A stretch of 64,000 nucleotides of DNA from Siphonodentalium dalli (Eukaryota > Mollusca > Scaphopoda > Gadilida > Siphonodentaliidae). Both the position numbers and the translations under genes were made by a program. Every line of letters starts with the position of its first letter. Positions within the stretch are counted from its first letter, which is position 1. The notes beneath the pieces are model-generated. The model searched no databases. It was not told where the DNA came from and saw only the letters and a program-made list of their open reading frames with translations. This document shows positions 1-64,000 of the stretch, one piece after another. The stretch is from assembly GCA_032622095.1 (NCBI GenBank), contig CP136061.1, forward strand, positions 40,183,797 to 40,247,796, read 5' to 3'.

Positions 1-898
1 GGTATTTATCAACATATTGATCCAGGATTAACTTTGGAGCGTCGTGGGTAGGCTGTTCTGATTCCCTACCTCATCTCAATTTTGGCAGGTTTGAAATACT
101 CACATTTGTGAGTTCTTGGTTCATGACGTCATCGAGTTTTGCCTTACTTTGAGTGACATACATGTAACATATACCGGAGGTCTCCCGGTGCACACAGTCT
201 TAATCCACTTGTTAAAATGGGGTTTCCGTAGGCGTCCTCCTACAATCATGTTACCAGCATGGCTGTTATTTATCGTTTACGAAATTCAATTACCCATATC
301 AACGTCAGTTGTGCCGTTGGGGGCTGCATCATTGACCTTATTGCCATAGAAACTTGTGGCTTCATAGTCATCACCTCGTTTCGCCGCTACCGTGATTTAC
401 AGGCAAACATCAGGGCAATCCTGAATCGAGGTATCCACTTCATCAACATAATTTCACTGAACTGAACCGTTCTTTATTCCGAAGTCTATGTTCTGAACAC
501 ATCTTGCTCAACGTCGACCTGTTCGTTCTTGTCGGGTGGCAACTAAGTGTCATCCGTCTCGATCACGCTAAGTTGGCATCAGTTTTTAATCATGTTCAGT
601 TATAACTTTTCAGGGCTGTCCCTAGTCCAGCCTTTTTACATATGGTTTGTTGTATGTCTCCAGCTCTATTTGAAGAGACTAACCACACCATCCGGTATCT
701 GTGATAAAATGATATTCTCCATCTCGTGTACCTTTTAGGTCATACTCTTCAACAGGTTCTCGATGCTTGTCAAGTGATTCTACTTGTCCAGTTTAATTAT
801 AGCCACATGAAAATCACTAATAGTGAGTGTATTTGATGCATGTTTGATTAACCCCACCTCCAGATAAGTAGAGTGTTTATTGCTACGAAATCTGGTAG
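1..898. other. No gene recognised
   Basis: Only short open frames without recognisable protein character. It would be intron or downstream sequence if the F-box gene runs off the left edge. I looked on the minus strand for the next DUF4347-like exon and did not see one. Confidence 0.4.
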
Positions 899-940
899 AA
901 TCCTAATGGTATCTGGTTTGAATAAGTTGTTACGAAATAA

Positions 941-1290
941 AAATGAAAATTTGATTATCAAATTGTAGTTTTATGAGTAACAAAGACTTATTCAAACCAG
1001 ATACCAGCCCACCCTTCCTCTTCGCCGATTGTTATACTTTGTTATGAACTTAATATAACTCGGTGTTTTCACCATCGTTTGACGTTTTGACGCCAATTGA
1101 AGATGGGATGTCTCGTTTCCACGAGAGTTAGAATCTAAAAGTTTCGTTGCGCATGCGCATAACGAAAAAATGCTTCTATTTATATATATTGCGATTAAAG
1201 GGACACGCTGGATTGGAATCCTAATGGTATCTGGTTTGAATAAGTCTTTGTTACTCATAAAACTACAATTTGATAATCAAATTTTCATTT
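941..1290. repeat. Fold-back element with ~68-bp arms
   Basis: The arm at about 941-1008 (ending ACTTATTCAAACCAGATACC) is the inverted copy of about 1222-1290. A further direct copy of the GGTATCTGGTTTGAATAAG end sits at 908-926. The ~210-bp centre is unrelated and includes a CpG-containing GCATGCGCATAACG. Probably a MITE-type element. Confidence 0.8.
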
Positions 1291-1300
1291 GTCAATCGAT

Positions 1301-2190
1301 ATACAACAAAGAGTGGCTATTTGAAGAGTGGAGCTTAGTATAGAAATGTATTTGTTAACGTATGTACATCGTGTGTGCAATTGTCTGCAGTAAATGCCAA
1401 CTGCATAATAATGTTTATCTATTTGTTCCACGGTATTTATTATTGATATAAAAAGGTCCAATAGGAACATAACACCTTATAACGGATTTTTTTCCATGAT
1501 AACACAATTTATACACAGCATATTTTAATTGCAGATTAAAAACAACAATTATGTAAATTGGCAAACAGCACAGTTCGCGGTTGTTATGAAACAGTGGGGT
1601 TTACAAATTGATTGTTTTAGGAGATTATTAGAGAGCTGTGAGGGAATCTCGCAACATGTAATTCGTAGTTCTATGTTTACTGGTCATCACTGAGCGGGGA
1701 AACAACTTTTGAAATGTAACCATCGAGGATAACAAGTGATTTACGGCCCGCCAAGTGATGCACCCTCAGCCAATCAGAAGAGAGGAATGAGATGAATGAT
1801 AACAAGAAGATTTGTCTTCGGCTCGAGACTGGAACTTCACCTGAGTTCCTTCAAACAGTCGAAAGCAGGTGACAAATCTGCATGTTTCATGAAAGAAATG
1901 GTGACAACTATTTTGTTGTATACATACTTGCACCAATGTATCATTAAATCATATCTCATTTCTTTCAAATAAATCTAAAATATGCTAAATTTTGACAAAT
2001 TGTGGAAATGAATATTCATTTTAGGGTCATGTGAATCATATATTGCGTATTTTGCTACAGTGTTATGTGAGCTAATTTGGAGCCCCTGTTTGTATATCAA
2101 TTAGTTTAGTATAATGATTTGATTGACACAGCTTTCATTGCCAGAATTTTTTAGTTTGAAGGTTGTGAGATTAATTTTTAATTTGGGTTT
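1301..2190. other. AT-rich DNA, nothing recognised
   Basis: No open frame, repeat array or exon with good splice sites was recognised. Confidence 0.4.
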
Positions 2191-2194
2191 GGGG

Positions 2195-2790
2195 AGGTGG
2201 GAATGGTTACGATGATCGTTGTGGGAATCATAGCGAAGTTTGCGATGATTGCGGAGAAGGTTGTGATGATGATTGTGGGGAAGATTGCGATGATGATTGC
2301 TGAGAAGGTTGCAATTATTGTAGGGAACATTGTGGAGATGATAGCGAAGGTTGCGATGATGATTGCTGAGAAGATTGCAATTATTGTAGGGAACGTTGTG
2401 GAGATGATAGCGAAGGTTGCGATGATGATTGCAGAGAAGGTTGCAATTATTATGGGGAAGGTTGTGAAATATGATTTCAGAGATTATAGCGAAGGTTACA
2501 ATGATATTGCGAGGAAGGTTGCGATTATTGCGGGTAAGGTTGCGATAATTATTGCAGAGATCATAGAGGGTTGCTATTGCGGGGAAAGTTGCGATGATAA
2601 TTTCGGAGGTTGCAATCATGTGCTTACGGGAATCATGGACAAGGTTACAATGACTGTGAGGAAGGTTGCGATGATGATTGCGGGGAAGGTTTCAATAATG
2701 ATTGCGGGGATGGTTGCGATGATGATTGCAGGGAAGGTTGCAATGATGATTGCGGGAAGGGCAGTAGAGATGAACATTTTTATTTCAATC
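2195..2790. repeat. Degenerate GATGATTGCGG-type minisatellite
   Basis: Irregular repeats of GAAGGTTGCGATGATGATTG about 25-30 bp long with many variants. They create long open frames on both strands (2101-2619 minus, 2197-2817 plus), a by-product of a stop-free repeat rather than a gene. Confidence 0.85.
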
Positions 2791-2921
2791 TATGGTGTTG
2801 ATTTAAAAACAAATTGAAGCTAATTTTTATATTATTTTACAATAATAACAAATGGGAATAAAATAAAGTAACACCATTTAAGACTCATTTAGTATAATAA
2901 CATAAAAGAGCTAATACTTAC

Positions 2922-3037
2922 TGTGCGAGTCTCCCATCGAGAACCTTCTTCAGTTGGAATAGGAGGCTCTGAAGAGTTGTGCCCTCAAACTCATAGACAA
3001 TTGGAAGGACACCGAAACTCACCGCATCCAACACAAG
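2922..3037 (-). CDS. F-box gene exon: second part of a DUF4347-like module
   Basis: This 116-bp exon has an acceptor AATTTAAG before 3037 and donor CA|GTAAGT at 2921. It starts in phase 0 and leaves two bases. The product runs from LVLDAVSFGVLPIVYEFEG through LLFQLKKVLDGRLA: a hydrophobic strand followed by an amphipathic helix, as in alternating strand/helix folds. In DUF4347-like proteins such a segment is followed by another strand; that exon was not found at 1-2900 and is probably beyond the left edge. The acceptor is not ideal (pyrimidines are interrupted), but the join is in frame and makes protein sense. Confidence 0.82.
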
Positions 3038-3253
3038 CTTAAATTGGATCAAAAAAGTCAAGTCAAGTTATGAATGATGTTAATTTGAATTTCAATACCG
3101 TCTGACTTCATTCCTAATTCAGTGAATAAGTTATTTACTCTAAAGACTGAGACTTATAATTACAAACTAAACAATGTTACAAAATGTTTTTACGGGTAGC
3201 ACCTTCTATACTTTTACTCATTATCGAGTAGTTTTGTTAGAAAATATTCACCT

Positions 3254-3366
3254 ACAGTAATGCCCTAAATAATCGACTCCTCAACCACAGCAGAATTATG
3301 GGTAACTTTTCAGGATTTAGTCGGAAATATGGCTTGATGCCATCATCGGAAAGCTCTCACTTTAGT
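3254..3366. mobile_element. Half copy of fold-back MITE family C
   Basis: It starts ACAGTAATGCCCTAA and contains the ATTATGGGTAACTTTTCAGG arm, but lacks the inverted second arm. Its truncated end lies about 10-15 bp from the donor of the exon at 3380-3500. Fuller copies: 17136-17300, 27549-27843, 58302-58495 and 59428-59605. Confidence 0.8.
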
Positions 3367-3379
3367 TGATTTAACTCAC

Positions 3380-3500
3380 ATCTGCTCCTGGAACCCTTGA
3401 TGAGATGAATATTACTCGAGGGTTCGGAGTTGTTATCGTCGACGCTTTCTTAGCGAACCTCACAGTTGCTGGAAAATTCATCTCTCCAACATCATCTATT
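3380..3500 (-). CDS. F-box gene exon: first part of a DUF4347-like module
   Basis: This 121-bp exon has acceptor TGTTTACAG before 3500 and donor GAT|GTGAGT at 3379. One base completes the split codon, then 40 codons follow. It includes MNFPATVRFAKKAST and PRVIFISSRVPGAD. The strand-forming VIFISS followed by a GAD turn continues smoothly into the next exon (LVLDAVSFGVLPIVYEFEG). This pattern resembles DUF4347, a Rossmann-like domain of unknown function; the assignment is from memory and tentative. Confidence 0.82.
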
Positions 3501-3517
3501 CTGTAAACAGTTAAAAT

Positions 3518-4450
3518 ATATAGAGGATCTAAAACGAGTCCCCAGTTTACTCGTCCAGTAAATCTGATTTTGCTGAAGGCTCAGTCCAGATCTAATATAC
3601 TGGACTTATTTTGTAAATATTGCTATAAACAGGGGACGTCCAGGGATGAATAGTCGATTCTATTTGTTACTTGATCCAAAACCTTCATAAAACATACTTA
3701 AATCAATAAATGCGACGTGAAACTAACAGTGGCTTCTATAAGGCCTGTGATGACGCTTCACATAACTATGCATTGTTTGACTGCATAAAGAAATAGTCCC
3801 AGATAAATAAGACTCTCTGACCTATTTAACCCTTTACCCAACAAACCGGCCAAAACCGGCCAAATAAAGCTTCAACAGCCTAAAATATCTTCGGTCTGTC
3901 TCAATAGAACCATACAAATATGGATATCATTGGAACCGGCTCCTTGACCACATTGTGATAGTTACAGTTATGCCCTGTGCCAATGCATTCTCTTATATAT
4001 GCGAGTCGACCATAGGTCGCCTCGCATATATAAGAGAATGCATTGGCCTAAAAAAATCTTTTTTTTAACACTTTTTACCATTTTTTCTTACATTCTTTAA
4101 CAATTTTATAATTTTTAATGTGTTAAGCCAATGCATTCTCTTATATATGCGAGGCGACCTATGGTCGACTCGCATATATAAGAGAATGCATTGGCACAGG
4201 GCCGTTCTGTTGGGTAAAGGGTTAATGGCATATATTTAATGAAATATTTGTTCGAACTAAACCAACAATAGTCACAAACATCGATTAAGCACACGTAACA
4301 TATGGAATGTAAACAGACGACAAGCCGGAAGTCAAGGTCACGTATGTGCAACAATAATACATTTGGGTACACCTGTCACTATTTCCTGTTATACAATGCC
4401 CATGATAGAATGGATTTAATGAATGGAATAAGGGTCAGATCATGTAATAA
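3518..4450 (+). repeat. Dispersed repeat E, interrupted by MITE A
   Basis: The flanks 3518-3825 and 4226-4450 are homologous to a continuous segment at about 63400-63860. Shared blocks include AAAGAAATAGTCCCAGATAA, GGAAGTCAA, CACTATTTCCTGTTAT and GGAATAAGGG. The MITE at 3826-4225 is therefore a later insertion. Confidence 0.8.
3826..4225 (+). mobile_element. MITE family A, copy 1
   Basis: A 400-bp element bounded by TTAACCCTTTACCCAACA and its inverted copy. Inside are two long hairpins with CATATATAAG arms and a GTCGACCATAGGTCGCC or GGCGACCTATGGTCGAC loop region, separated by an AT-rich spacer. No coding capacity. The other copies are nearly identical in layout. Confidence 0.92.
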
Positions 4451-5199
4451 ATTTAAAGTGATGTGAAACGTAAATTGAACCTCACAATTGAGTTCCCTGC
4501 GTCATTCTGTGGGAAGAGTGAATAAAATAACTCAGATACACGAAATCCCCCATCCTGAAGTCAGTTTGTACACATTATACGGCCATTCGGCTAACTATTT
4601 CGATTTCATCAATCGTCCCGATTAATCTCGCCATAATAACACGAAGAAAAAAAAACGAATCGTTGTCTTGTGCAGTCACGGAAATACCCGAGCACTTCCG
4701 ACTCGATTGGGATTGAATCGGGTTTCGTTCTCACTTCTCAGAAATGGCTTCTAGGGAGGATGACCGTTCGCTGGAATAGCGTCACATCAGAATATTAAAG
4801 CGAAAAACTAATTGACATCGCAATCGGTAGTCAATTCGACAGCGAAGGAATAGAAAGGGAATTGTTGCGTGAAATCACAAACGGAAGAACATTGGCCGAG
4901 TTAGTGGCAAAGATTATAATCGAACAGTGATCGAGAGGTAATAATTCCAAAATGTTACTATTTATAGAAAATTGTAAGCGCATTGACCGAATTTTTACAT
5001 CAATCTGGCCGCAAGCACAGTACCGTGCAGAAAGAGTTGTCTTACTTTTGTAACTCAAAACTGTTTAATTACATTATACCTGTACAATAGTACAATAATT
5101 GATATTCAATATGCCAATACTGACCATTTGTTAGCTCATTGGCCATGAAATATTTTTAAGGGCAAATTCTGTTGTCAAGCTTTAGTCAGCTGCCTATTC
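4451..5199. other. No gene recognised
   Basis: Mixed AT-rich sequence with a few CpG sites. The short minus frame at 4831-5058 shows no family features or flanking splice sites. Confidence 0.4.
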
Positions 5200-7280
5200 A
5201 TTCTGATAGATGATAACTATAATGGAAGGCCTTTTTCACATGTATTAGCTAATTGCACTTTAGCATAAGTGAATTACACGTAAGCGTAATGTATTACAAT
5301 CAGCCTCAGGTGTAATGCACACATATAAAGCGTAATTCACTAATGCTTAACCGTATGATGTAGATAAAGATGTAATAGAATTATGACTAGTGTGCTTAAG
5401 CGTAATTGATTTAAGTGTGCTTAAGCGTAATTGATTTATGCTTAAGCGTAATTGATTCACGCTTAAGCTCACTGGTAATTCATTTTCATTGATAGATTAA
5501 TTACACTTAATCGTAAATGAATTATGCTTAAGCGATTATACGAGAAGCCGTTTTCACATTTATTCTGATTCTGCTTAATCGCAAATCATTTACGCTTATG
5601 TGTAAATCATTTCCACTTAAGAGCAAATCATTTATACTTAAATCCAAATCATATGCGCTTTAGCGGAAATAGTATGGGAGGCAAATATGTGTCTATCAAT
5701 TTATTTGCGCTTAAGCGCAAATACCTAACACTCCCTTACATCCATCTGATGTGAATGATTGAGTCCATCTCATATTATATTATCATGGGCCCATATATAT
5801 AGTACCGGTAGCAGCCCCGTAGACTGGAAAGTTGAAAAAAGAAATCCATATGCATATCAGCATCTCTGTCCCTGGTGTCCCAAGAATTGGTGCCTCACTC
5901 CCAGAGCTCATGTTTATTTTATTATCTCCTGCACAGATATATACCATTTCCATGGCCATAAATAGGGAATTAGGGGTTACTGGGGTTTGCTTCTCTCATA
6001 TGGTGTGCTCATTGACTTGAAGTAGGGGAAAAACCCCTATTTTCATAATATCAGCATCCCTGTCCCCAAGAATTTGTGTCTCCATCCCAGAGATATAGTA
6101 TATTTTATAAAAGAGACATATCCTACACAGATCTATATCATTTCCATTCCATGGTCATAAAACAGATCTTGGGGTTTCTGGGGGATTGTTTCCTTCATAT
6201 GGTGGGGCTATATCAACTTTAGTGATGTGTTTAGGCCTGTGCCATGTAAATTTAATTCAGGGGGGATCAATGCATATTGATTTTTATTTGCGCTTAAGCG
6301 CAAATATGATCTATTTGCTTAAGCGCAAATGATAGAGGTTATTTGCACTTAAGCGTAAATAAATAATAAATGTGAAAAGGGCCTCCCATAAAATAGATCA
6401 CATTTATGGCAATTTTATGCTAAAGCGCAAATATATTATTAGAGACATATTTTTTGCGCTTGAGCGCAATTAATTTACACTAATAAATAATATATTTGAA
6501 AAGGCTGTCTCCCATGCGATTCCCTCTAAACTCAAATTTACTCTGGCAATAAGACATCAATCAAACATCGGTTTAGACTCCCCCATATACTATGAGATGG
6601 ACTCAATTATTCAGACAGAGGAAATCAGTTGGAGTTCAAATAGGTATTTGCTTAAGCATTATTCATTTTAATTATGCTTAAGTGTAAATGAGTTCCGCGC
6701 TTAAGCGTAAATGAAGTACACTTAAACGTAATTCATATACACTCTCATTGAACTCCCCTCACGCTGAAATGGATGCAACCGCATTACTAATGCCAGTAAC
6801 CTACATCAGGTTATACCAATACACATGAGGTATATGGGGAGCCAAATTAACATTTAATAAATAATAGAGCTTAAGCGATATAATTGAGCTTAAGCGATAT
6901 AATAAGGGAAGATATAATTGCGATTAAGTTCAATAAGGAAATATCTAATTGCGCTTAGCAAAATAAGGAATATCTTATTGCACTTAAGCACAAAAAGGAA
7001 TATCATATTGCACTTAAGCGCAATAAGGAATCTCCGCAATAAGGAATATTCTTATTGCGCTTAAGCGCGATAAGAAATATTCTTATGCACTTAAGTGTAA
7101 TTAGAGATTCCTTCATTGGGGGGGGGCTTTAGCTCAATTATTTATTAAATGTTAATTTGGCTTCCTCCCATATAGGTGAGATAGCTGATGAACCCAATTA
7201 CACTTAAGCGTAATTCAAATGTATTACACTTATCGTAAGTTAATTATGCTTAAGCGTAAATAATTTACACTTAAGTGTAA
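5200..7280. repeat. CTTAAG-palindrome-rich region
   Basis: Dozens of variants of GCTTAAGC and TTACGCTTAAGCGTAA at irregular intervals, in long inverted-repeat context. For example, GAGTCCATCTCATA near 5760 and its inverse TATGAGATGGACTC near 6590, and GGGAGGC near 5673 with GCCTCCC near 6380. No coding sequence. Confidence 0.8.
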
Positions 7281-7281
7281 T

Positions 7282-8551
7282 TAGGCCTAAAAAAAAAATA
7301 CCTTTGTTTCCGCTAACAAGCTAAAAAAAATTAGGGTAGGTAGGTAGGCTTAACTTTTTTTATTTTGTTAACTTTTTTTTTTTCAGTATCTTTATAAATA
7401 ACTGTATAATACTTGTCAATAACCCAAACTATGCACTTCTTAGCCCCAATCAGGTTAACCCAGATGACAGAGGAACTAGAAACTCCAATTCAATCTTACA
7501 TATGCTTTAATATTTACATATATACTAGTCTATATACTAATATAGTCTTTGATAATCCTAATATTTCCCATATGACAACTGGAGTCAGTCCAGCACCACT
7601 GCACTATTCACATATTGGAGTGACTGTCTTGTACCGATCTCTTAAGGATGGCTTCACAACACCACCTTCTCCTCCGCATTCAGTGAAGGATCTAGGTATT
7701 TTTGGGGGACACCTGTTTTTGGGCAATGATATGCCGAAGGCATAACCTGAAGGCCTGAGCGGAGGAATGTTTGGGAAGGGTGACCCCCTGATGACGGTGG
7801 GAGTTCTCCCCCTGGAAATTGTTTTGAAATCCATTGCATTTAGAGCTAATCTAAGGCTCTTTGAGTCAGTATTTTGAATTTTACTGAGAGGTCAATTTGA
7901 TCAAGTTTCTCAAGCATAACTTTGGAACTTTTTATATATGTATGGATTGGAAATACTTATACCAGTAAGTTATTGTCAGATATCTTTTGGTTCAATGGAT
8001 TATGCTTATCCTGCTTGAAATGAGACTTGCCATTATCACTCTAATTCATAAATAGGCTATTTTATAAAATTCAAGTGAGACACATTATGACATACCGTAC
8101 ATAATATACTACAGAAATACTACATGTACGTGTAGTACAGAAACAATGTACATGTATTAAGGTAGTAATGACTATATATGGTACTAATCTCTATGTTAAT
8201 TTTTCATTTGGTATTATGAGATCCCAAAATTATTTGAAGTTTTCACAGATGAAAGCTAGATAAAGCCAAACATACTTTACAGTATGATTCCAACTGTTAA
8301 ACTTAAATCTTTTTGTAAACTTAAATTTCTTATGTCAATATATATATAAATATATAAATGTTTTGCATCTTGTTATGATATGAATTGGGACCTATTTTTA
8401 AAATAAAAAAAACTAAAAATTTAAATTATTTTTTATTTTTTTTTGGTCAATTTTTTTTTTTTGCGCAATGGCAATAAAAAGTTTAGGGTCGGGGGTTTAA
8501 AATAGTGTCGGTCGGGTTAGCGGAAACAAACGTATTTTTTTTTTAGGCCTT
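7282..8551. mobile_element. Non-autonomous element with terminal inverted repeats (~1.27 kb)
   Basis: The left end TAGGCCTAAAAAAAAAATAC followed by TTTGTTTCCGCTAAC is mirrored at the right end by GTTAGCGGAAACAAA and TTTTTTTTTTAGGCCTTA. Between them lie AT-rich DNA and a short GC-richer block (7600-7850), open on the minus strand but without a recognised domain. No transposase was seen. Confidence 0.7.
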
Positions 8552-9644
8552 AGCTACTATAAAGTGAATCTGGGATAAGGGGAGTACTCTAAATTGTTCT
8601 TTACACCAGCTGTTTCTACCAATTAAAAAGAATTCTCATTTATTTTGAAACTAATGAAAGACAACAGTATAATTTTTTACTGGTAATATTCATTATAAAC
8701 TTGTACAAATCTGAAGAAAAAAAAAATAATAATATTTAAGAAATTTAGATTTCACTCTCTTACAGCAGCGACCACTATGACAGGAAGACCAATCGATCTA
8801 GTTCAGCCCGATTGGGCTATTATAATAATTTATAGATCGATCGGTGGTTCACTTTCTGCATTTCAAATATTGCTAATAATTTCCATTTACAGAAGTCAAT
8901 AATGCCATTGCAGATAACTTCATCTTAAATTCGACCAAATATGTTGACGTTTGATAAGAAATGCAGGAATTCCCCGATTTGTTTATTTTCAATCGATGAG
9001 AAGCATGACCACCTGGATCAGTTCGGAGGTGTGCCAATCGTATTTTGCATGCTGTGAATACCCATTCACGCCTAAATTTGCAAACAATCCATATATAACA
9101 TATACACAGTGTGTACACTTTGTTAGTTGCCAATTAATTCTCGATATTTCAATTAGAAAACATGAGATATCGATGCAAAAATCAAGACATTATCTAGTTT
9201 GTGTTTTGTTGAATCTACTTTCGGTTATCGACATGCCGGCTATTGTTTTGGCTGTTCTGTCAACCGTGCGTGCCAGCCGATCGTCGTTTTTCGGGCGTTT
9301 CCGATTTCTTCCGAATATAATTCCATGACCTCCACGCGATGATTCGCGCCGAAAATGTGGTTGTATCTGAGAAGATTTGTTACTCTGACCGCAGTTTTCA
9401 ACAATTTAATACGAGGCGAATACCGCATCAATAATATGCAACCTTGGGTTTTTATTTCTAGTTTTTTATTACCTTTCTTATGGTATATCGGATACATTTC
9501 TGTCTGACATGAAATATATACCCACCGGGAGTGAAGCTAATGACTTTAAATAATGAATATTTTACAGTTGAACAGATATTACGGAGATTCAAAAACATGT
9601 GATTCTGATTGATTACGCATTGCCTAATGCAACAATTGCCAGAA
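8552..9644. other. No gene recognised
   Basis: There is a small hairpin around GATCGATC near 8795-8845. The overlapping frames at 8951-9328 (+) and 9240-9497 (-) have no recognisable domain or supporting splice sites. Confidence 0.4.
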
Positions 9645-9645
9645 C

Positions 9646-10462
9646 AGAACTAGAGGTGTGACTGTCCCAATGGGACTACGGATACCCCCCTGTTTTTAAA
9701 ATTCTAAGATGTTTCACATGTCAGTAAACATTTAGTTAAAATAATAAAATAACAGTTCCCATTGCAGGTGTACAACCATAACCCTAATCTTAAACCTATT
9801 GACCGAAAAATGTAGGAATAAAAGCTTGGACAAAATTATGTATGTTGCGAAAAAAATTCTAAGTTGTAAAAGGGGAATAACTCCACCAAAAAATGTCGGA
9901 CAGACGTCATAATCGCAGGTGCACAGGTTCCCATGGTACTAAATATCAGTGCCAAGATTAAAAAACATTGACCGAAAAATGTAGGAATAAAAGCTCGGAC
10001 AAAATTATGAATGTTGCAAAAAAAGTTTCTAAATAAAAAAGGGGGATAACTCCACCAAAAAATGTCGGACAGACGTCATAATCGCAAGTGCACAAGTTCC
10101 CATGGTACTAAATATCTGTGCCACGTTTTTAAAAAATTGACTGAAAAATGTAGGAATAAAAGCTCGGACAAAAGTATACATGTTGTGAAAATTTTCTAAG
10201 TCGAAAAAGGGGGGATAACTCCACTAAAAAAAGTCCAACAGACGTCATAATAGCAGGTGCACAGGTTCCCATGGTGGTTGATGTCTGTGCCAAGTTTCAC
10301 GGAAATTGATAAAAAAACGACTGAGAAAAACTCCGGACAAATTTGTGTCCACGGACGGACGACCCCGACAGACGACGCCGACGGACGGACGCCGACGGAC
10401 GGACGGACGGACGAGCTGACTCCAGTATACCCCCCCTAACTTCGTTGCGGGGGGTATAATTA
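9646..10462 (+). mobile_element. GGAC-tailed dispersed repeat, unit 1
   Basis: It starts after AACTAGAG with TGACTGTCCCAATGGGACTA. It holds tandem ~180-bp modules (AATGTAGGAATAAAAGCT, GGATAACTCCACCAAAAAA, CAGACGTCATAATCGCAGGT), then a GACGGACGGAC run, and ends in a strong hairpin of C and G runs (GTATACCCCCC...GGGGGGTATAAT). AACTAGAG recurs at the junction with unit 2. Confidence 0.8.
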
Positions 10463-11656
10463 ACTAGAGATGCATGGGCCTGTCCCAAATGGGACTGAGG
10501 TATACCCCCCGTATTCAACATGTTATTTGAATGTAGTAGCCATTATTGTATATTGAACAATGAAATTATGTGACCAGGTAACCCTAAATCCCCTAAGCCC
10601 TAACACTAATCTTGAACCTCTTGACCCTTAATCCTAATCCTAAAACCTATTGACTGAAAAATGTAGGAATAAAAGCTTGGACAAAATTATGCATTTTGAG
10701 AAGATTTTCTAACTTGAAAAATGGGGCTAACTCCACAAAAGAAATTCGGACAGACCTCATAATCGCAGGTGCACAGGTTCCCATGGTACTAATTATCTGT
10801 GCCAAGTTTCAAAACAATTGTCCAGAAAATGTAGGAATAAAAGCTGGGACAAAATTATGCATCTTGCAAAAACAATTTTAAGTCGAAAAAGGAGGATAAC
10901 TCCACCAAAAAATGTCGGACAGACGTCAAAATCGCAGGTGCACATGTTCCCATGGTACTAATTATATACAGGTTCCTATGGTAATAATTATATGTGCCGA
11001 GTTTCAAAACAATTGTCCAGAAAATGTAGGAATAAAAGCTGGGACAAAATTATGCATCTTGCAAAAACAATTTTAAGTCGAAAAAGGAGGATAACTCCAC
11101 CAACAAATGTCGGACAGACGTCAAAATCGCAGGTGCACATGTTCCCATGGTACTAATTATATACAGGTTCCTATGGTAATAATTATATGTGCCGAGTTTC
11201 AAAACAATTGTCCAGAAAATGTAGGAATAAAAGCTTGGACAAAATTATGCATCTTGCAAAAACAATTTTAAGTCGAAAAAGGAGGATAACTCCACCAAAA
11301 AATGTCGGACAGACGTCAAAATCGCAGGTGCACATGTTCCCATGGTACTAAATATCTGTGCCAAGATTAAAAAAAAATTGACCTAAAAATGTAGGATAAA
11401 AGCTCAGACAAAATTATACATGTTGCGAAAAAAATTCTAAGTCGAAAAAGGGGATAACTCCACCAAAAAAAATCCGACAGACGTCATAATCACAGGTGTA
11501 CAGGTTCCCCATGGTGGTTGATGTCTGTGCCAAGATTCACGGAAATTGATCCAAAAAACGACTGAGAAAAACTCCGGACAAAATTGTGTCCACGGACAGA
11601 CAGACGGACAAGCTGATTCCAGTATACCCCCCACAACTCGTTGCGGGGGGTATAAT
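10463..11656 (+). mobile_element. GGAC-tailed dispersed repeat, unit 2
   Basis: Same architecture as the preceding unit: a TGTCCCAAATGGGACTGAGG start, four or so ~180-bp internal modules (two nearly identical at about 10955-11290), a GGACAGACAGACGG tract and a terminal GTATACCCCCC / GGGGGGTATAAT hairpin. Open frames here are repeat shadows. Confidence 0.8.
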
Positions 11657-11792
11657 CATGTGTTTTAACAGTCTGTGTAAACATACACTCAGAGTCATAC
11701 TAATATACTGAGTCATTCGTAGTCTTGGTGAAATGTCATTTCCTCGAATCAGGCAGACTTCCACCAAATTATGTTACCTTCTATCATAGGGC

Positions 11793-12110
11793 TACTAATG
11801 CTGAAGGGGTCACTCTCACCAAAAAAAGTACTGAAGGGTACACAGGGTTTGTGATCGGGAATAATGTAGTTACTTTAACTGTGTTCCTGAAAGTCTGGTG
11901 CCCACTAGTTGTTCGTTTTCAGTTCATTTTAGTTTCCCTTGGAACATATACAATTATTCTCCAACAGAAATCATGGCAGATATGAAAACTCAAAGTAATT
12001 TAGAATGGGATTTCAAAACATGTGTACTATTCAGCACATTTTCAAAACCTGTGTAACCTTCAGCACTTTTTTTGGTGAGAGTGACCCCTTCACCGCTACT
12101 AAAAGTGAGT
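11793..12110. mobile_element. Fold-back element with ~45-bp arms
   Basis: The left arm near 11800-11850 (AAGGGGTCACTCTCACCAAA, AAAAGTACTGAAGG) is inverted at 12050-12105 (TTTGGTGAGAGTGACCCCTT). It lies in the F-box gene intron, about 160 bp before the exon at 12269-12393. Confidence 0.8.
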
Positions 12111-12268
12111 TCTGATTGGTGCTAGTGATGCGGCATACCGTGGTTCGGGAAATAGAAAGTCTACGATAATGAATGATATGAAATGTTTTTATACCTAACT
12201 GGTCAGGGGTTTAGCAAGCAGAATTTGCTTTCTCCAAATATTTTAGTAATTATACATAACATGCGAAC

Positions 12269-12393
12269 CTTTGAGTTGTCGACAGCCATGGTCTCTCTTT
12301 TATTGCTCGCAGTCTTTGTTCTTCCATATTCTCTATAGCAACACTCTCTCTCAGCGTCATCGGCAGTGATTTAGAAAGTGGGTTATCTTCTCC
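12269..12393 (-). CDS. F-box gene exon: charged helical segment
   Basis: The acceptor is TTATTCCAG before 12393. In phase 0 it reads NPLSKSLPMTLRESVAIEN, then MEEQRLRAIKERPWLSTTQ. I place the end at 12269 (AAAG|GTTCGC). That donor is weak, but it alone gives the phase needed by the exon at 3500. The alternative TTAT|GTATAA at 12255 would leave phase 0 and break the join. An intervening exon in the 8.8-kb gap to 3500 cannot be excluded. Confidence 0.65.
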
Positions 12394-13698
12394 CTGGAAT
12401 AAATATACAAATCGATGAATTATATTAGAAATGGTTTATATTAAGATGAATCAGAAATCAACATGATGAAATTCAATGGGAATCAAGCTTAATTAACGGG
12501 TCATTTCGCTACAATATTCAAGGGTTTTCTTGGCCCTCTATTTCGAAATTCAAGGCCATACGAATAACTTTTCAAATACACTTTCCTTTAACAATTTAAG
12601 AACTTGTGAGGCCTTTAATGGCCACTTGTTGGATTCATCGCTATTCCAGGCACTTAACACACTGTGTTAACCCTAAACGAGATAGTTTAATGAAGTGAAA
12701 TTAATTAATTTACATTACTAAGTAGATACTGGTTGCAAAGATGATATAGTTTATGAACAATGACAACTAAAGTGAACAGTGACACTGAAGGTGCATTGCT
12801 AAGCTTGTTTCATGCAATACTAAGTGTTGAATTGAAAATTACAGGTAATTCTTGTACATTCATATCGAATTGTAGTTAACATAATACTTTTCGTCTAACG
12901 CTTTGACTTACATTTGACATATTTATTGACCAGATGGCTGTTGTGCTATAAATATCGCAATGTTCACAGAACAGAATGAATGTTATTCAAGACATACACA
13001 GTACGATACGATGTGTAAATGGGTTTGTCGATACAGCACGAGTGCTGTCGCGGAAGGATAGAACGAAAGGCGCTTGTTTATTACACGCTTCACGTCCTAG
13101 AATCTGTGCATTAAAAATACAGGATTAGAAGGTTTATTTATGCTCATACAGGGCGTGTTTGTTATGTGTGATGATTCTTTTATTTAAATAGTTCCAGTTT
13201 CATGGTTGAGGCGAACGTCATGTACGCCATTTTACGTCAAGGAGATGTGTATGGAACGTATGTTCCATACAGATTTGTAAATATGGAACAGCAATAACAC
13301 TGTATTTCTAGGAACAAGAGTGTAATAAAAACTGTTTTTTCAGCCTGGTTAATTAATTTAAGCTACAAACAATTGAGTTACAGTATTTCATGAATTAACA
13401 GTTTATGATTAACCATTTCTGTACTAAATACTCATTGATGAGTAGTTACCTTATTAACCTTTTCTATATTAATACTGATGAGTAGTTATCCCTTAATAAA
13501 TCTTAAGATAATAACTTCAACAAAACAACCTGTTCCTTCTGCACGTTTATTATCTGCTGTCTGCTTATTTTTCCTGAGCACCCCTCCAGATTAATAATAG
13601 ACTATTCCAATGTATACTTTTATAACTGAGTGGGAAAATCCATTCAGTATAGAAAGAGTTAAATTATGTTAAAATATTCCCCTGTGGTTTATACATAC
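12394..13698. other. Intron of the F-box gene, nothing else recognised
   Basis: AT-rich DNA between exons 13946-13699 and 12393-12269, without a clear repeat or further exon. Confidence 0.6.
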
Positions 13699-13946
13699 AA
13701 CGATGCGATGACCCTCTTGTCGTTTTGCTGTAGCGAGTCCCGTGCCAACAACATTCATAGACTTGGCCACCGCCTGCTCATGCCGTTTGGTGACGATACC
13801 AAATCTATTGTGCAGTGTCAGCATGGATGGAGGCAGCTTGGGGACGTTTACATTGTAGCCGTACTGGTTAGCTTGGAATGACTTAGATAAGTCACTGGGC
13901 TTGTAGTCAGGACCCTGCCATGCTGGTCTGGAGTACCTCACCAACT
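13699..13946 (-). CDS. F-box gene exon: 82-residue segment of unknown function
   Basis: This 248-bp exon has acceptor GTTTTGTAG before 13946 and donor GTT|GTATGT at 13698. Two bases complete the split codon from the previous exon; 82 codons follow. The product includes YSRPAWQGPDYKPSDLSK, YGYNVNVPKLPPSM and HEQAVAKSMNVVGTG. Composition is soluble and protein-like, with no membrane segment. No known domain is recognised. The frame stays open past the donor, but GTATGT is the only good donor giving the phase required by the next exon. Confidence 0.8.
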
Positions 13947-14149
13947 CTACAAAACATCATATTTGTTAATGAACGCCTACATTAATAGCATATCATATGA
14001 GAAAGTGCACCTCTGAGGTGTATTAATTTATCTCAGGTAGCTTTTTTTTTAGAAATTAAAATTTTTATTCTGGAAACAATCATTGAATCAAAAGATATGT
14101 GATATGTAGGGTGTGCTAAATGAAATTGTTGATGAACACACATACGCAC

Positions 14150-14875
14150 GAGCGACGGATGCAAACCCATGGCAATAGCTTATTAGTGACTTTGTCAAGT
14201 TGAGTTAAAAAGGGGATTAACTCTGTCAGAAATGGTCAGACCAAATTTGAACTTGACTTGCATTTTCATGTGACTAATGCACATACTAAATATTAAAGCT
14301 ATGGATAATCATAACCTGAGAAACATTATCATCCGGACAACAAAATAATCAGCAATTTCTAGGTCGAAAAGGGGCATAACTCTACCAGAAATGGTCAGTT
14401 CGGAACCAAACTCGAACTTGATCAGAACTTTCTCATATGAAAGCCTCATACCAAGTTTCATCAAATTCAATTTAACAAAATAATCGGCATATTCTGTCGA
14501 GCAAGGGGCATAACTCTGTCAGAAATGGTTGTACCAAACCCACGTATGAACTTGACCTGTATTTCATGTGATTAATCCACATACTAAATTTGAAAGCTAT
14601 CGGATAATCACAACTTGAGTTATCATTAGGACAACAAAATAATCAGCAAATTCTAAATTGAAAAGGGGCATAAGTCCGCCAGAAATGGTCAGATCGGATC
14701 CAAATTCAAACTTTATCGGGACTTTCTCATATGAATGTGACATACCAAGTTTCATCAAATTCTGTGGAATACTAATCAAGTTATCATCTGTACAACCAAA
14801 CTTTCGGATGGATGGACAGACACACAGACGGATGGCCAGACAGATGTTTTTTTCGGCGGAAACAAACCTTGATAA
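14150..14875. repeat. GGATGG-tailed dispersed repeat
   Basis: Tandem ~300-bp modules (AGGGGCATAACTCTGTCAGA, AATTTGAACTTGACCTGTAT-like, TTATCATCCGGACAACAAAA) ending in GGATGGATGGACAGAC. A related copy lies at 56640-57005 and a related family at 51220-51790. Confidence 0.8.
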
Positions 14876-15036
14876 TTCAACAACAATATATTGCATTGGG
14901 TTTTTTCAATCAAATAACTTTAATATATCTACCATTTGGAGCTTCCTGTTTTCAATAGTAATATTTTGGGTATATCAATTATAATATAATAGATATAATT
15001 TAATTTAGGTAACGATATTATATGGGCTTTTACTGG

Positions 15037-15437
15037 TTAACCCTTTACCCAACAGAACGGCCCTGTGCCAATGCATTCTCTTATATATGCGAGTCGACCA
15101 TAGGTCGCCTCGCATATATAAGAGAATGCATTGGCTTAACACATTAAAAATTATAAAATTGTTAAAAAATGTAAGAAAAAATGGTAAAAAGTGTTAAAAA
15201 AAGATTGTTTTTTAGGCCAATGCATTCTCTTATATATGCGAGGCGACCTATGGTCGACTCGCATATATAAGAGAATGCATTGGAACAGGGCATAACTGTA
15301 ACTATCACAATGTGGTCAAGGAGCCGGTTCCAATGATATCCATATTTGTATGGTTCTATTGAGACAGACCGAAGATATTTTAGGCTGTTGAAGCTTTATT
15401 TGGCCGGTTTTGGCCGGTTTGTTGGGTAAAGGGTTAA
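15037..15437 (-). mobile_element. MITE family A, copy 2 (inverted relative to copy 1)
   Basis: Same TTAACCCTTTACCCAACA terminal repeats and double-hairpin interior as the element at 3826, in the opposite orientation. It ends 60 bp before the exon at 15497. Confidence 0.92.
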
Positions 15438-15496
15438 TTTGCTCAGGAATGTTTTTTCATGACAAACTAGACTCTGATTCGAGGTTAAAAACTCAC

Positions 15497-15587
15497 GACT
15501 TTCTTCATCGCTCAAAGGCCCTTTTCGTCTCGCTTTGTTTTTTGCTTTCATTCTTGCTATAGCTGTTCTGTATCCATAGAGCTCAGC
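15497..15587 (-). CDS. F-box gene exon: basic linker
   Basis: This 91-bp exon has acceptor AAATTGCAG before 15587 and donor AGTC|GTGAGT at 15496. It starts in phase 0 and leaves one base. It encodes 30 codons including AELYGYRTAIARMKAKNK and RRKGPLSDEES, highly charged and probably helical. No family is recognised. Support is the splice sites and exact phase agreement with both neighbours. Confidence 0.75.
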
Positions 15588-16564
15588 CTGCAATTTGCAA
15601 CCAGCATATAAGATGACTTTATCACATAATTAGCACCTAAACCTGGCCTCATGATTTTTTTTGGAATGACACACGTGTATTATCGGCACGTGCAGTGCCA
15701 TAATAGCTTAGCGCAATGATGTTGATGTCAATGCTGAAACTTTATTATTCTGTTCATTAGAATATAATTATGATATTCGATTTGTGTTGGGTCACTTAGT
15801 GTTGACCATGAGATAAACATGTGATTATGTGATAAAATGGATCTCAAGTTCATAGCAATTCTAAAAGAAATTTTATAACCTGGTTCACTAAATTAGAAGC
15901 GAGCTTCGCTAACAGCTCGGCTCAAATCAAATTTCCTACCCAGAATTTCACAGCTTAAATTGATCGGAAATGATCCCTCAATGGGTCTTCATTCATGTGA
16001 GTAGTAATTAATTATTTCACTGTGGCTGGATTTCGCAGGGATTTTTTGAGTCATTAATTGTTTTGACCTCACAAGAGCTGGACCAACTGTGATTTGAGTT
16101 TGAATGGCTTAAAGCCAAACGATTCACCCACCCATCCCAACCCTATTTTCGAGTATAATTAACATCATAATTATATGCAGCTGTTTTTTATTCCTTTATT
16201 TCCATCAAGATAATAACATCATTATCCTTAATGACACTGCAGTTAGTTGTTATTTAATCATTACTTATTTATTTGAATTTGCATGAAATAGACAATTTTA
16301 TTTGAATTATTTGCATGAAGCTTGCTTGCTCATCATTTGTATATTTTGTTTTGTTATTATGTTTTATTTATGTTGATTCAGCTCTTGTGTGGTCTAATCA
16401 GCCGTCAATAAATCATAATTAATTTAATTAGTGTCACCCTTTTAAATTTATAGTTCCCGTGCTATATGCAGTGAATTCTTTTGACAGTTAGTTCATCGTC
16501 TTGGAATATTTAAAATTCTAACTACACCGCCAGTTTTGTTGTGGAATTTTAAGTTGTGATTAAG
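15588..16564. other. Intron of the F-box gene, nothing else recognised
   Basis: AT-rich, no further exon or repeat family seen. Confidence 0.5.
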
Positions 16565-17028
16565 CAAGTCTGAGTTTAGTGTGTCTGTCATTTTCAGAAT
16601 GAGGTCCCCAGAGTATGAATTTAGTGATGCTATCCTGCATAGTGGGCTAGCTAGCTTCACTAAATTCACCCTCTGGGGACCTCATTCTTCTTAGGCCTCA
16701 TCTCCTCTGGAAAGTTTCTTTATTATAAAATATCTATAGAAACTTCTTAACATAGATTCTATTCTTTTTTAGCTTAGTTTCTCTATATTCCCAAATTGGC
16801 AGACGACACATTGCATAATCAAGGTTTCCAACGGGTGTACATCACAATAATTCACCATTTGGGAACTTCAATCTGAGTCTATGTCTCCCATAGCAGATGA
16901 GGCCATGCAAAATGAGGTCCCAAGTGGGTGAATTTGGTGATGCTAGCCCACTATGCAGGATAGCATCACTAAATTCACCCTCTGGGGACCTCATTCTGCA
17001 AATGACAGGCACACTAAACTCAGGCTTG
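16565..17028. mobile_element. Fold-back MITE family B (two-hairpin copy)
   Basis: Ends CAAGTCTGAG and CTCAGGCTTG. Inside are two hairpins with GAATGAGGTCCCC ... GGGTGAATTTAGTGATGCTA arms, separated by about 240 bp. Other copies: 18197-18300, 19317-19538, 26145-26398, 37030-37492, 44843-44994, 45757-46172 and 48561-49955. Confidence 0.85.
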
Positions 17029-17135
17029 TGATAGAGGTCACTTTATGGCTGAACCATGCAGATTTTGAGATCTTAAAACCTAGGTAACATGATACTCATA
17101 GCTGCATGACAACGTCAATTTGAACCTAACAAATA

Positions 17136-17300
17136 CAGTTAGGTATCGACTCCTTAACCACAGCAGAATTATGGGTAACTTTTCAGGATCTGACAGAGCT
17201 TTCCAATGAATGGCAACAAGCCATATTTCTGACTAAATCCTGAAAAGTTACCCATAATTCTGCTGTGGTTAAGGAGTCGATCATTTAGAGCATTACTGTA
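17136..17300. mobile_element. Fold-back MITE family C next to a splice donor
   Basis: Inverted arms carry CGACTCCTTAACCACAGCAG and ATTATGGGTAACTTTTCAGG. The right end (GCATTACTGTA, 17300) is about 6 bp from the donor hexamer of the exon at 17313-17450. Confidence 0.85.
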
Positions 17301-17312
17301 ATTAAGCCTTAC

Positions 17313-17450
17313 ATTATCATGACCGACGTTGAAATCCATAGTCTCCAGAGCGCATACATAGAATCGTTTCCATGCTCCGTACTCATTATCTGGGGGTCTG
17401 TACTCCAGGAACCATCCATTCCGCACACACTTAGCACTCCATACTGTATC
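17313..17450 (-). CDS. F-box gene exon following the F-box
   Basis: This 138-bp exon (46 codons, phase 0/0) has acceptor TTTTTATAG before 17450 and donor AAT|GTAAGG at 17312. The product starts DTVWSAKCVRNGWFLEY and contains YGAWKRFYVCALETMD. FBXO16 has a matching order after its F-box (a W, a K-C pair, then W and W-K residues). Past this exon I no longer see similarity to FBXO16. A fold-back element ends within about 7 bp of the donor hexamer. Confidence 0.9.
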
Positions 17451-17721
17451 CTATAAAAAGGTGTTTATATTAAATACATATACTCCAACAAGATGTGTTC
17501 AACATTCATTCAGGTTTTGAAAGTGTGGTTGACATACAGCGCTGTTGGTGGCCAATAGCCAATCTTTTTCAAAAATAGCCAAAGAAAATTTCTTTTGGCC
17601 AAAAAGTTTCAAGTCTATAGAGTCAGAAATCACCTAATTATTGATAGTCTCATTATCCATGTACAAAACAAGTAGACAACAACATCACTCACACTTAAAC
17701 ACCACAACCGTTTCACTCAAA

Positions 17722-17992
17722 ATGGCAGCACACACCAACCTAAATATAGCTCATATAAATGTTAACAGCATCAGAGCTCGCAAACAAGAACTAATATAAT
17801 ATGTAGAAGAAAATAAAATAGACATACTCACAGTAAACGAAACAAAATTAGGCAACGACATTAAATTCTCATTCCCCGGCTTTAACACACATAGAAAAGA
17901 CCAATCCTCTGCAGGGGGTGTGGTCGCTATACTAGTTAGACACCATATAAAATACACAATTATCAACAATAATAATAATTATCTAATTATCA
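17722..17992 (+). pseudogene. Decayed LINE fragment: N-terminal endonuclease domain
   Basis: From an ATG, the plus strand reads LNIAHINVNSIRARKQELI, a stop, then YVEENKIDILTVNETKLG, FPGFNTHRKDQ and GGVVAILVRHHIKY. This matches the start of the APE-type endonuclease of non-LTR retrotransposons (the HINVNSIR, NETK and GGVAILVR blocks in order). It breaks off after about 90 codons and has an in-frame stop, so it is a dead fragment. It sits in the F-box gene intron, opposite in strand to the exons. Confidence 0.85.
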
Positions 17993-18196
17993 ACAACTTG
18001 AAATTGATCAGTTATTTTGAATCTGCATTTTAATTTTTGTTTAAGTTTTGGTTTTCTCAATGATCCCATATTTTTTTGAGAAATGATCAAACAAAATCAG
18101 AAATGGCCTATTACTATTGGGTTATCTGGAGATATCACTGCTCAAAATGACTGACAGGTCTCATACAGGCCTGAGATTATGGTACGGCATCGACAG

Positions 18197-18300
18197 AATG
18201 AGGTCCCCAGAGGGTGAATTTAGTGATGCTTAGCTCACTGTGCGAGATAGTGTCACTAAATTCACCCTCTTGGGACCTCATTCTGCAAATGTCCAGTACC
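18197..18300. mobile_element. MITE family B, single hairpin
   Basis: One GAATGAGGTCCCCAGAGGG hairpin only, followed by the family's GCAAATG end. Confidence 0.8.
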
Positions 18301-18444
18301 ATAAACACTGTTTACAAATGTTTGCAGGCTTGGAAAAATAGAGTAAAAATAAAGTACTATTAAGATGTTCTGTATGAACCCGGATTATATAAACTGGAAA
18401 ATTAAAACATAAACATCATCAGCCTGTTGCCAAATGGGTCCTTC

Positions 18445-18707
18445 TTAATCCTTCTATGACTGGAGCTTCCTGAATTTTTGCGAAGACCCTATGCCAATGC
18501 ATTCTCTTATATATGCAAGTCTCCCATAGAGAGCCTCGCATATATAAGAAAATACATTGGACTAACAATATTTACATTGACCTTGAAAGCCAGTGCATTC
18601 TCTTATATTTGCAAGACTCCCTATGGGAGACTCATATATATAAGAGAATACACTGGCACAGGATCTTTAATGCTGCACCAGTGCAGCTCCCGTCATGAAA
18701 GGGTTAA
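18445..18707. mobile_element. MITE family A' (CATATATAAG hairpins, CATGA ends)
   Basis: Two hairpins with TTCTCTTATATATGC arms. Ends read AATCCTTCTATGACTGGAGC and GTCATGAAAGGGTTAA. It is related to family A but has different ends and hairpin loops. It stops 36 bp before the F-box exon. Relatives: 25816-26082, 36800-36975, 39000-39118, 50631-50889, 57017-57190, 57627-57885 and 63107-63232. Confidence 0.8.
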
Positions 18708-18742
18708 AATTTATCACCATGTGTTATCTAAGTTTCACTAAC

Positions 18743-18982
18743 CTGTTCAGAAAAAAATTTCCACAGCCATGATACCTTGGCACATCGGCATAAAGACTTA
18801 GGGTCCAGAAATGAGTATATGTACAAAGCAAGAAACCGTGGCAACACTGTGGCAAAATCTACATGTTGTAACGGAACATTTTCACAGAACCACTCCTGTA
18901 TGAATTTATACTGCAGTTTGGTGCAACGGAGAAATATCACGTCCAGGAATCGCTTCCTCTGAGAGTCTGTCCACATGTCAAA
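18743..18982 (-). CDS. F-box exon
   Basis: This 240-bp, 80-codon exon has acceptor TCGTTTCAG before 18982 and donor GAACAG|GTTAGT at 18742; both ends are phase 0. It begins FDMWTDSQRKR. The F-box core runs from about residue 46 to 76: LPRFLALYIYSFLDP, then KSLCRCAKVSWLWK. This is the SKP1-binding helix set, very close to FBXO16 as I recall it. In the family the next residues are a short acidic/polar turn followed by W, which is what the next exon supplies (DTVWSAKC). The 5' edge of this exon, with its acceptor, is duplicated upstream at 19011-19082. Confidence 0.95.
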
Positions 18983-19010
18983 CTGAAACGACAGATGTAA
19001 AAAACAATAT

Positions 19011-19082
19011 AAATATCACGTCCAGGAATCGCTTCCTGAGAGTCTGTCCACATATCAAACTGAAACGACAGATGTAAAAAAA
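19011..19082 (-). repeat. Partial tandem duplicate of the F-box exon 5' edge and acceptor
   Basis: The block at 19011-19082 is a near-identical copy of about 18932-19005. It covers the polypyrimidine tract, the CAG acceptor and the first ~49 exon bases. The copied acceptor lies 77 bp upstream of the functional one. The copy lacks two bases (CTCTGAGAG became CTGAGAG on the plus strand), so splicing to it would shift the frame and soon meet a stop. Confidence 0.9.
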
Positions 19083-19316
19083 ACTCTATAAATATGGAGC
19101 TTGGACAAAGGCTGCAGGCCTCGATCTAGGGGTAGACTGTGATATCTGCTAATTAACCCTCCTTATATATCTTATCAGGATTTCGCCCAGAATAATTGGG
19201 GTTAATTCATCAGAGATGGGAGTTATCCATGCAGAAACTGAAAATAGCTTGACCAAAACCATCACATATAGAGATAACTTACACAGTATCCAACACTGGT
19301 TGATGACAAGTCTGAG

Positions 19317-19538
19317 TTTAGTGTGCCTGTCATTGCAGAATGAGGTTCTCGGAGGGTGAGTTTAGTGATGCTATCCCACATAGGGGGCTAAATTCACCCT
19401 CTGGGAACCTCATTCTGCTCAGGCATCATCTTCTCTGGAAAGAGGGTGAATTTGGTGATGCTAGCCTGCTATGCATTACTAAATTCACCCTCTGAGGACC
19501 TCATTCTGCAAATGACAGGCAGACTAAACTCAGGTTTG
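19317..19538. mobile_element. MITE family B copy
   Basis: Ends CAAGTCTGAG and CTCAGGTTTG, with two truncated GAATGAGGT / ACCTCATTC hairpins inside. Confidence 0.8.
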
Positions 19539-19679
19539 GTTGGTGAAGGTAACATGTGAACTTGTCCCCTCAGGGAAATCAAGAAAATCCTTTCATTCAA
19601 ATACAGAATTAAAAAAATCCCTCTGAAATCAGCTGCAATCACATTCACCATATTTTCTTAAAAATTAAAAGACCACATG

Positions 19680-20249
19680 CAGGGTTCGCGCTGCCACTTG
19701 CCAAATTTGCCAATGGCAAAAATAATTCACATTTGGCAAAAAATATTTTCATTTGGCAAAAGTTTTGGCAAGTCACATTTTAATTCCTCAAGCAATTTGA
19801 ACAAATACTGGTCAATCATTACCATTCATTTCAGGATTCTCTTACATCGTAATTATATTAGTGGTGTTTTATAAGGTTGAGGGACAGTTAACGCCTCTAT
19901 TTATAGATGCAGTTAATCTCATAGCATTAGTACTGATGGTTGGAGGGATTACTAATCTTCCTGTGATGTGCCCTACTGATGGAGAAACCGTTCTACCATT
20001 GTATTGTTCGGTGATTGGCTTATTGTTGTATGATAAACCACAATAGAGATGCGAGTATTTATAATTATTAACTAACTGCCTTCTATCGATATCAAAAGTC
20101 GTTCAAACCGCGAGTGTCGAAACATAAGACTTGATAAAAATGGTACTATCAGGGATAACATTTGGCAACTGCTAAAATAATTTGGCAAAAAATATTTTTA
20201 TTTGGCAAATTATTTGGCAAAAGTAAATTTTGGTCCAGCGCGGACCCTG
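19680..20249. mobile_element. hAT-like non-autonomous element with 8-bp target duplication
   Basis: A 570-bp element starting CAGGGTTCGCGCTG and ending CAGCGCGGACCCTG, with inner inverted TTTGGCAAAA-rich arms. It is flanked on both sides by ACCACATG (19672-19679 and 20250-20257). An 8-bp duplication and CAGGG termini are typical of hAT transposons. The internal plus frame (19861-20046) has no recognised domain and no transposase was seen. Confidence 0.88.
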
Positions 20250-20257
20250 ACCACATG

Positions 20258-23200
20258 TCCCCCCCCCCCAAAATAAGGTGGCTAAATACATGTCCCCCCA
20301 AATAAGGTGGCTAAATACATGTCCCCCAAATAAGGTGGCTAACTACATGTCCCCCCAAATAAGGTGTCTAAATTCATATCCCCCAAATAAGGTGGCTAAA
20401 TTCATGTCCCCCAAATAAGGTGTCTAAATTCATGTCCCCCCAAATAAGGTGGCTAAATTCATGTCCCCCCGAATAAGGTGGCTAAATTCATGTCCCCCCG
20501 AATAAGGTGGCTAAATTCGTGTCCCCCCAAATAAGGTGGCTAAATTCATGTCCCCCCGAATAAGGTGGCTAAATTCATATCCCCCAAATAAGGTGGCTAA
20601 ATTCATGTCCCCCAAATAAGGTGTCTAAATTCATGTCCCCCCAAATAAGGTGGCTAAATTCATGTCCCCTGAATAAGGTGGCTAAATTCGTGTCCCCCGA
20701 ATAAGGTGGCTAAATTCATGTCCCCCCGAATAAGGTGACTAAATTCATGTCCCCCCGAATAAGGTGGCTAAATTCGTGCCCCCTGAATAAGGTGGCTAAA
20801 TTCGTGTCCCCCGAATAAGGTGGCTAAATTCATGTCCCCCGAATAAGGTGGCTAAATTCATGGCCCCCAAATAAGGTGGCTAAATTCATGTCCCCCAAAT
20901 AAGGTGGCTAAATTCATATCCCCCCGAATAAGGTGGCTAAATTCATGTCCCCCAAATAAGGTGGCTAAATTCATGTCCCCCCGAATAAGGTGGCTAAATT
21001 CGTGTCCCCTGAATCAGGAGGCTAAATACATGTCCCCCAAATAAGGTGGCTAAATTCATGTCCCCCCGAATAAGGTGGCTAAATTCATTTCCCCCGAATT
21101 AGGTGGCTAAATTCATGTCCCCCCGAATAAGGTGGCTAAATTCATGTCCCCCGAATAAGGTGGCTAAATTCATGTCCCCCCGAATAAGGTGGCTAAATTC
21201 GTGTCCCCTGAATCAGGTGGCTAAATTCATGTCCCCCCAAATAAGGTGGCTAAATTCATGTCCCCCCGAATAAGGTGGCTAAATTCATGTCCCCCAAATA
21301 AGGTGGCTAAATTCATGTCCCCCCGAATAAGGTGGCTAAATTCATGTCCCCCCGAATAAGGTGGCTAAATTCATGTCCCCCAAATAAGGTGGCTAAATTC
21401 ATGTCCCCCAAATAAGGTGGCTAAATTCATGTCCGCCAAATAAGGTGTCTAAATTCATGTCCCCCCAAATAAGGTGGCTAAATTCATGTCCCCTGAATAA
21501 GGTGGCTAAATTCGTGTCCCCCAAATAAGGTGGCTAAATTCATGTCCCCCCGAATAAGGTGACTAAATTCATGTCCCCCCGAATAAGGTGGCTAAATTCG
21601 TGCCCCCTGAATAAGGTGGCTAAATTCGTGTCCCCCAAATAAGGTGGCTAAATTCATGTCCCCCGAATAAGGTGGCTAAATTCATGTCGCCCAAATAAGG
21701 TGGCTAAATTCATGTCCCCCAAATAAGGTGGCTAAATTCATGTCCCCCCGAATAAGGTGGCTAAATTCATGGCCCCCAAATAAGGTGGCTAAATTCATGT
21801 CCCCCAAATAAGGTGGCTAAATTCATATCCCCCCAAATAAGGTGGCTAAATTCATGTCCCCCAAATAAGGTGGCTAAATTCATGTCCCTCAAATAAGGTG
21901 GCTAAATTCATGTCCCCCAAATAAGGTGGCTAAATTCATGTCCCCCAAATAAGGTGGCTAAATTCATGTCCCCCCGAATAAGGTGGCTAAATTCGTGTCC
22001 CCTGAATCAGGTGGCTAAATACATGTCCCCCAAATAAGGTGGCTAAATTCATGTCCCCCCGAATAAGGTGGCTAAATTCATGTCCCCCGAATTAGGTGGC
22101 TAAATTCATGTCCCCCCGAATAAGGTGGCTAAATTCATGTCCCCCGAATAAGGTGGCTAAATTCATGTCCCCCCGAATAAGGTGGCTAAATTCGTGTCCC
22201 CTGAATCAGGTGGCTAAATTCATGTCCCCCCAAATAAGGTGGCTAAATTCATGTCCCCCCGAATAAGGTGGCTAAATTCATGTCCCCCAAATAAGGTGGC
22301 TAAATTCATGTCCCCCCGAATAAGGTGGCTAAATTCATGTCTCCCCGAATAAGGTGGCTAAATTCATGTCCCCCAAATAAGGTGGCTAAATTCATGTCCC
22401 CCAAATAAGGTGGCTAAATTCATGTCCCCCCGAATAAGGTGGCTAAATTCATGTCCCCCGAATAAGGTGGCTAAATTCATGTCCACCAAATAAGGTGGCT
22501 AAATTCATGTCCCACCGTATAAGGTGGCTAAATTCATGTCCCCCGTATAAGGTGGCTAAATTCATGTCCCCCAAATAAGGTGGCTAAATTCATGTCCCCC
22601 AAATAAGGTGGCTAAATTCATGTCCCCCAAATAAGGTGGCTAAATTCATGTCCCCCAAATAAGGTGGCTAAATTCATGTCCCCCAAATAAGGTGGCTAAA
22701 TTCATGTCCCCCAAATAAGGTGGCTAAATTCATGTCCCCCCGAATAAGGTGGCTAAATTCATGTCCCACCAAATAAGGTGGCTAAATTCATGTCCCCCAA
22801 ATAAGGTGGCTAAATACATGTCCCCCAAATAAGGTGGCTAAATTCATGTCCCCCCGAATAAGGTGGCTAAATTCATGTCCCCCGAATTAGGTGGCTAAAT
22901 TCATGTCCCCCCGAATAAGGTGGCTAAATTCATGTCCCCCGAATAAGGTGGCTAAATTCATGTCCCCCCGAATAAGGTGGCTAAATTCGTGTCCCCTGAA
23001 TCAGGTGGCTAAATTCATGTCCCCCCAAATAAGGTGGCTAAATTCATGTCCCCCCGAATAAGGTGGCTAAATTCATGTCCCCCAAATAAGGTGGCTAAAT
23101 TCATGTCCCCCCGAATAAGGTGGCTAAATTCATGTCTCCCCGAATAAGGTGGCTAAATTCATGTCCCCCAAATAAGGTGGCTAAATTCATGTCCCCCAAA

Positions 23201-25800
23201 TAAGGTGGCTAAATTCATGTCCCCCCGAATAAGGTGGCTAAATTCATGTCCCCCGAATAAGGTGGCTAAATTCATGTCCACCAAATAAGGTGGCTAAATT
23301 CATGTCCCACCGTATAAGGTGGCTAAATTCATGTCCCCCCGTATAAGGTGGCTAAATTCATGTCCCCCAAATAAGGTGGCTAAATTCATGTCCCCCAAAT
23401 AAGGTGGCTAAATTCATGTCCCCCAAATAAGGTGGCTAAATTCATGTCCCCCAAATAAGGTGGCTAAATTCATGTCCCCCAAATAAGGTGGCTAAATTCA
23501 TGTCCCCCAAATAAGGTGGCTAAATTCATGTCCCCCCGAATAAGGTGGCTAAATTCATGTCCCACCAAATAAGGTGGCTAAATTCATGTCCCCCAAATAA
23601 GGTGGCTAAATTCATGTCCCCCCAAATAAGGTGGCTAAATTCATGTCCCCCCGAATAAGGTGGCTAAATTCATGTCCCCACGAATAAGGTGGCTAAATTC
23701 GTGTCCCCCGAATAAGGTGGCTAAATTCATGTCCCCCGAATAAGGTGGCTAAATTCATGCCCCCCCGAATAAGGTGGCTAAATTCATGCCCCCCGAATAA
23801 GGTGGCTAAATTCATGTCCCCCGAATAAGGTGGCTAAATTCATGTCCCCCAAATAAGGTGGCTAAATTCATGTCCCCCGAATAAGGTGGCTAAATTCATG
23901 CCCCCCGAATAAGGTGGCTAAGTTCATGTCCCCCAAATAAGGTGGCTAAATTCATGTCCCCCCGAATAAGGCGGCTAAATTCATGTCCCCTGAATCAGGT
24001 GGCTAAATTCGTGTCCCCCGAATAGGTGGCTAAATTCATGTCCCCCGAATAAGGTGGCTAAATTCATGCCCCCCGAATAAGGTGGCTAAATTCATGTCCC
24101 CCAAATAAGGTGGCTAAATTCATGTCCCCCGAATAAGGTGGCTAAATTCATGTCCCCCAAATAAGGTGGCTAAATTCATGTCCCCCCGAATAAGGTGGCT
24201 AAATTCATGTCCCCCAAATAAGGTGGCTAAATTAATGTCCCCCCGAATAAGGTGGCTAAATTCATGTCCCCCGAATAAGGTGGCTAAATTCATGCCCCCC
24301 GAATAAGGTGGCTAAATTCATGTCCCCCAAATAAGGTGGCTAAAATCATGTCCCCCCGAATAAGGTGGCTAAATTCGTGTCCCCTGAATCAGGTGGCTAA
24401 ATTCATGTCCCCCCAAATAAGGTGGCTAAATTCATGTCCCCCCGAATAAGGTGGCTAAATTCATGTCCCCCCAAATAAGGTGGCTAAATTCATGTCCCCA
24501 CGAATAAGGTGGCTAAATTCGTGTCCCCCGAATAAGGTGGCTAAATTCATGTCCCCCGAATAAGGTGGCTAAATTCATGCCCCCCGAATAAGGTGGCTAA
24601 ATTCATGCCCCCCGAATAAGGTGGCTAAATTCATGTCCCCCGAATAAGGTGGCTAAATTCATGTCCCCCGAATAAGGTGGCTAAATTCATGTCCCCCGAA
24701 TAAGGTGGCTAAATTCATGACCCCCGAATAAGGTGGCTAAATTCATGTCCCCCGAATAAGGTGGCTAAATTCATGTCCCCCAAATAAGGTGGCTAAATTC
24801 ATGTCCCCCAAATAAGGTGGCTAAATTCATGTCCCCCCCGAATAAGGTGGCTAAATTCGTGTCCCCCAAATAAGGTGGCTAAATTCATGTCCCCCCGAAT
24901 AAGGTGGCTAAATTCGTGTCCCCCAAATAAGGTGGCTAAATTCATGTTCCCCCGAATAAGGTGGCTAAATTCATGTCCCCCCCAAATAAGGTGGCTAAAT
25001 TCATGTCCCCCAAATAAGGTGGCTAAATTCATGTCCCCCAAATAAGGTGGCTAAATTCATGTCCCCCAAATAAGGTGGCTAAATTCATGTCCCCCAAATA
25101 AGGTGGCTAAATTCATGTCCCCCCGAATAAGGTGGCTAAATTCGTGTCCCCCAAATAAGGTGGCTAAATTCATGTCCCCCGAATAAGGTGGCTAAATTCA
25201 TGTCCCCCAAATAAGGTGGCTAAATTCATGTCCCCCCGAATAAGGTGGCTAAATTCATGTCCCCCCGAATAAGGCGGCTAAATTCATGTCCCCTGAATCA
25301 GGTGGCTAAATTCTTGTCCCCCGAATAGGTGGCTAAATTCATGTCCCCCGAATAAGGTGGCTAAATTCATGCCCCCCGAATAAGGTGGCTAAATTCATGT
25401 CCCCCAAATAAGGTGGCTAAATTCATGTCCCCCCGAATAAGGTGGCTAAATTCATGTCCCCCAAATAAGGTGGCTAAATTAATGTCCCCCCGAATAAGGT
25501 GGCTAAATTCATGTCCCCCGAATAAGGTGGCTAAATTCATGCCCCCCGAATAAGGTGGCTAAATTCATGTCCCCCAAATAAGGTGGCTAAATTCATGTCC
25601 CCCCCGAATAAGGTGGCTAAATTCGTGTCCCCTGAATCAGGTGGCTAAATTCATGTCCCCCCAAATAAGGTGGCTAAATTCATGTCCCCCGAATAAGGTG
25701 GCTAAATTCATGTCCCCCGAATAAGGTGGCTAAATTCATGTCCCCCCAAATAAGGTGGCTAAATTCATGTCCCCCGAATAAGGTGGATAAATTCTCCTGA
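20258..25800. repeat. 5.5-kb minisatellite, ~28-bp unit
   Basis: Roughly 190-200 tandem copies of ATAAGGTGGCTAAATTCATG plus a run of 4-7 C and AA or GA. Variants mark higher-order blocks: TAAATACATG followed by the same order of units recurs at about 21022, 22015 and 22810. It lies in the large F-box gene intron. The minus open frame at 24799-25041 is a by-product. Confidence 0.97.
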
Positions 25801-25815
25801 ATAAGGTGTCTTTAT

Positions 25816-26082
25816 AACCCTTCCATGACTTGAGCTTCCTGAACTTTTGCAAAAACCCTGTGCTAATGCATTCTCTTATACATATACATGAGTCTCCCAT
25901 ATGGAGCCTCACATATATAAGAGAGTACATTGGCCTAACAATATTTACCTTGACCTCGTAAGCTAGTACATTCTCTTATATATGCGAGACTCCCTATGCG
26001 AGACTCGCATATATAAGAGAATGCACTGGCACAGGAACTTTAATGCTGCACCAGCACAGCTCCCATTATGAAAGGATTAAGA
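25816..26082. mobile_element. MITE family A' copy
   Basis: Ends AACCCTTCCATGACTTGAGC and ATTATGAAAGGATTAA. Two CATATATAAGAGA hairpins. It begins within 20 bp of the end of the minisatellite. Confidence 0.8.
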
Positions 26083-26144
26083 AATGAAAAATTTGATTCT
26101 GGGAACAACCATAGAAGCAAATTTTGCTTCCAACTGTCTATGTT

Positions 26145-26398
26145 CAAGCCTTGAAATAGGGTGTCTGTCATTTGCAGAATGAGGTCCCCAGAGGGTGAAT
26201 TTAGAGATGATACCCCGCATAGCGGGCTAGCATCACCAAATTCACCCTCTGGGGACCTCATTCTGCTTACACCTCAGCAGAATGAGGTTCCCAGAGGGTG
26301 AATTTGGTGATGCTAGCCCGCTATGTGGGGTAGCATCACTAAAATCACCCTCTGGGGACCTCATTCTGCAAATGACAGACACCCTATTTCAAGGCTTG
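26145..26398. mobile_element. MITE family B copy
   Basis: Ends CAAGCCTTG and CAAGGCTTG, with two facing hairpins carrying GAATGAGGT and CCTCATTCTGC. Its ends match the copy at 44843-44994 better than the 16565 copy, so family B has at least two end types. Confidence 0.85.
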
Positions 26399-26787
26399 TC
26401 TATGTTGCCAACACACCTAGTTTTATTTAATTAGACACCAGAATAATAAGTAAATCCTAAGTCTATTTTTATCCAGAAACCAAAATAATCGGGAAATTCT
26501 AAGTCAACAAGGACCATAAATCTGGTAAAAATAAGTGGACAAACCAAACCCAAATGCGAAATGTGGACGACAAATATACGCATTTCAGGAATAAATTTGA
26601 ATGACATATTAAATTTCAGGCATATACAGAATGACACGAGTGTGGTTTGGGCGTACGAATTTGTAAATATGGAACAGCAATAATACTGCACTATAGGAAC
26701 AAGCATATAATAAAAGGATGATACTGACTGAAAACTATAACAAGTCAGTTGGGTGGTTTTGGTGGATATATTGAAGATTGAACTTAC

Positions 26788-26823
26788 CCAGTGTGCAACA
26801 AGCTCTCTCCTTTCTTTGAAAAT
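26788..26823 (-). CDS. 36-bp microexon of the F-box gene
   Basis: The acceptor is CATATTTCAG before 26823 and the donor TGG|GTAAGT at 26787; phase is 0 at both ends. It encodes only IFKERRELVAHW. This aligns with the FBXO16 segment immediately before the WTDSQR motif, and the next exon starts FDMWTDSQ, so the join reproduces the family order exactly. A 36-bp exon could not be called from an open-frame scan; protein order plus good splice sites are the evidence. Confidence 0.88.
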
Positions 26824-27548
26824 CTGAAATATGTTGTTGAGAAGTAAATATATAGCACTGATCAAATGTATGTTTAATTAGCGGCTTGATCACACACATA
26901 ATGTCATTCGTTTAGCTACCCGGATCACACTTTCTCACTCGATCCCACTTGGGTAGACCTTTACTTTATTATCATATTGTTATATCAACGACTTTCATAG
27001 AATCATTATTATTAAAACCGAAATCATCTGATCGGATATATAAATATCATATTACTACAATGCCGGGTCATTTCAAGTGCTACCGGGATATAGTGAATTA
27101 CCGGGGTATAGCGTGTTACCGGGGTATAGAGTGACGACTTTATTGTTCTTCCTAAACGATCATATGCATATGATCTAATGCGGGTTATGTGTGAAGCCTA
27201 AATAAAATCCAGATTCAAGAGCTATCATCTTAATGTTATGTACCCAACATGTACCATTTATTGCATATCGTTTGAGATCTGAACAAAATTATATAAAGAA
27301 CAAATAAATATTAAATACATGAAATATGCCTTGGATAGATTAACTGAAGCGAAAGAAATTATCACCTCCGAAAAAAGGGTCTTTTTTCTTTAGCGTTTTT
27401 TGTTAGTATTTTGCTGATATGGTAACAGTGAAGAATATTTTGTGCATCTTCAACCTGTTTTCTAACAAGACAAAAGTGGGTAGTTACTAGATTAATTTGA
27501 GACTCGGAAGATTATACGCCACTTTTATGCTGGAAGATCAGTGATCAT
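26824..27548. other. No gene recognised
   Basis: AT-rich, upstream of the microexon. I searched the minus strand here for an exon joining the candidate at 28845 to the microexon and found none. Confidence 0.4.
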
Positions 27549-27843
27549 TGGGATGTACAGTAATGCCCTAAATAATCTACTCCTTAACCACAGCAGAATT
27601 ACCGGTAATTTTTCAGGATTTAGTCGGAAATATGGCTTGTTGCCATTCATCGGAAAGCTCTCAATGAGAGCTTTCCTATGAATCGCAACAAGCCATATTT
27701 CCGACTAAATCCTGAAAAATACCCATAATTCTCAGTGAGAGCTTTCCGATGAATGGCAACAAGCCATATTTCCGACTAAATCCTGAAAAATTACCCATAA
27801 TTCTGCTGTGGTTAAGGAGTCGATTATTTAGAGCATTACTGTA
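27549..27843. mobile_element. MITE family C, copy with a partial duplication
   Basis: Ends ACAGTAATGCCCTAA and GAGCATTACTGTA. The right-arm segment (GAGAGCTTTCC, GCAACAAGCCATATTTCCGA) is present twice, at about 27664-27733 and 27738-27800. Confidence 0.85.
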
Positions 27844-28509
27844 GAATTGTGCACAATAAATATACCCGGGGGATTAGTGAACAGCAGGGTGCAGAAGTAT
27901 GCGACAGTATACACACGATCAATGAGAGATGATTACATTGACTTGTGGCATGCTCCACCGCCACCCTATATACAGAGACACATTAGATATTGATCTACTT
28001 TCTCGGGGAGTATACAGTCATACACAACATATATATTTCAACAAGGAATACAGCTGATATCAAAGAAAATGATACAATACACTGGGCTCTCGATAGTTTG
28101 CAGAACAAATTAGTTGAACTGTTATCTAGAGTTTGCTTGCAATATGGTAACTATAATACATTAAATTCATTAAAGTGAATATTAAACTCCCATTAGATAT
28201 AAATTGTTGCTACAAATATTTGATTTTCCTTGCATTATTGGAATCTAATGATATGGGGACCATCGAATCGGATTGTGTACCTTTAAGGTGATTGCTAACA
28301 CTCACATTTACTAGATATTAATTGTCGGATATGTCAGAATATTATATAACAATAAAAATCTCACAAAGATTACTTAATCACAGTTTTATAAGGGAAATAT
28401 TGGGAAGAGCATTCTCAGCAAGTATACAAATTGAGTGGAAATGATGCCTATATATCTGATCAGTCAATACGCCATAAATATAATAAACTGTTCGAGACTG
28501 TAGTCAGGA
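27844..28509. other. No gene supported
   Basis: A plus frame at 27990-28178 includes IHWALDSLQNKLVELLS and looks protein-like, but has no recognised family; AG and GT flanks here could be chance. Confidence 0.3.
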
Positions 28510-28735
28510 TTAATAGAATGCATAATCACCTGTTCATTAAGGGTTATTAGAAAGCGTAATCACCTGTTCATTAAAGTTAATAGAATGAGTAATCACCTGT
28601 TCATTAAAGTTAATAGAATGAGTAATCACCTGTTCATTAAAGTTAATAGAATGAGTAATCACCTGTTCATTAAAGTTAATAGAACGCGTAATCATCTGTT
28701 CATTGAGTTATTAGAAAGCGTAATTACCTGTTCAT
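28510..28735. repeat. 33-bp minisatellite, about 6-7 copies
   Basis: Tandem AATCACCTGTTCATTAAAG-type units with variants (AGAATGAG, AGAAAGCG, AGAACGCG). Unit length is divisible by 3, so it produces an open frame with MSNHLFIKVNR repeats. Confidence 0.92.
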
Positions 28736-28844
28736 TAGCCGGTTTGTTGCAGACTGGAGTCCATGAGCTATTGATAGTTTTCAGTTTCAGGGTTTCATAT
28801 TGCATCGGTACCCGCCTTCTCTCTCCGTCTCTCCGTGGTTTTAC

Positions 28845-28937
28845 CGAGAATCTTAGAGTCATTGTCTGTTAGAGCTAATCTGGGGACGACCTTCTTCTTT
28901 GATGCCATTCTTTCATCTAGTCTATCTACCTCAGTGC
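28845..28937 (-). CDS. Candidate exon, possibly the 5' end of the F-box gene
   Basis: The minus strand has acceptor CCGTACAG before 28937 and possible donor CTCG|GTAAAA at 28844. Only one frame is open: TEVDRLDERMASKKKVVP then RLALTDNDSKILG. An internal ATG in good context (GAAAGAATGG) could begin a protein MASKKK. It lies 2 kb upstream of the microexon on the same strand. Against it: it ends in phase 1 while the microexon starts in phase 0, so at least one further small exon would be needed, and I did not find one. Confidence 0.35.
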
Positions 28938-29087
28938 CTGTACGGAAAAATCAAAAAATATATTGGTGAAAATATATGTAGAAACATTTGACCTACATGT
29001 ACATGTATTCTATTGAGTCTGAAATTTTGAAGATTGAGAACTGCCTGACTTAGATTTAATGTTCACAATATAGTCTATATTTATTTG

Positions 29088-31490
29088 TGCTTCCAAATAT
29101 TAGGAAGTTAATATTGCCACAAGGAAGTTAATAGTGCCACTAGGAAGTTGATATTGCCACTAGGAAGTTGATAGTGACACTAAGAAGTTAATATTGCCAC
29201 TAGGAAGTTGATAGCACAACTAGGAAGTTGATATTGCCACTAGGAAGTTAATAGTGTCACTAGGAAGTTGATAGTGCCACTAGGAAGTTGATAATGCCAC
29301 TAGGAAGTTGATAGCGCCACTAGGAAGTTAATATTGCCACTAGGAAGTTGATAGCGCCACTAGGAAGTTGATAGTGCCACCAGGAAGTTGATAATGCCAC
29401 TAGGAAGTTGATAATGCCACTAGGAAGTTGACAGCGGCACTAGGAAGTTGATAGTGCCACTAGGAAGTTGACAGCGGCACTAGGAAGTTGATAGAGCCAC
29501 GATGAAGCTGATAGTGCCACTATGAAGTTGATCGTGCCACTAGGAAGTTGATAATGCCACTAGTAAGTTGATAGTGCCACTAGGAAGTTGATAGTGCCTC
29601 TAGGAATGTGATAGTGCCACTAAGAAGTTGATATTGCCAATATGAAGGTGATAGAGCCACTAGGAAGTTAATAGCGCCACTAGGAAGTTGATAGCGCCAC
29701 TAGGAAGTTGATAGTGCCACTAGGAAGTTGATAGTGCCACTAGGAAGTTGATAATGCCACTAGGAAGTTGATAATGCCACTAGGAAGTTGACAGCGCCAC
29801 TAGGAAGTTGATAGTGCCACTAGGAAGTTGATAGTGCCACCATGAAGTTGATAGAGCCACTAGGAAGCTGATAGTGCCACTATGAAGTTGACCGTGCCAC
29901 TAGGAAGTTGATAATGCCAGTAGGAAGTTGATCGTGCCACTAGGAAGTTGATAATGCCACTAGGAAGTTGATAGTGCCACTAGGAAGTTGATAGTGCCAC
30001 TAGGAATGTGATAGTGCCACTAGGAAGTGGATAGTGCCACTATGAAGTTGATAGAGCCACTAGGAAGCTGATAGTGCCACTATGAAGTTGATCGTGCCAC
30101 TAGGAAGCTGATAGTGCCACTATGAAGTTGATCATGCCACTAGGAAGTTGATAATGTCACTAGGAAGTTGATAGTGCCACTATGAAGTTGATAGTGCCAC
30201 TAGGAATGTGATAGTGCCACTAGGAAGTTGATATTGCCACTAGGAAGTTGATAGTGCCACTAAGAAGTTGATAGCGCCACTAGGAAGTTAATATTGCCAC
30301 TAGGAAGTTAATAGTGCCACTAGGAAGTTGATATTGCCACTAGGAAGTTGATAGTGCCACTAGGAAGTTAATATTGCCACTAGGAAGTTGATAGCACCAC
30401 TAGGAAGTTGATATTGCCACTAGGAAGTTAATAGTTTCACTAGGAAGTTGATAGTGCCACTAGGAAGTTGATAGTGCAATAAGGAAGTTGATAGCGCCAC
30501 TAGGAAGTTGATAGCGCCACTAGGAAGTTGATAGTGCCACTAGGAAGTTGATAGTGCCACTAGGAAGTTGATAATGCCACTAGGAAGTTGATAATGCCAC
30601 TAGGAAGTTGACAGCGCCACTAGGAAGTTGATAGCGCCACTAGGAAGTTGATAATGCCACTAGGAAGTTGACAGCGCCACTAGGAAGTTGATAGTGCCAC
30701 TAGGAAGTTGATAGTGCCACTATGAAGTTGATAGAGCCACTAGGAAGCTGATAGTGCCATTATGAAGTTGATAATGCCACTAGGAAGTTGACAGCGCCAC
30801 TAGGAAGTTGATAGTGCCACTAGGAAGTTGATAGTGCCACTATGAAGTTGATAGAGCCACTAGGAAGCTGATAGTGCCACTATGAAGTTGATCGTGCCAC
30901 TAGGAAGTTGAGAATGCCACTAGGAAGTTGATAGTGCCACTAGGAAGTTGATAATGCCACTAGGAAGTTGATAATGCCACTAGGAAGTTGACAGCGCCAC
31001 TAGGAAGTTGATAGCGCCACTAGGAAGTTGATAATGCCAATAGGAAGTTGACAGCGCCACTAGGAAGTTGATAGTGCCACTAGGAAGTTGATAGTGCCAC
31101 TATGAAGTTGATAGAGCCACTAGGAAGCTGATAGTGCCACTATGCAGTTGATCGTGCCACTAGGAAGTTGAGAATGCCACTAGGAAGTTGATAGTGCCAC
31201 TGGGAAGTTGATAGTGCCACTAGGAATGTGATAGTGCCACTAGGAAGTTGATATTGCCAATAGGAATGTGATAGTGCCACTAGGAAGTTGATAGTGCCAC
31301 TATGAAGTTGATAGAGCCACTAGGAAGCTGACAGTGCCACTATGAAGTTGATCGTGCCACTAGGAAGTTGAGAATGCCACTAGGAAGTTGATAGTGCCAC
31401 TAGGAAGTTGATAGTGCCACTAGGAATGTGATAGTGCCACTAGGAAGTTGATATTGCCAATAGGAAGGTGATAGAGCCACTAGGAAGTTG
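29088..31490. repeat. 2.4-kb minisatellite, 20-bp unit
   Basis: About 120 tandem copies of TAGGAAGTTGATAGTGCCAC with point variants at a few positions. Blocks of variants recur (for example TAGAGCCAC then AAGCTG then ATCGTGCC), indicating higher-order duplication. Confidence 0.97.
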
Positions 31491-32410
31491 CCTTTAATAT
31501 ATTATAAAATAGGGAAGAGTTGATTTTATGGATACTTAGGTCAGGGTCGTGGGTTGAGGGTCTTCTTTGAGAGGGGCAGGGTATCCACCTTGGATTTTCT
31601 AATTCCCCCACCCCTTGAAACACACCAAAATCACATAAAATCATTTGCATCTGAACCACCAACACCCTCCCATTTGGTTGGAATTTCCAAGTGATACCTA
31701 CCAGTATATAAAGAATAGTTCCTAGACCAAATTCTAGCCTGTAGATACATATTCAGAAATTAGGAATGAAATAAACATCTTCCCAGGTGAAAAATACAGA
31801 AGTTTCAGATACATATTATGATATGGTCAAATTATCATTTTCTGAATTACAATATTTTACACCAGTTTTGCTTAAATTTGTATAGTTATTATTGTATTCA
31901 GTTATCTAAGAGTGTTGGTTTTTTCTATCTATGAAGTATCAATATGATTTTGTTGATGCATTTTGCTTCCATACAAACACATTCTGCTTCCATACATACA
32001 CATGAAATAATCTAATCTTAAAGACAGCATATTCATATTGTTTCCTTCAAATAAATGCCCCCCTCCCCTGCCCTCCCCAAAAAATTTGAAATAATTTAAG
32101 AAAATAATTGAATTTAATATTATGTTGAGTTTCTATGGATAGGGACTGATTTTATTTGAAATGTTAATACCAACATTGGGTAAAGTCAGTGGTAATTCTC
32201 TTAAAAAGCATAAATTTGTGTCACTAAAATCAGTAGGAACATATCACAGGCTACACAAGCAGATTTGTTAATTGTGAGTATTTGAACAACATTACCAACA
32301 CCACAGCTAAGTTTCCATTGTGCCCCTTTTCATGCATTTACAAATGACTTGACACTTTTTATTTTTCAAGTTTTCAAAAATAAAGAATACAATAATATTA
32401 AAGCACATAT
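31491..32410. other. No gene recognised
   Basis: AT-rich sequence; the minus frame at 31480-31665 lacks family features. Confidence 0.4.
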
Positions 32411-32411
32411 T

Positions 32412-32562
32412 TGGATAGTCCAACAAATTAGACGATTCGGATTAAGGCCTATTTTAATATTTGGACATTTATGTGGCCTTAATCCCTCAATCGTAAATGT
32501 CCAAATATTAAAATATGTATTAATCCGAATAGTCTAATTTGTTGGACTAATATTTGGAAAGT
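32412..32562. mobile_element. Short fold-back element
   Basis: GTCCAACAAATTAGAC...TATTTTAATATTTGGACATT is inverted after a short loop to form a ~70-bp stem (to TAATTTGTTGGAC). No coding. Confidence 0.8.
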
Positions 32563-34079
32563 AAAAATGCAAATCGAACTGTCAGTTTGACAAATGTACT
32601 GGAATTTTTCATATAATTTACTTTAAAATCAGTATACTAGCTCAGTATACAATAAAATAAAACTGTCAATTCAGTGGTCAATTCTCCAACAATTCAACTA
32701 GTATGTTTATGTCTGGAAGTTTGCCAACTTTCTCAGTTTAGACCCTCAAAATATTTTACTTTTGAGACACCCTTGCCAACCGGTGCACCGACGCTACGTT
32801 CTTGAATAATCCTTTCGAATTGAACGAGGAGACATGCATACCTATTTCCAACACAAATGAATTGTGATAAATGAGAAAAATAAATTTAAATCCCTTCTAT
32901 ATCAAACAGAATTTGCTGTGAACTATAGCAGCATCCGATTTTGCGTAAAAGTCCAGACACAGTCAAGTCGACAGGCTTTAGGATTAGTAATTTTACATGC
33001 CATGAGGATAATTTGTAGGTGAGGGTCGCGTCCAACAATGAAACGGATTATCCCAATTAATTAATTATAATCCGATAAATAATTAAACTCACCCGCCATG
33101 GTTTCCGGGTATGTATATGGTCTATTACGGCCAGTCTCCAAGGATTTACCTGTACGAGCGCACGCACCGACCCTACCCCGCAGCGGTTAATTGGGCTCAC
33201 TTGAGAAATCGATAATATGTCAGAGGGAACATTATTTTCCCGCACATTTATACGGGTCGTGACACGCAGGGCCGACGTATATTATAAACTCAATGTTCGT
33301 TAATGGGATTCAGCATGGCAGTATACCGGCTTAAAGTATACTGATAGCAGGTCGTCAGTATCGATAATATAGTATATATTATAAAAAACTTGACTTTGAA
33401 TTGACTTACACGACGTTTACTATAGTCTTCATTGGCGCAGATGGGGGGGGGGGGGGGGTCACATGTCCCTCATGCCCCGCCAGATCTGACCTTAATCAAC
33501 TTTCAAGATCCAAAGTGTCCTATTTCATTCTTCATAATTATACTGGAAAGAAATACCTTATAGTATGTGCTGGAACCGCATTGTAATATTGTCCAAATTT
33601 AGAGAAAAAATAAATTCTGGTCAGATCAGGTCAGATGATCCTATACGATTACCAACATTTCGCATTTTCGACATTTATACCATTACATATGACTGAAAAA
33701 GTACTATGTGCTGCTCATGTTGTGCAAACATACATTGTTTGCTGCCGGTACCCCCGCTTGTATGTTATAGGAAAATACCCTATATATATTATAGTAAAAC
33801 GCAATAATTATTTTATTTATTTGGCAATTTTATTTTTGATGAAAAGCACCCTCTTGTGTTGGGATTGTCCAACTTCGTGATACCTCCATCAATCTTTCCA
33901 ACTGTCGGAAATGTCTAAACGAACGCATTTCCCTATGATTGGAAATATTCCAGCTGTTAGCCTTTTCGATCCAAACATTTGACCGAGTATACATGTATAT
34001 GAAATTATCCGTCTAAAACAACAAATAACACACTCAATATTTGTGGAAAATACTAATTCAAGCTCTTCTTGATCTGAAG
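32563..34079. other. No gene supported; CpG-containing stretch
   Basis: The stretch 32780-33360 has more CpG than its surroundings. A minus-strand TATAAA occurs at 33248-33253 and a possible donor CTCAA|GTGAGC near 33204, so a promoter with a first exon is conceivable, but nothing else supports it. A long G run lies near 33443-33459. Confidence 0.25.
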
Positions 34080-34208
34080 CGACGAATATAAATTATAATG
34101 CACCATACACCAAACATGCAATATAAATTATAATGCCCCATACACCAGACATGCAATATAAATTATAATGCACCATACACCAGACATGCAATATAAATTA
34201 TAATGCAC
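34080..34208. repeat. Short tandem repeat, about 35 bp x 4
   Basis: Copies of ATATAAATTATAATGC followed by ACCATACACCAGACATGCA, ending 115 bp before MITE A copy 3. Confidence 0.9.
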
Positions 34209-34322
34209 CAGCGTTGTGCAATTACCAAATGTTGAATATAAGTTGGCCAAAGTTTGGGGGCGAGACAGACCTCTTGCATGTCGCAATGTTCCTGAAACGT
34301 ACAGTTATAGCTAGCATCATCT

Positions 34323-34725
34323 TTAACCCTTTACCCAACAGAAGGGCCCTGTGCCAATACATTCTCTTATATATGCGAGTCGACCATAGGTCGCCTCGCA
34401 TATATAAGAGAATGCATTGGCTTAACACATTAAAAATTATAAAATTGTTAAAGAATGTAAGAAAAAATGGTAAAAAGTGTTAAAAAAATATTTTTTTTTA
34501 GGCCAATGCATTCTCTTATATATGCGAGGCGACCTATGGTCGACTCGCATATATAAGAGAATGCATTGGCACAGGGTATAACTGTAACTATCACAATGTG
34601 ATCAAGGAGCCGGTTCCAATGATATCCATATTTGAATGGTTCTATTGAGACAGACCGAAGATATTTTAGGCTGTTGAAGCTTTATTTGGCCGGTTTTGGC
34701 CGGTTTGTTGGGTAAAGGGTTTTAA
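34323..34725 (-). mobile_element. MITE family A, copy 3
   Basis: Same ends and double hairpin as at 3826. The right terminal repeat has an extra T or two (GGGTTTTAA). Confidence 0.92.
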
Positions 34726-34954
34726 TACATCACTGATTTCTGTAGTCCCCCGCTTTTTTTCGGGGGACAGTTATATCGTCCGTATGAGACCATCAAAGAG
34801 TGTTGATGGCCAGATATCGACCTTCAACAAAGGACGTTACTTACTTTCAACACTTTTTTAACTTTATTTTTTTGGTCAGCAATCTATGTATTCTACATGG
34901 TATGTATAGTAGATCATGATCTAGATATGTATATACGATTTGTCACTAACTCGC

Positions 34955-35170
34955 GGCCATATTGGGTCCACCAGGTCCGGTTCCGCAGGTCAAAGTTATG
35001 GAGTAGCATTCCATATATGTAAGTCATGAATAATTCCAAAGCTCCATATATGGAAATGCTGTTCCAAAACTTTGACCTGTAGCACTAAAAACACGGAACC
35101 GGTGCTGGAAGAATCTCTGAAACCACGGAACGGAGCTGGATGAATCCAATATGGCCACGAACCAGTGATC
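34955..35170. mobile_element. Fold-back MITE family F, copy 1
   Basis: Inverted arms: GGCCATATTGGGTCCACC with its inverse near 35145-35155, and an inner CATTCCATATATG / CATATATGGAAATG stem. The second copy lies at 46860-47090. Open frames on both strands here are shadows. Confidence 0.8.
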
Positions 35171-36040
35171 TCGCTTGTAGACATGCAGATAACTCCCGGT
35201 TAAGCAAAAATTCAAACGGTCGCTTCTTATAAAGAGCGTCTATGTTTTCGTTTACCAAAAGCGGTGGATAATAAAGAGCGTTCTTAATTATATTATGAAC
35301 TTTCGTGGTCAATTTAGACGTATTACTAATTATAGATATTTGTTTTTTGATTCTCGTGGGTCTGCGTCATACGAATGATGGTGATTGCGTGTATTTTTTC
35401 ATTTTTATTTTGTTGATCAACGGAAAATTGGCTCTGAAATTTCTGAATTATTTTGTTTCAAATCGGACCGTGAATCAATATTGTGTTGTTTTACGCATTG
35501 ATTTACGGTCAATATGATATAATATGAGGTTCTCAACTCTCATTGTCTATATGGATCGTAGGTAATTAAGCCCCCCCCCCCCCCCCCCCCCCACATTATG
35601 ATTATTGAAAATCCTATCCGGGAGTAGTTCCAATTCATAAAACAAACGGTGTTACGGTATTGTTCGACTTCATTCGCAAGAATTATTAAATGATATCGCC
35701 GACAAGATCAAAAATATTGAAAGATTTAAAGCACCACACAGTTGGGCTAGGGTTGACTTCGGTTGGGTTTTAAGGGTACTTAAAACTACTTATATGGCTA
35801 AATTTTATGCCATTCGATAATCCTTTGGTATTATAGCTTTCTTTGTCAATATTATTCACTGTTCCAGACGGTACTCATTCTATCTGTTTACAAACCTATC
35901 AGAACTGAATGTAATATTATCGCCATATAATGGCTTCATATTGGCAAGCATTATGCCATTTGAAACTCTAAATAGCATATCCTTTATACAGGGCACTCTA
36001 CTTAGGCATTCAAAGATTACAGCTATGCCTGGCCACTCAA
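35171..36040. other. No gene recognised
   Basis: AT-rich DNA with a run of about 24 C at 35571. No exon recognised. Confidence 0.4.
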
Positions 36041-36289
36041 ATCGTTCATAACACTGTATGTGTACAAGCTTTAATCAGGGACGTAGCGAGAGGGTTCTCT
36101 GTGGTGGTGGTGGAAGTTCAAACTGCAACCATTTGAACCAGGACAAACTCCCAGGTTCGCACAAATTCCATCTGCACCCCGTTGGGTTTGAACTGTTCAA
36201 ACGGACCCCCACCCCCGCTTTGAATAATTTCCAAACTGGTACCCCACGGGGCTTGATTTTTTATTTTTTTTTACTTTATCTTAATTTTG

Positions 36290-36810
36290 ACTGGCCACCA
36301 GGGAAGGGCCATAAAAAAAAATTAAAATCTGATCATGAACTGTAAAATCCTAGCATCTAGAGGTCTAACTTAATGCATATTCAGGCCTTTTGTTTTCTTT
36401 AATTGATTAGCAGTTCATGACTGGCCACTGGGGAGGAAGGACCAGGACCCTTCACCTGGTGGGAGAAATGTTTTTAAACTGAACCTGAAAACTGCAAAAT
36501 CCTAGTATCCAGACTGGTCTCAAGCTCTCTAACTCCAAGTTTTGGAAATTTCCACAGCGGGCTAGCATCACTAAATTAACCCTCTGGGGACCTCATTCTG
36601 CTTAGGCCTCATCTCCTGGGATGCATCTATAATCTCAACTAAAATTCTTTTAGTTACTTTTTCCCTGCAGTTCAGTTTCTATATCCCCTAAGATGCAGAA
36701 GATAACATGCATAATCCCGGTGAGTAATGGTTGAACATCACCAACTTCAACAGGGGAACTTCAGTTTGATCCTGGGTCTCCCATAGCAGTTGAGGCCACA
36801 GCAGAATGAG
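36290..36810. repeat. Decayed repeat fragments, including partial MITE B
   Basis: A short duplicated motif (AAATCCTAGCATCTAGA / AAATCCTAGTATCCAGA) at about 36344 and 36497. Then half of a family B element (GCGGGCTAGCATCACTAAAT, GGGGACCTCATTCTGC) and its interior. Confidence 0.6.
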
Positions 36811-36975
36811 AGAATAAGAGAATGCACTGGCTTACAAGGTCAAGGTAAATATTTTTGGGCCACTGCATTCTCTTATATATGCGAGGCTCCCTATGGGGAA
36901 CTCACATATATAAGAGAATGTATTGTCACAGGGTTTTCGCAAAATTTCAGGAAGCTCCAGTCCTGGAAGGGTTAA
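36800..36975. mobile_element. Truncated MITE family A'
   Basis: One complete CATATATAAGAGAATG hairpin plus the end GTCCTGGAAGGGTTAA, joined to a family B remnant at its left. Confidence 0.7.
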
Positions 36976-37029
36976 GATCTCTATTGGGATTTCATTGTCA
37001 CGTGATACGAGATGCACGCTCAAGTTTTG

Positions 37030-37492
37030 GTCAGACTTGAGAATAAGGTGCCTGTCATTTGCAGAATGAGGTCCCCAGAGGTTGAATTTAGTGACGCTAT
37101 CCCACATAGCAGGCTACCATCACTAAATTTACCCCACGGGTACCTCATTCTGCTTTGGCCTCATCTTCTCTGGAAAGTATCTTTATTATCAAATTTCTAT
37201 AGAAACTTCTTCACAAAGATTCTATTTCTTTTTTAATTTGGTTTCTTTATATCCCCAAATTGGCAGACGACACATTGCATAATCAAGGTTCCCAATGGTG
37301 TACATCACAATATCACCATTTGGGAACTTCAATCTGAGTCTATGTCTCCCATAGCAGATGAGGCCATGCATAATTAGGTCCCAAGAGGGTGAATTTGATG
37401 ATGCTAGCCCGCTACGCGGGATAGTGTCACTAAATTCCCCCTCGGGGGGACCTCATTCTGCAAATGACATGCACCTTATTCTTAGCCTGGTT
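37030..37492. mobile_element. MITE family B, two-hairpin copy
   Basis: Same layout and interior (GGCAGACGACACATTGCATA) as the 16565-17028 copy, with diverged hairpins. Confidence 0.8.
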
Positions 37493-38150
37493 GTGGTTAC
37501 TTTACCAAACAGACTTGGATTGAAATGCATTAGTTGTAACTGGCTTTCATACTGTTGAGGAAGTGTGACATACCAAATATTCCCCTGCGAACCGACCTCG
37601 CCAAAGTTATTGTGCAATCGCAAACAAAATTAACAGAAATAAAGTAATTATTTAAAGGGTAGTAAATCTTTCCAAAATACACGAACATGGCCGGTTTTCG
37701 AACTCGATCAAGCCATTGTTGATCAAGTCTCATATACTGAATATGAACAAACTCAGTTGATATCTGTTCAAGTTATTGTGCAATCACTATCTGTTGAGTA
37801 AGTTCATCAAACGACCGTTGTTGAACTTATTATCTGAATATTGTCTAAGACAAGACAGTCAAAGACTGTGGGGTCACTCACCAGACGGCAAAGACTGATC
37901 AGACTGGGACTCTGGAGACCATAAGTCAGAACTTTTCATAATCACTTTAAAAGAAGTAGATCTAAACAGGATATGCGGCGAATATCTACCTTTAAATTAC
38001 CAAATGTACACTATTGATCACCCCCCCCCCCAGCTCAACATATCCCCTCCCGACCGGGCTCCCAAGTCTTAGGTTGGAATTTCACAACCGACATCTCAAA
38101 CTTTCTCAATTGTTGGAAATTTCCAATTTTGTATTTTAATGATTTTATTA
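37493..38150. other. No gene recognised
   Basis: No exon, clear repeat or RNA gene seen; a C run lies near 38020. Confidence 0.4.
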
Positions 38151-38865
38151 GACACAAAAGTGTTAACATAGCCCCATCATTTCTTAACAGGTTGACCTCA
38201 TGTTAAAAAATTTGAATCTCAGTCACTAAAGGATCCTCCATACTATATGTAAGCTAAATAAAATAGTCCAACCTCTCTTGAGAAGACATTTTAAGTATTA
38301 CTATAGAGACATACAGTTATATCCCTGGTCCCACCGTCCCACCCTATTTAATCTGGTGACCCCATCTGAATCTGAATAAATTTGAATCCCAGGCACCAAA
38401 GAACCCTTCATGCTAAATATCAGTAAAATAGACCTGATGGTCCGTGTGAAGGAAGCATATTAAGAGGAAAACTGTCCTTTGCTTTGCCCCTAGTTGACCA
38501 GTTGACCACATTAAAAACAAATGACCCCATTTGAACAAATCTGAACTCCGGTCACCCAAGGACCCTTCATACCAAATATGAACCCATTCAACCTGATGGT
38601 ACATGAGAAGAAGTCGTTTTTAAGAATTACTATGGAGGGCAAGAGTTATGGCCCTGGCTTCATAACCATTTAACAGAGTGACCTCATTTGAACAAATCTG
38701 AATGTGAGTCACCTAGGGAACATCCGCACCAAATATGAACCCATTCAGTCTTATGATCTAGAGAAGATGTTCAAAGAATTGTTGACAGATGGATGGGCAG
38801 ACAGACAGATGAACAGGTGACAGATGAGAAGTGATGACTATAGCTTCGTCTCAGGTGAGCTTAAA
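38150..38865 (+). repeat. GGATGG-tailed dispersed repeat family G, copy 1
   Basis: Tandem modules (TGACCTCATTTGAACAAATC, CACCAAATATGAACCCATTC, GAGTTATGGCCCTGGCT), ending GACAGATGGATGGGCAGACA and then CGTCTCAGGTGAGCT. The copy at 39470-40010 ends the same way. Confidence 0.8.
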
Positions 38866-38999
38866 AATTACATTGCATTGAACAAATCTGTAAATCACCC
38901 CCCCCCCCCCCCCCCCCCAACACTGTGGGGACATCCCTGCAAGAATATGACATACATGATTTATTTGAATGCCTGACTATATTGGCTTAACAAAATTTC

Positions 39000-39118
39000 C
39001 ATGACCTTGAAAACCAGTGCATTCTCTTTTATATGGGAGGCTCGCATATATAAGAGAATGCACAAGCACAGGGTCTTCATTGCTCTCACCAGCACAACTC
39101 TGGTCATGAAATGGTTAA
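39000..39118. mobile_element. MITE family A' remnant
   Basis: A single GTGCATTCTCTTTTATATG hairpin plus the end GGTCATGAAATGGTTAA. Confidence 0.7.
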
Positions 39119-39469
39119 TATTAATAGTAAAAATAAACTTTATCTGTTAAACAGGTAATTTGTATCCGAGATAAACCTGGAATAAAATTCCATTCATAAA
39201 GCCACTATCAGCTACCAGTATGTCTTGGAGAGCTGTTGACATTGAGATAATTAATGACTGCAAACATTTTGCAGAGCAATACCAATGTATTGTGTTACTC
39301 CTACAGCTGTGATCAAAACAAGAATTTTAATGGGGTGAAGTAGGCAGAGATAATATGGTATGGTACAGCATGGTGTAGCAGGGACAGGAGGTGGGTGGGG
39401 GGGGGGGGGTTGGGTAGCTGTGATGTGTCTAAAACAAATCAAAGATCAAAATGCAAAAATGTAATTTTT

Positions 39470-40010
39470 GGTTTTTAGAGTTATGTCCCTGGCTCCCTAT
39501 TTGACCCAGTGACCCAATTTGAAAACAATCTGAACCCCAGTCACCCAAGGTCCCTCCGTACCAAATATAAGCTAAATCGGCCTAATGTTTCTTGAGATGT
39601 CATTCTAAGAATTACTATGGAGGAATAGAGTTATGGCCCCGTTTCTCAACTAATCAACCTGGTGACCTCATTTGAACACATCTGAACTCCAGTCATTTGA
39701 GAACCCTTCATACCAAATATAAGCTAAATCGGACCAATGGTTCTAGACAAGAAGTCGTTTTAAGAAATACTATGGAGGGAAAGAGTTATGGCCCTGGCTT
39801 CGCAACTATTTGACCCAGTGACCTCATTTGAACAAATCTGAATGGGAGTCACCTAGGGAACATACACACCAAATATGAACCCATTCCGTCTAATGGAATC
39901 AGAGGAGAAGATGTTTAAAGAATTGTTGACGGACGGACGATGAACGGATGGACGAACGACGAGTGATGACTATAGCTCCACCGGAGACTTCGTCTCAGGT
40001 GAGCTAAAAA
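39470..40010 (+). repeat. GGACGG-tailed dispersed repeat family G, copy 2
   Basis: Same modules as 38150-38865, with GACGGACGGACGATGAACGG and the shared CGTCTCAGGTGAGCTAAAA end. Confidence 0.8.
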
Positions 40011-40204
40011 CTACTCATCAATGAGTGTTTAGTATAGAAAGGGTTAACTAATATTTGTGATCTTACCTGTGAACCAGTCATACCATGTCCTTACTCCTAA
40101 TACTGTGACGAGTCTAAAGAGTAAATGCAACACACTGCTATTAAGTTACACTGTTTAGCATTCCAGGAAATCCATTGTAAAATTGCAGCAAGACAAGACA
40201 AATA

Positions 40205-40425
40205 TCTGAACATCTGTATGCATATGCTTGTCAATGTTATCATCTGTATGCATATGCTCGTCAATTGTTATCTGTATGCATATGCTCATCAATGTTATCA
40301 TCTGTATGCATATGCTCATCAATGTTATCATCTGTATGCATATGCTCATCAATGTTATCATCTGTATGCATATGCTCGTCAATGTTATCATCTGTATGCA
40401 TATGCTCGTCAATGTTATCATCTGT
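40205..40425. repeat. 30-bp minisatellite, first block
   Basis: About 7-8 copies of ATCTGTATGCATATGCTCGT plus CAATGTTATC. Preceded by the leader AGCAAGACAAGACAAATATC (40187), which occurs again before the second block. Confidence 0.95.
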
Positions 40426-40580
40426 AGTAGTAGTAGTAGTAGTATTTATTTGTACAATATATAGATATTTGTAACAATACAATATACAAAAGTGAACATA
40501 GGTATATTGTACAGGAGGAGCATGGCCAAAATTGGCCGTCTTCCTGCCGCCCCTATATATAGCTGTAATTTAAGTCATAA
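40426..40580 (-). mobile_element. LINE 3'-tail-like fragment
   Basis: Read on the minus strand, it ends TTGTACAAATAAATAC followed by a (CTA)n run. This is how several non-LTR retrotransposon tails look. Further in is GGCCATGCTCCTCCTGTACA. No coding domain is present, so the assignment is inferred from the microsatellite tail. Confidence 0.45.
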
Positions 40581-40794
40581 AACGACAACGAGAAATGGAA
40601 TGGTATTTTGAAATAACGGAATGGTGTATCCAAACTTATTGCACACATGACGGTTTACCATGGACTGGGCTTAGTATTACTTTATCATAGGTACAGAGTC
40701 TGGCTGAAGTATTATTCCTTTGGAATGGAACAGAGCATGTGTCTTTCAATGTTTCTTTTCATTTTGATCGTACTTGACAGCAAGACAAGACAAA

Positions 40795-43606
40795 TATCTG
40801 AACATCTGTATGCATATGCTTGTCAATGTTATCATCTGTATACATATGCTCGTCAATGTTATCATCTGTATGCATATGCTCGTCAATTGTTATATGTATG
40901 CATATGCTCGTCAATGTTTATCATCTGTATGCATATGCTCGTCAATGTTATCATCTGTATGCATATGCTTGTCAATGTTGTCATCTGTATGCATATGCTT
41001 GTCAATGTTATCATCTGTATACATATGCTTGTCAATGTTATCATCGGTATGCATATGCTTGTCAATGTTATCATCTGTATGCATATGCTTGTCAATGTTA
41101 TCATCTGTATACATATGTTTGTCAATGTTATCATCTGTATGCATATGCTTGTCAATGTTATCATCTGTATGCATATGCTTGTCAATGTTATCATCTGTAT
41201 GCATATGCTTGTCAATGTTATCATCTGTATGCATATGCTCGTCAATTGTTATCTGTATGCATATGCTCGTCAATGTTTATCATCTGTATACATATGCTCG
41301 TCAATGTTATCATCTGTATACATATGCTTGTCAATGTTATCATCTGTATACATATGCTTGTCAATGTTATCATCTGTATGCATATGCTCGTCAATTGTTA
41401 TCTGTATGCATATGCTCGTCAATGTTATCATCTGTATACATATGCTTGTCAATGTTATCATCTGTATACATATGCTCGTCAATGTTATCATCTGTATGCA
41501 TATGCTTGTCAATGTTATCATCTGTATACATATGCTTGTCAATGTTATCATCTGTATACATATGCTCGTCAATGTTTATCATCTGTATACATATGCTCGT
41601 CAATGTTATCATCTGTATGCATATGCTCGTCAATGTTATCATCTGTATGCATATGCTCGTCAATGTTATCATCTGTATACATATGCTCGTCAATGTTATC
41701 ATCTGTATACATATGCTTGTCAATGTTATCATCTGTATACATATGCTCGTCAATGTTATCATCTGTATGCATATGCTCGTCAATTGTTATCTGTATGCAT
41801 ATGCTCGTCAATGTTATCATCTGTATACATATGCTTGTCAATGTTATCATCTGTATACATATGCTCGTCAATGTTATCATCTGTATACATATGCTTGTCA
41901 ATGTTATCATCTGTATGCATATGCTCGTCAATGTTATCTGTATGCATATGCTCGTCAATGTTTATCATATGTATACATAAGCTTGTCAATGTTATCATCT
42001 GTATACATAAGCTTGTCAATGTTATCATCTGTATACATAAGCTTGTCAATGTTATCATCTGTATACATAAGCTTGTCAATGTTATCATCTGTATGCATAT
42101 GCTCGTCAATGTTATCATCTGTATGCATATGCTCGTCAATGTTATCATCTGTATACATATGCTTGTCAATGTTATCATCTGTATACATATGCTCGTCAAT
42201 GTTATCATCTGTATACATACGCTCGTCAATGTTATCATCTGTATGCATATGCTCGTCAATGTTATCATCTGTATGCATACGCTCGTCAATGTTATCATCT
42301 GTATGCATATGCTCGTCAATGTTATCATCTGTATGCATACGCTCATCAATGTTTATCATCTGTATACATAAGCTTGTCAATGTTATCATCTGTATGCATA
42401 TGCTCGTCAATGTTATTATCTGTATGCATATGCTCGTCAATGTTGTTATCTGTATGCATATGCTCATCAATGTTATCATCTGTATGCATATGCTCGTCAA
42501 TGTTATCATCTGTATGCATATGCTCGTCAATGTTATCATCTGTATGCATATGCTCGTCAATGTTATCATCTGTATACATATGCTCGTCAATGTTATCATC
42601 TGTATACATATGCTTGTCAATGTTATCATCTGTATACATATGCTCGTCAATGTTATCATCTGTATACATATGCTCGTCAATGTTATCATCTGTATGCATA
42701 TGCTCGTCAATGTTATCATCTGTATGCATATGCTCGTCAATGTTATCATCTGTATGCATACGCTCGTCAATGTTATCATCTGTATACATATGCTTGTCAA
42801 TATTATCATCTGTATGCATACGCTCATCAATGTTTATCATCTGTATACATAAGCTTGTCAATGTTATCATCTGTATACATATGCTCGTCAATGTTATCAT
42901 CTGTATACATATGCTCGTCAATGTTATCATCTGTATGCATATGCTCGTCAATGTTATCATCTGTATGCATATGCTCGTCAATGTTATCATCTGTATGCAT
43001 ATGCTCGTCAATGTTATCATCTGTATGCATATGCTCATCAATGTTATCATCTGTATGCATATGCTCATCAATGTTATCATCTGTATGCATATGCTCGTCA
43101 ATGTTATCATCTGTATGCATATGCTCATCAATGTTATCATCTGTATGCATATGCTCATCAATGTTATCATCTGTATGCATATGCTCATCAATGTTATCAT
43201 CTGTATGCATATGCTCGTCAATGTTATTATCTGTATGCATATGCTCGTCAATGTTATCATCTGTATGCATATGCTCGTCAATGTTATCATCTGTATGCAT
43301 ATGCTCGTCAATGTTATCATCTGTATGCATATGCTCGTCAATGTTATCATCTGTATACATATGCTCGTCAATGTTATCATCTGTATGCATATGCTCATCA
43401 ATGTTATCATCTGTATGCATATGCTCGTCAATTGTTATCTGTATGCATATGCTCGTCAATGTTATCATCTGTATGCATATGCTCATCAATGTTATCATCT
43501 GTATGCATATGCTCGTCAATGTTATCATCTGTATGCATATGCTCGTCAATGTTATCATCTGTATGCATATGCTCGTCAATGTTATCATCTGTATGCATAT
43601 GTCATG
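40795..43606. repeat. 30-bp minisatellite, main block (2.8 kb)
   Basis: Roughly 95 copies of the 30-bp unit with G/A, C/T and CTCG/CTTG variants, rare 27-bp and 31-bp units, and higher-order duplication (the TTTATCATCTGTATACATAAG junction recurs at about 42352 and 42832, 480 bp apart). Because 30 is divisible by 3 and the unit lacks stops in several frames, very long open frames arise on both strands. They are not genes. Confidence 0.97.
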
Positions 43607-43730
43607 ATGTTGTAATTAATTTGTGGGTCCTGATCATTTAGCTATGATGTTGTAATTAATTTGTGGGTCCTGATCATTTAGCTATGATGTTGTAATTAAT
43701 TTGTGGGTCCTGATCATTTAGCTATGATGT
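43607..43730. repeat. 40-bp tandem repeat, 3 copies
   Basis: Three near-perfect copies containing TTGTGGGTCCTGATCATTTA, directly after the 30-bp array. Confidence 0.93.
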
Positions 43731-44842
43731 TGGGTAAGGGGAGGGGATTACTACTGATTATGTTGGCTATGATGCAGGTGGGCCAATATTCTGTTCAATA
43801 AAGTACTTTTTTTCTCTATTTTGGTGGTCTTTGGTTAATCTGAGTGATTTGGTTAATCTGAGTGATTTGATCAATGAGGAAAAGCAATTGTCTGAAAGAA
43901 ACATTCCAGAACTTGGACTTTATGTTTAACCAAGTTTAACCAAGTCACAGAACAATAACAACAGCCGATGACATACCAGAGCAATTTGGCATTTATTCCA
44001 TGGGGGGGGGGGTCGAAAAAAAAATTCAGGCACGTATGGCATTTTTTCCCTTTCGATCATTTTTTGTACCCACCCACCCCCACCGCCAATTTTTTTTCCG
44101 TTTTCGGCAGTTTTTTCCGACCATTTTTTGACACCCACCCCCCTTTTTAACACTAAAACAGAGATTTGCGGGGGGAAATTCACTGTAAACAGCTGTATAT
44201 GAATTTCTGTGCATACTATTTATCGTGGATGTTAACATGGACATGAAAATAGGAATGAGTCATTTTGAGGTCATTCGGCCAAAAAAACATGGCTGCCAGC
44301 GGCCATCTTGGATTTCAAAATTTCCAACAAAATACAACACGATAACTGCCTGCAGTCAGTTTACAGTTAGAATTACATTATTTCTCTCATTCAAAGTGGG
44401 TTTGAAGCCCAACTCATTGCCAAAACACTAAAAAACAAGCAGGATTTTTTTTTTTTAGTTGCGGAAAAAATTGTTTGTTGGTGGCTTTGACCACCCACCC
44501 ACTACATCGACTAGACCAAGTCTTCTTGGTCCACAACAGCTTGGGATATCGGTTTGGTGATGTTTTGAACATGATGCAATAAATTTCACTTCTTAATTTA
44601 TTCTCAACAATGTTCAAAATGATAAAGCAATTTTGACAGCACTTTTATAATTGATTTTCAACAGTTTGTGACAAAAAATTAATTACTAACAAACGTCAAT
44701 TGAACAAATTTTGATTGACATGATGAGCGTAAAGAGTGAATGAAACAGACAATGAATTTATACATTAATGATAATGAATTTTACATTAATGACATAATTG
44801 AAACACAAACATGGCTATGACACTTTGACTTATGGTTACAGA
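43731..44842. other. No gene recognised; low-complexity G/C- and T-rich stretch
   Basis: 43990-44175 is G-run and T-run DNA giving overlapping open frames on both strands without family features. Confidence 0.4.
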
Positions 44843-44994
44843 CAAGCCTTGAAATAGAGTGTCTGTCATTTGCAGAATGAGGGTCCCCAGAGGGTGAATT
44901 TGGTGATGCTAACTGCTATGCGGGTTAGCATCACTACATTCACCCTCTGGGGACCCTCATTCTGCAAATGACAGACACACTATTTCAAGGCTTG
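44843..44994. mobile_element. MITE family B, compact single-hairpin copy
   Basis: A 152-bp near-perfect palindrome with ends CAAGCCTTGAAATAGAGTG and its inverse. Confidence 0.88.
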
Positions 44995-45099
44995 GTTACA
45001 GAATTAACATTAGACCAATATAAACATATTGCTAGATTCTTGTCCCGTCTGGACACTATTTCGAACCCCATCCTCAAATAGTTTTATTTGGATAATTTT

Positions 45100-45510
45100 G
45101 ATGTAAACATTTTTTCTCATGCCTAAAAGACATATTATGTACTTGTTCGGTATGTGGAACTGATAAGTTAGCATTCAGGCGCTATGTCAACTGGAGGAAT
45201 GTAACATTCTATTAATATCGCCGAAAATTTTAAGCAAATTGACCGTACCACTCCATGGAAAACATCATCAGAACTACGCTCAATTGTAAATATTTACTAC
45301 TCGATTCGGGACGCATCTATCGGCAATAAACTAACGAAAATGATTTCACCATCGAGAGTCACTGCAATTAATTCATATTTTAGAATGACGATGTGTGTTG
45401 TCAATTTGGATACAATATTTGTAAAAATAACTACCTTGAGCAAGATTATTCTCCATTTCTATTTGATCACCCTACCGCAGTGTTTAACATCACTTTGACC
45501 AAAGTTCATT
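45100..45510. repeat. Dispersed repeat H, copy 1
   Basis: Homologous to 58870-59240: shared GGAACTGATAAGTTAG-like, CAACTGGAGGAATGTA and CGATTCGGGACGCA blocks in the same order. No domain recognised. Confidence 0.75.
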
Positions 45511-45756
45511 GCAATGACCATTAATCAGTCTAGTTTGATCAAACTGGGGAAATTACATCATTTGTATTATATAGGGTTGCCCCATAAGGTATTGCTTCAA
45601 TTTCAAGAACTTACTATGACCATTTATATTAGCAAGAATAAAATTTAAATGATAAATTTCGACCACCAGCCCCAATTTTCCAAAATAAGAATCTAGTATT
45701 TTAATTATATTGCTCTTAGAATTCTAGGCACAATCATATACATACATAAATAGTAA

Positions 45757-46172
45757 CAGTGTGTCTGACATTTGCAGAATGATGTCCCCAGAAGGTGAAT
45801 TTAGTAAGGCTATACCACACAGCAGGCTAGCATCACCAAATTTACCTTCTGGGGACCTCATTCTGCTTAGGCCTCATCTTCCGGGAAGAATCTATAGTCT
45901 CAAGTTACTTTTGCCCTTTGTTCAGTTTCTATATGCCCTAATTTGCAGAAGATAAATTGCATAATCGAGGCGACTAATGGGTGACTAATGGGTGAACATC
46001 ACCACCTTCAATCTGATCCTAGGTCTCCCATAGCAGTTGAGGCCTAACCAGAATGAGGTTCCAACTGGGTGAATATATTGATGCTAGCTTGCTGTTCAGG
46101 ATAGCATAACTAAAGTCACCCTCTGTGGACCTCATTCAGCAAATGTCAGACACACTATATCCAGACTTGAAG
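45757..46172. mobile_element. MITE family B, two-hairpin copy
   Basis: GTGTCTGACATTTGCAGAAT start and TGTCAGACACACTAT end, with two diverged hairpins. Confidence 0.8.
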
Positions 46173-46859
46173 TTAGTGCCACCATGGATTTGTTAATGCT
46201 GAGAATCGGAATCGTAAGCTAGAAGGTACACACTTTCTAAAAATTGCAAATATATTGTCGCTTTCTCAGCTTTAACATCAATTGCAAATGTTTCTTTTAT
46301 TTGTTTTAGAAGCCAAAGAAAATATTTGTTACATATTTTAACCTCCTTGTTGCTCTATATCTGTACTGAGTGTGGACCTACTCCAGCATAATCATGTTGT
46401 TATTAGCTTGGACAACTCATGATTTAGTGTGGTCGAAAGAGTGTATCTTGGCGTTTTAAACAAGAGCATTGCTAGGGTGAGGCGAAATAAACCCATGGTA
46501 ATTTCAACATACTGTATGGTGTGACCCAGGTAATACTGTTTTGTGTGGCCCAGGTCATAGTGTATGGTTGCACCAAGTTAGATAATACTAACTTAAATAA
46601 CTTAAATTATGAACAAATGTACACAATGATTAATTGGGTTTTGGGTTGCCTTTCAAGGTTGACTTAACAGGTTCACTGTCAACTACGAGTTATCTCAAAC
46701 TATTTGCATGTAATTGATTGGGCGTCGGCAGTGAACGTGTTAAAGACAGGTGAAAAAAGCACGACCAACAATCTTCAGAAACCAAAATAATGCCAAACTC
46801 ATGTAAAAATAGCCAGGAGAGACTGAAATTCAATATCAACCTGTATACACCCTGTCACA

Positions 46860-47090
46860 AAATCGGCCCCATATTGGATCCACCAGGTCTGGTTCCGTGG
46901 TTTTAGTGATACAGGTCAAAGTTTTGGAGTAGCATTCCATATATGGAAGTCATGAATAATTCAAAAGCTCCATATATGGAAACGCTACTCCAAAACTTTG
47001 ACCAGTAGCACTAAATCCGGGGCTCGAAGAATCTCTAAAACCACAAACGGAACACGATGAATCAAATATAGCTGCGAACCTGTGGTTTCG
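46860..47090. mobile_element. Fold-back MITE family F, copy 2
   Basis: Same arms as 34955-35170 (CCACCAGGTCTGGTTCCG, TTCCATATATGGAAG). Confidence 0.8.
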
Positions 47091-48090
47091 ATTACTGTGA
47101 TAAGTGCGGATGACAGACTTAATGTCAATATTATGCTCAAAGATATTATAAAACAGCTATTTATAAATTTTGATTGATTTTGTTACTTCAGCCTGTGTAG
47201 TAATTTCACTCAAACGACTAGTGTGTTCCCGATAGCTTGCATGACGTAAATGATGTCATGCACAAAAAGCCAGTCGGTACAACAACAATAATTCATTAAT
47301 TCAACATCATATTCTATTGAGTAGATGACTAACTAGCATTGGTGACTAGCGTAGTCTCCCCTACAGTCTGGAGTACAATGGTAACACAGAGTGTCAGCTA
47401 GGGATTGAGGGAATGGGACCACTATAGTCGCTGGGGGGGAAATGTCAGCCCTAGCAACTAACTGCAAATATTTAATATCAGTCGATAATTTAAGCCCAAA
47501 TTCTCATGAATGTAGTCTATGGTATAATGAGTGATATTTTAAGCCCCCCCCCCCATTCACATGAATGTACTTCATGGTAATATGAGTGATAATTTAAGCC
47601 GACATTCTCATGAATTTAGTCTATGGTAATATGAGACAAGGAAACTGCATAATAATGATTTTGTTGTAATTGTTTATTTTGTGAACTTAAGTAGAGCAAA
47701 CATTACTATGTCCAACTTCACTACATTCATGAATATTTTTATACTGTGCAATATTCGCACTTCAGTGGCTAACATTGTATTACTTGACAATGTTATCGTA
47801 ACGTAACAAGGCAGAATCAACCACCTGGTTTTTAGCGATGTCCACTTCGATATGAGCAGTCCTGAAGAGAATTATTTTTTCTGGAAAATATTCCACTAGT
47901 AGTCAGCGTTAATAAAAATAAAATTATCTTTGTTTACCATTCCCTGTTGGTTATATTTAGTTGGAGAGCTATGTGATGTAGACATTAATCTGTGGATGGG
48001 GTATGGAAATATGTCAGATGGGAAACTTTGGCTTGGGGAAGGGGACCCTAAAAGCTGCCCTCAAGAGGACACCCTGAATAACAGTAGATG
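47091..48090. other. Downstream of SETDB1, nothing else recognised
   Basis: Includes a small tandem of the ATTCTCATGAATGTAGTCTA type at about 47490-47635, perhaps 60 bp x 3. It probably contains the SETDB1 3' UTR and transcript end. Confidence 0.5.
47673..47678 (-). promoter_or_regulatory. Possible polyadenylation signal for SETDB1
   Basis: Plus-strand TTTATT reads AATAAA on the minus strand, about 570 bp after the stop codon. Such hexamers are common in AT-rich DNA and no other element supports it. Confidence 0.2.
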
Positions 48091-48099
48091 CCCCTATGG

Positions 48100-48250
48100 T
48101 GGGGCATTTTCCTGCAACATTGGAGTCTGGGGTCCCACAGTAACAATAGTAGACTAGAGTAGTCTGCCCTTACAGTCTGGCATGCCACAGTAACAGTAGA
48201 GGACTAGAGTAATCTGCCCCTAGTCTGGAGTCCCACAGTAACAATAGAGG
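48100..48250 (-). repeat. Tandem ~50-bp copies of the SETDB1 stop-codon region in the putative 3' UTR
   Basis: Plus-strand ACTAGAG, which includes the reverse complement of the stop codon, recurs at 48251, 48203 and 48153. Each is followed by diverged copies of the CYCGTPDC-coding segment. A more diverged, longer copy near 48090-48150 resembles sequence further into the exon. These copies lie after the stop codon, so they should be 3' UTR. A weakly similar fragment may exist near 47350. Confidence 0.8.
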
Positions 48251-48251
48251 A

Positions 48252-48369
48252 CTAGAGTAGTCTGCCCCTGCAGTCTGGCGTGCCACAGTAACAGTAAAGG
48301 CGCTTTCCTGGAACACTTCCCACTTCATAGTTGTAATCCCATGTTAATTCTGTACCAGCTCTGATAAAT
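48252..48369 (-). CDS. SETDB1: SETDB1 terminal coding exon: end of SET and post-SET
   Basis: The acceptor is CATTACAG before 48369. The first base completes the Gln codon begun in the exon at 50902; 38 codons and TAG follow. It encodes [14 protein letters not shown], carrying the tyrosine-containing end of the SET catalytic site, then the post-SET zinc-binding CYCGTPDC (CxCx4C) and the family's terminal CRGRLL. The stop falls just after RLL, as in known SETDB1 proteins. The last ~50 bp of this exon, stop codon included, are repeated in the DNA just beyond it. Confidence 0.96.
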
Positions 48370-48560
48370 CTGTAATGATATAGAGTAAATAATAGAATAA
48401 ATTCTGCTTTCATTGAACAACATGCATCTGATTGGACCTGGATATGCCTGGAAACAACAATCCATATATCTCTATCTGTATATCCGCATAACCCACACAG
48501 TGATACTCTAAAGAAAATTGGGCGAGTGTACTAACCATTCAGCGCACATAATGATGTCAA

Positions 48561-49955
48561 CAAGCCTGCAAATAGTGTGTCTGTCATTTGCAGAATGAGG
48601 TCCCCATAGACCATTTTACAGATAGCGAGAATGATGCATTGTGGGCCAGAAAGTATCCAAACAAAGCCACGTGCTTTACGGTCGCATGCATTTACTATGG
48701 GGGATTTAGGGTGGGTCTATAAAACTAATTATAACTTTGGTATCTGTCATAGTTTACGCGATAAATTTAAACACATATCAGGGACATGTACCCCTTGTAG
48801 AATGTTCAAAAACATTTTCAGTTGCTTGTAGTATTTTAATTGATTTTATGCGATGAAATAATGCGAAAATTCAGAAAATTGCACTAATTTCTCAATATTT
48901 TGCGGTTTTAGTAAACGCCTGATAAAAGTCGTTCAAATTTCAGAGAATATAGAGTAAACACAGTACTATCGGAATATCACAAAGGAGTTCTGTGCATTTG
49001 GTATTAATTAACCCTCAGACTGCCGAAGCTGCCGTCAATAAATTCACTTTTTCGTGTTCGACGAAAATGAAACTTGTCTGTTTAAAGGTCCCATTTTCGT
49101 GTCGAATGGTGATAGAATCTCCATTTGTCAAGTTCATGGATAAATTACATCACACTTAATCGGCTTCACGATTATTAACTTCAACTGATAAGCGCCGACT
49201 GCTGCGTATGCGCGCAACAGTTTGTCTCAAATAAATTGTTATAAAAACACAGGTTTATGGCCGCGGACATAAGCCGATTAAGTGTGATGTAATTTATCCA
49301 TGAACTAACTAACTAAAACCGCAAAATATTGAGAGATTAGTGCAATTTTCTGAATTTTCGCATTATTTCATCGCATAAAATCAATTAAAATACGACAAGC
49401 AACTGGAAATGTTGTTGAACATTCTAGAAGGGGTACATGTCCCTGATATATGTTTAAAATTTCTCGCGTAAACTATGACAGATACCAAAGTTATAATTAG
49501 TTTTATGGACCCACCCTAAATCCCCCATAGTAAATGCATGCGGCCGTAAAGCACATGGCTTTGTTTGGATACTTTCTGGCCCACAATGCAACAGTCAAAA
49601 TGGTTATCTGTAAAATGGTCTATAGGGTGAATTTAGTGACGCTATCCTGCATTCTGCTTAGGTCGCAACTTCTGGTAAGTATCTATAGTCTCAAATTAAC
49701 ATTGTTTTTAGTTACTTTCTCCTTTCTGGGAAGTTTCTATATCCCCTAATTTGCAGAAGATAAAATGTATAATGAGGTGACTAATGACCAACGTCAACAG
49801 GAATTTCAATCTGATCCTTGGTCTCTGATAGAAATTGAGGCCTAAGCAGAATGAGGTTCCCAGAGGGTGAGTTTGGTAATGCTAGCCCACAGTGTGGGAT
49901 AGAATCACTAATTTCACCCAAGGGGACCTCATTCTGCAAATGACAGACACATTTT
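48561..49955. mobile_element. MITE family B split by a nested element
   Basis: The left end CAAGCCTGCAAATAGTGTG...GAATGAGGTCCCCA stops at about 48607, and the element resumes at about 49624 with GGGTGAATTTAGTGACGCTA, its interior and a second hairpin. Confidence 0.85.
48607..49624. mobile_element. ~1-kb fold-back element nested in MITE B
   Basis: It starts TAGACCATTTTACAGATA and ends with the inverse TATCTGTAAAATGGTCTA. The arms extend over 300 bp each (AAAGTATCCAAACAAAGCCA; ACTATGACAGATACC), with an unrelated centre. No coding capacity. Confidence 0.9.
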
Positions 49956-50199
49956 TGATGCTGACCGAATATTCCAGCAAAATCGAAACAAGAAATTGGT
50001 GCAAACCGCCTAGTGTGGGCATACCCATAACCCATTGCTGAGATACTCAGGCAGACTGACCAAATAAAATCAACATTTTGAGATAAACGAAAAGGAATGA
50101 ATAACACTAGGAATCTAGGATGGAAGTGAGTGTGATAATGTTGAACCAGTGACATCACTAACGTCATCATATCTATTATTTCATCTCCGCTGAAATTCA

Positions 50200-50591
50200 A
50201 CACCAATTTGCTCAAATCTATTATATATTTTGGAATTTCTGTCTGTGTGTATGTAATTATGTATGTATGTATGTTATACACTCAAAAACTGCTTGACCAA
50301 TCTGACTCAAATTTGGTATGTAGGCCTACTTTGATCGCGGGAACAACATGGGCGGGTCCAATTTCAATTGTGACCATGTCCTTGACCTCGCACATATACG
50401 CTCATATCGGCATGTTTCTGGAACGATCGAACAATAGTTTTTTTATATCTCCTATTACTTTTCAAAGTTGTTCGCTCAGTATTGTTCAAAGTTGTCACTT
50501 TGAATTAGTAGATCAATCTCTCATTGTCAATAGTTTTTCCATGAATAACCCATCCCTAAATAGCCCGGACGAAGTCGGGCACATCAGCTAG
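50200..50591 (+). mobile_element. Helitron-like 3' end
   Basis: Sequence ends with a hairpin AGCCCGGACGAAGTCGGGC, a 7-base spacer and CAGCTAG followed by T. A hairpin shortly before a CTAG terminus next to T is the usual 3' mark of Helitron elements. The 5' end and any Rep/helicase coding sequence are absent, so it is non-autonomous or truncated. Confidence 0.5.
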
Positions 50592-50630
50592 TAGTACATA
50601 AATATATTTGTAATATTTTATGACTTTGAT

Positions 50631-50889
50631 TAACCCTTTCATGGCGGGAGCTGCACTGGTGCAGCATTGAAGATCCTGTGCCAGTGCATTCTTTTATATA
50701 TGAAAGTCTCCCATAGGAAGCTCACATATATAAGAGAATGCACTGGCTTACACAGTCAAAGTAAATATTGTTAGGCCAATGTATTCTCATATATATGCGA
50801 GGCTCCCTATGGGAGACTCATATATAAGATAATGCATTGGCACAGGGTTTTCACAAAATTTCAGGAAGCTCCCATCATGGAAGGGTTAA
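50631..50889. mobile_element. MITE family A' copy next to a SETDB1 exon
   Basis: Ends TTAACCCTTTCATGGCGGGA and CATCATGGAAGGGTTAAG. Its end lies only about 7 bp from the donor hexamer of the exon at 50902-50990. Confidence 0.85.
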
Positions 50890-50901
50890 GATGTAACTTA
50901 C

Positions 50902-50990
50902 TGTCCAGCGAAGAAAGCGACCCAAGGAAATCTGAGATCATGTGTGTCCACAAAGACGTTCTGCACAAACACATTCGGAGAACAGCTATG
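50902..50990 (-). CDS. SETDB1: SETDB1 exon: HSCSPN segment of the SET domain
   Basis: This 89-bp exon has acceptor TTTTTGCAG before 50990 and donor CA|GTAAGT at 50901. It encodes 29 codons plus two bases. It starts HSCSPN and continues through [19 protein letters not shown], which is almost invariant in SETDB1 as I recall it. HSCSPN, with the preceding GRYLN, makes the cofactor- and substrate-binding knot of the SET fold. The open frame upstream (to 51188) is intron: the polypyrimidine tract and CAG sit directly before the His codon, and the protein stops matching the family there. Confidence 0.96.
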
Positions 50991-51219
50991 CTGCAAAAAG
51001 AAATAAAATAAGATCAGGTGTAATAAGATATAAAAGGTCAGCCGACCACAGTGTCCCCCGAAAACGTGGCAAGTCGACGCCGCTTTGTTAAAGAAAGGGT
51101 TAATAATTCCGTAAAGAAATAATTTTCCGTCATCTATATGCATGTTGCACATCTCCAATATGTGGGTAACAATACTCTGAAGTTTCAAATATCTATGATC
51201 AAAACTGTAGGAGGAGTTG

Positions 51220-51790
51220 ATTACACCATGAAGGTACCCTTAAACAGAAAATTCTAAAAAATGTTTTTCAAAGTCGAAAGGCCCATAACTCTTGGAAAAA
51301 TCATTGGATCAAACTCAAATTCGAACATGACCTGTATTTTGATATCAATGACTCACAAAAAAAAACGAATTTTCAATTGAACAGTCCAAACTTGAGTTAT
51401 CATCCGGAAACCAAAGAAAAAACAAGAAAATTGAATTTTCTAAGTCGAAAAGCCCATAACTCTGAGAAAAATCATTGGATCAAACTCAAATTCGAACATG
51501 ACCTGTATTTTGATATCAATGACTCACAAAAAAAACGAATTTTCAATTGAACTGTCCAAACTTGAGTTATCATCCGGAAACAAAAGAAAAAAGAAGAAAA
51601 TTGAATTTTCTAAGTCGAAAAAAGTCCATAACTCTAGGAAAAATCATCGGATCAAACTCAAATTCGAACTCAACCTGTATCTTGATATGACTGATCCACA
51701 TAACGGTATTTGCACTTAAATGATCCAAACTTGAGATATAATGCGGAAACCGAAAAAGTGAGAAATTTTCCAAGTAAAAAAAAGTTGAAA
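51220..51790. repeat. Tandem ~180-bp dispersed repeat
   Basis: Three modules with CATAACTC, ATCATTGGATCAAACTCAAA and CTTGAGTTATCATCCGGAAA. In the SETDB1 intron. Confidence 0.8.
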
Positions 51791-51839
51791 TGAAAGTGTC
51801 AATGACACTGTAGCTAAACTTGGAAAGGGAATAATTTAA

Positions 51840-54340
51840 TGTATTACAGTCAATGGAGCGATTAGGAATGTGGAAAGTTGAATGTCTAATACTAGTTTAT
51901 AGACATGAAGAGAAAAGTAAAATCCAAGATGGCTGCTGGCGGCCATGTTTTCGGCCGAATGACCCCAAAATGATTGTATCCCATCTACATGTCATCGTTA
52001 ACATCCATGACAAATTTTATGACGATCAGACTAAAGGTACGACCTGTAGCCTATGCTAAAGAATTTAGTCATACAAAGAGTAAAATCCAAGATGGCTGCT
52101 GGCGGCCATGTTTTTTGGCCGAATGACACCAAAATGACTTGTTCCCATCTACATGTCATTATTAACATCTATGACAAATTTTATGACGATCAGACTAAAG
52201 GTACGACCTGTAGCCCATGCTAAAGAATTTAGTCATACAAAGAGTAAAATCCAATATTAACAACCATGACAAATTTCATGATGATCAGACGAACAGTACG
52301 ACCTGTGGCCCATGCTAATGGATTAAATTTTGAAATCCAAGATGGCCACTGGCGGCCATGTTTTTTGTCCGAATGACCCCAAAATGACTCGTTCCCATTT
52401 ACATTCCAATTTCAACAGCCATGACAAATTTTATGATGATCAGACTAAATGTACGACCTGTAGCCCGTGCTAAAGGATTTAGTCATACAAAGAGTAAAAT
52501 CAAAGATGGCTGCTGGCGGCCATGTTTTTCTGCCGAATGACCCCAAAATTACTCGTTCCCATTTACATTCCAATTTCAACAGCCATGACAAATTTTATGA
52601 TGATCAGACTAAAGGTACGACCTGTAGCCCGTGCTAAAGGATTTAGTCATACAAAGAGTAAAATCAAAGATGGCTGCTGGCGGCCATGTTTTTCTGCCGA
52701 ATGACCCCAAAATGACTCGTTCCCATCTACATGTCATTATTAACATTCACGACAAATTTTATGATGATCAGACTAAAGGTACAACCTGTAGCCCGTGCTA
52801 AAGGATTTAGTCATACAAAGAGTAAAATCCAAGATGGCTGCTGGCGACCATGTTTTTTGGCCGAATGACCCCAAAATTACTCGTTCCCATCTACATGTCA
52901 TTGTTAACATCCATGACAAATTTTATGATGATCAGACGAACAGTACGACCTGTGGCCCGTGCTAATGGATTACATTTTGAAATCCAAGATGGCCACTGGC
53001 GGCCATGTTTATTGGCCGAATGAGCCCAAAATTACTCGTTCCCATCTACATTCCAATTTCAACAGCCATGACAAATTTTATGATGATCAGACTAAAGGTA
53101 CGGCCTGTAGCCCGTGCTAAAGGATTTAGTCATACAAAGAGTAAAATCCAAGATGGCTGCTGGCGGCCATGTTTTTTGGCCGATTGACCCCAAAATGACT
53201 CGTTCCCATCTACATGTCAATATTAACATCCATGACAAATTTGATGATGATCAGACTAAAGGTACGACCTGTAGCCCGTGCTAAAGAATTTAGTCATACA
53301 AAGAGTAAAATCCAAGAAGGCTGCTGGCCGCCATGTTTTTTGGCCGAATGACCCCAAAATTACTCGTTCCCATCTACATGTCAATATTAACATCCATGAC
53401 AAATTTCATGATGATCAGACGAACAGTACGACCTGTGGCCCGTGCTAATGGATTGAATTTTGAAATCCAAGATGGCCGCTGGCGGCCATGTTTTTTGTCC
53501 GAATGACCCCAAAATGACTCGTTCCTATCTACATTCCAATTTCAACAGCCATGACAAATTTTATGATGATCGGACTAAAGGTACGACCTGTAGCCCGTGC
53601 TAAAGGATTTAGTCATACAAAGAGTGAAATCAAAGATGCCTGCTGGCGGCCATGTTTTTTGGCCGAATGACCCCAAAATGACTCGTTCCCATCTACATGT
53701 CATTATTAACATTCTTGACAAATTTTATGATGATCAGACTAAAAGTACGACCTGTAGCCCGTGCTAAAGAATTTAGTCATACAAAGAGTAAAATCCAAGA
53801 TGGCTGCTGGCGGCCATGTTTTTGGGCCGAATGACCCCAAAATTACTCGTTCACATCTACATGTCAATATTAACATCCATGACAAATTTCATGACGATCA
53901 GACAAACAGCACGCCCTGTAGCCCGTGCTAATGGATTGAATTTTGAAATGCAAGATGGCCACTGGCGGCCATGTTTTTTTACCGAATGACCCCAAAATTA
54001 ATCATTCTGGTCTAAATGTTGATGTCAACAGCTATGACAAATTTCATAATGATCCGACCAAAGGTACAACCTGTAGACTGCATTGTTGACGCCTTACGTA
54101 CACACGTACACACGGACGACGGACGACAAAGCCATGGCAATAGCTCAAACTTTACAAAGTAAAGTTGAGCTAAAAAGGGAAATAACTCCATAAAAGAACA
54201 TCGGATCAAACCCAGAATTGCAGAGCACCTGTGTTCTTGGTTGAGACAACTACACACCAAGTTTCAATCAAATCGTTTGATCATTACTGGACGGACGCAC
54301 GGACGCGGCTGATTACAATAGTCCCCCAAAAATAAATTAT
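51840..54340. repeat. Tandem ~180-bp satellite with AAGATGGC/GGCGGCCATG core
   Basis: About 12 copies of a module with ATCCAAGATGGCTGCTGGCG, GGCCATGTTTTTTGGCCGAA, ACATGACAAATTTTATGATG-like and GTACGACCTGTAGCCCGTGC. Ends in an ACGGACGACGGACGAC tract and then an element ending GTCCCCCAAAAATAAATTAT. Related single modules occur at 60940-61400 and 62130-62330. Confidence 0.88.
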
Positions 54341-54589
54341 TCGGGGGACAAAAGGGTCCTATATTCCCCTGGTCATCTTTGCATGAAGACAACTTAGCAA
54401 ATTATAAGGAAAACACTTGTTAGTGCCATAATAAAGATGTATACAGGGTTCAAGGCTAATTTTTACAAAACCTATTATACTTTTCATTTAGATTCTAGTG
54501 TATAAATAACATGTTTGGAACAAGAAGGACGCTAGTTTGTTTGATATTGAATTTTCAAACACAAACAATTATATTTTTATTTTTAAACA

Positions 54590-55094
54590 AGAGATGGACT
54601 GTCGTCCAGTGCATACCCCCTTGTGGCATACCGCCTAGTGTTATATCTATAACTTATGACTGCTATACTCAAGACAGATGGACCCAAAAATCAGCATTTT
54701 CATATAAACAAAGATGAATAACTATAGAACAAAAAACCAAAACAAAACAGTTGAATGTGCCATTAAATGTGAACATCCATACAAAATTTCATTGAGATCC
54801 TAGCTCAACTGTTGAAGTTACGATATGAACGACACCAGACAGACCAAAAAGCCAACATTTCCAGATAAACAAAGATGAATAACTCTAGAATGGAAAATCC
54901 GAACAAAACGATGGAACCCTCTATTTAATGTCCTCATAGTAGTGAACATCCATACCTAATTTATTGAGATCCGAGCACTACGGTTCAAGTTATGACATGA
55001 ACAGACATCGGACGGACATACGGTACGACGCACGCACGGCACGACGGACAGGTGCAAAACAGTATACCCCCCTTATTTTTTAAAAGGGGGTATA
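54590..55094 (+). mobile_element. GGAC-tailed repeat with terminal C/G hairpin
   Basis: Two modules (AAACAAAGATGAATAACT), a GGACGGACATACGGTACGAC tract, and the end TATACCCCCCTTATTTTT / AAAAGGGGGTATAAT. Same design as the units at 9646-11656 but different interior. Confidence 0.7.
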
Positions 55095-55342
55095 ATAACA
55101 AAATTATATTTATAGGTCTAGTTTATATGGCATATTTGGTTTTCAACATTTTCTCAACAGAACAAAGCAGAATGAAACTTTAAATTAGATATTTATGTGG
55201 TTGTTGTAACTGAAGGTCTGAAACACTGATGCATCTTTAACTAGCTAAGCAAGATTATATATCGGATAGGTATGTTATGATGTCCTTCACCCCAAATTAT
55301 ATATTCATAATATTAAGTTCAATTAATCCGTTTCAATAACTT

Positions 55343-56293
55343 GAATACTTACATTAAGATATCTTCCGAGGTTACCATGAATACTTACATTAAGATATCT
55401 CCCGAGGTTACCATGGATACTCACATTAAGATATCTTCTGAGGTTACCATAGATACTTACATTAAGATATCTCCCGAGGTTACCAAGGATACTCACATTA
55501 AGATATCTTCTGAGGTTACCATGAATACTTACATTAAGATATCTCCCGAGGTTACCATGAATACTCACATTAAGATATCTTCTGAGGTTACCATGGATAC
55601 TCACATTAAGATATCTTCTGAGGTTACCATGAATACTTACATTAAGATATCTCCCGAGGTTACCATGGATACTCACATTAAGATATCTTCTGAGGTTACC
55701 ATGAATACTTACATTAAGATATCTCCCGAGGTTACCATGGATACTCACATTAAGATATCTTCTGAGGTTACCATAAATACTTACATTAAGATATCTCCCG
55801 AGGTTACCATGAATACTTACATTAAGATATCTTCTGAGGTTACCATGAATACTTACATTAAGATATCTCCCGAGGTTACCATGGATACTCACATTAAGAT
55901 ATCTTCTGAGGTTACCATGAATACTTACATTAAGATATCTTCCGAGATTACCATAGATACTAACATTAAGATATCTTCCGTTCCGAGGTTACCATAGATA
56001 CTAACATTAAGATATCTTCCGAGGTTACCATGGATACTTACATTAAGATATCTTCTGAGTTTACCATGGATACTTACATTAAGATATCTTCCGAGGTTAC
56101 CATGGATACTTACATTAAAAAATCTTTCGCGGTTACCATGGATACTCACATTAAGATATCTTCTGAGGTTACCATGAATACTTACATTAAGATATTTTCT
56201 GAGGTTACCATTGATACTTACATTAAGATATCAACCGAGGTTACCATGGATACTTCCATTGAGATATCTTCCGAGATTACCATGGATACTTAC
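55343..56293 (-). repeat. 36-bp minisatellite made of a SETDB1 exon end plus its 5' splice site
   Basis: There are about 26 tandem copies of a 36-bp unit (12 codons). Read on the minus strand, each begins with a splice-donor-like GTAAGT or GTGAGT, continues ATCCATGG, and ends with the GRYLN-coding end of the adjacent exon. Two subtypes roughly alternate (NLGRYLN with GTAAGT, NLRRYLN with GTGAGT), so part of the array has a 72-bp higher-order period. Translation gives VSIHGNLGRYLN repeats. Reading straight on from the exon is open for only about two units: an AGA-to-TGA change near 56231 stops it, and a small insertion near 55980 shifts the frame. One early unit has GGAAGT in place of a donor. 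Confidence 0.95.
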
Positions 56294-56394
56294 ATTAAGA
56301 TATCTTCCGAGGTTACCCATTGATTTGGCATCCATTATAAAGCAGGCTTCATTATCACCAAAATATTCTCGAGTCGTCTTTCGCTTATTTGGTT
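56294..56394 (-). CDS. SETDB1: SETDB1 exon: second SET segment up to GRYLN
   Basis: This 101-bp exon has acceptor TTTTTTTTCCAG before 56394 and donor AAT|GTAAGT at 56293. It enters with two bases (phase 1) and encodes 33 codons. It contains TTREYFGDNEACFIMDAK and ends NLGRYLN. In SET domains, GRYLN followed directly by HSCSPN forms the S-adenosylmethionine pocket and pseudoknot. Here GRYLN ends one exon and HSCSPN starts the next, so the intron splits the motif in phase 0. The last bases of the exon and the donor are the template of the 36-bp array that follows in the intron. Confidence 0.93.
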
Positions 56395-56639
56395 CTGGAA
56401 AAAAAAACAATGGTAATCTGTGGTAATCTTGATTTTTGTTCATCTGTCTCATCTACAAGCAGCATTCTCATGATTGGTCAAGTCAAAAAAGCCTGCTAGG
56501 CCACACGTCGCCAGTATATAAAGGTGGCTTTATTTGACCGGTGGCTTTTTTAGAAATGAAAAATATGATTCTATGAACAATCATTCAATAAAACTTTGCT
56601 TCCAACTGTTTATGTTGTTAACATACCTGATTTGATAGC

Positions 56640-57005
56640 AGAATAATAATTGGCAAAACCTAGTCAAAAAAGGGGCATAACTTCATCAGAAATAGTCGGA
56701 TCGAACTCAAATTTCATGTGAAGATATCTAATAATCATAACTTGAGTTATCATCCGGACAACAAAATAATCAGTGAATTCTAAGTCGAAAAGGGGCATAT
56801 CTCTGTCAGAAATAGCCGACTGAACCCAAATTTGAACTTGATCGGGACTTACTCATTTGAAGGCCACAAACAAGTTTCATCAAATTTTGTCGAATATCAT
56901 TCACATTATCATCTGGACAACAAATGTTTCAGATGGAATGGATGGACATACGGATGGATGGATGGACACCGCTCATTTCGATAGTTTCCCGAAATTTAAT
57001 TACGG
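56640..57005. repeat. GGATGG-tailed dispersed repeat, second copy
   Basis: Shares AAAAAGGGGCATAACT, TTATCATCCGGACAACAAAA and GGATGGATGGACA with 14150-14875. Confidence 0.8.
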
Positions 57006-57016
57006 GCAACAATGAA

Positions 57017-57190
57017 TTAACCCTTTCATGACCGGAGTTGCGCTGGTGCAGCATTAAATATAATGTACCAGTGAATTCTCTTATATATGCGAGTTTCCCA
57101 TTGGGAGCTTCGCATATATAAGAGAATGCACTGGCTTACAAGGTCAAGGTAAATATTTTTTAAACCAATGTATTCTCTTATATATGCGGG
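57017..57190. mobile_element. Truncated MITE family A'
   Basis: Left end TTAACCCTTTCATGACCGG, one full hairpin and half of the second; cut off at TATATATGCGGG. Confidence 0.8.
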
Positions 57191-57316
57191 AAATCTTCAA
57201 ACGGTAGAGGGAATCTTAAAATATCCGGGAGACAGGTCACAGTTCCAGAAGATAGGACTTACAACACAAAAGACACGATCTCCATGGTATCTAACCAAAA
57301 ATTCATGGTTTCTCAC

Positions 57317-57464
57317 CTTTCCTAATCTGTCTCGTCTCGTTTCTGCCTCGCTCTCGGATTCATTGTAATATACAGTGGTTTCTTACCTTTGATAATTTCT
57401 TCCTCGATCTCGTCTGTTTTCTGCCTCGCTCTCGGATTCGTTGTAATATATATTGGTTTCTCAC
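57317..57464 (-). repeat. Tandem copies (about 78 bp) of the exon 3' end with splice donors
   Basis: The PRARQK-coding segment recurs at spacings of 78 bp (plus-strand CTGCCTCGCTCTCGG at 57343, 57421 and 57499). The second copy stays open in frame and ends AAAG|GTAAGA at 57386, a plausible alternative donor in the same phase that would add 26 codons. The third copy has an in-frame TAG shortly before its own AAAG|GTGAGA at 57316, so using it would truncate the protein. Whether the second copy is exon or intron cannot be decided from sequence. Confidence 0.8.
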
Positions 57465-57572
57465 CTTTGATAATTTCTACCTCTATCTCGTCTGTTTTCT
57501 GCCTCGCTCTCGGATCAGGTAGATTCTTGAATCTGTTAGTTTTAGCATGAGCTGACACAGTACTTCTTTTCG
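57465..57572 (-). CDS. SETDB1: SETDB1 exon: end of the SET-domain insert
   Basis: This is a 108-bp exon with acceptor TTTATAG before 57572 and donor AAAG|GTGAGA at 57464. It enters with two bases of a codon, encodes 35 full codons and leaves one base (phase 1). The product is basic then acidic, with segments RARQKTDEIE and EVEIIK, as expected for the low-complexity insert of a bifurcated SET domain. The sequence alone would not name the gene. The link is that its phase-1 end joins exactly to the exon at 56394 (G plus AA makes a Glu codon). The 3' part of the exon, with its donor, is repeated twice downstream at a 78-bp spacing, so the true 3' end could be 57387 instead of 57465. Confidence 0.7.
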
Positions 57573-57626
57573 CTATAAATAATGGAATGTATTGTTATTA
57601 ATGGGGATTGTACATATACTAAGTCA

Positions 57627-57885
57627 GTTAACCCTTTGGGAGCAGTGCTGGTGCAGCATTTAAGATCCTGTGCCAGTGTATTCTCATATATATGATAGTC
57701 TTCCATGGGAGCCTTGCATATATAAGAGAATGCACTGGTTTACAAGGTCAAGGTAAATATTGTTAGGCCAATGTATTCTCTTATATATGTGAGGCTCCTT
57801 GTGGGAGATTTGCATATATAAGAGAATGCATTGGCACAAGGTTTTCGCAACATTTCAGGAAGCTCCAATCATGGAAGGGTTAACC
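57627..57885. mobile_element. MITE family A' copy
   Basis: Ends GTTAACCCTTTGGGAGCAG and CAATCATGGAAGGGTTAAC; two CATATATAAGAGAATGCA hairpins. Confidence 0.85.
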
Positions 57886-58075
57886 AATCAGTAGTGCTCA
57901 TCATATGTATGAAAATGAACCTCTAACATAATGCCCACATCATAGATATTATAATACTCTCTAACATAATGCCCACAACATAGATATTATAATACAAACC
58001 AGTAGCTCTCATCATATGTATGAAATGAACCTCTAACATAATACCCACATCATAGATATTATAATACAAAGCTAT
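57886..58075. repeat. Short tandem duplication
   Basis: CTCTAACATAATGCCCACA and CATAGATATTATAATAC recur three times in this interval, with CAGTAG...CTCATCATATGTATG twice. Confidence 0.8.
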
Positions 58076-58301
58076 AACATAAAAACAAATGTGCGTGATC
58101 TTAAATTGAACTAATATTAATAATATAATTAAATATTTCGAATGAGAGATTAAAATTTGTTAAGCAATTGGCATTACAGATCAATATGTGTTCTTTCTGA
58201 AAATAAGTGCCCAACAAATATTATCATTGAATGTGGATTAATATGAAAATTTTTGTTCACCCTTATTTTGATACCCGCGCATACTTTCAGTGTTAAATTG
58301 C

Positions 58302-58495
58302 CTACAGTAATGCCCTAAATAATCGACTCCTTAACCACAGCAGAATTATGGGTAACTTTTCAGGATTTAGTCTGAAATATGGCTGAGAGTTTTCCGATGA
58401 ATGGCAACAAGCCATATTTGAGACTAAATCCTGAAAAGTTACCCATAATTCTGGTGTGGTTAAGGAGTCGATTATTTAGGGCACTACTGTATATT
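58302..58495. mobile_element. MITE family C copy
   Basis: Ends ACAGTAATGCCCTAA and TTAGGGCACTACTGTA, with matching arms between. Confidence 0.88.
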
Positions 58496-58869
58496 CAAAC
58501 AACTTTTGTGCTGTCAAATCATAATGTACTGATATTTCTATTTATGTCATGATGTTGAAAATTCATCCATGATTATAACACTGTTTTAATTTTGTGCGAC
58601 ACGCGTCATAATTTGCACAATTAAAGGACAAGCACTGATAAGTTAAGCTAATTAAATTATTTCTGCAGGCGCCTTGTTTCCTAAAAACCAAAAGCTCCTC
58701 CCACTAGTGAATATGTGTGGAAAGCTCCATTATAGTTGTGCTTGTAATAACATAAGTACTAGCACATAGACAGAACCACAAAAGGCATGTGAATGTGGTG
58801 AGTTAAAAAGAGCCGTCACTGTGATGCTCAATACTCTTTAGTATCAAATATTTGTTTTTGGTTGGTTTC

Positions 58870-59240
58870 CATGATAGATAAAGACATATATTATGGACTA
58901 GTTCAGGTGCATGAAACTGATAAGTTAGTATTCATGTGCTATGCCAACTGGAGGAATGTAGCATTTTAATAATGTCGCCGAAAATCTCAAGCAAAACAAC
59001 TGTACCACTCCATAGAAAACATCCCCTAAACTACGAGCAATTGTAAACATTTACATCTCGATTCGGGACGCAACTATCTAACACAAATGATTTCGCCATC
59101 GAGAGTGACTGCATTTAATTAATATATAATAAAGACGGTGAGTGTGTGTCAATTTCGTTATAATATCTGTAAAAAATAACTACTTTGAGCAAAGAGTATT
59201 TTCTACTTCTATATGATCACCCTACCCGAGTGTTTCACAT
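58870..59240. repeat. Dispersed repeat H, copy 2
   Basis: Homologous to 45100-45510 in the same orientation. Confidence 0.75.
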
Positions 59241-59427
59241 CACTTTAATAATCTGACATCTACAATGTACTCAACAAAATACAAGAGTAGCACACAGAGT
59301 ATTCCCAACAAAGGTGGTTTTCCACTGATATTTATTTTATGATGTGAGGTTTCCACGCTTGAGCTATGGCAGGAGGTGGAATGTTTACATGAACCTACAC
59401 CTACACATGGAAATCTACTTAACTGTT

Positions 59428-59605
59428 AAGCTACAGTAAATAATCGACTCCTTAACCACAGCAGAATTATGGGTAATTTTTCAGGATTTATCTCAGTGAG
59501 AGCTTTCAGATGAATGGCAACAAGCCATATTTCTGACTAAATCCTGAAAAATTACCCATAATTCTGCTGTGGTTAAGGAGTTGATTATTTAGGGCATTAC
59601 TGTAG
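59428..59605. mobile_element. MITE family C copy
   Basis: Arms as in other copies; left end slightly shortened (CTACAGTAAATAATCGACTC), right end intact (GGGCATTACTGTAG). Confidence 0.88.
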
Positions 59606-60104
59606 TATACCAAATGAAGGAATCTATGCTATATGATGACCAAATCAAGCATATTATATAACAATAACAATGTAAAAAAGATGATCATAGTTTTAGAAGG
59701 GAAATTTTGGGAAGAGCGTACAAGTATACAAATGGAGTTGAAATGAATAACTGCCATAAAATTACATGATCTCAATTAGTAAAGTCTCGAATGGCAATTT
59801 AATTGAGTTCAATACTGCTTCAAGAATCTCAACATTATGTTAGGTGTGTGCAAGAAAATTGTGAGAAACCATTCCCATGAACTGTTACATCAAGGAACTA
59901 GCCCAATGTTGGTATGCAGGTCAGTCAATTCAAGCAGGGAGTATATAGGCCACAGTGTTAGAGAGAGCTGGTAAGCTGAAAGGGCTAGTAAACTCACATA
60001 CCAAATTTAATTCAGATCAGACTTACTAAAGTTATCATCCGGAAACGAAAATTGAGTGAAATCCAAATTTGAACTTGACCTGTATTTTGTGCTAGTAAAC
60101 CCAC
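59606..60104. other. No gene recognised
   Basis: AT-rich; the last ~110 bp resemble the GGATGG-tailed repeat modules. Confidence 0.4.
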
Positions 60105-60493
60105 TTAACCCTTTACCCAACAAACCGGCCAAATAAAGCTTCAACAGCCTAAATTATCTTCGGTCTGTCTCAATAGAACCATACAAATATGGATATCATT
60201 GGAACCGGCTCCTTGACCACATTGTGATAGTTACAGTTATGCCCTGTGCCAATGCATTCTCTTATATATGCGAGTCGACCATAGGTCGCCTCGCATATAT
60301 AAGAGAATGCATTGGCCTAAAAAAATCTTTTTTTAACACTTTTTACCATTTGTTCTTACATTCTTTAACAATTTTATAATTTTTAATGTGTTAAGCCAAT
60401 GCATTCTCTTATATATGCGAGGCGACCTATGGTTGACTCGCATATATAAGAGAATGCATTGGCACAGGGCCCTTCTGTTGGGTAAAGGGTTAA
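60105..60493 (+). mobile_element. MITE family A, copy 4
   Basis: Same ends and hairpins as copy 1 with a small internal deletion (one AAACCGGCC unit missing near the left end). Confidence 0.92.
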
Positions 60494-61480
60494 TACCATA
60501 TTTAATTATATTCAGTCCAGACTTACTAAAGTTATCATCCGGAAGCGAAAAAAGCAAACGAATGGATGCACGGACCAATAACATAATACGTCCCGTTTTT
60601 TTCAAAACAGGTGAATACAAAAAATAAAAAGATATTAAAGACGATTCAAGAAGAAAGTATCAATGACACTGCAGCTCAACTTGGAGAGGCGATCTTGTGA
60701 TATATTACATACAATATAGCGATAAGGAATGCAGAAACTAGAAATGTTCAAGTAATAAAAGTGGTCCACCTGAAAAGCCATATGATGTTTGGGATCAATT
60801 GGCTGAAAACGTTGGCTATTTTGTTTTTGATATATAATGTATAAATGATTTGATAAAAAATATTAGAAATCGATAGCTCCCATCTAGTATAGAGGAGATC
60901 TTAAAAATGCATGTAAATTTTGAAAACATTTCTGAAATAAATGTCGGCTGTAGGCTGTGACAATGTATTCAAATGTGAAATTCTAGATGGCTGCCATGTT
61001 TTTCAACAAATTTTAGATAAATTTGATAGCTCCCATCTATAGGTCACCCAGAAGATCCATGTAAACTTTGGTGATGATAAGACGAGGGATGTGGCCTGTA
61101 GGGTGGGCTGAAGGATTTAATCATGCAAAGAGTAAACTCCAAGATGCCCACTAGCAGCCATGTTTTTTTTAAAACCAAAAATCTGAACATTTCTATGGCT
61201 CCCATCTACTGGTCAACAAGATATATCAGTATGAGGTTTGGTGACAATCGGAATTGGGATGCAGTCTGTTGGATGTGCCAAAGGATTTTATCATGCAAAG
61301 AATGGTATGCAAGATGGCTGCCCATATTTTTCATGGAAAATTGTTCAAATTTAATAGCTTCCATCTAGAGGTGACCTAAACATTCCTGTAAAATTTCAAA
61401 ACAATTCTCCATTTATTCCAGATATTTATGGGGCCATCTCCTTCTATAATCAACAGAAAAAATCCAATAAGAGCATTAAT
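60494..61480. repeat. Decayed AAGATGGC-type dispersed repeat
   Basis: Several diverged modules (CTAGATGGCTGCCATGTTTT, GATAGCTCCCATCTATAGGT, GTAAACTCCAAGATGCCCAC). The plus open frame at 61123-61368 falls within them and is a shadow. Confidence 0.7.
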
Positions 61481-61517
61481 ATGAGCCAAGAATGATAGTT
61501 AAATACACTCATGTACT

Positions 61518-61917
61518 TTAACCCTTTACCCAACAGAAGGGCCCTGTGCCAATGCATTCTCTTATATATGCGAGTCGACCATAGGTCGCCTCGCATATAT
61601 AAGAGAATGCATTGGCTTAACACATTCAAAATTATAAAATTGTTAAAGAATGTAAGAAAAAATGGTAAAAAGTGTTAAAAAAAGATTTTATTTAGGCCAA
61701 TGCATTCTCTTATATATGCGAGGCGACCTATGGTCGACTCGCATATATAAGAGAATGCATTGGCACAGGGCATAACTGTAACTATCACAATGTGGTCAAG
61801 GAGCCGGTTCCAATGATATCCATATTTGTATGGTTCTATTGAGACAGACCGAAGATATTTTAGGCTGTTGAAGCTTTATTTGGCCGGTTTTGGCCGGTTT
61901 GTTGGGTAAAGGGTTAA
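61518..61917 (-). mobile_element. MITE family A, copy 5
   Basis: Full-length, oriented like copies 2 and 3; only ~1 kb from copy 4, which faces the other way. Confidence 0.92.
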
Positions 61918-62718
61918 GAACCATGTATAACAACGAAAATTAATAAAAGGCTTATGTCATTTACTTATTTTCATTATAATTACCATGTTTTACATCGTCT
62001 ATAGAGTACATTAGTTTATTTTCATCCCTGACTCAAATTCATTCATATGTAGCATATTTTCTGTTGAACATAGATGGAGATGACCACATAAATGGCTGGA
62101 TTTAGGTACAGTCTCCCTTCAATAGTGGGGCTATGTGAAATACAAGATGGCTGCTGGTGGCATGGTTTTTTAAAACAAATTTCAGAAAAGTTGATGGCTC
62201 CCATCAACATGTAGAGGTCACCCAAAGGTCGATATGAAGTTTGGTGACGATCGGATGAGAGATATGGCCAGGGTGTGCTGAAGGAAATTGTTGATGGATG
62301 GACACAGACTTCATCAAGTTGAGCTAAAATTTGCCTGTGTTCTCAGTAAAATTTATATGAAAATTGGTTTCGGGTAGGGTGTAATTTTATTTCTATTTTA
62401 CCAAGAAATCCGAATAATTTTCCAAGCGCCCTATAAAACCTACCCTCCAACACCTGTTGCAACTAAATCTCAACAGAAACAATTGGTTAGACACTGGCTC
62501 TATATGGTGCCAGACATTTGCAGAATGAGGACCCCAGAGGTACCTCACATGAATGGCCTCATTTGGTATGGGCCTACATTAGACTCAGATATAAGTTAGT
62601 GAAGATGGTGATGTGCACCTCAGTTATGCAATGCATTGTCTACCATTTGGGTATACAGAGAAAAAGCAAAAGAAACTTTCTACAAAACAATTTGCTATAA
62701 ATTTTTTTATTTTTCTTA
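61918..62718. other. Repeat fragments, no gene
   Basis: 62130-62330 is another AAGATGGCTGCTGG module with a TGGATGGACACAG tail. 62515-62560 starts like MITE B (TTTGCAGAATGAGGACCCC) and is truncated. The remainder is unassigned. Confidence 0.5.
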
Positions 62719-63060
62719 GGCGACACCAATTTTGAAGTCTGGTTTACGAACATGTGGGGAGAAAAAAAGTAGATGCCGGAGGAGGGAAAAAAATAAAAAT
62801 AAAAAAAATTGTCCCCCCAATTTATATCAAGTAAATCGTGGAATTTTACATAAATTTTACAAAAATTGTGAAAAAAAATTTTGAATGAAATTCTGAACCA
62901 AACAAGACATTTCTTGTCATGAAATACATGAAAATATGGATCTGTAAATGATCATAAGCAGAACCGGATGTTTGGGAGAAAAAAGTTTTATTTTTTTTCA
63001 TGAAATGGAAAAAAAGTTGTAGGAGGTGTTCGTAAACCAGACTTAAAAATTGGTGTCGCC
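62719..63060. mobile_element. MITE with ~35-bp terminal inverted repeats
   Basis: It starts GGCGACACCAATTTT...AGTCTGGTTTACGAAC and ends with the inverse (GTTCGTAAACCAGACTT...ATTGGTGTCGCC), flanked by TTA on both sides (possible 3-bp target duplication). Interior is A/T-rich, without genes. Confidence 0.85.
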
Positions 63061-63106
63061 TTACATTTTTTATATAACTATACAACTATAAACAATAATA
63101 TAAAAT

Positions 63107-63232
63107 TTGTTAGGCCAATGCATTCTCTTATATATGCGAGGTGACCTATGATCGACTCGCATATATAAGAGAATGCATTGACACAAGAGTTTTTGCAAAA
63201 ATTGAGGAAGCTCCCGTCATGAATGGGTTAAA
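63107..63232. mobile_element. MITE family A' half copy
   Basis: One CCAATGCATTCTCTTATATA hairpin plus end CGTCATGAATGGGTTAA. The loop (GGTGACCTATGATCGACTC) is of the family A type, so this looks intermediate between A and A'. Confidence 0.8.
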
Positions 63233-63399
63233 TGAATTTTCTATCCTCATAACGGTTTTGTGACTTTTGAATTGAGCACTTCGTCTGCTCAAACGGAGCT
63301 CACTGAAGCATGCAAGCACTCAAGAGTGTAAACATCTCACTACGTCAGTCATATGATACGGATTATACATCTAAAAAAAAGTCCTGATAATCGGCCTCA

Positions 63400-63860
63400 G
63401 TATTCTTGAGATATAGAGGATCTACAACTCGTCCCCAGTTTATAATTCCGCTATAAACTGGGGACGAGTTGTAGATTCTATTTATTACATGATCCAAAAC
63501 CTCGACAAATCGTACTTAAATAAACAAATGGGACGAGAAACTAACATCGGCTTCTAAAATGCATGCGATGACGTTTTACGTAACTATGCGTTGTTTGTCC
63601 GTGTAAAGAAATAGTCCCAGATAAATAAAGATCCTGGCATATTTATTATTTAATGACATAACTATTCAAACTCTTCATTCATTATAGTTTGTTGGAAAAA
63701 TATTGAAAGCCATAGTATTTTGAAACGTAGCATACTGAATGTAAACAAACCGGAAGTCAAAGGTCACATGGCACTATTTCCTGTTATTAAACAAACGTTT
63801 AATATCACAATTTATAGAATGGAATAAGGGCCGGCTCATGGAATAGACAACAGTTAACTT
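63400..63860 (+). repeat. Dispersed repeat E, uninterrupted copy
   Basis: Matches the flanks of MITE A copy 1 (3518-3825 and 4226-4450). Contains a small hairpin around CTCGTCCCCAGTTTATA at 63428-63478. Confidence 0.8.
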
Positions 63861-64000
63861 TTCTGTGTATTCTATGGTTTTTCACCTCAAGTGAGATGAG
63901 GATTATTTAGGAGGCGCTAGATGAATGAAAATAATCCTCTCATCTCATGACAGGAGAGAACCTGAACACTACTCAGAACAGTTGACTGTTGTGTTTATTA
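63861..64000. other. Right edge, short inverted repeat, no gene
   Basis: GAGATGAGGATTATT and AATAATCCTCTCATCTC form a small inverted repeat at about 63894-63946; otherwise unassigned. Confidence 0.4.

Follow-up and report, generated by a model that had tools for sequence, protein, structure and literature searches.

The window analysed here is a stretch of 64,000 nucleotides from the scaphopod mollusc Siphonodentalium dalli (GenBank assembly GCA_032622095.1, contig CP136061.1, positions 40,183,797 to 40,247,796 of the forward strand), and its minus strand carries exons of a SET-domain gene. The exon on which this study centers (56294–56394), whose translation ends in ...MGNLGRYLN, is coding and joins in phase to the next exon, which carries HSCSPN (50902–50990), and then to the last coding exon (48252–48369). 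The translation of the joined exons matches the C-terminal part of the SET domain (E 2.7e-13, model positions 46–105), and the joined exons also match H3K9-type SET proteins in the PDB. On the same strand, a preceding exon (57465–57551), ending in ...RARQKTDEIEVEIIK with the phase-1 donor AAAG|GTGAGA, is placed by its splice signals and its phase match to 56394 rather than by homology. Further upstream, in the coordinates of an extended window, exon ends were read by eye at or near 86070, 83795, 78771, 77679 and 71696, and candidate exons ending near 70514 and near 69400, also read by eye, fit by phase.

A pre-SET domain (E 3.3e-16) is encoded upstream, beyond the window (L001 to L003), and the N-terminal part of the SET domain is recognized upstream at E 0.0045 (model positions 1–43), with a score of 17.8 bits that falls under the cut-off of 22.4. 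One gene thus encodes both a pre-SET domain and a SET domain that an insert divides, as in a SETDB1-type H3K9 methyltransferase, the parts covered being pre-SET and SET. From its motif and from the order pre-SET, split SET, we take the gene to be SETDB1-like. The sequence-only reading had assigned the exon to SETDB1; that it codes for part of a SET domain of H3K9 type is supported by the matches above, while the name SETDB1 draws on motifs typical of the family together with the pre-SET and split SET domains. A search of NCBIfam returned a single match, which was taken as chance (17.5 bits against a cut-off of 550).

Directly downstream of the GRYLN exon lies a 36-bp minisatellite (55343–56293, minus strand), in which the first intron bases, donor included, and the end of the exon are repeated in 26 complete copies, 25 of 36 bp and one of 41 bp, followed by a short partial tail. 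TRF calls the array as 36 bp × 26.9 at 55345–56317. Each unit is composed of the last 24–27 bases of the exon and the first 9–12 bases of the intron. The last 24 bases of the exon recur in the copies either identically or with one or two changes. The unit has no sharp inner edge, as upstream of these 24 bases the exon has ATGGGTAACC and most copies have ATGGTAACC. The donor hexamer is GTAAGT in 15 copies, GTGAGT in eight, GTTAGT in two and GGAAGT in one, such that GT is retained in 25 of the 26. Units 1–5 carry scattered private changes. Unit 9 (55965–56005) is the 41-bp copy, and its five extra bases shift the frame for everything downstream. In units 11–25 the forms CTCAGAAG and CTCGGGAG take turns, the order being broken once, a pattern expected if the array expanded late in steps of 72-bp pairs. 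Unit-by-unit comparison thus bears out the earlier description of a unit made from the exon's own last bases plus the donor, and of about 26 intronic copies that mostly retain GTAAGT or GTGAGT.

The array originated from the exon. A 32-base unit pattern comprising exon end and donor, searched with at most two mismatches in the readable part of the 2.23-Gb assembly, gave 25 matches, all within the array and the adjoining exon end, whereas the reversed control of the pattern gave none in the same assembly. Because the unit is absent elsewhere in the assembly, the array grew from the GRYLN exon, and because this exon encodes a conserved SET motif, the array was derived from the exon and not the other way round. 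The derivation from exon end and donor that had been proposed from the letters of the window therefore agrees with the assembly search. Import from a satellite family was considered and rejected, given that no unit match at up to two mismatches occurs elsewhere in the assembly. Within the window, no tandem copies of the HSCSPN exon (50902–50990) were found.

The unit is 12 codons long, and it had been suggested that the choice of a nearby copy would add VSIHGNLGRYLN, the translation of unit 1, in frame between GRYLN and HSCSPN. This is excluded by a listing of all copies, in which 0 of 26 can be used in frame. Unit 1 is the sole copy otherwise open in frame, but its donor has been lost (GGAAGT, 56252–56257, minus strand), and the 25 copies that bear GT all lie behind an in-frame TGA within unit 2 (56231–56233, minus strand), so every in-frame option is closed. 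Copies beyond the five extra bases of unit 9 are, besides lying behind the TGA, also out of frame. The unit length of 12 codons, the TGA near 56231 and the loss of one early donor were all as claimed in the sequence-only reading, which mentioned neither the joint consequence of the two defects nor the frame shift at unit 9. Hence, although a unit of 12 codons and an open first unit could speak for it, we give almost no credence to an in-frame insertion of 12 residues in the cofactor pocket, which is refuted for the 26 assembled copies, with other GT sites within unit 1 scored by U1 energy alone. Weaker donor-like sites do exist inside units, for example ATG|GTAACC at −5.0 kcal/mol, again by U1 energy scoring alone. 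An allele with a different unit 1 and unit 2 could differ in its in-frame use.

Besides the 36-bp array, the same gene carries three others, two of them at donors that phase supports and the third at a candidate exon. The first has a 78-bp unit in 2.4 copies (57330–57515, minus strand), built from the last bases of the preceding exon together with its donor. An 83/63-bp array (L001 7487–7769) follows the exon ending at 71696, and a 49-bp array (L001 6319–6523) follows the candidate exon near 70514, both again with units made of exon end and donor. In the 78-bp array, copy 1 keeps a strong donor (AAAG|GTAAGA) and is open in frame, adding 26 amino acids, and copy 2 has a stop before its donor. 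Judged from the reading frame, an isoform with 26 additional residues is possible through copy 1. In total, donor arrays occur at four of the ten located donors of the gene, a difference from the control sample described below (Fisher p = 0.009, or p = 0.037 if the 36-bp array that prompted the study is left out) that carries little weight because the gene was chosen.

Tandem repetition is also seen elsewhere in the window. A 50-bp array of 3.6 copies (48124–48300, minus strand) comprises the end of the last coding exon and the start of the 3′ UTR, with an extra partial copy of its unit at 47344–47386. Very long minisatellites lie at 20272–25794 (28-bp unit), 29101–31490 (20-bp unit), 40803–43601 (30-bp unit) and 52252–54076 (164-bp unit).

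The control sample consisted of 180 exon neighbourhoods from other genes, each comprising a coding hit and 600 bases on either side, which were examined with TRF in three batches. The exons were hand-picked from listed match positions before their sequence was known, and included 80 of 88 rows for kinesin, 30 of 75 for myosin, 30 of 39 for CCT, 9 of 10 for proteasome, 24 of 41 for UCH and 7 of 60 for SET. The rows left out were mostly near-identical paralogues, some were stop-rich, and several, though not all, had very long open frames; for UCH, matches ending inside the model were preferred. Arrays were scored if a TRF array spanned the end of the coding hit and held up to inspection by eye, a criterion that took the place of an earlier, pre-set one. 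The script counted 14 arrays spanning the 3′ end. Our final 14 drops L176, a paralogue of L089, and adds L013, whose two copies lie inside a coding hit that overruns the exon. For L089 a period of 67 was entered manually. Some adjacent loci share a little sequence, and flank arrays were deduplicated for the coverage analysis alone.

Arrays of the same kind recur in this genome. Across the three batches, 14 independent donors among 179 start a tandem row; in L013 and L036 the donor was located by eye. In the first batch (80 kinesin and 20 myosin exons), the unit equals exon end plus donor in 11 of 100 cases, such as L052 (30 bp × 14.5), L054 (34 bp × 18.5, reaching the end of the fetched sequence) and L068 (80 bp × 4). 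The second batch (30 CCT, nine proteasome and one SET) gave three cases among 40, all of them CCT. The third (24 UCH, 10 myosin and six SET) gave one among 40, the paralogue L176, and hence 0 of 39 new cases. By family, donor arrays were found at 10 of 80 kinesin, 1 of 29 myosin and 3 of 30 CCT exons, and at none of nine proteasome, 24 UCH and seven SET exons. At the rate of the first two batches (14/140), the chance of 0 in 39 is about 0.016 (0.9 to the power 39), so it seems that either there are differences between families or the early batches happened to give too high a rate. Arrays spanning the acceptor were present in 4 of 180 neighbourhoods (L052, L082, L150 and L154; 2/100, 0/40 and 2/40 per batch), L078 not being counted because its array reaches the pyrimidine tract and the acceptor AG is not copied.

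Two further observations were made in this sample. Upstream of UCH exons there are mirror-image arrays, built from acceptor and exon start, in which the real acceptor is the last of the row (in coding-strand coordinates, L150 1–616, 31 bp × 20, and L154 277–630, 54 bp × 6). In addition, the paralogous myosin exons L089 and L176 have a common 67-bp donor array, which probably predates their duplication, the alternative being a copy made by gene conversion.

Whether donors are hotspots for such arrays depends on the expectation that is chosen. Of the 216,000 flank bases, 14,191 (6.6%) lie in tandem arrays. Intronic points at least 150 bp from coding hits are covered in 11–15 of 180 neighbourhoods at seven of the eight points tested, and the eighth, 150 bp upstream of the hit, is covered in 9 of 180. 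Coverage of donors, at 14–15, is similar, so donors are covered like ordinary intron. However, if an array at a donor can enter the exon by no more than about one unit, only 3.1 cases are expected per 180 versus the 14 observed, which would be an excess of approximately fourfold (Poisson P ~6e-6 for 14 cases or 3e-5 for 13, with loci taken as independent, which exons of the same gene strictly are not). In the 140 exons sampled first, the final 120 bases of the coding hit hold 13 left array edges, compared with 0–7 per 60-base bin over the next 600 bases. Donor arrays outnumber acceptor arrays 14:4 (sign test p = 0.03, rising to 0.06 with L078 included). The donor excess is carried by the first and second batches and is absent in the third.

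Unit lengths divisible by three are found in 9 of 18 donor arrays (the 14 sampled and four of this gene) versus 18 of 81 flank arrays (Fisher p = 0.037), and P = 0.11 when the nine are set against an expectation of one-third; these nine were counted by hand, with L089 taken as 67 bp, and L036 (period 90) shifts the frame between its first two units. The surplus is a weak hint that some copies may sometimes be used. It is conceivable, although we consider it rather doubtful, that in this animal a genome-wide process multiplies 5′ splice sites, reaching about one in 13 sampled donors at roughly four times the level of random seeding, with acceptors at about the background rate. If such a process is real, donor redundancy would be a general and evolving property of genes, brought about by mutational bias at transcribed donors or by selection.

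The copies in the SETDB1-like gene do form a row of near-identical 5′ splice site sequences, as had been stated from the window itself. By U1 duplex energy, 23 of 26 copies equal or surpass the real donor (−7.3 kcal/mol), and such U1 sites number 23.7 per kb in the array versus 0.47 per kb in 10,682 bases of the array intron and the upstream intron. A splicing buffer or U1 snRNP sink, in which U1 would be concentrated at the start of the 5.3-kb intron and would thereby strengthen exon definition or shield the transcript from early polyadenylation, could draw on this concentration of sites, and also on the occurrence of donor-spanning arrays above the one-unit expectation. Nevertheless, the third batch lacks the donor excess, and the donors themselves argue against this role. 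Among the 25 aligned units of the SETDB1-like array, three variants occur in the six donor columns and 16 in the 30 other columns, and mismatches fill 10 of 150 donor cells versus 44 of 750 other cells; the 41-bp unit was excluded from this comparison, the first unit begins with the real donor, and 25 units are few, such that weak selection could be missed. The array of L054, the other row used, has no variants in six donor columns and three in 28 others, whereas L052, L068, L060 and L079 were excluded because the unit register or the donor offset was off. Since donor columns vary like the others, nothing indicates that U1 binding has preserved the copies, and selection on the donor copies is unsupported. 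The sink or buffer that the sequence-only reading had offered is therefore unsupported as well, and we regard it as unlikely.

A related candidate, that arrays compensate for weak donors, fares no better. The donors of array exons are slightly weaker (mean −6.5 versus −7.4 kcal/mol, for 14 array exons and 164 exons of the control sample), a difference that would favor a buffer but is not significant (Mann-Whitney p = 0.15). For L013 and L036 the automatic choice failed to pick the donor, which was assigned by eye.

Alternatively, the copies might serve as alternative donors whose stop codons lead to non-productive transcripts and so lower the output of the gene, a brake resembling a poison exon. 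All 25 GT copies lie behind the in-frame TGA, so any use of them would produce a premature stop, and in human IFI6 the use of downstream repeat donors is reported (PMC4526556). However, the absence of conservation at the donors speaks against this proposal, and the many unit lengths found in unrelated genes make a gene-specific role unneeded. We therefore hold such a brake to be improbable.

What we consider quite probable is a near-neutral expansion, tolerated since the first donor remains and defines the exon, with the copies being simply intron. A short duplication would have spanned the exon end and the 5′ splice site, and slippage or unequal exchange would then have expanded it to the 26 intronic copies. 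The exon-adjacent first donor presumably persists and defines the exon, and a transcript spliced from within the array would gain an in-frame stop and most likely be wasted. We infer use of the first donor, the duplication mechanism and near-neutrality from the arrangement of the locus. In favor of near-neutral expansion are the make-up of the unit from exon end and donor, its confinement to one locus, the lack of any copy usable in frame, the variation of the donor columns and the alternation in units 11–25. Similar arrays at three further donors of this gene and at 14 of the 179 donors sampled also favor it, as does the finding that intronic points are covered by arrays about as often as donors. 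Against it stand the fourfold excess over the one-unit expectation, which plain neutrality does not predict but to which the last batch added no new case in 39, and the surplus of unit lengths divisible by three among donor arrays. The sequence-only reading had named neutral slippage as one option, and this option fits better than a sink or buffer, as the array is not unique in kind.

To our knowledge, exon-end minisatellites with repeated donors, as in IFI6, have been treated as a curiosity. The IFI6 array reportedly has 12-bp units in about 26 copies. The likeness to the array described here is evident, as both are tandem arrays at an exon end whose units carry a splice donor, and structural features of the IFI6 type are found at our locus: the array starts at the exon end, the units hold a donor, and the unit derives from the exon's own boundary. 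The human minisatellite provides several splice donors, and two downstream units are reported to be used as donors to give three mRNA species (PMC4526556). Unlike IFI6, with its used downstream units, the present array can yield no in-frame product from any copy.

Other systems also bear comparison. Internal tandem repeats at exon-intron boundaries have been described in human segmental-duplication genes (PMC2812944). These are likewise boundary minisatellites, with units of about 30 bp and variable copy number, but their effect is to change exons or give rise to introns in genes of recent duplication, whereas the GRYLN exon has stayed as it was and its copies lie in the intron. Introns within tandem repeats can have dual-specific splice sites, for example in human UBC (PMC10809524), where rows of splice sites are also made by tandem repetition; there, however, one site acts as both donor and acceptor, and the UBC repeats are coding, whereas the present array multiplies donors within an intron. 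Intron gain through tandem genomic duplication of AGGT (PMC3443670) similarly involves the duplication of a segment bearing a splice site, although in our case an existing donor was multiplied and no intron was gained. In the open-licence literature we found no report of the frequency of exon-edge minisatellites in any genome, or of their widespread occurrence in one, and nothing relevant in molluscan literature on exon-edge arrays or in literature on U1 decoys.

The 36-bp array of the SETDB1-like gene is thus known in kind and most likely ordinary in itself, and it is of value chiefly for directing attention to a class of arrays that recurs in this genome. Provided that the sampled exons are representative, a single genome would hold many natural copy-number series of near-identical donors. 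RNA reads could then ask which of many equal 5′ splice sites the spliceosome picks, and whether a spare supply of them matters.

A protein search of the readable assembly with the joined exons returned the three exons of the gene itself and five weaker SET matches, the latter all at no more than 51% identity. Elsewhere, SET-domain matches are evenly spaced at C5:4050794-4087878 and C9:74098760-74117972 (intervals of ~4.5–4.7 kb and 6.3 kb), a regularity that suggests tandem gene arrays.
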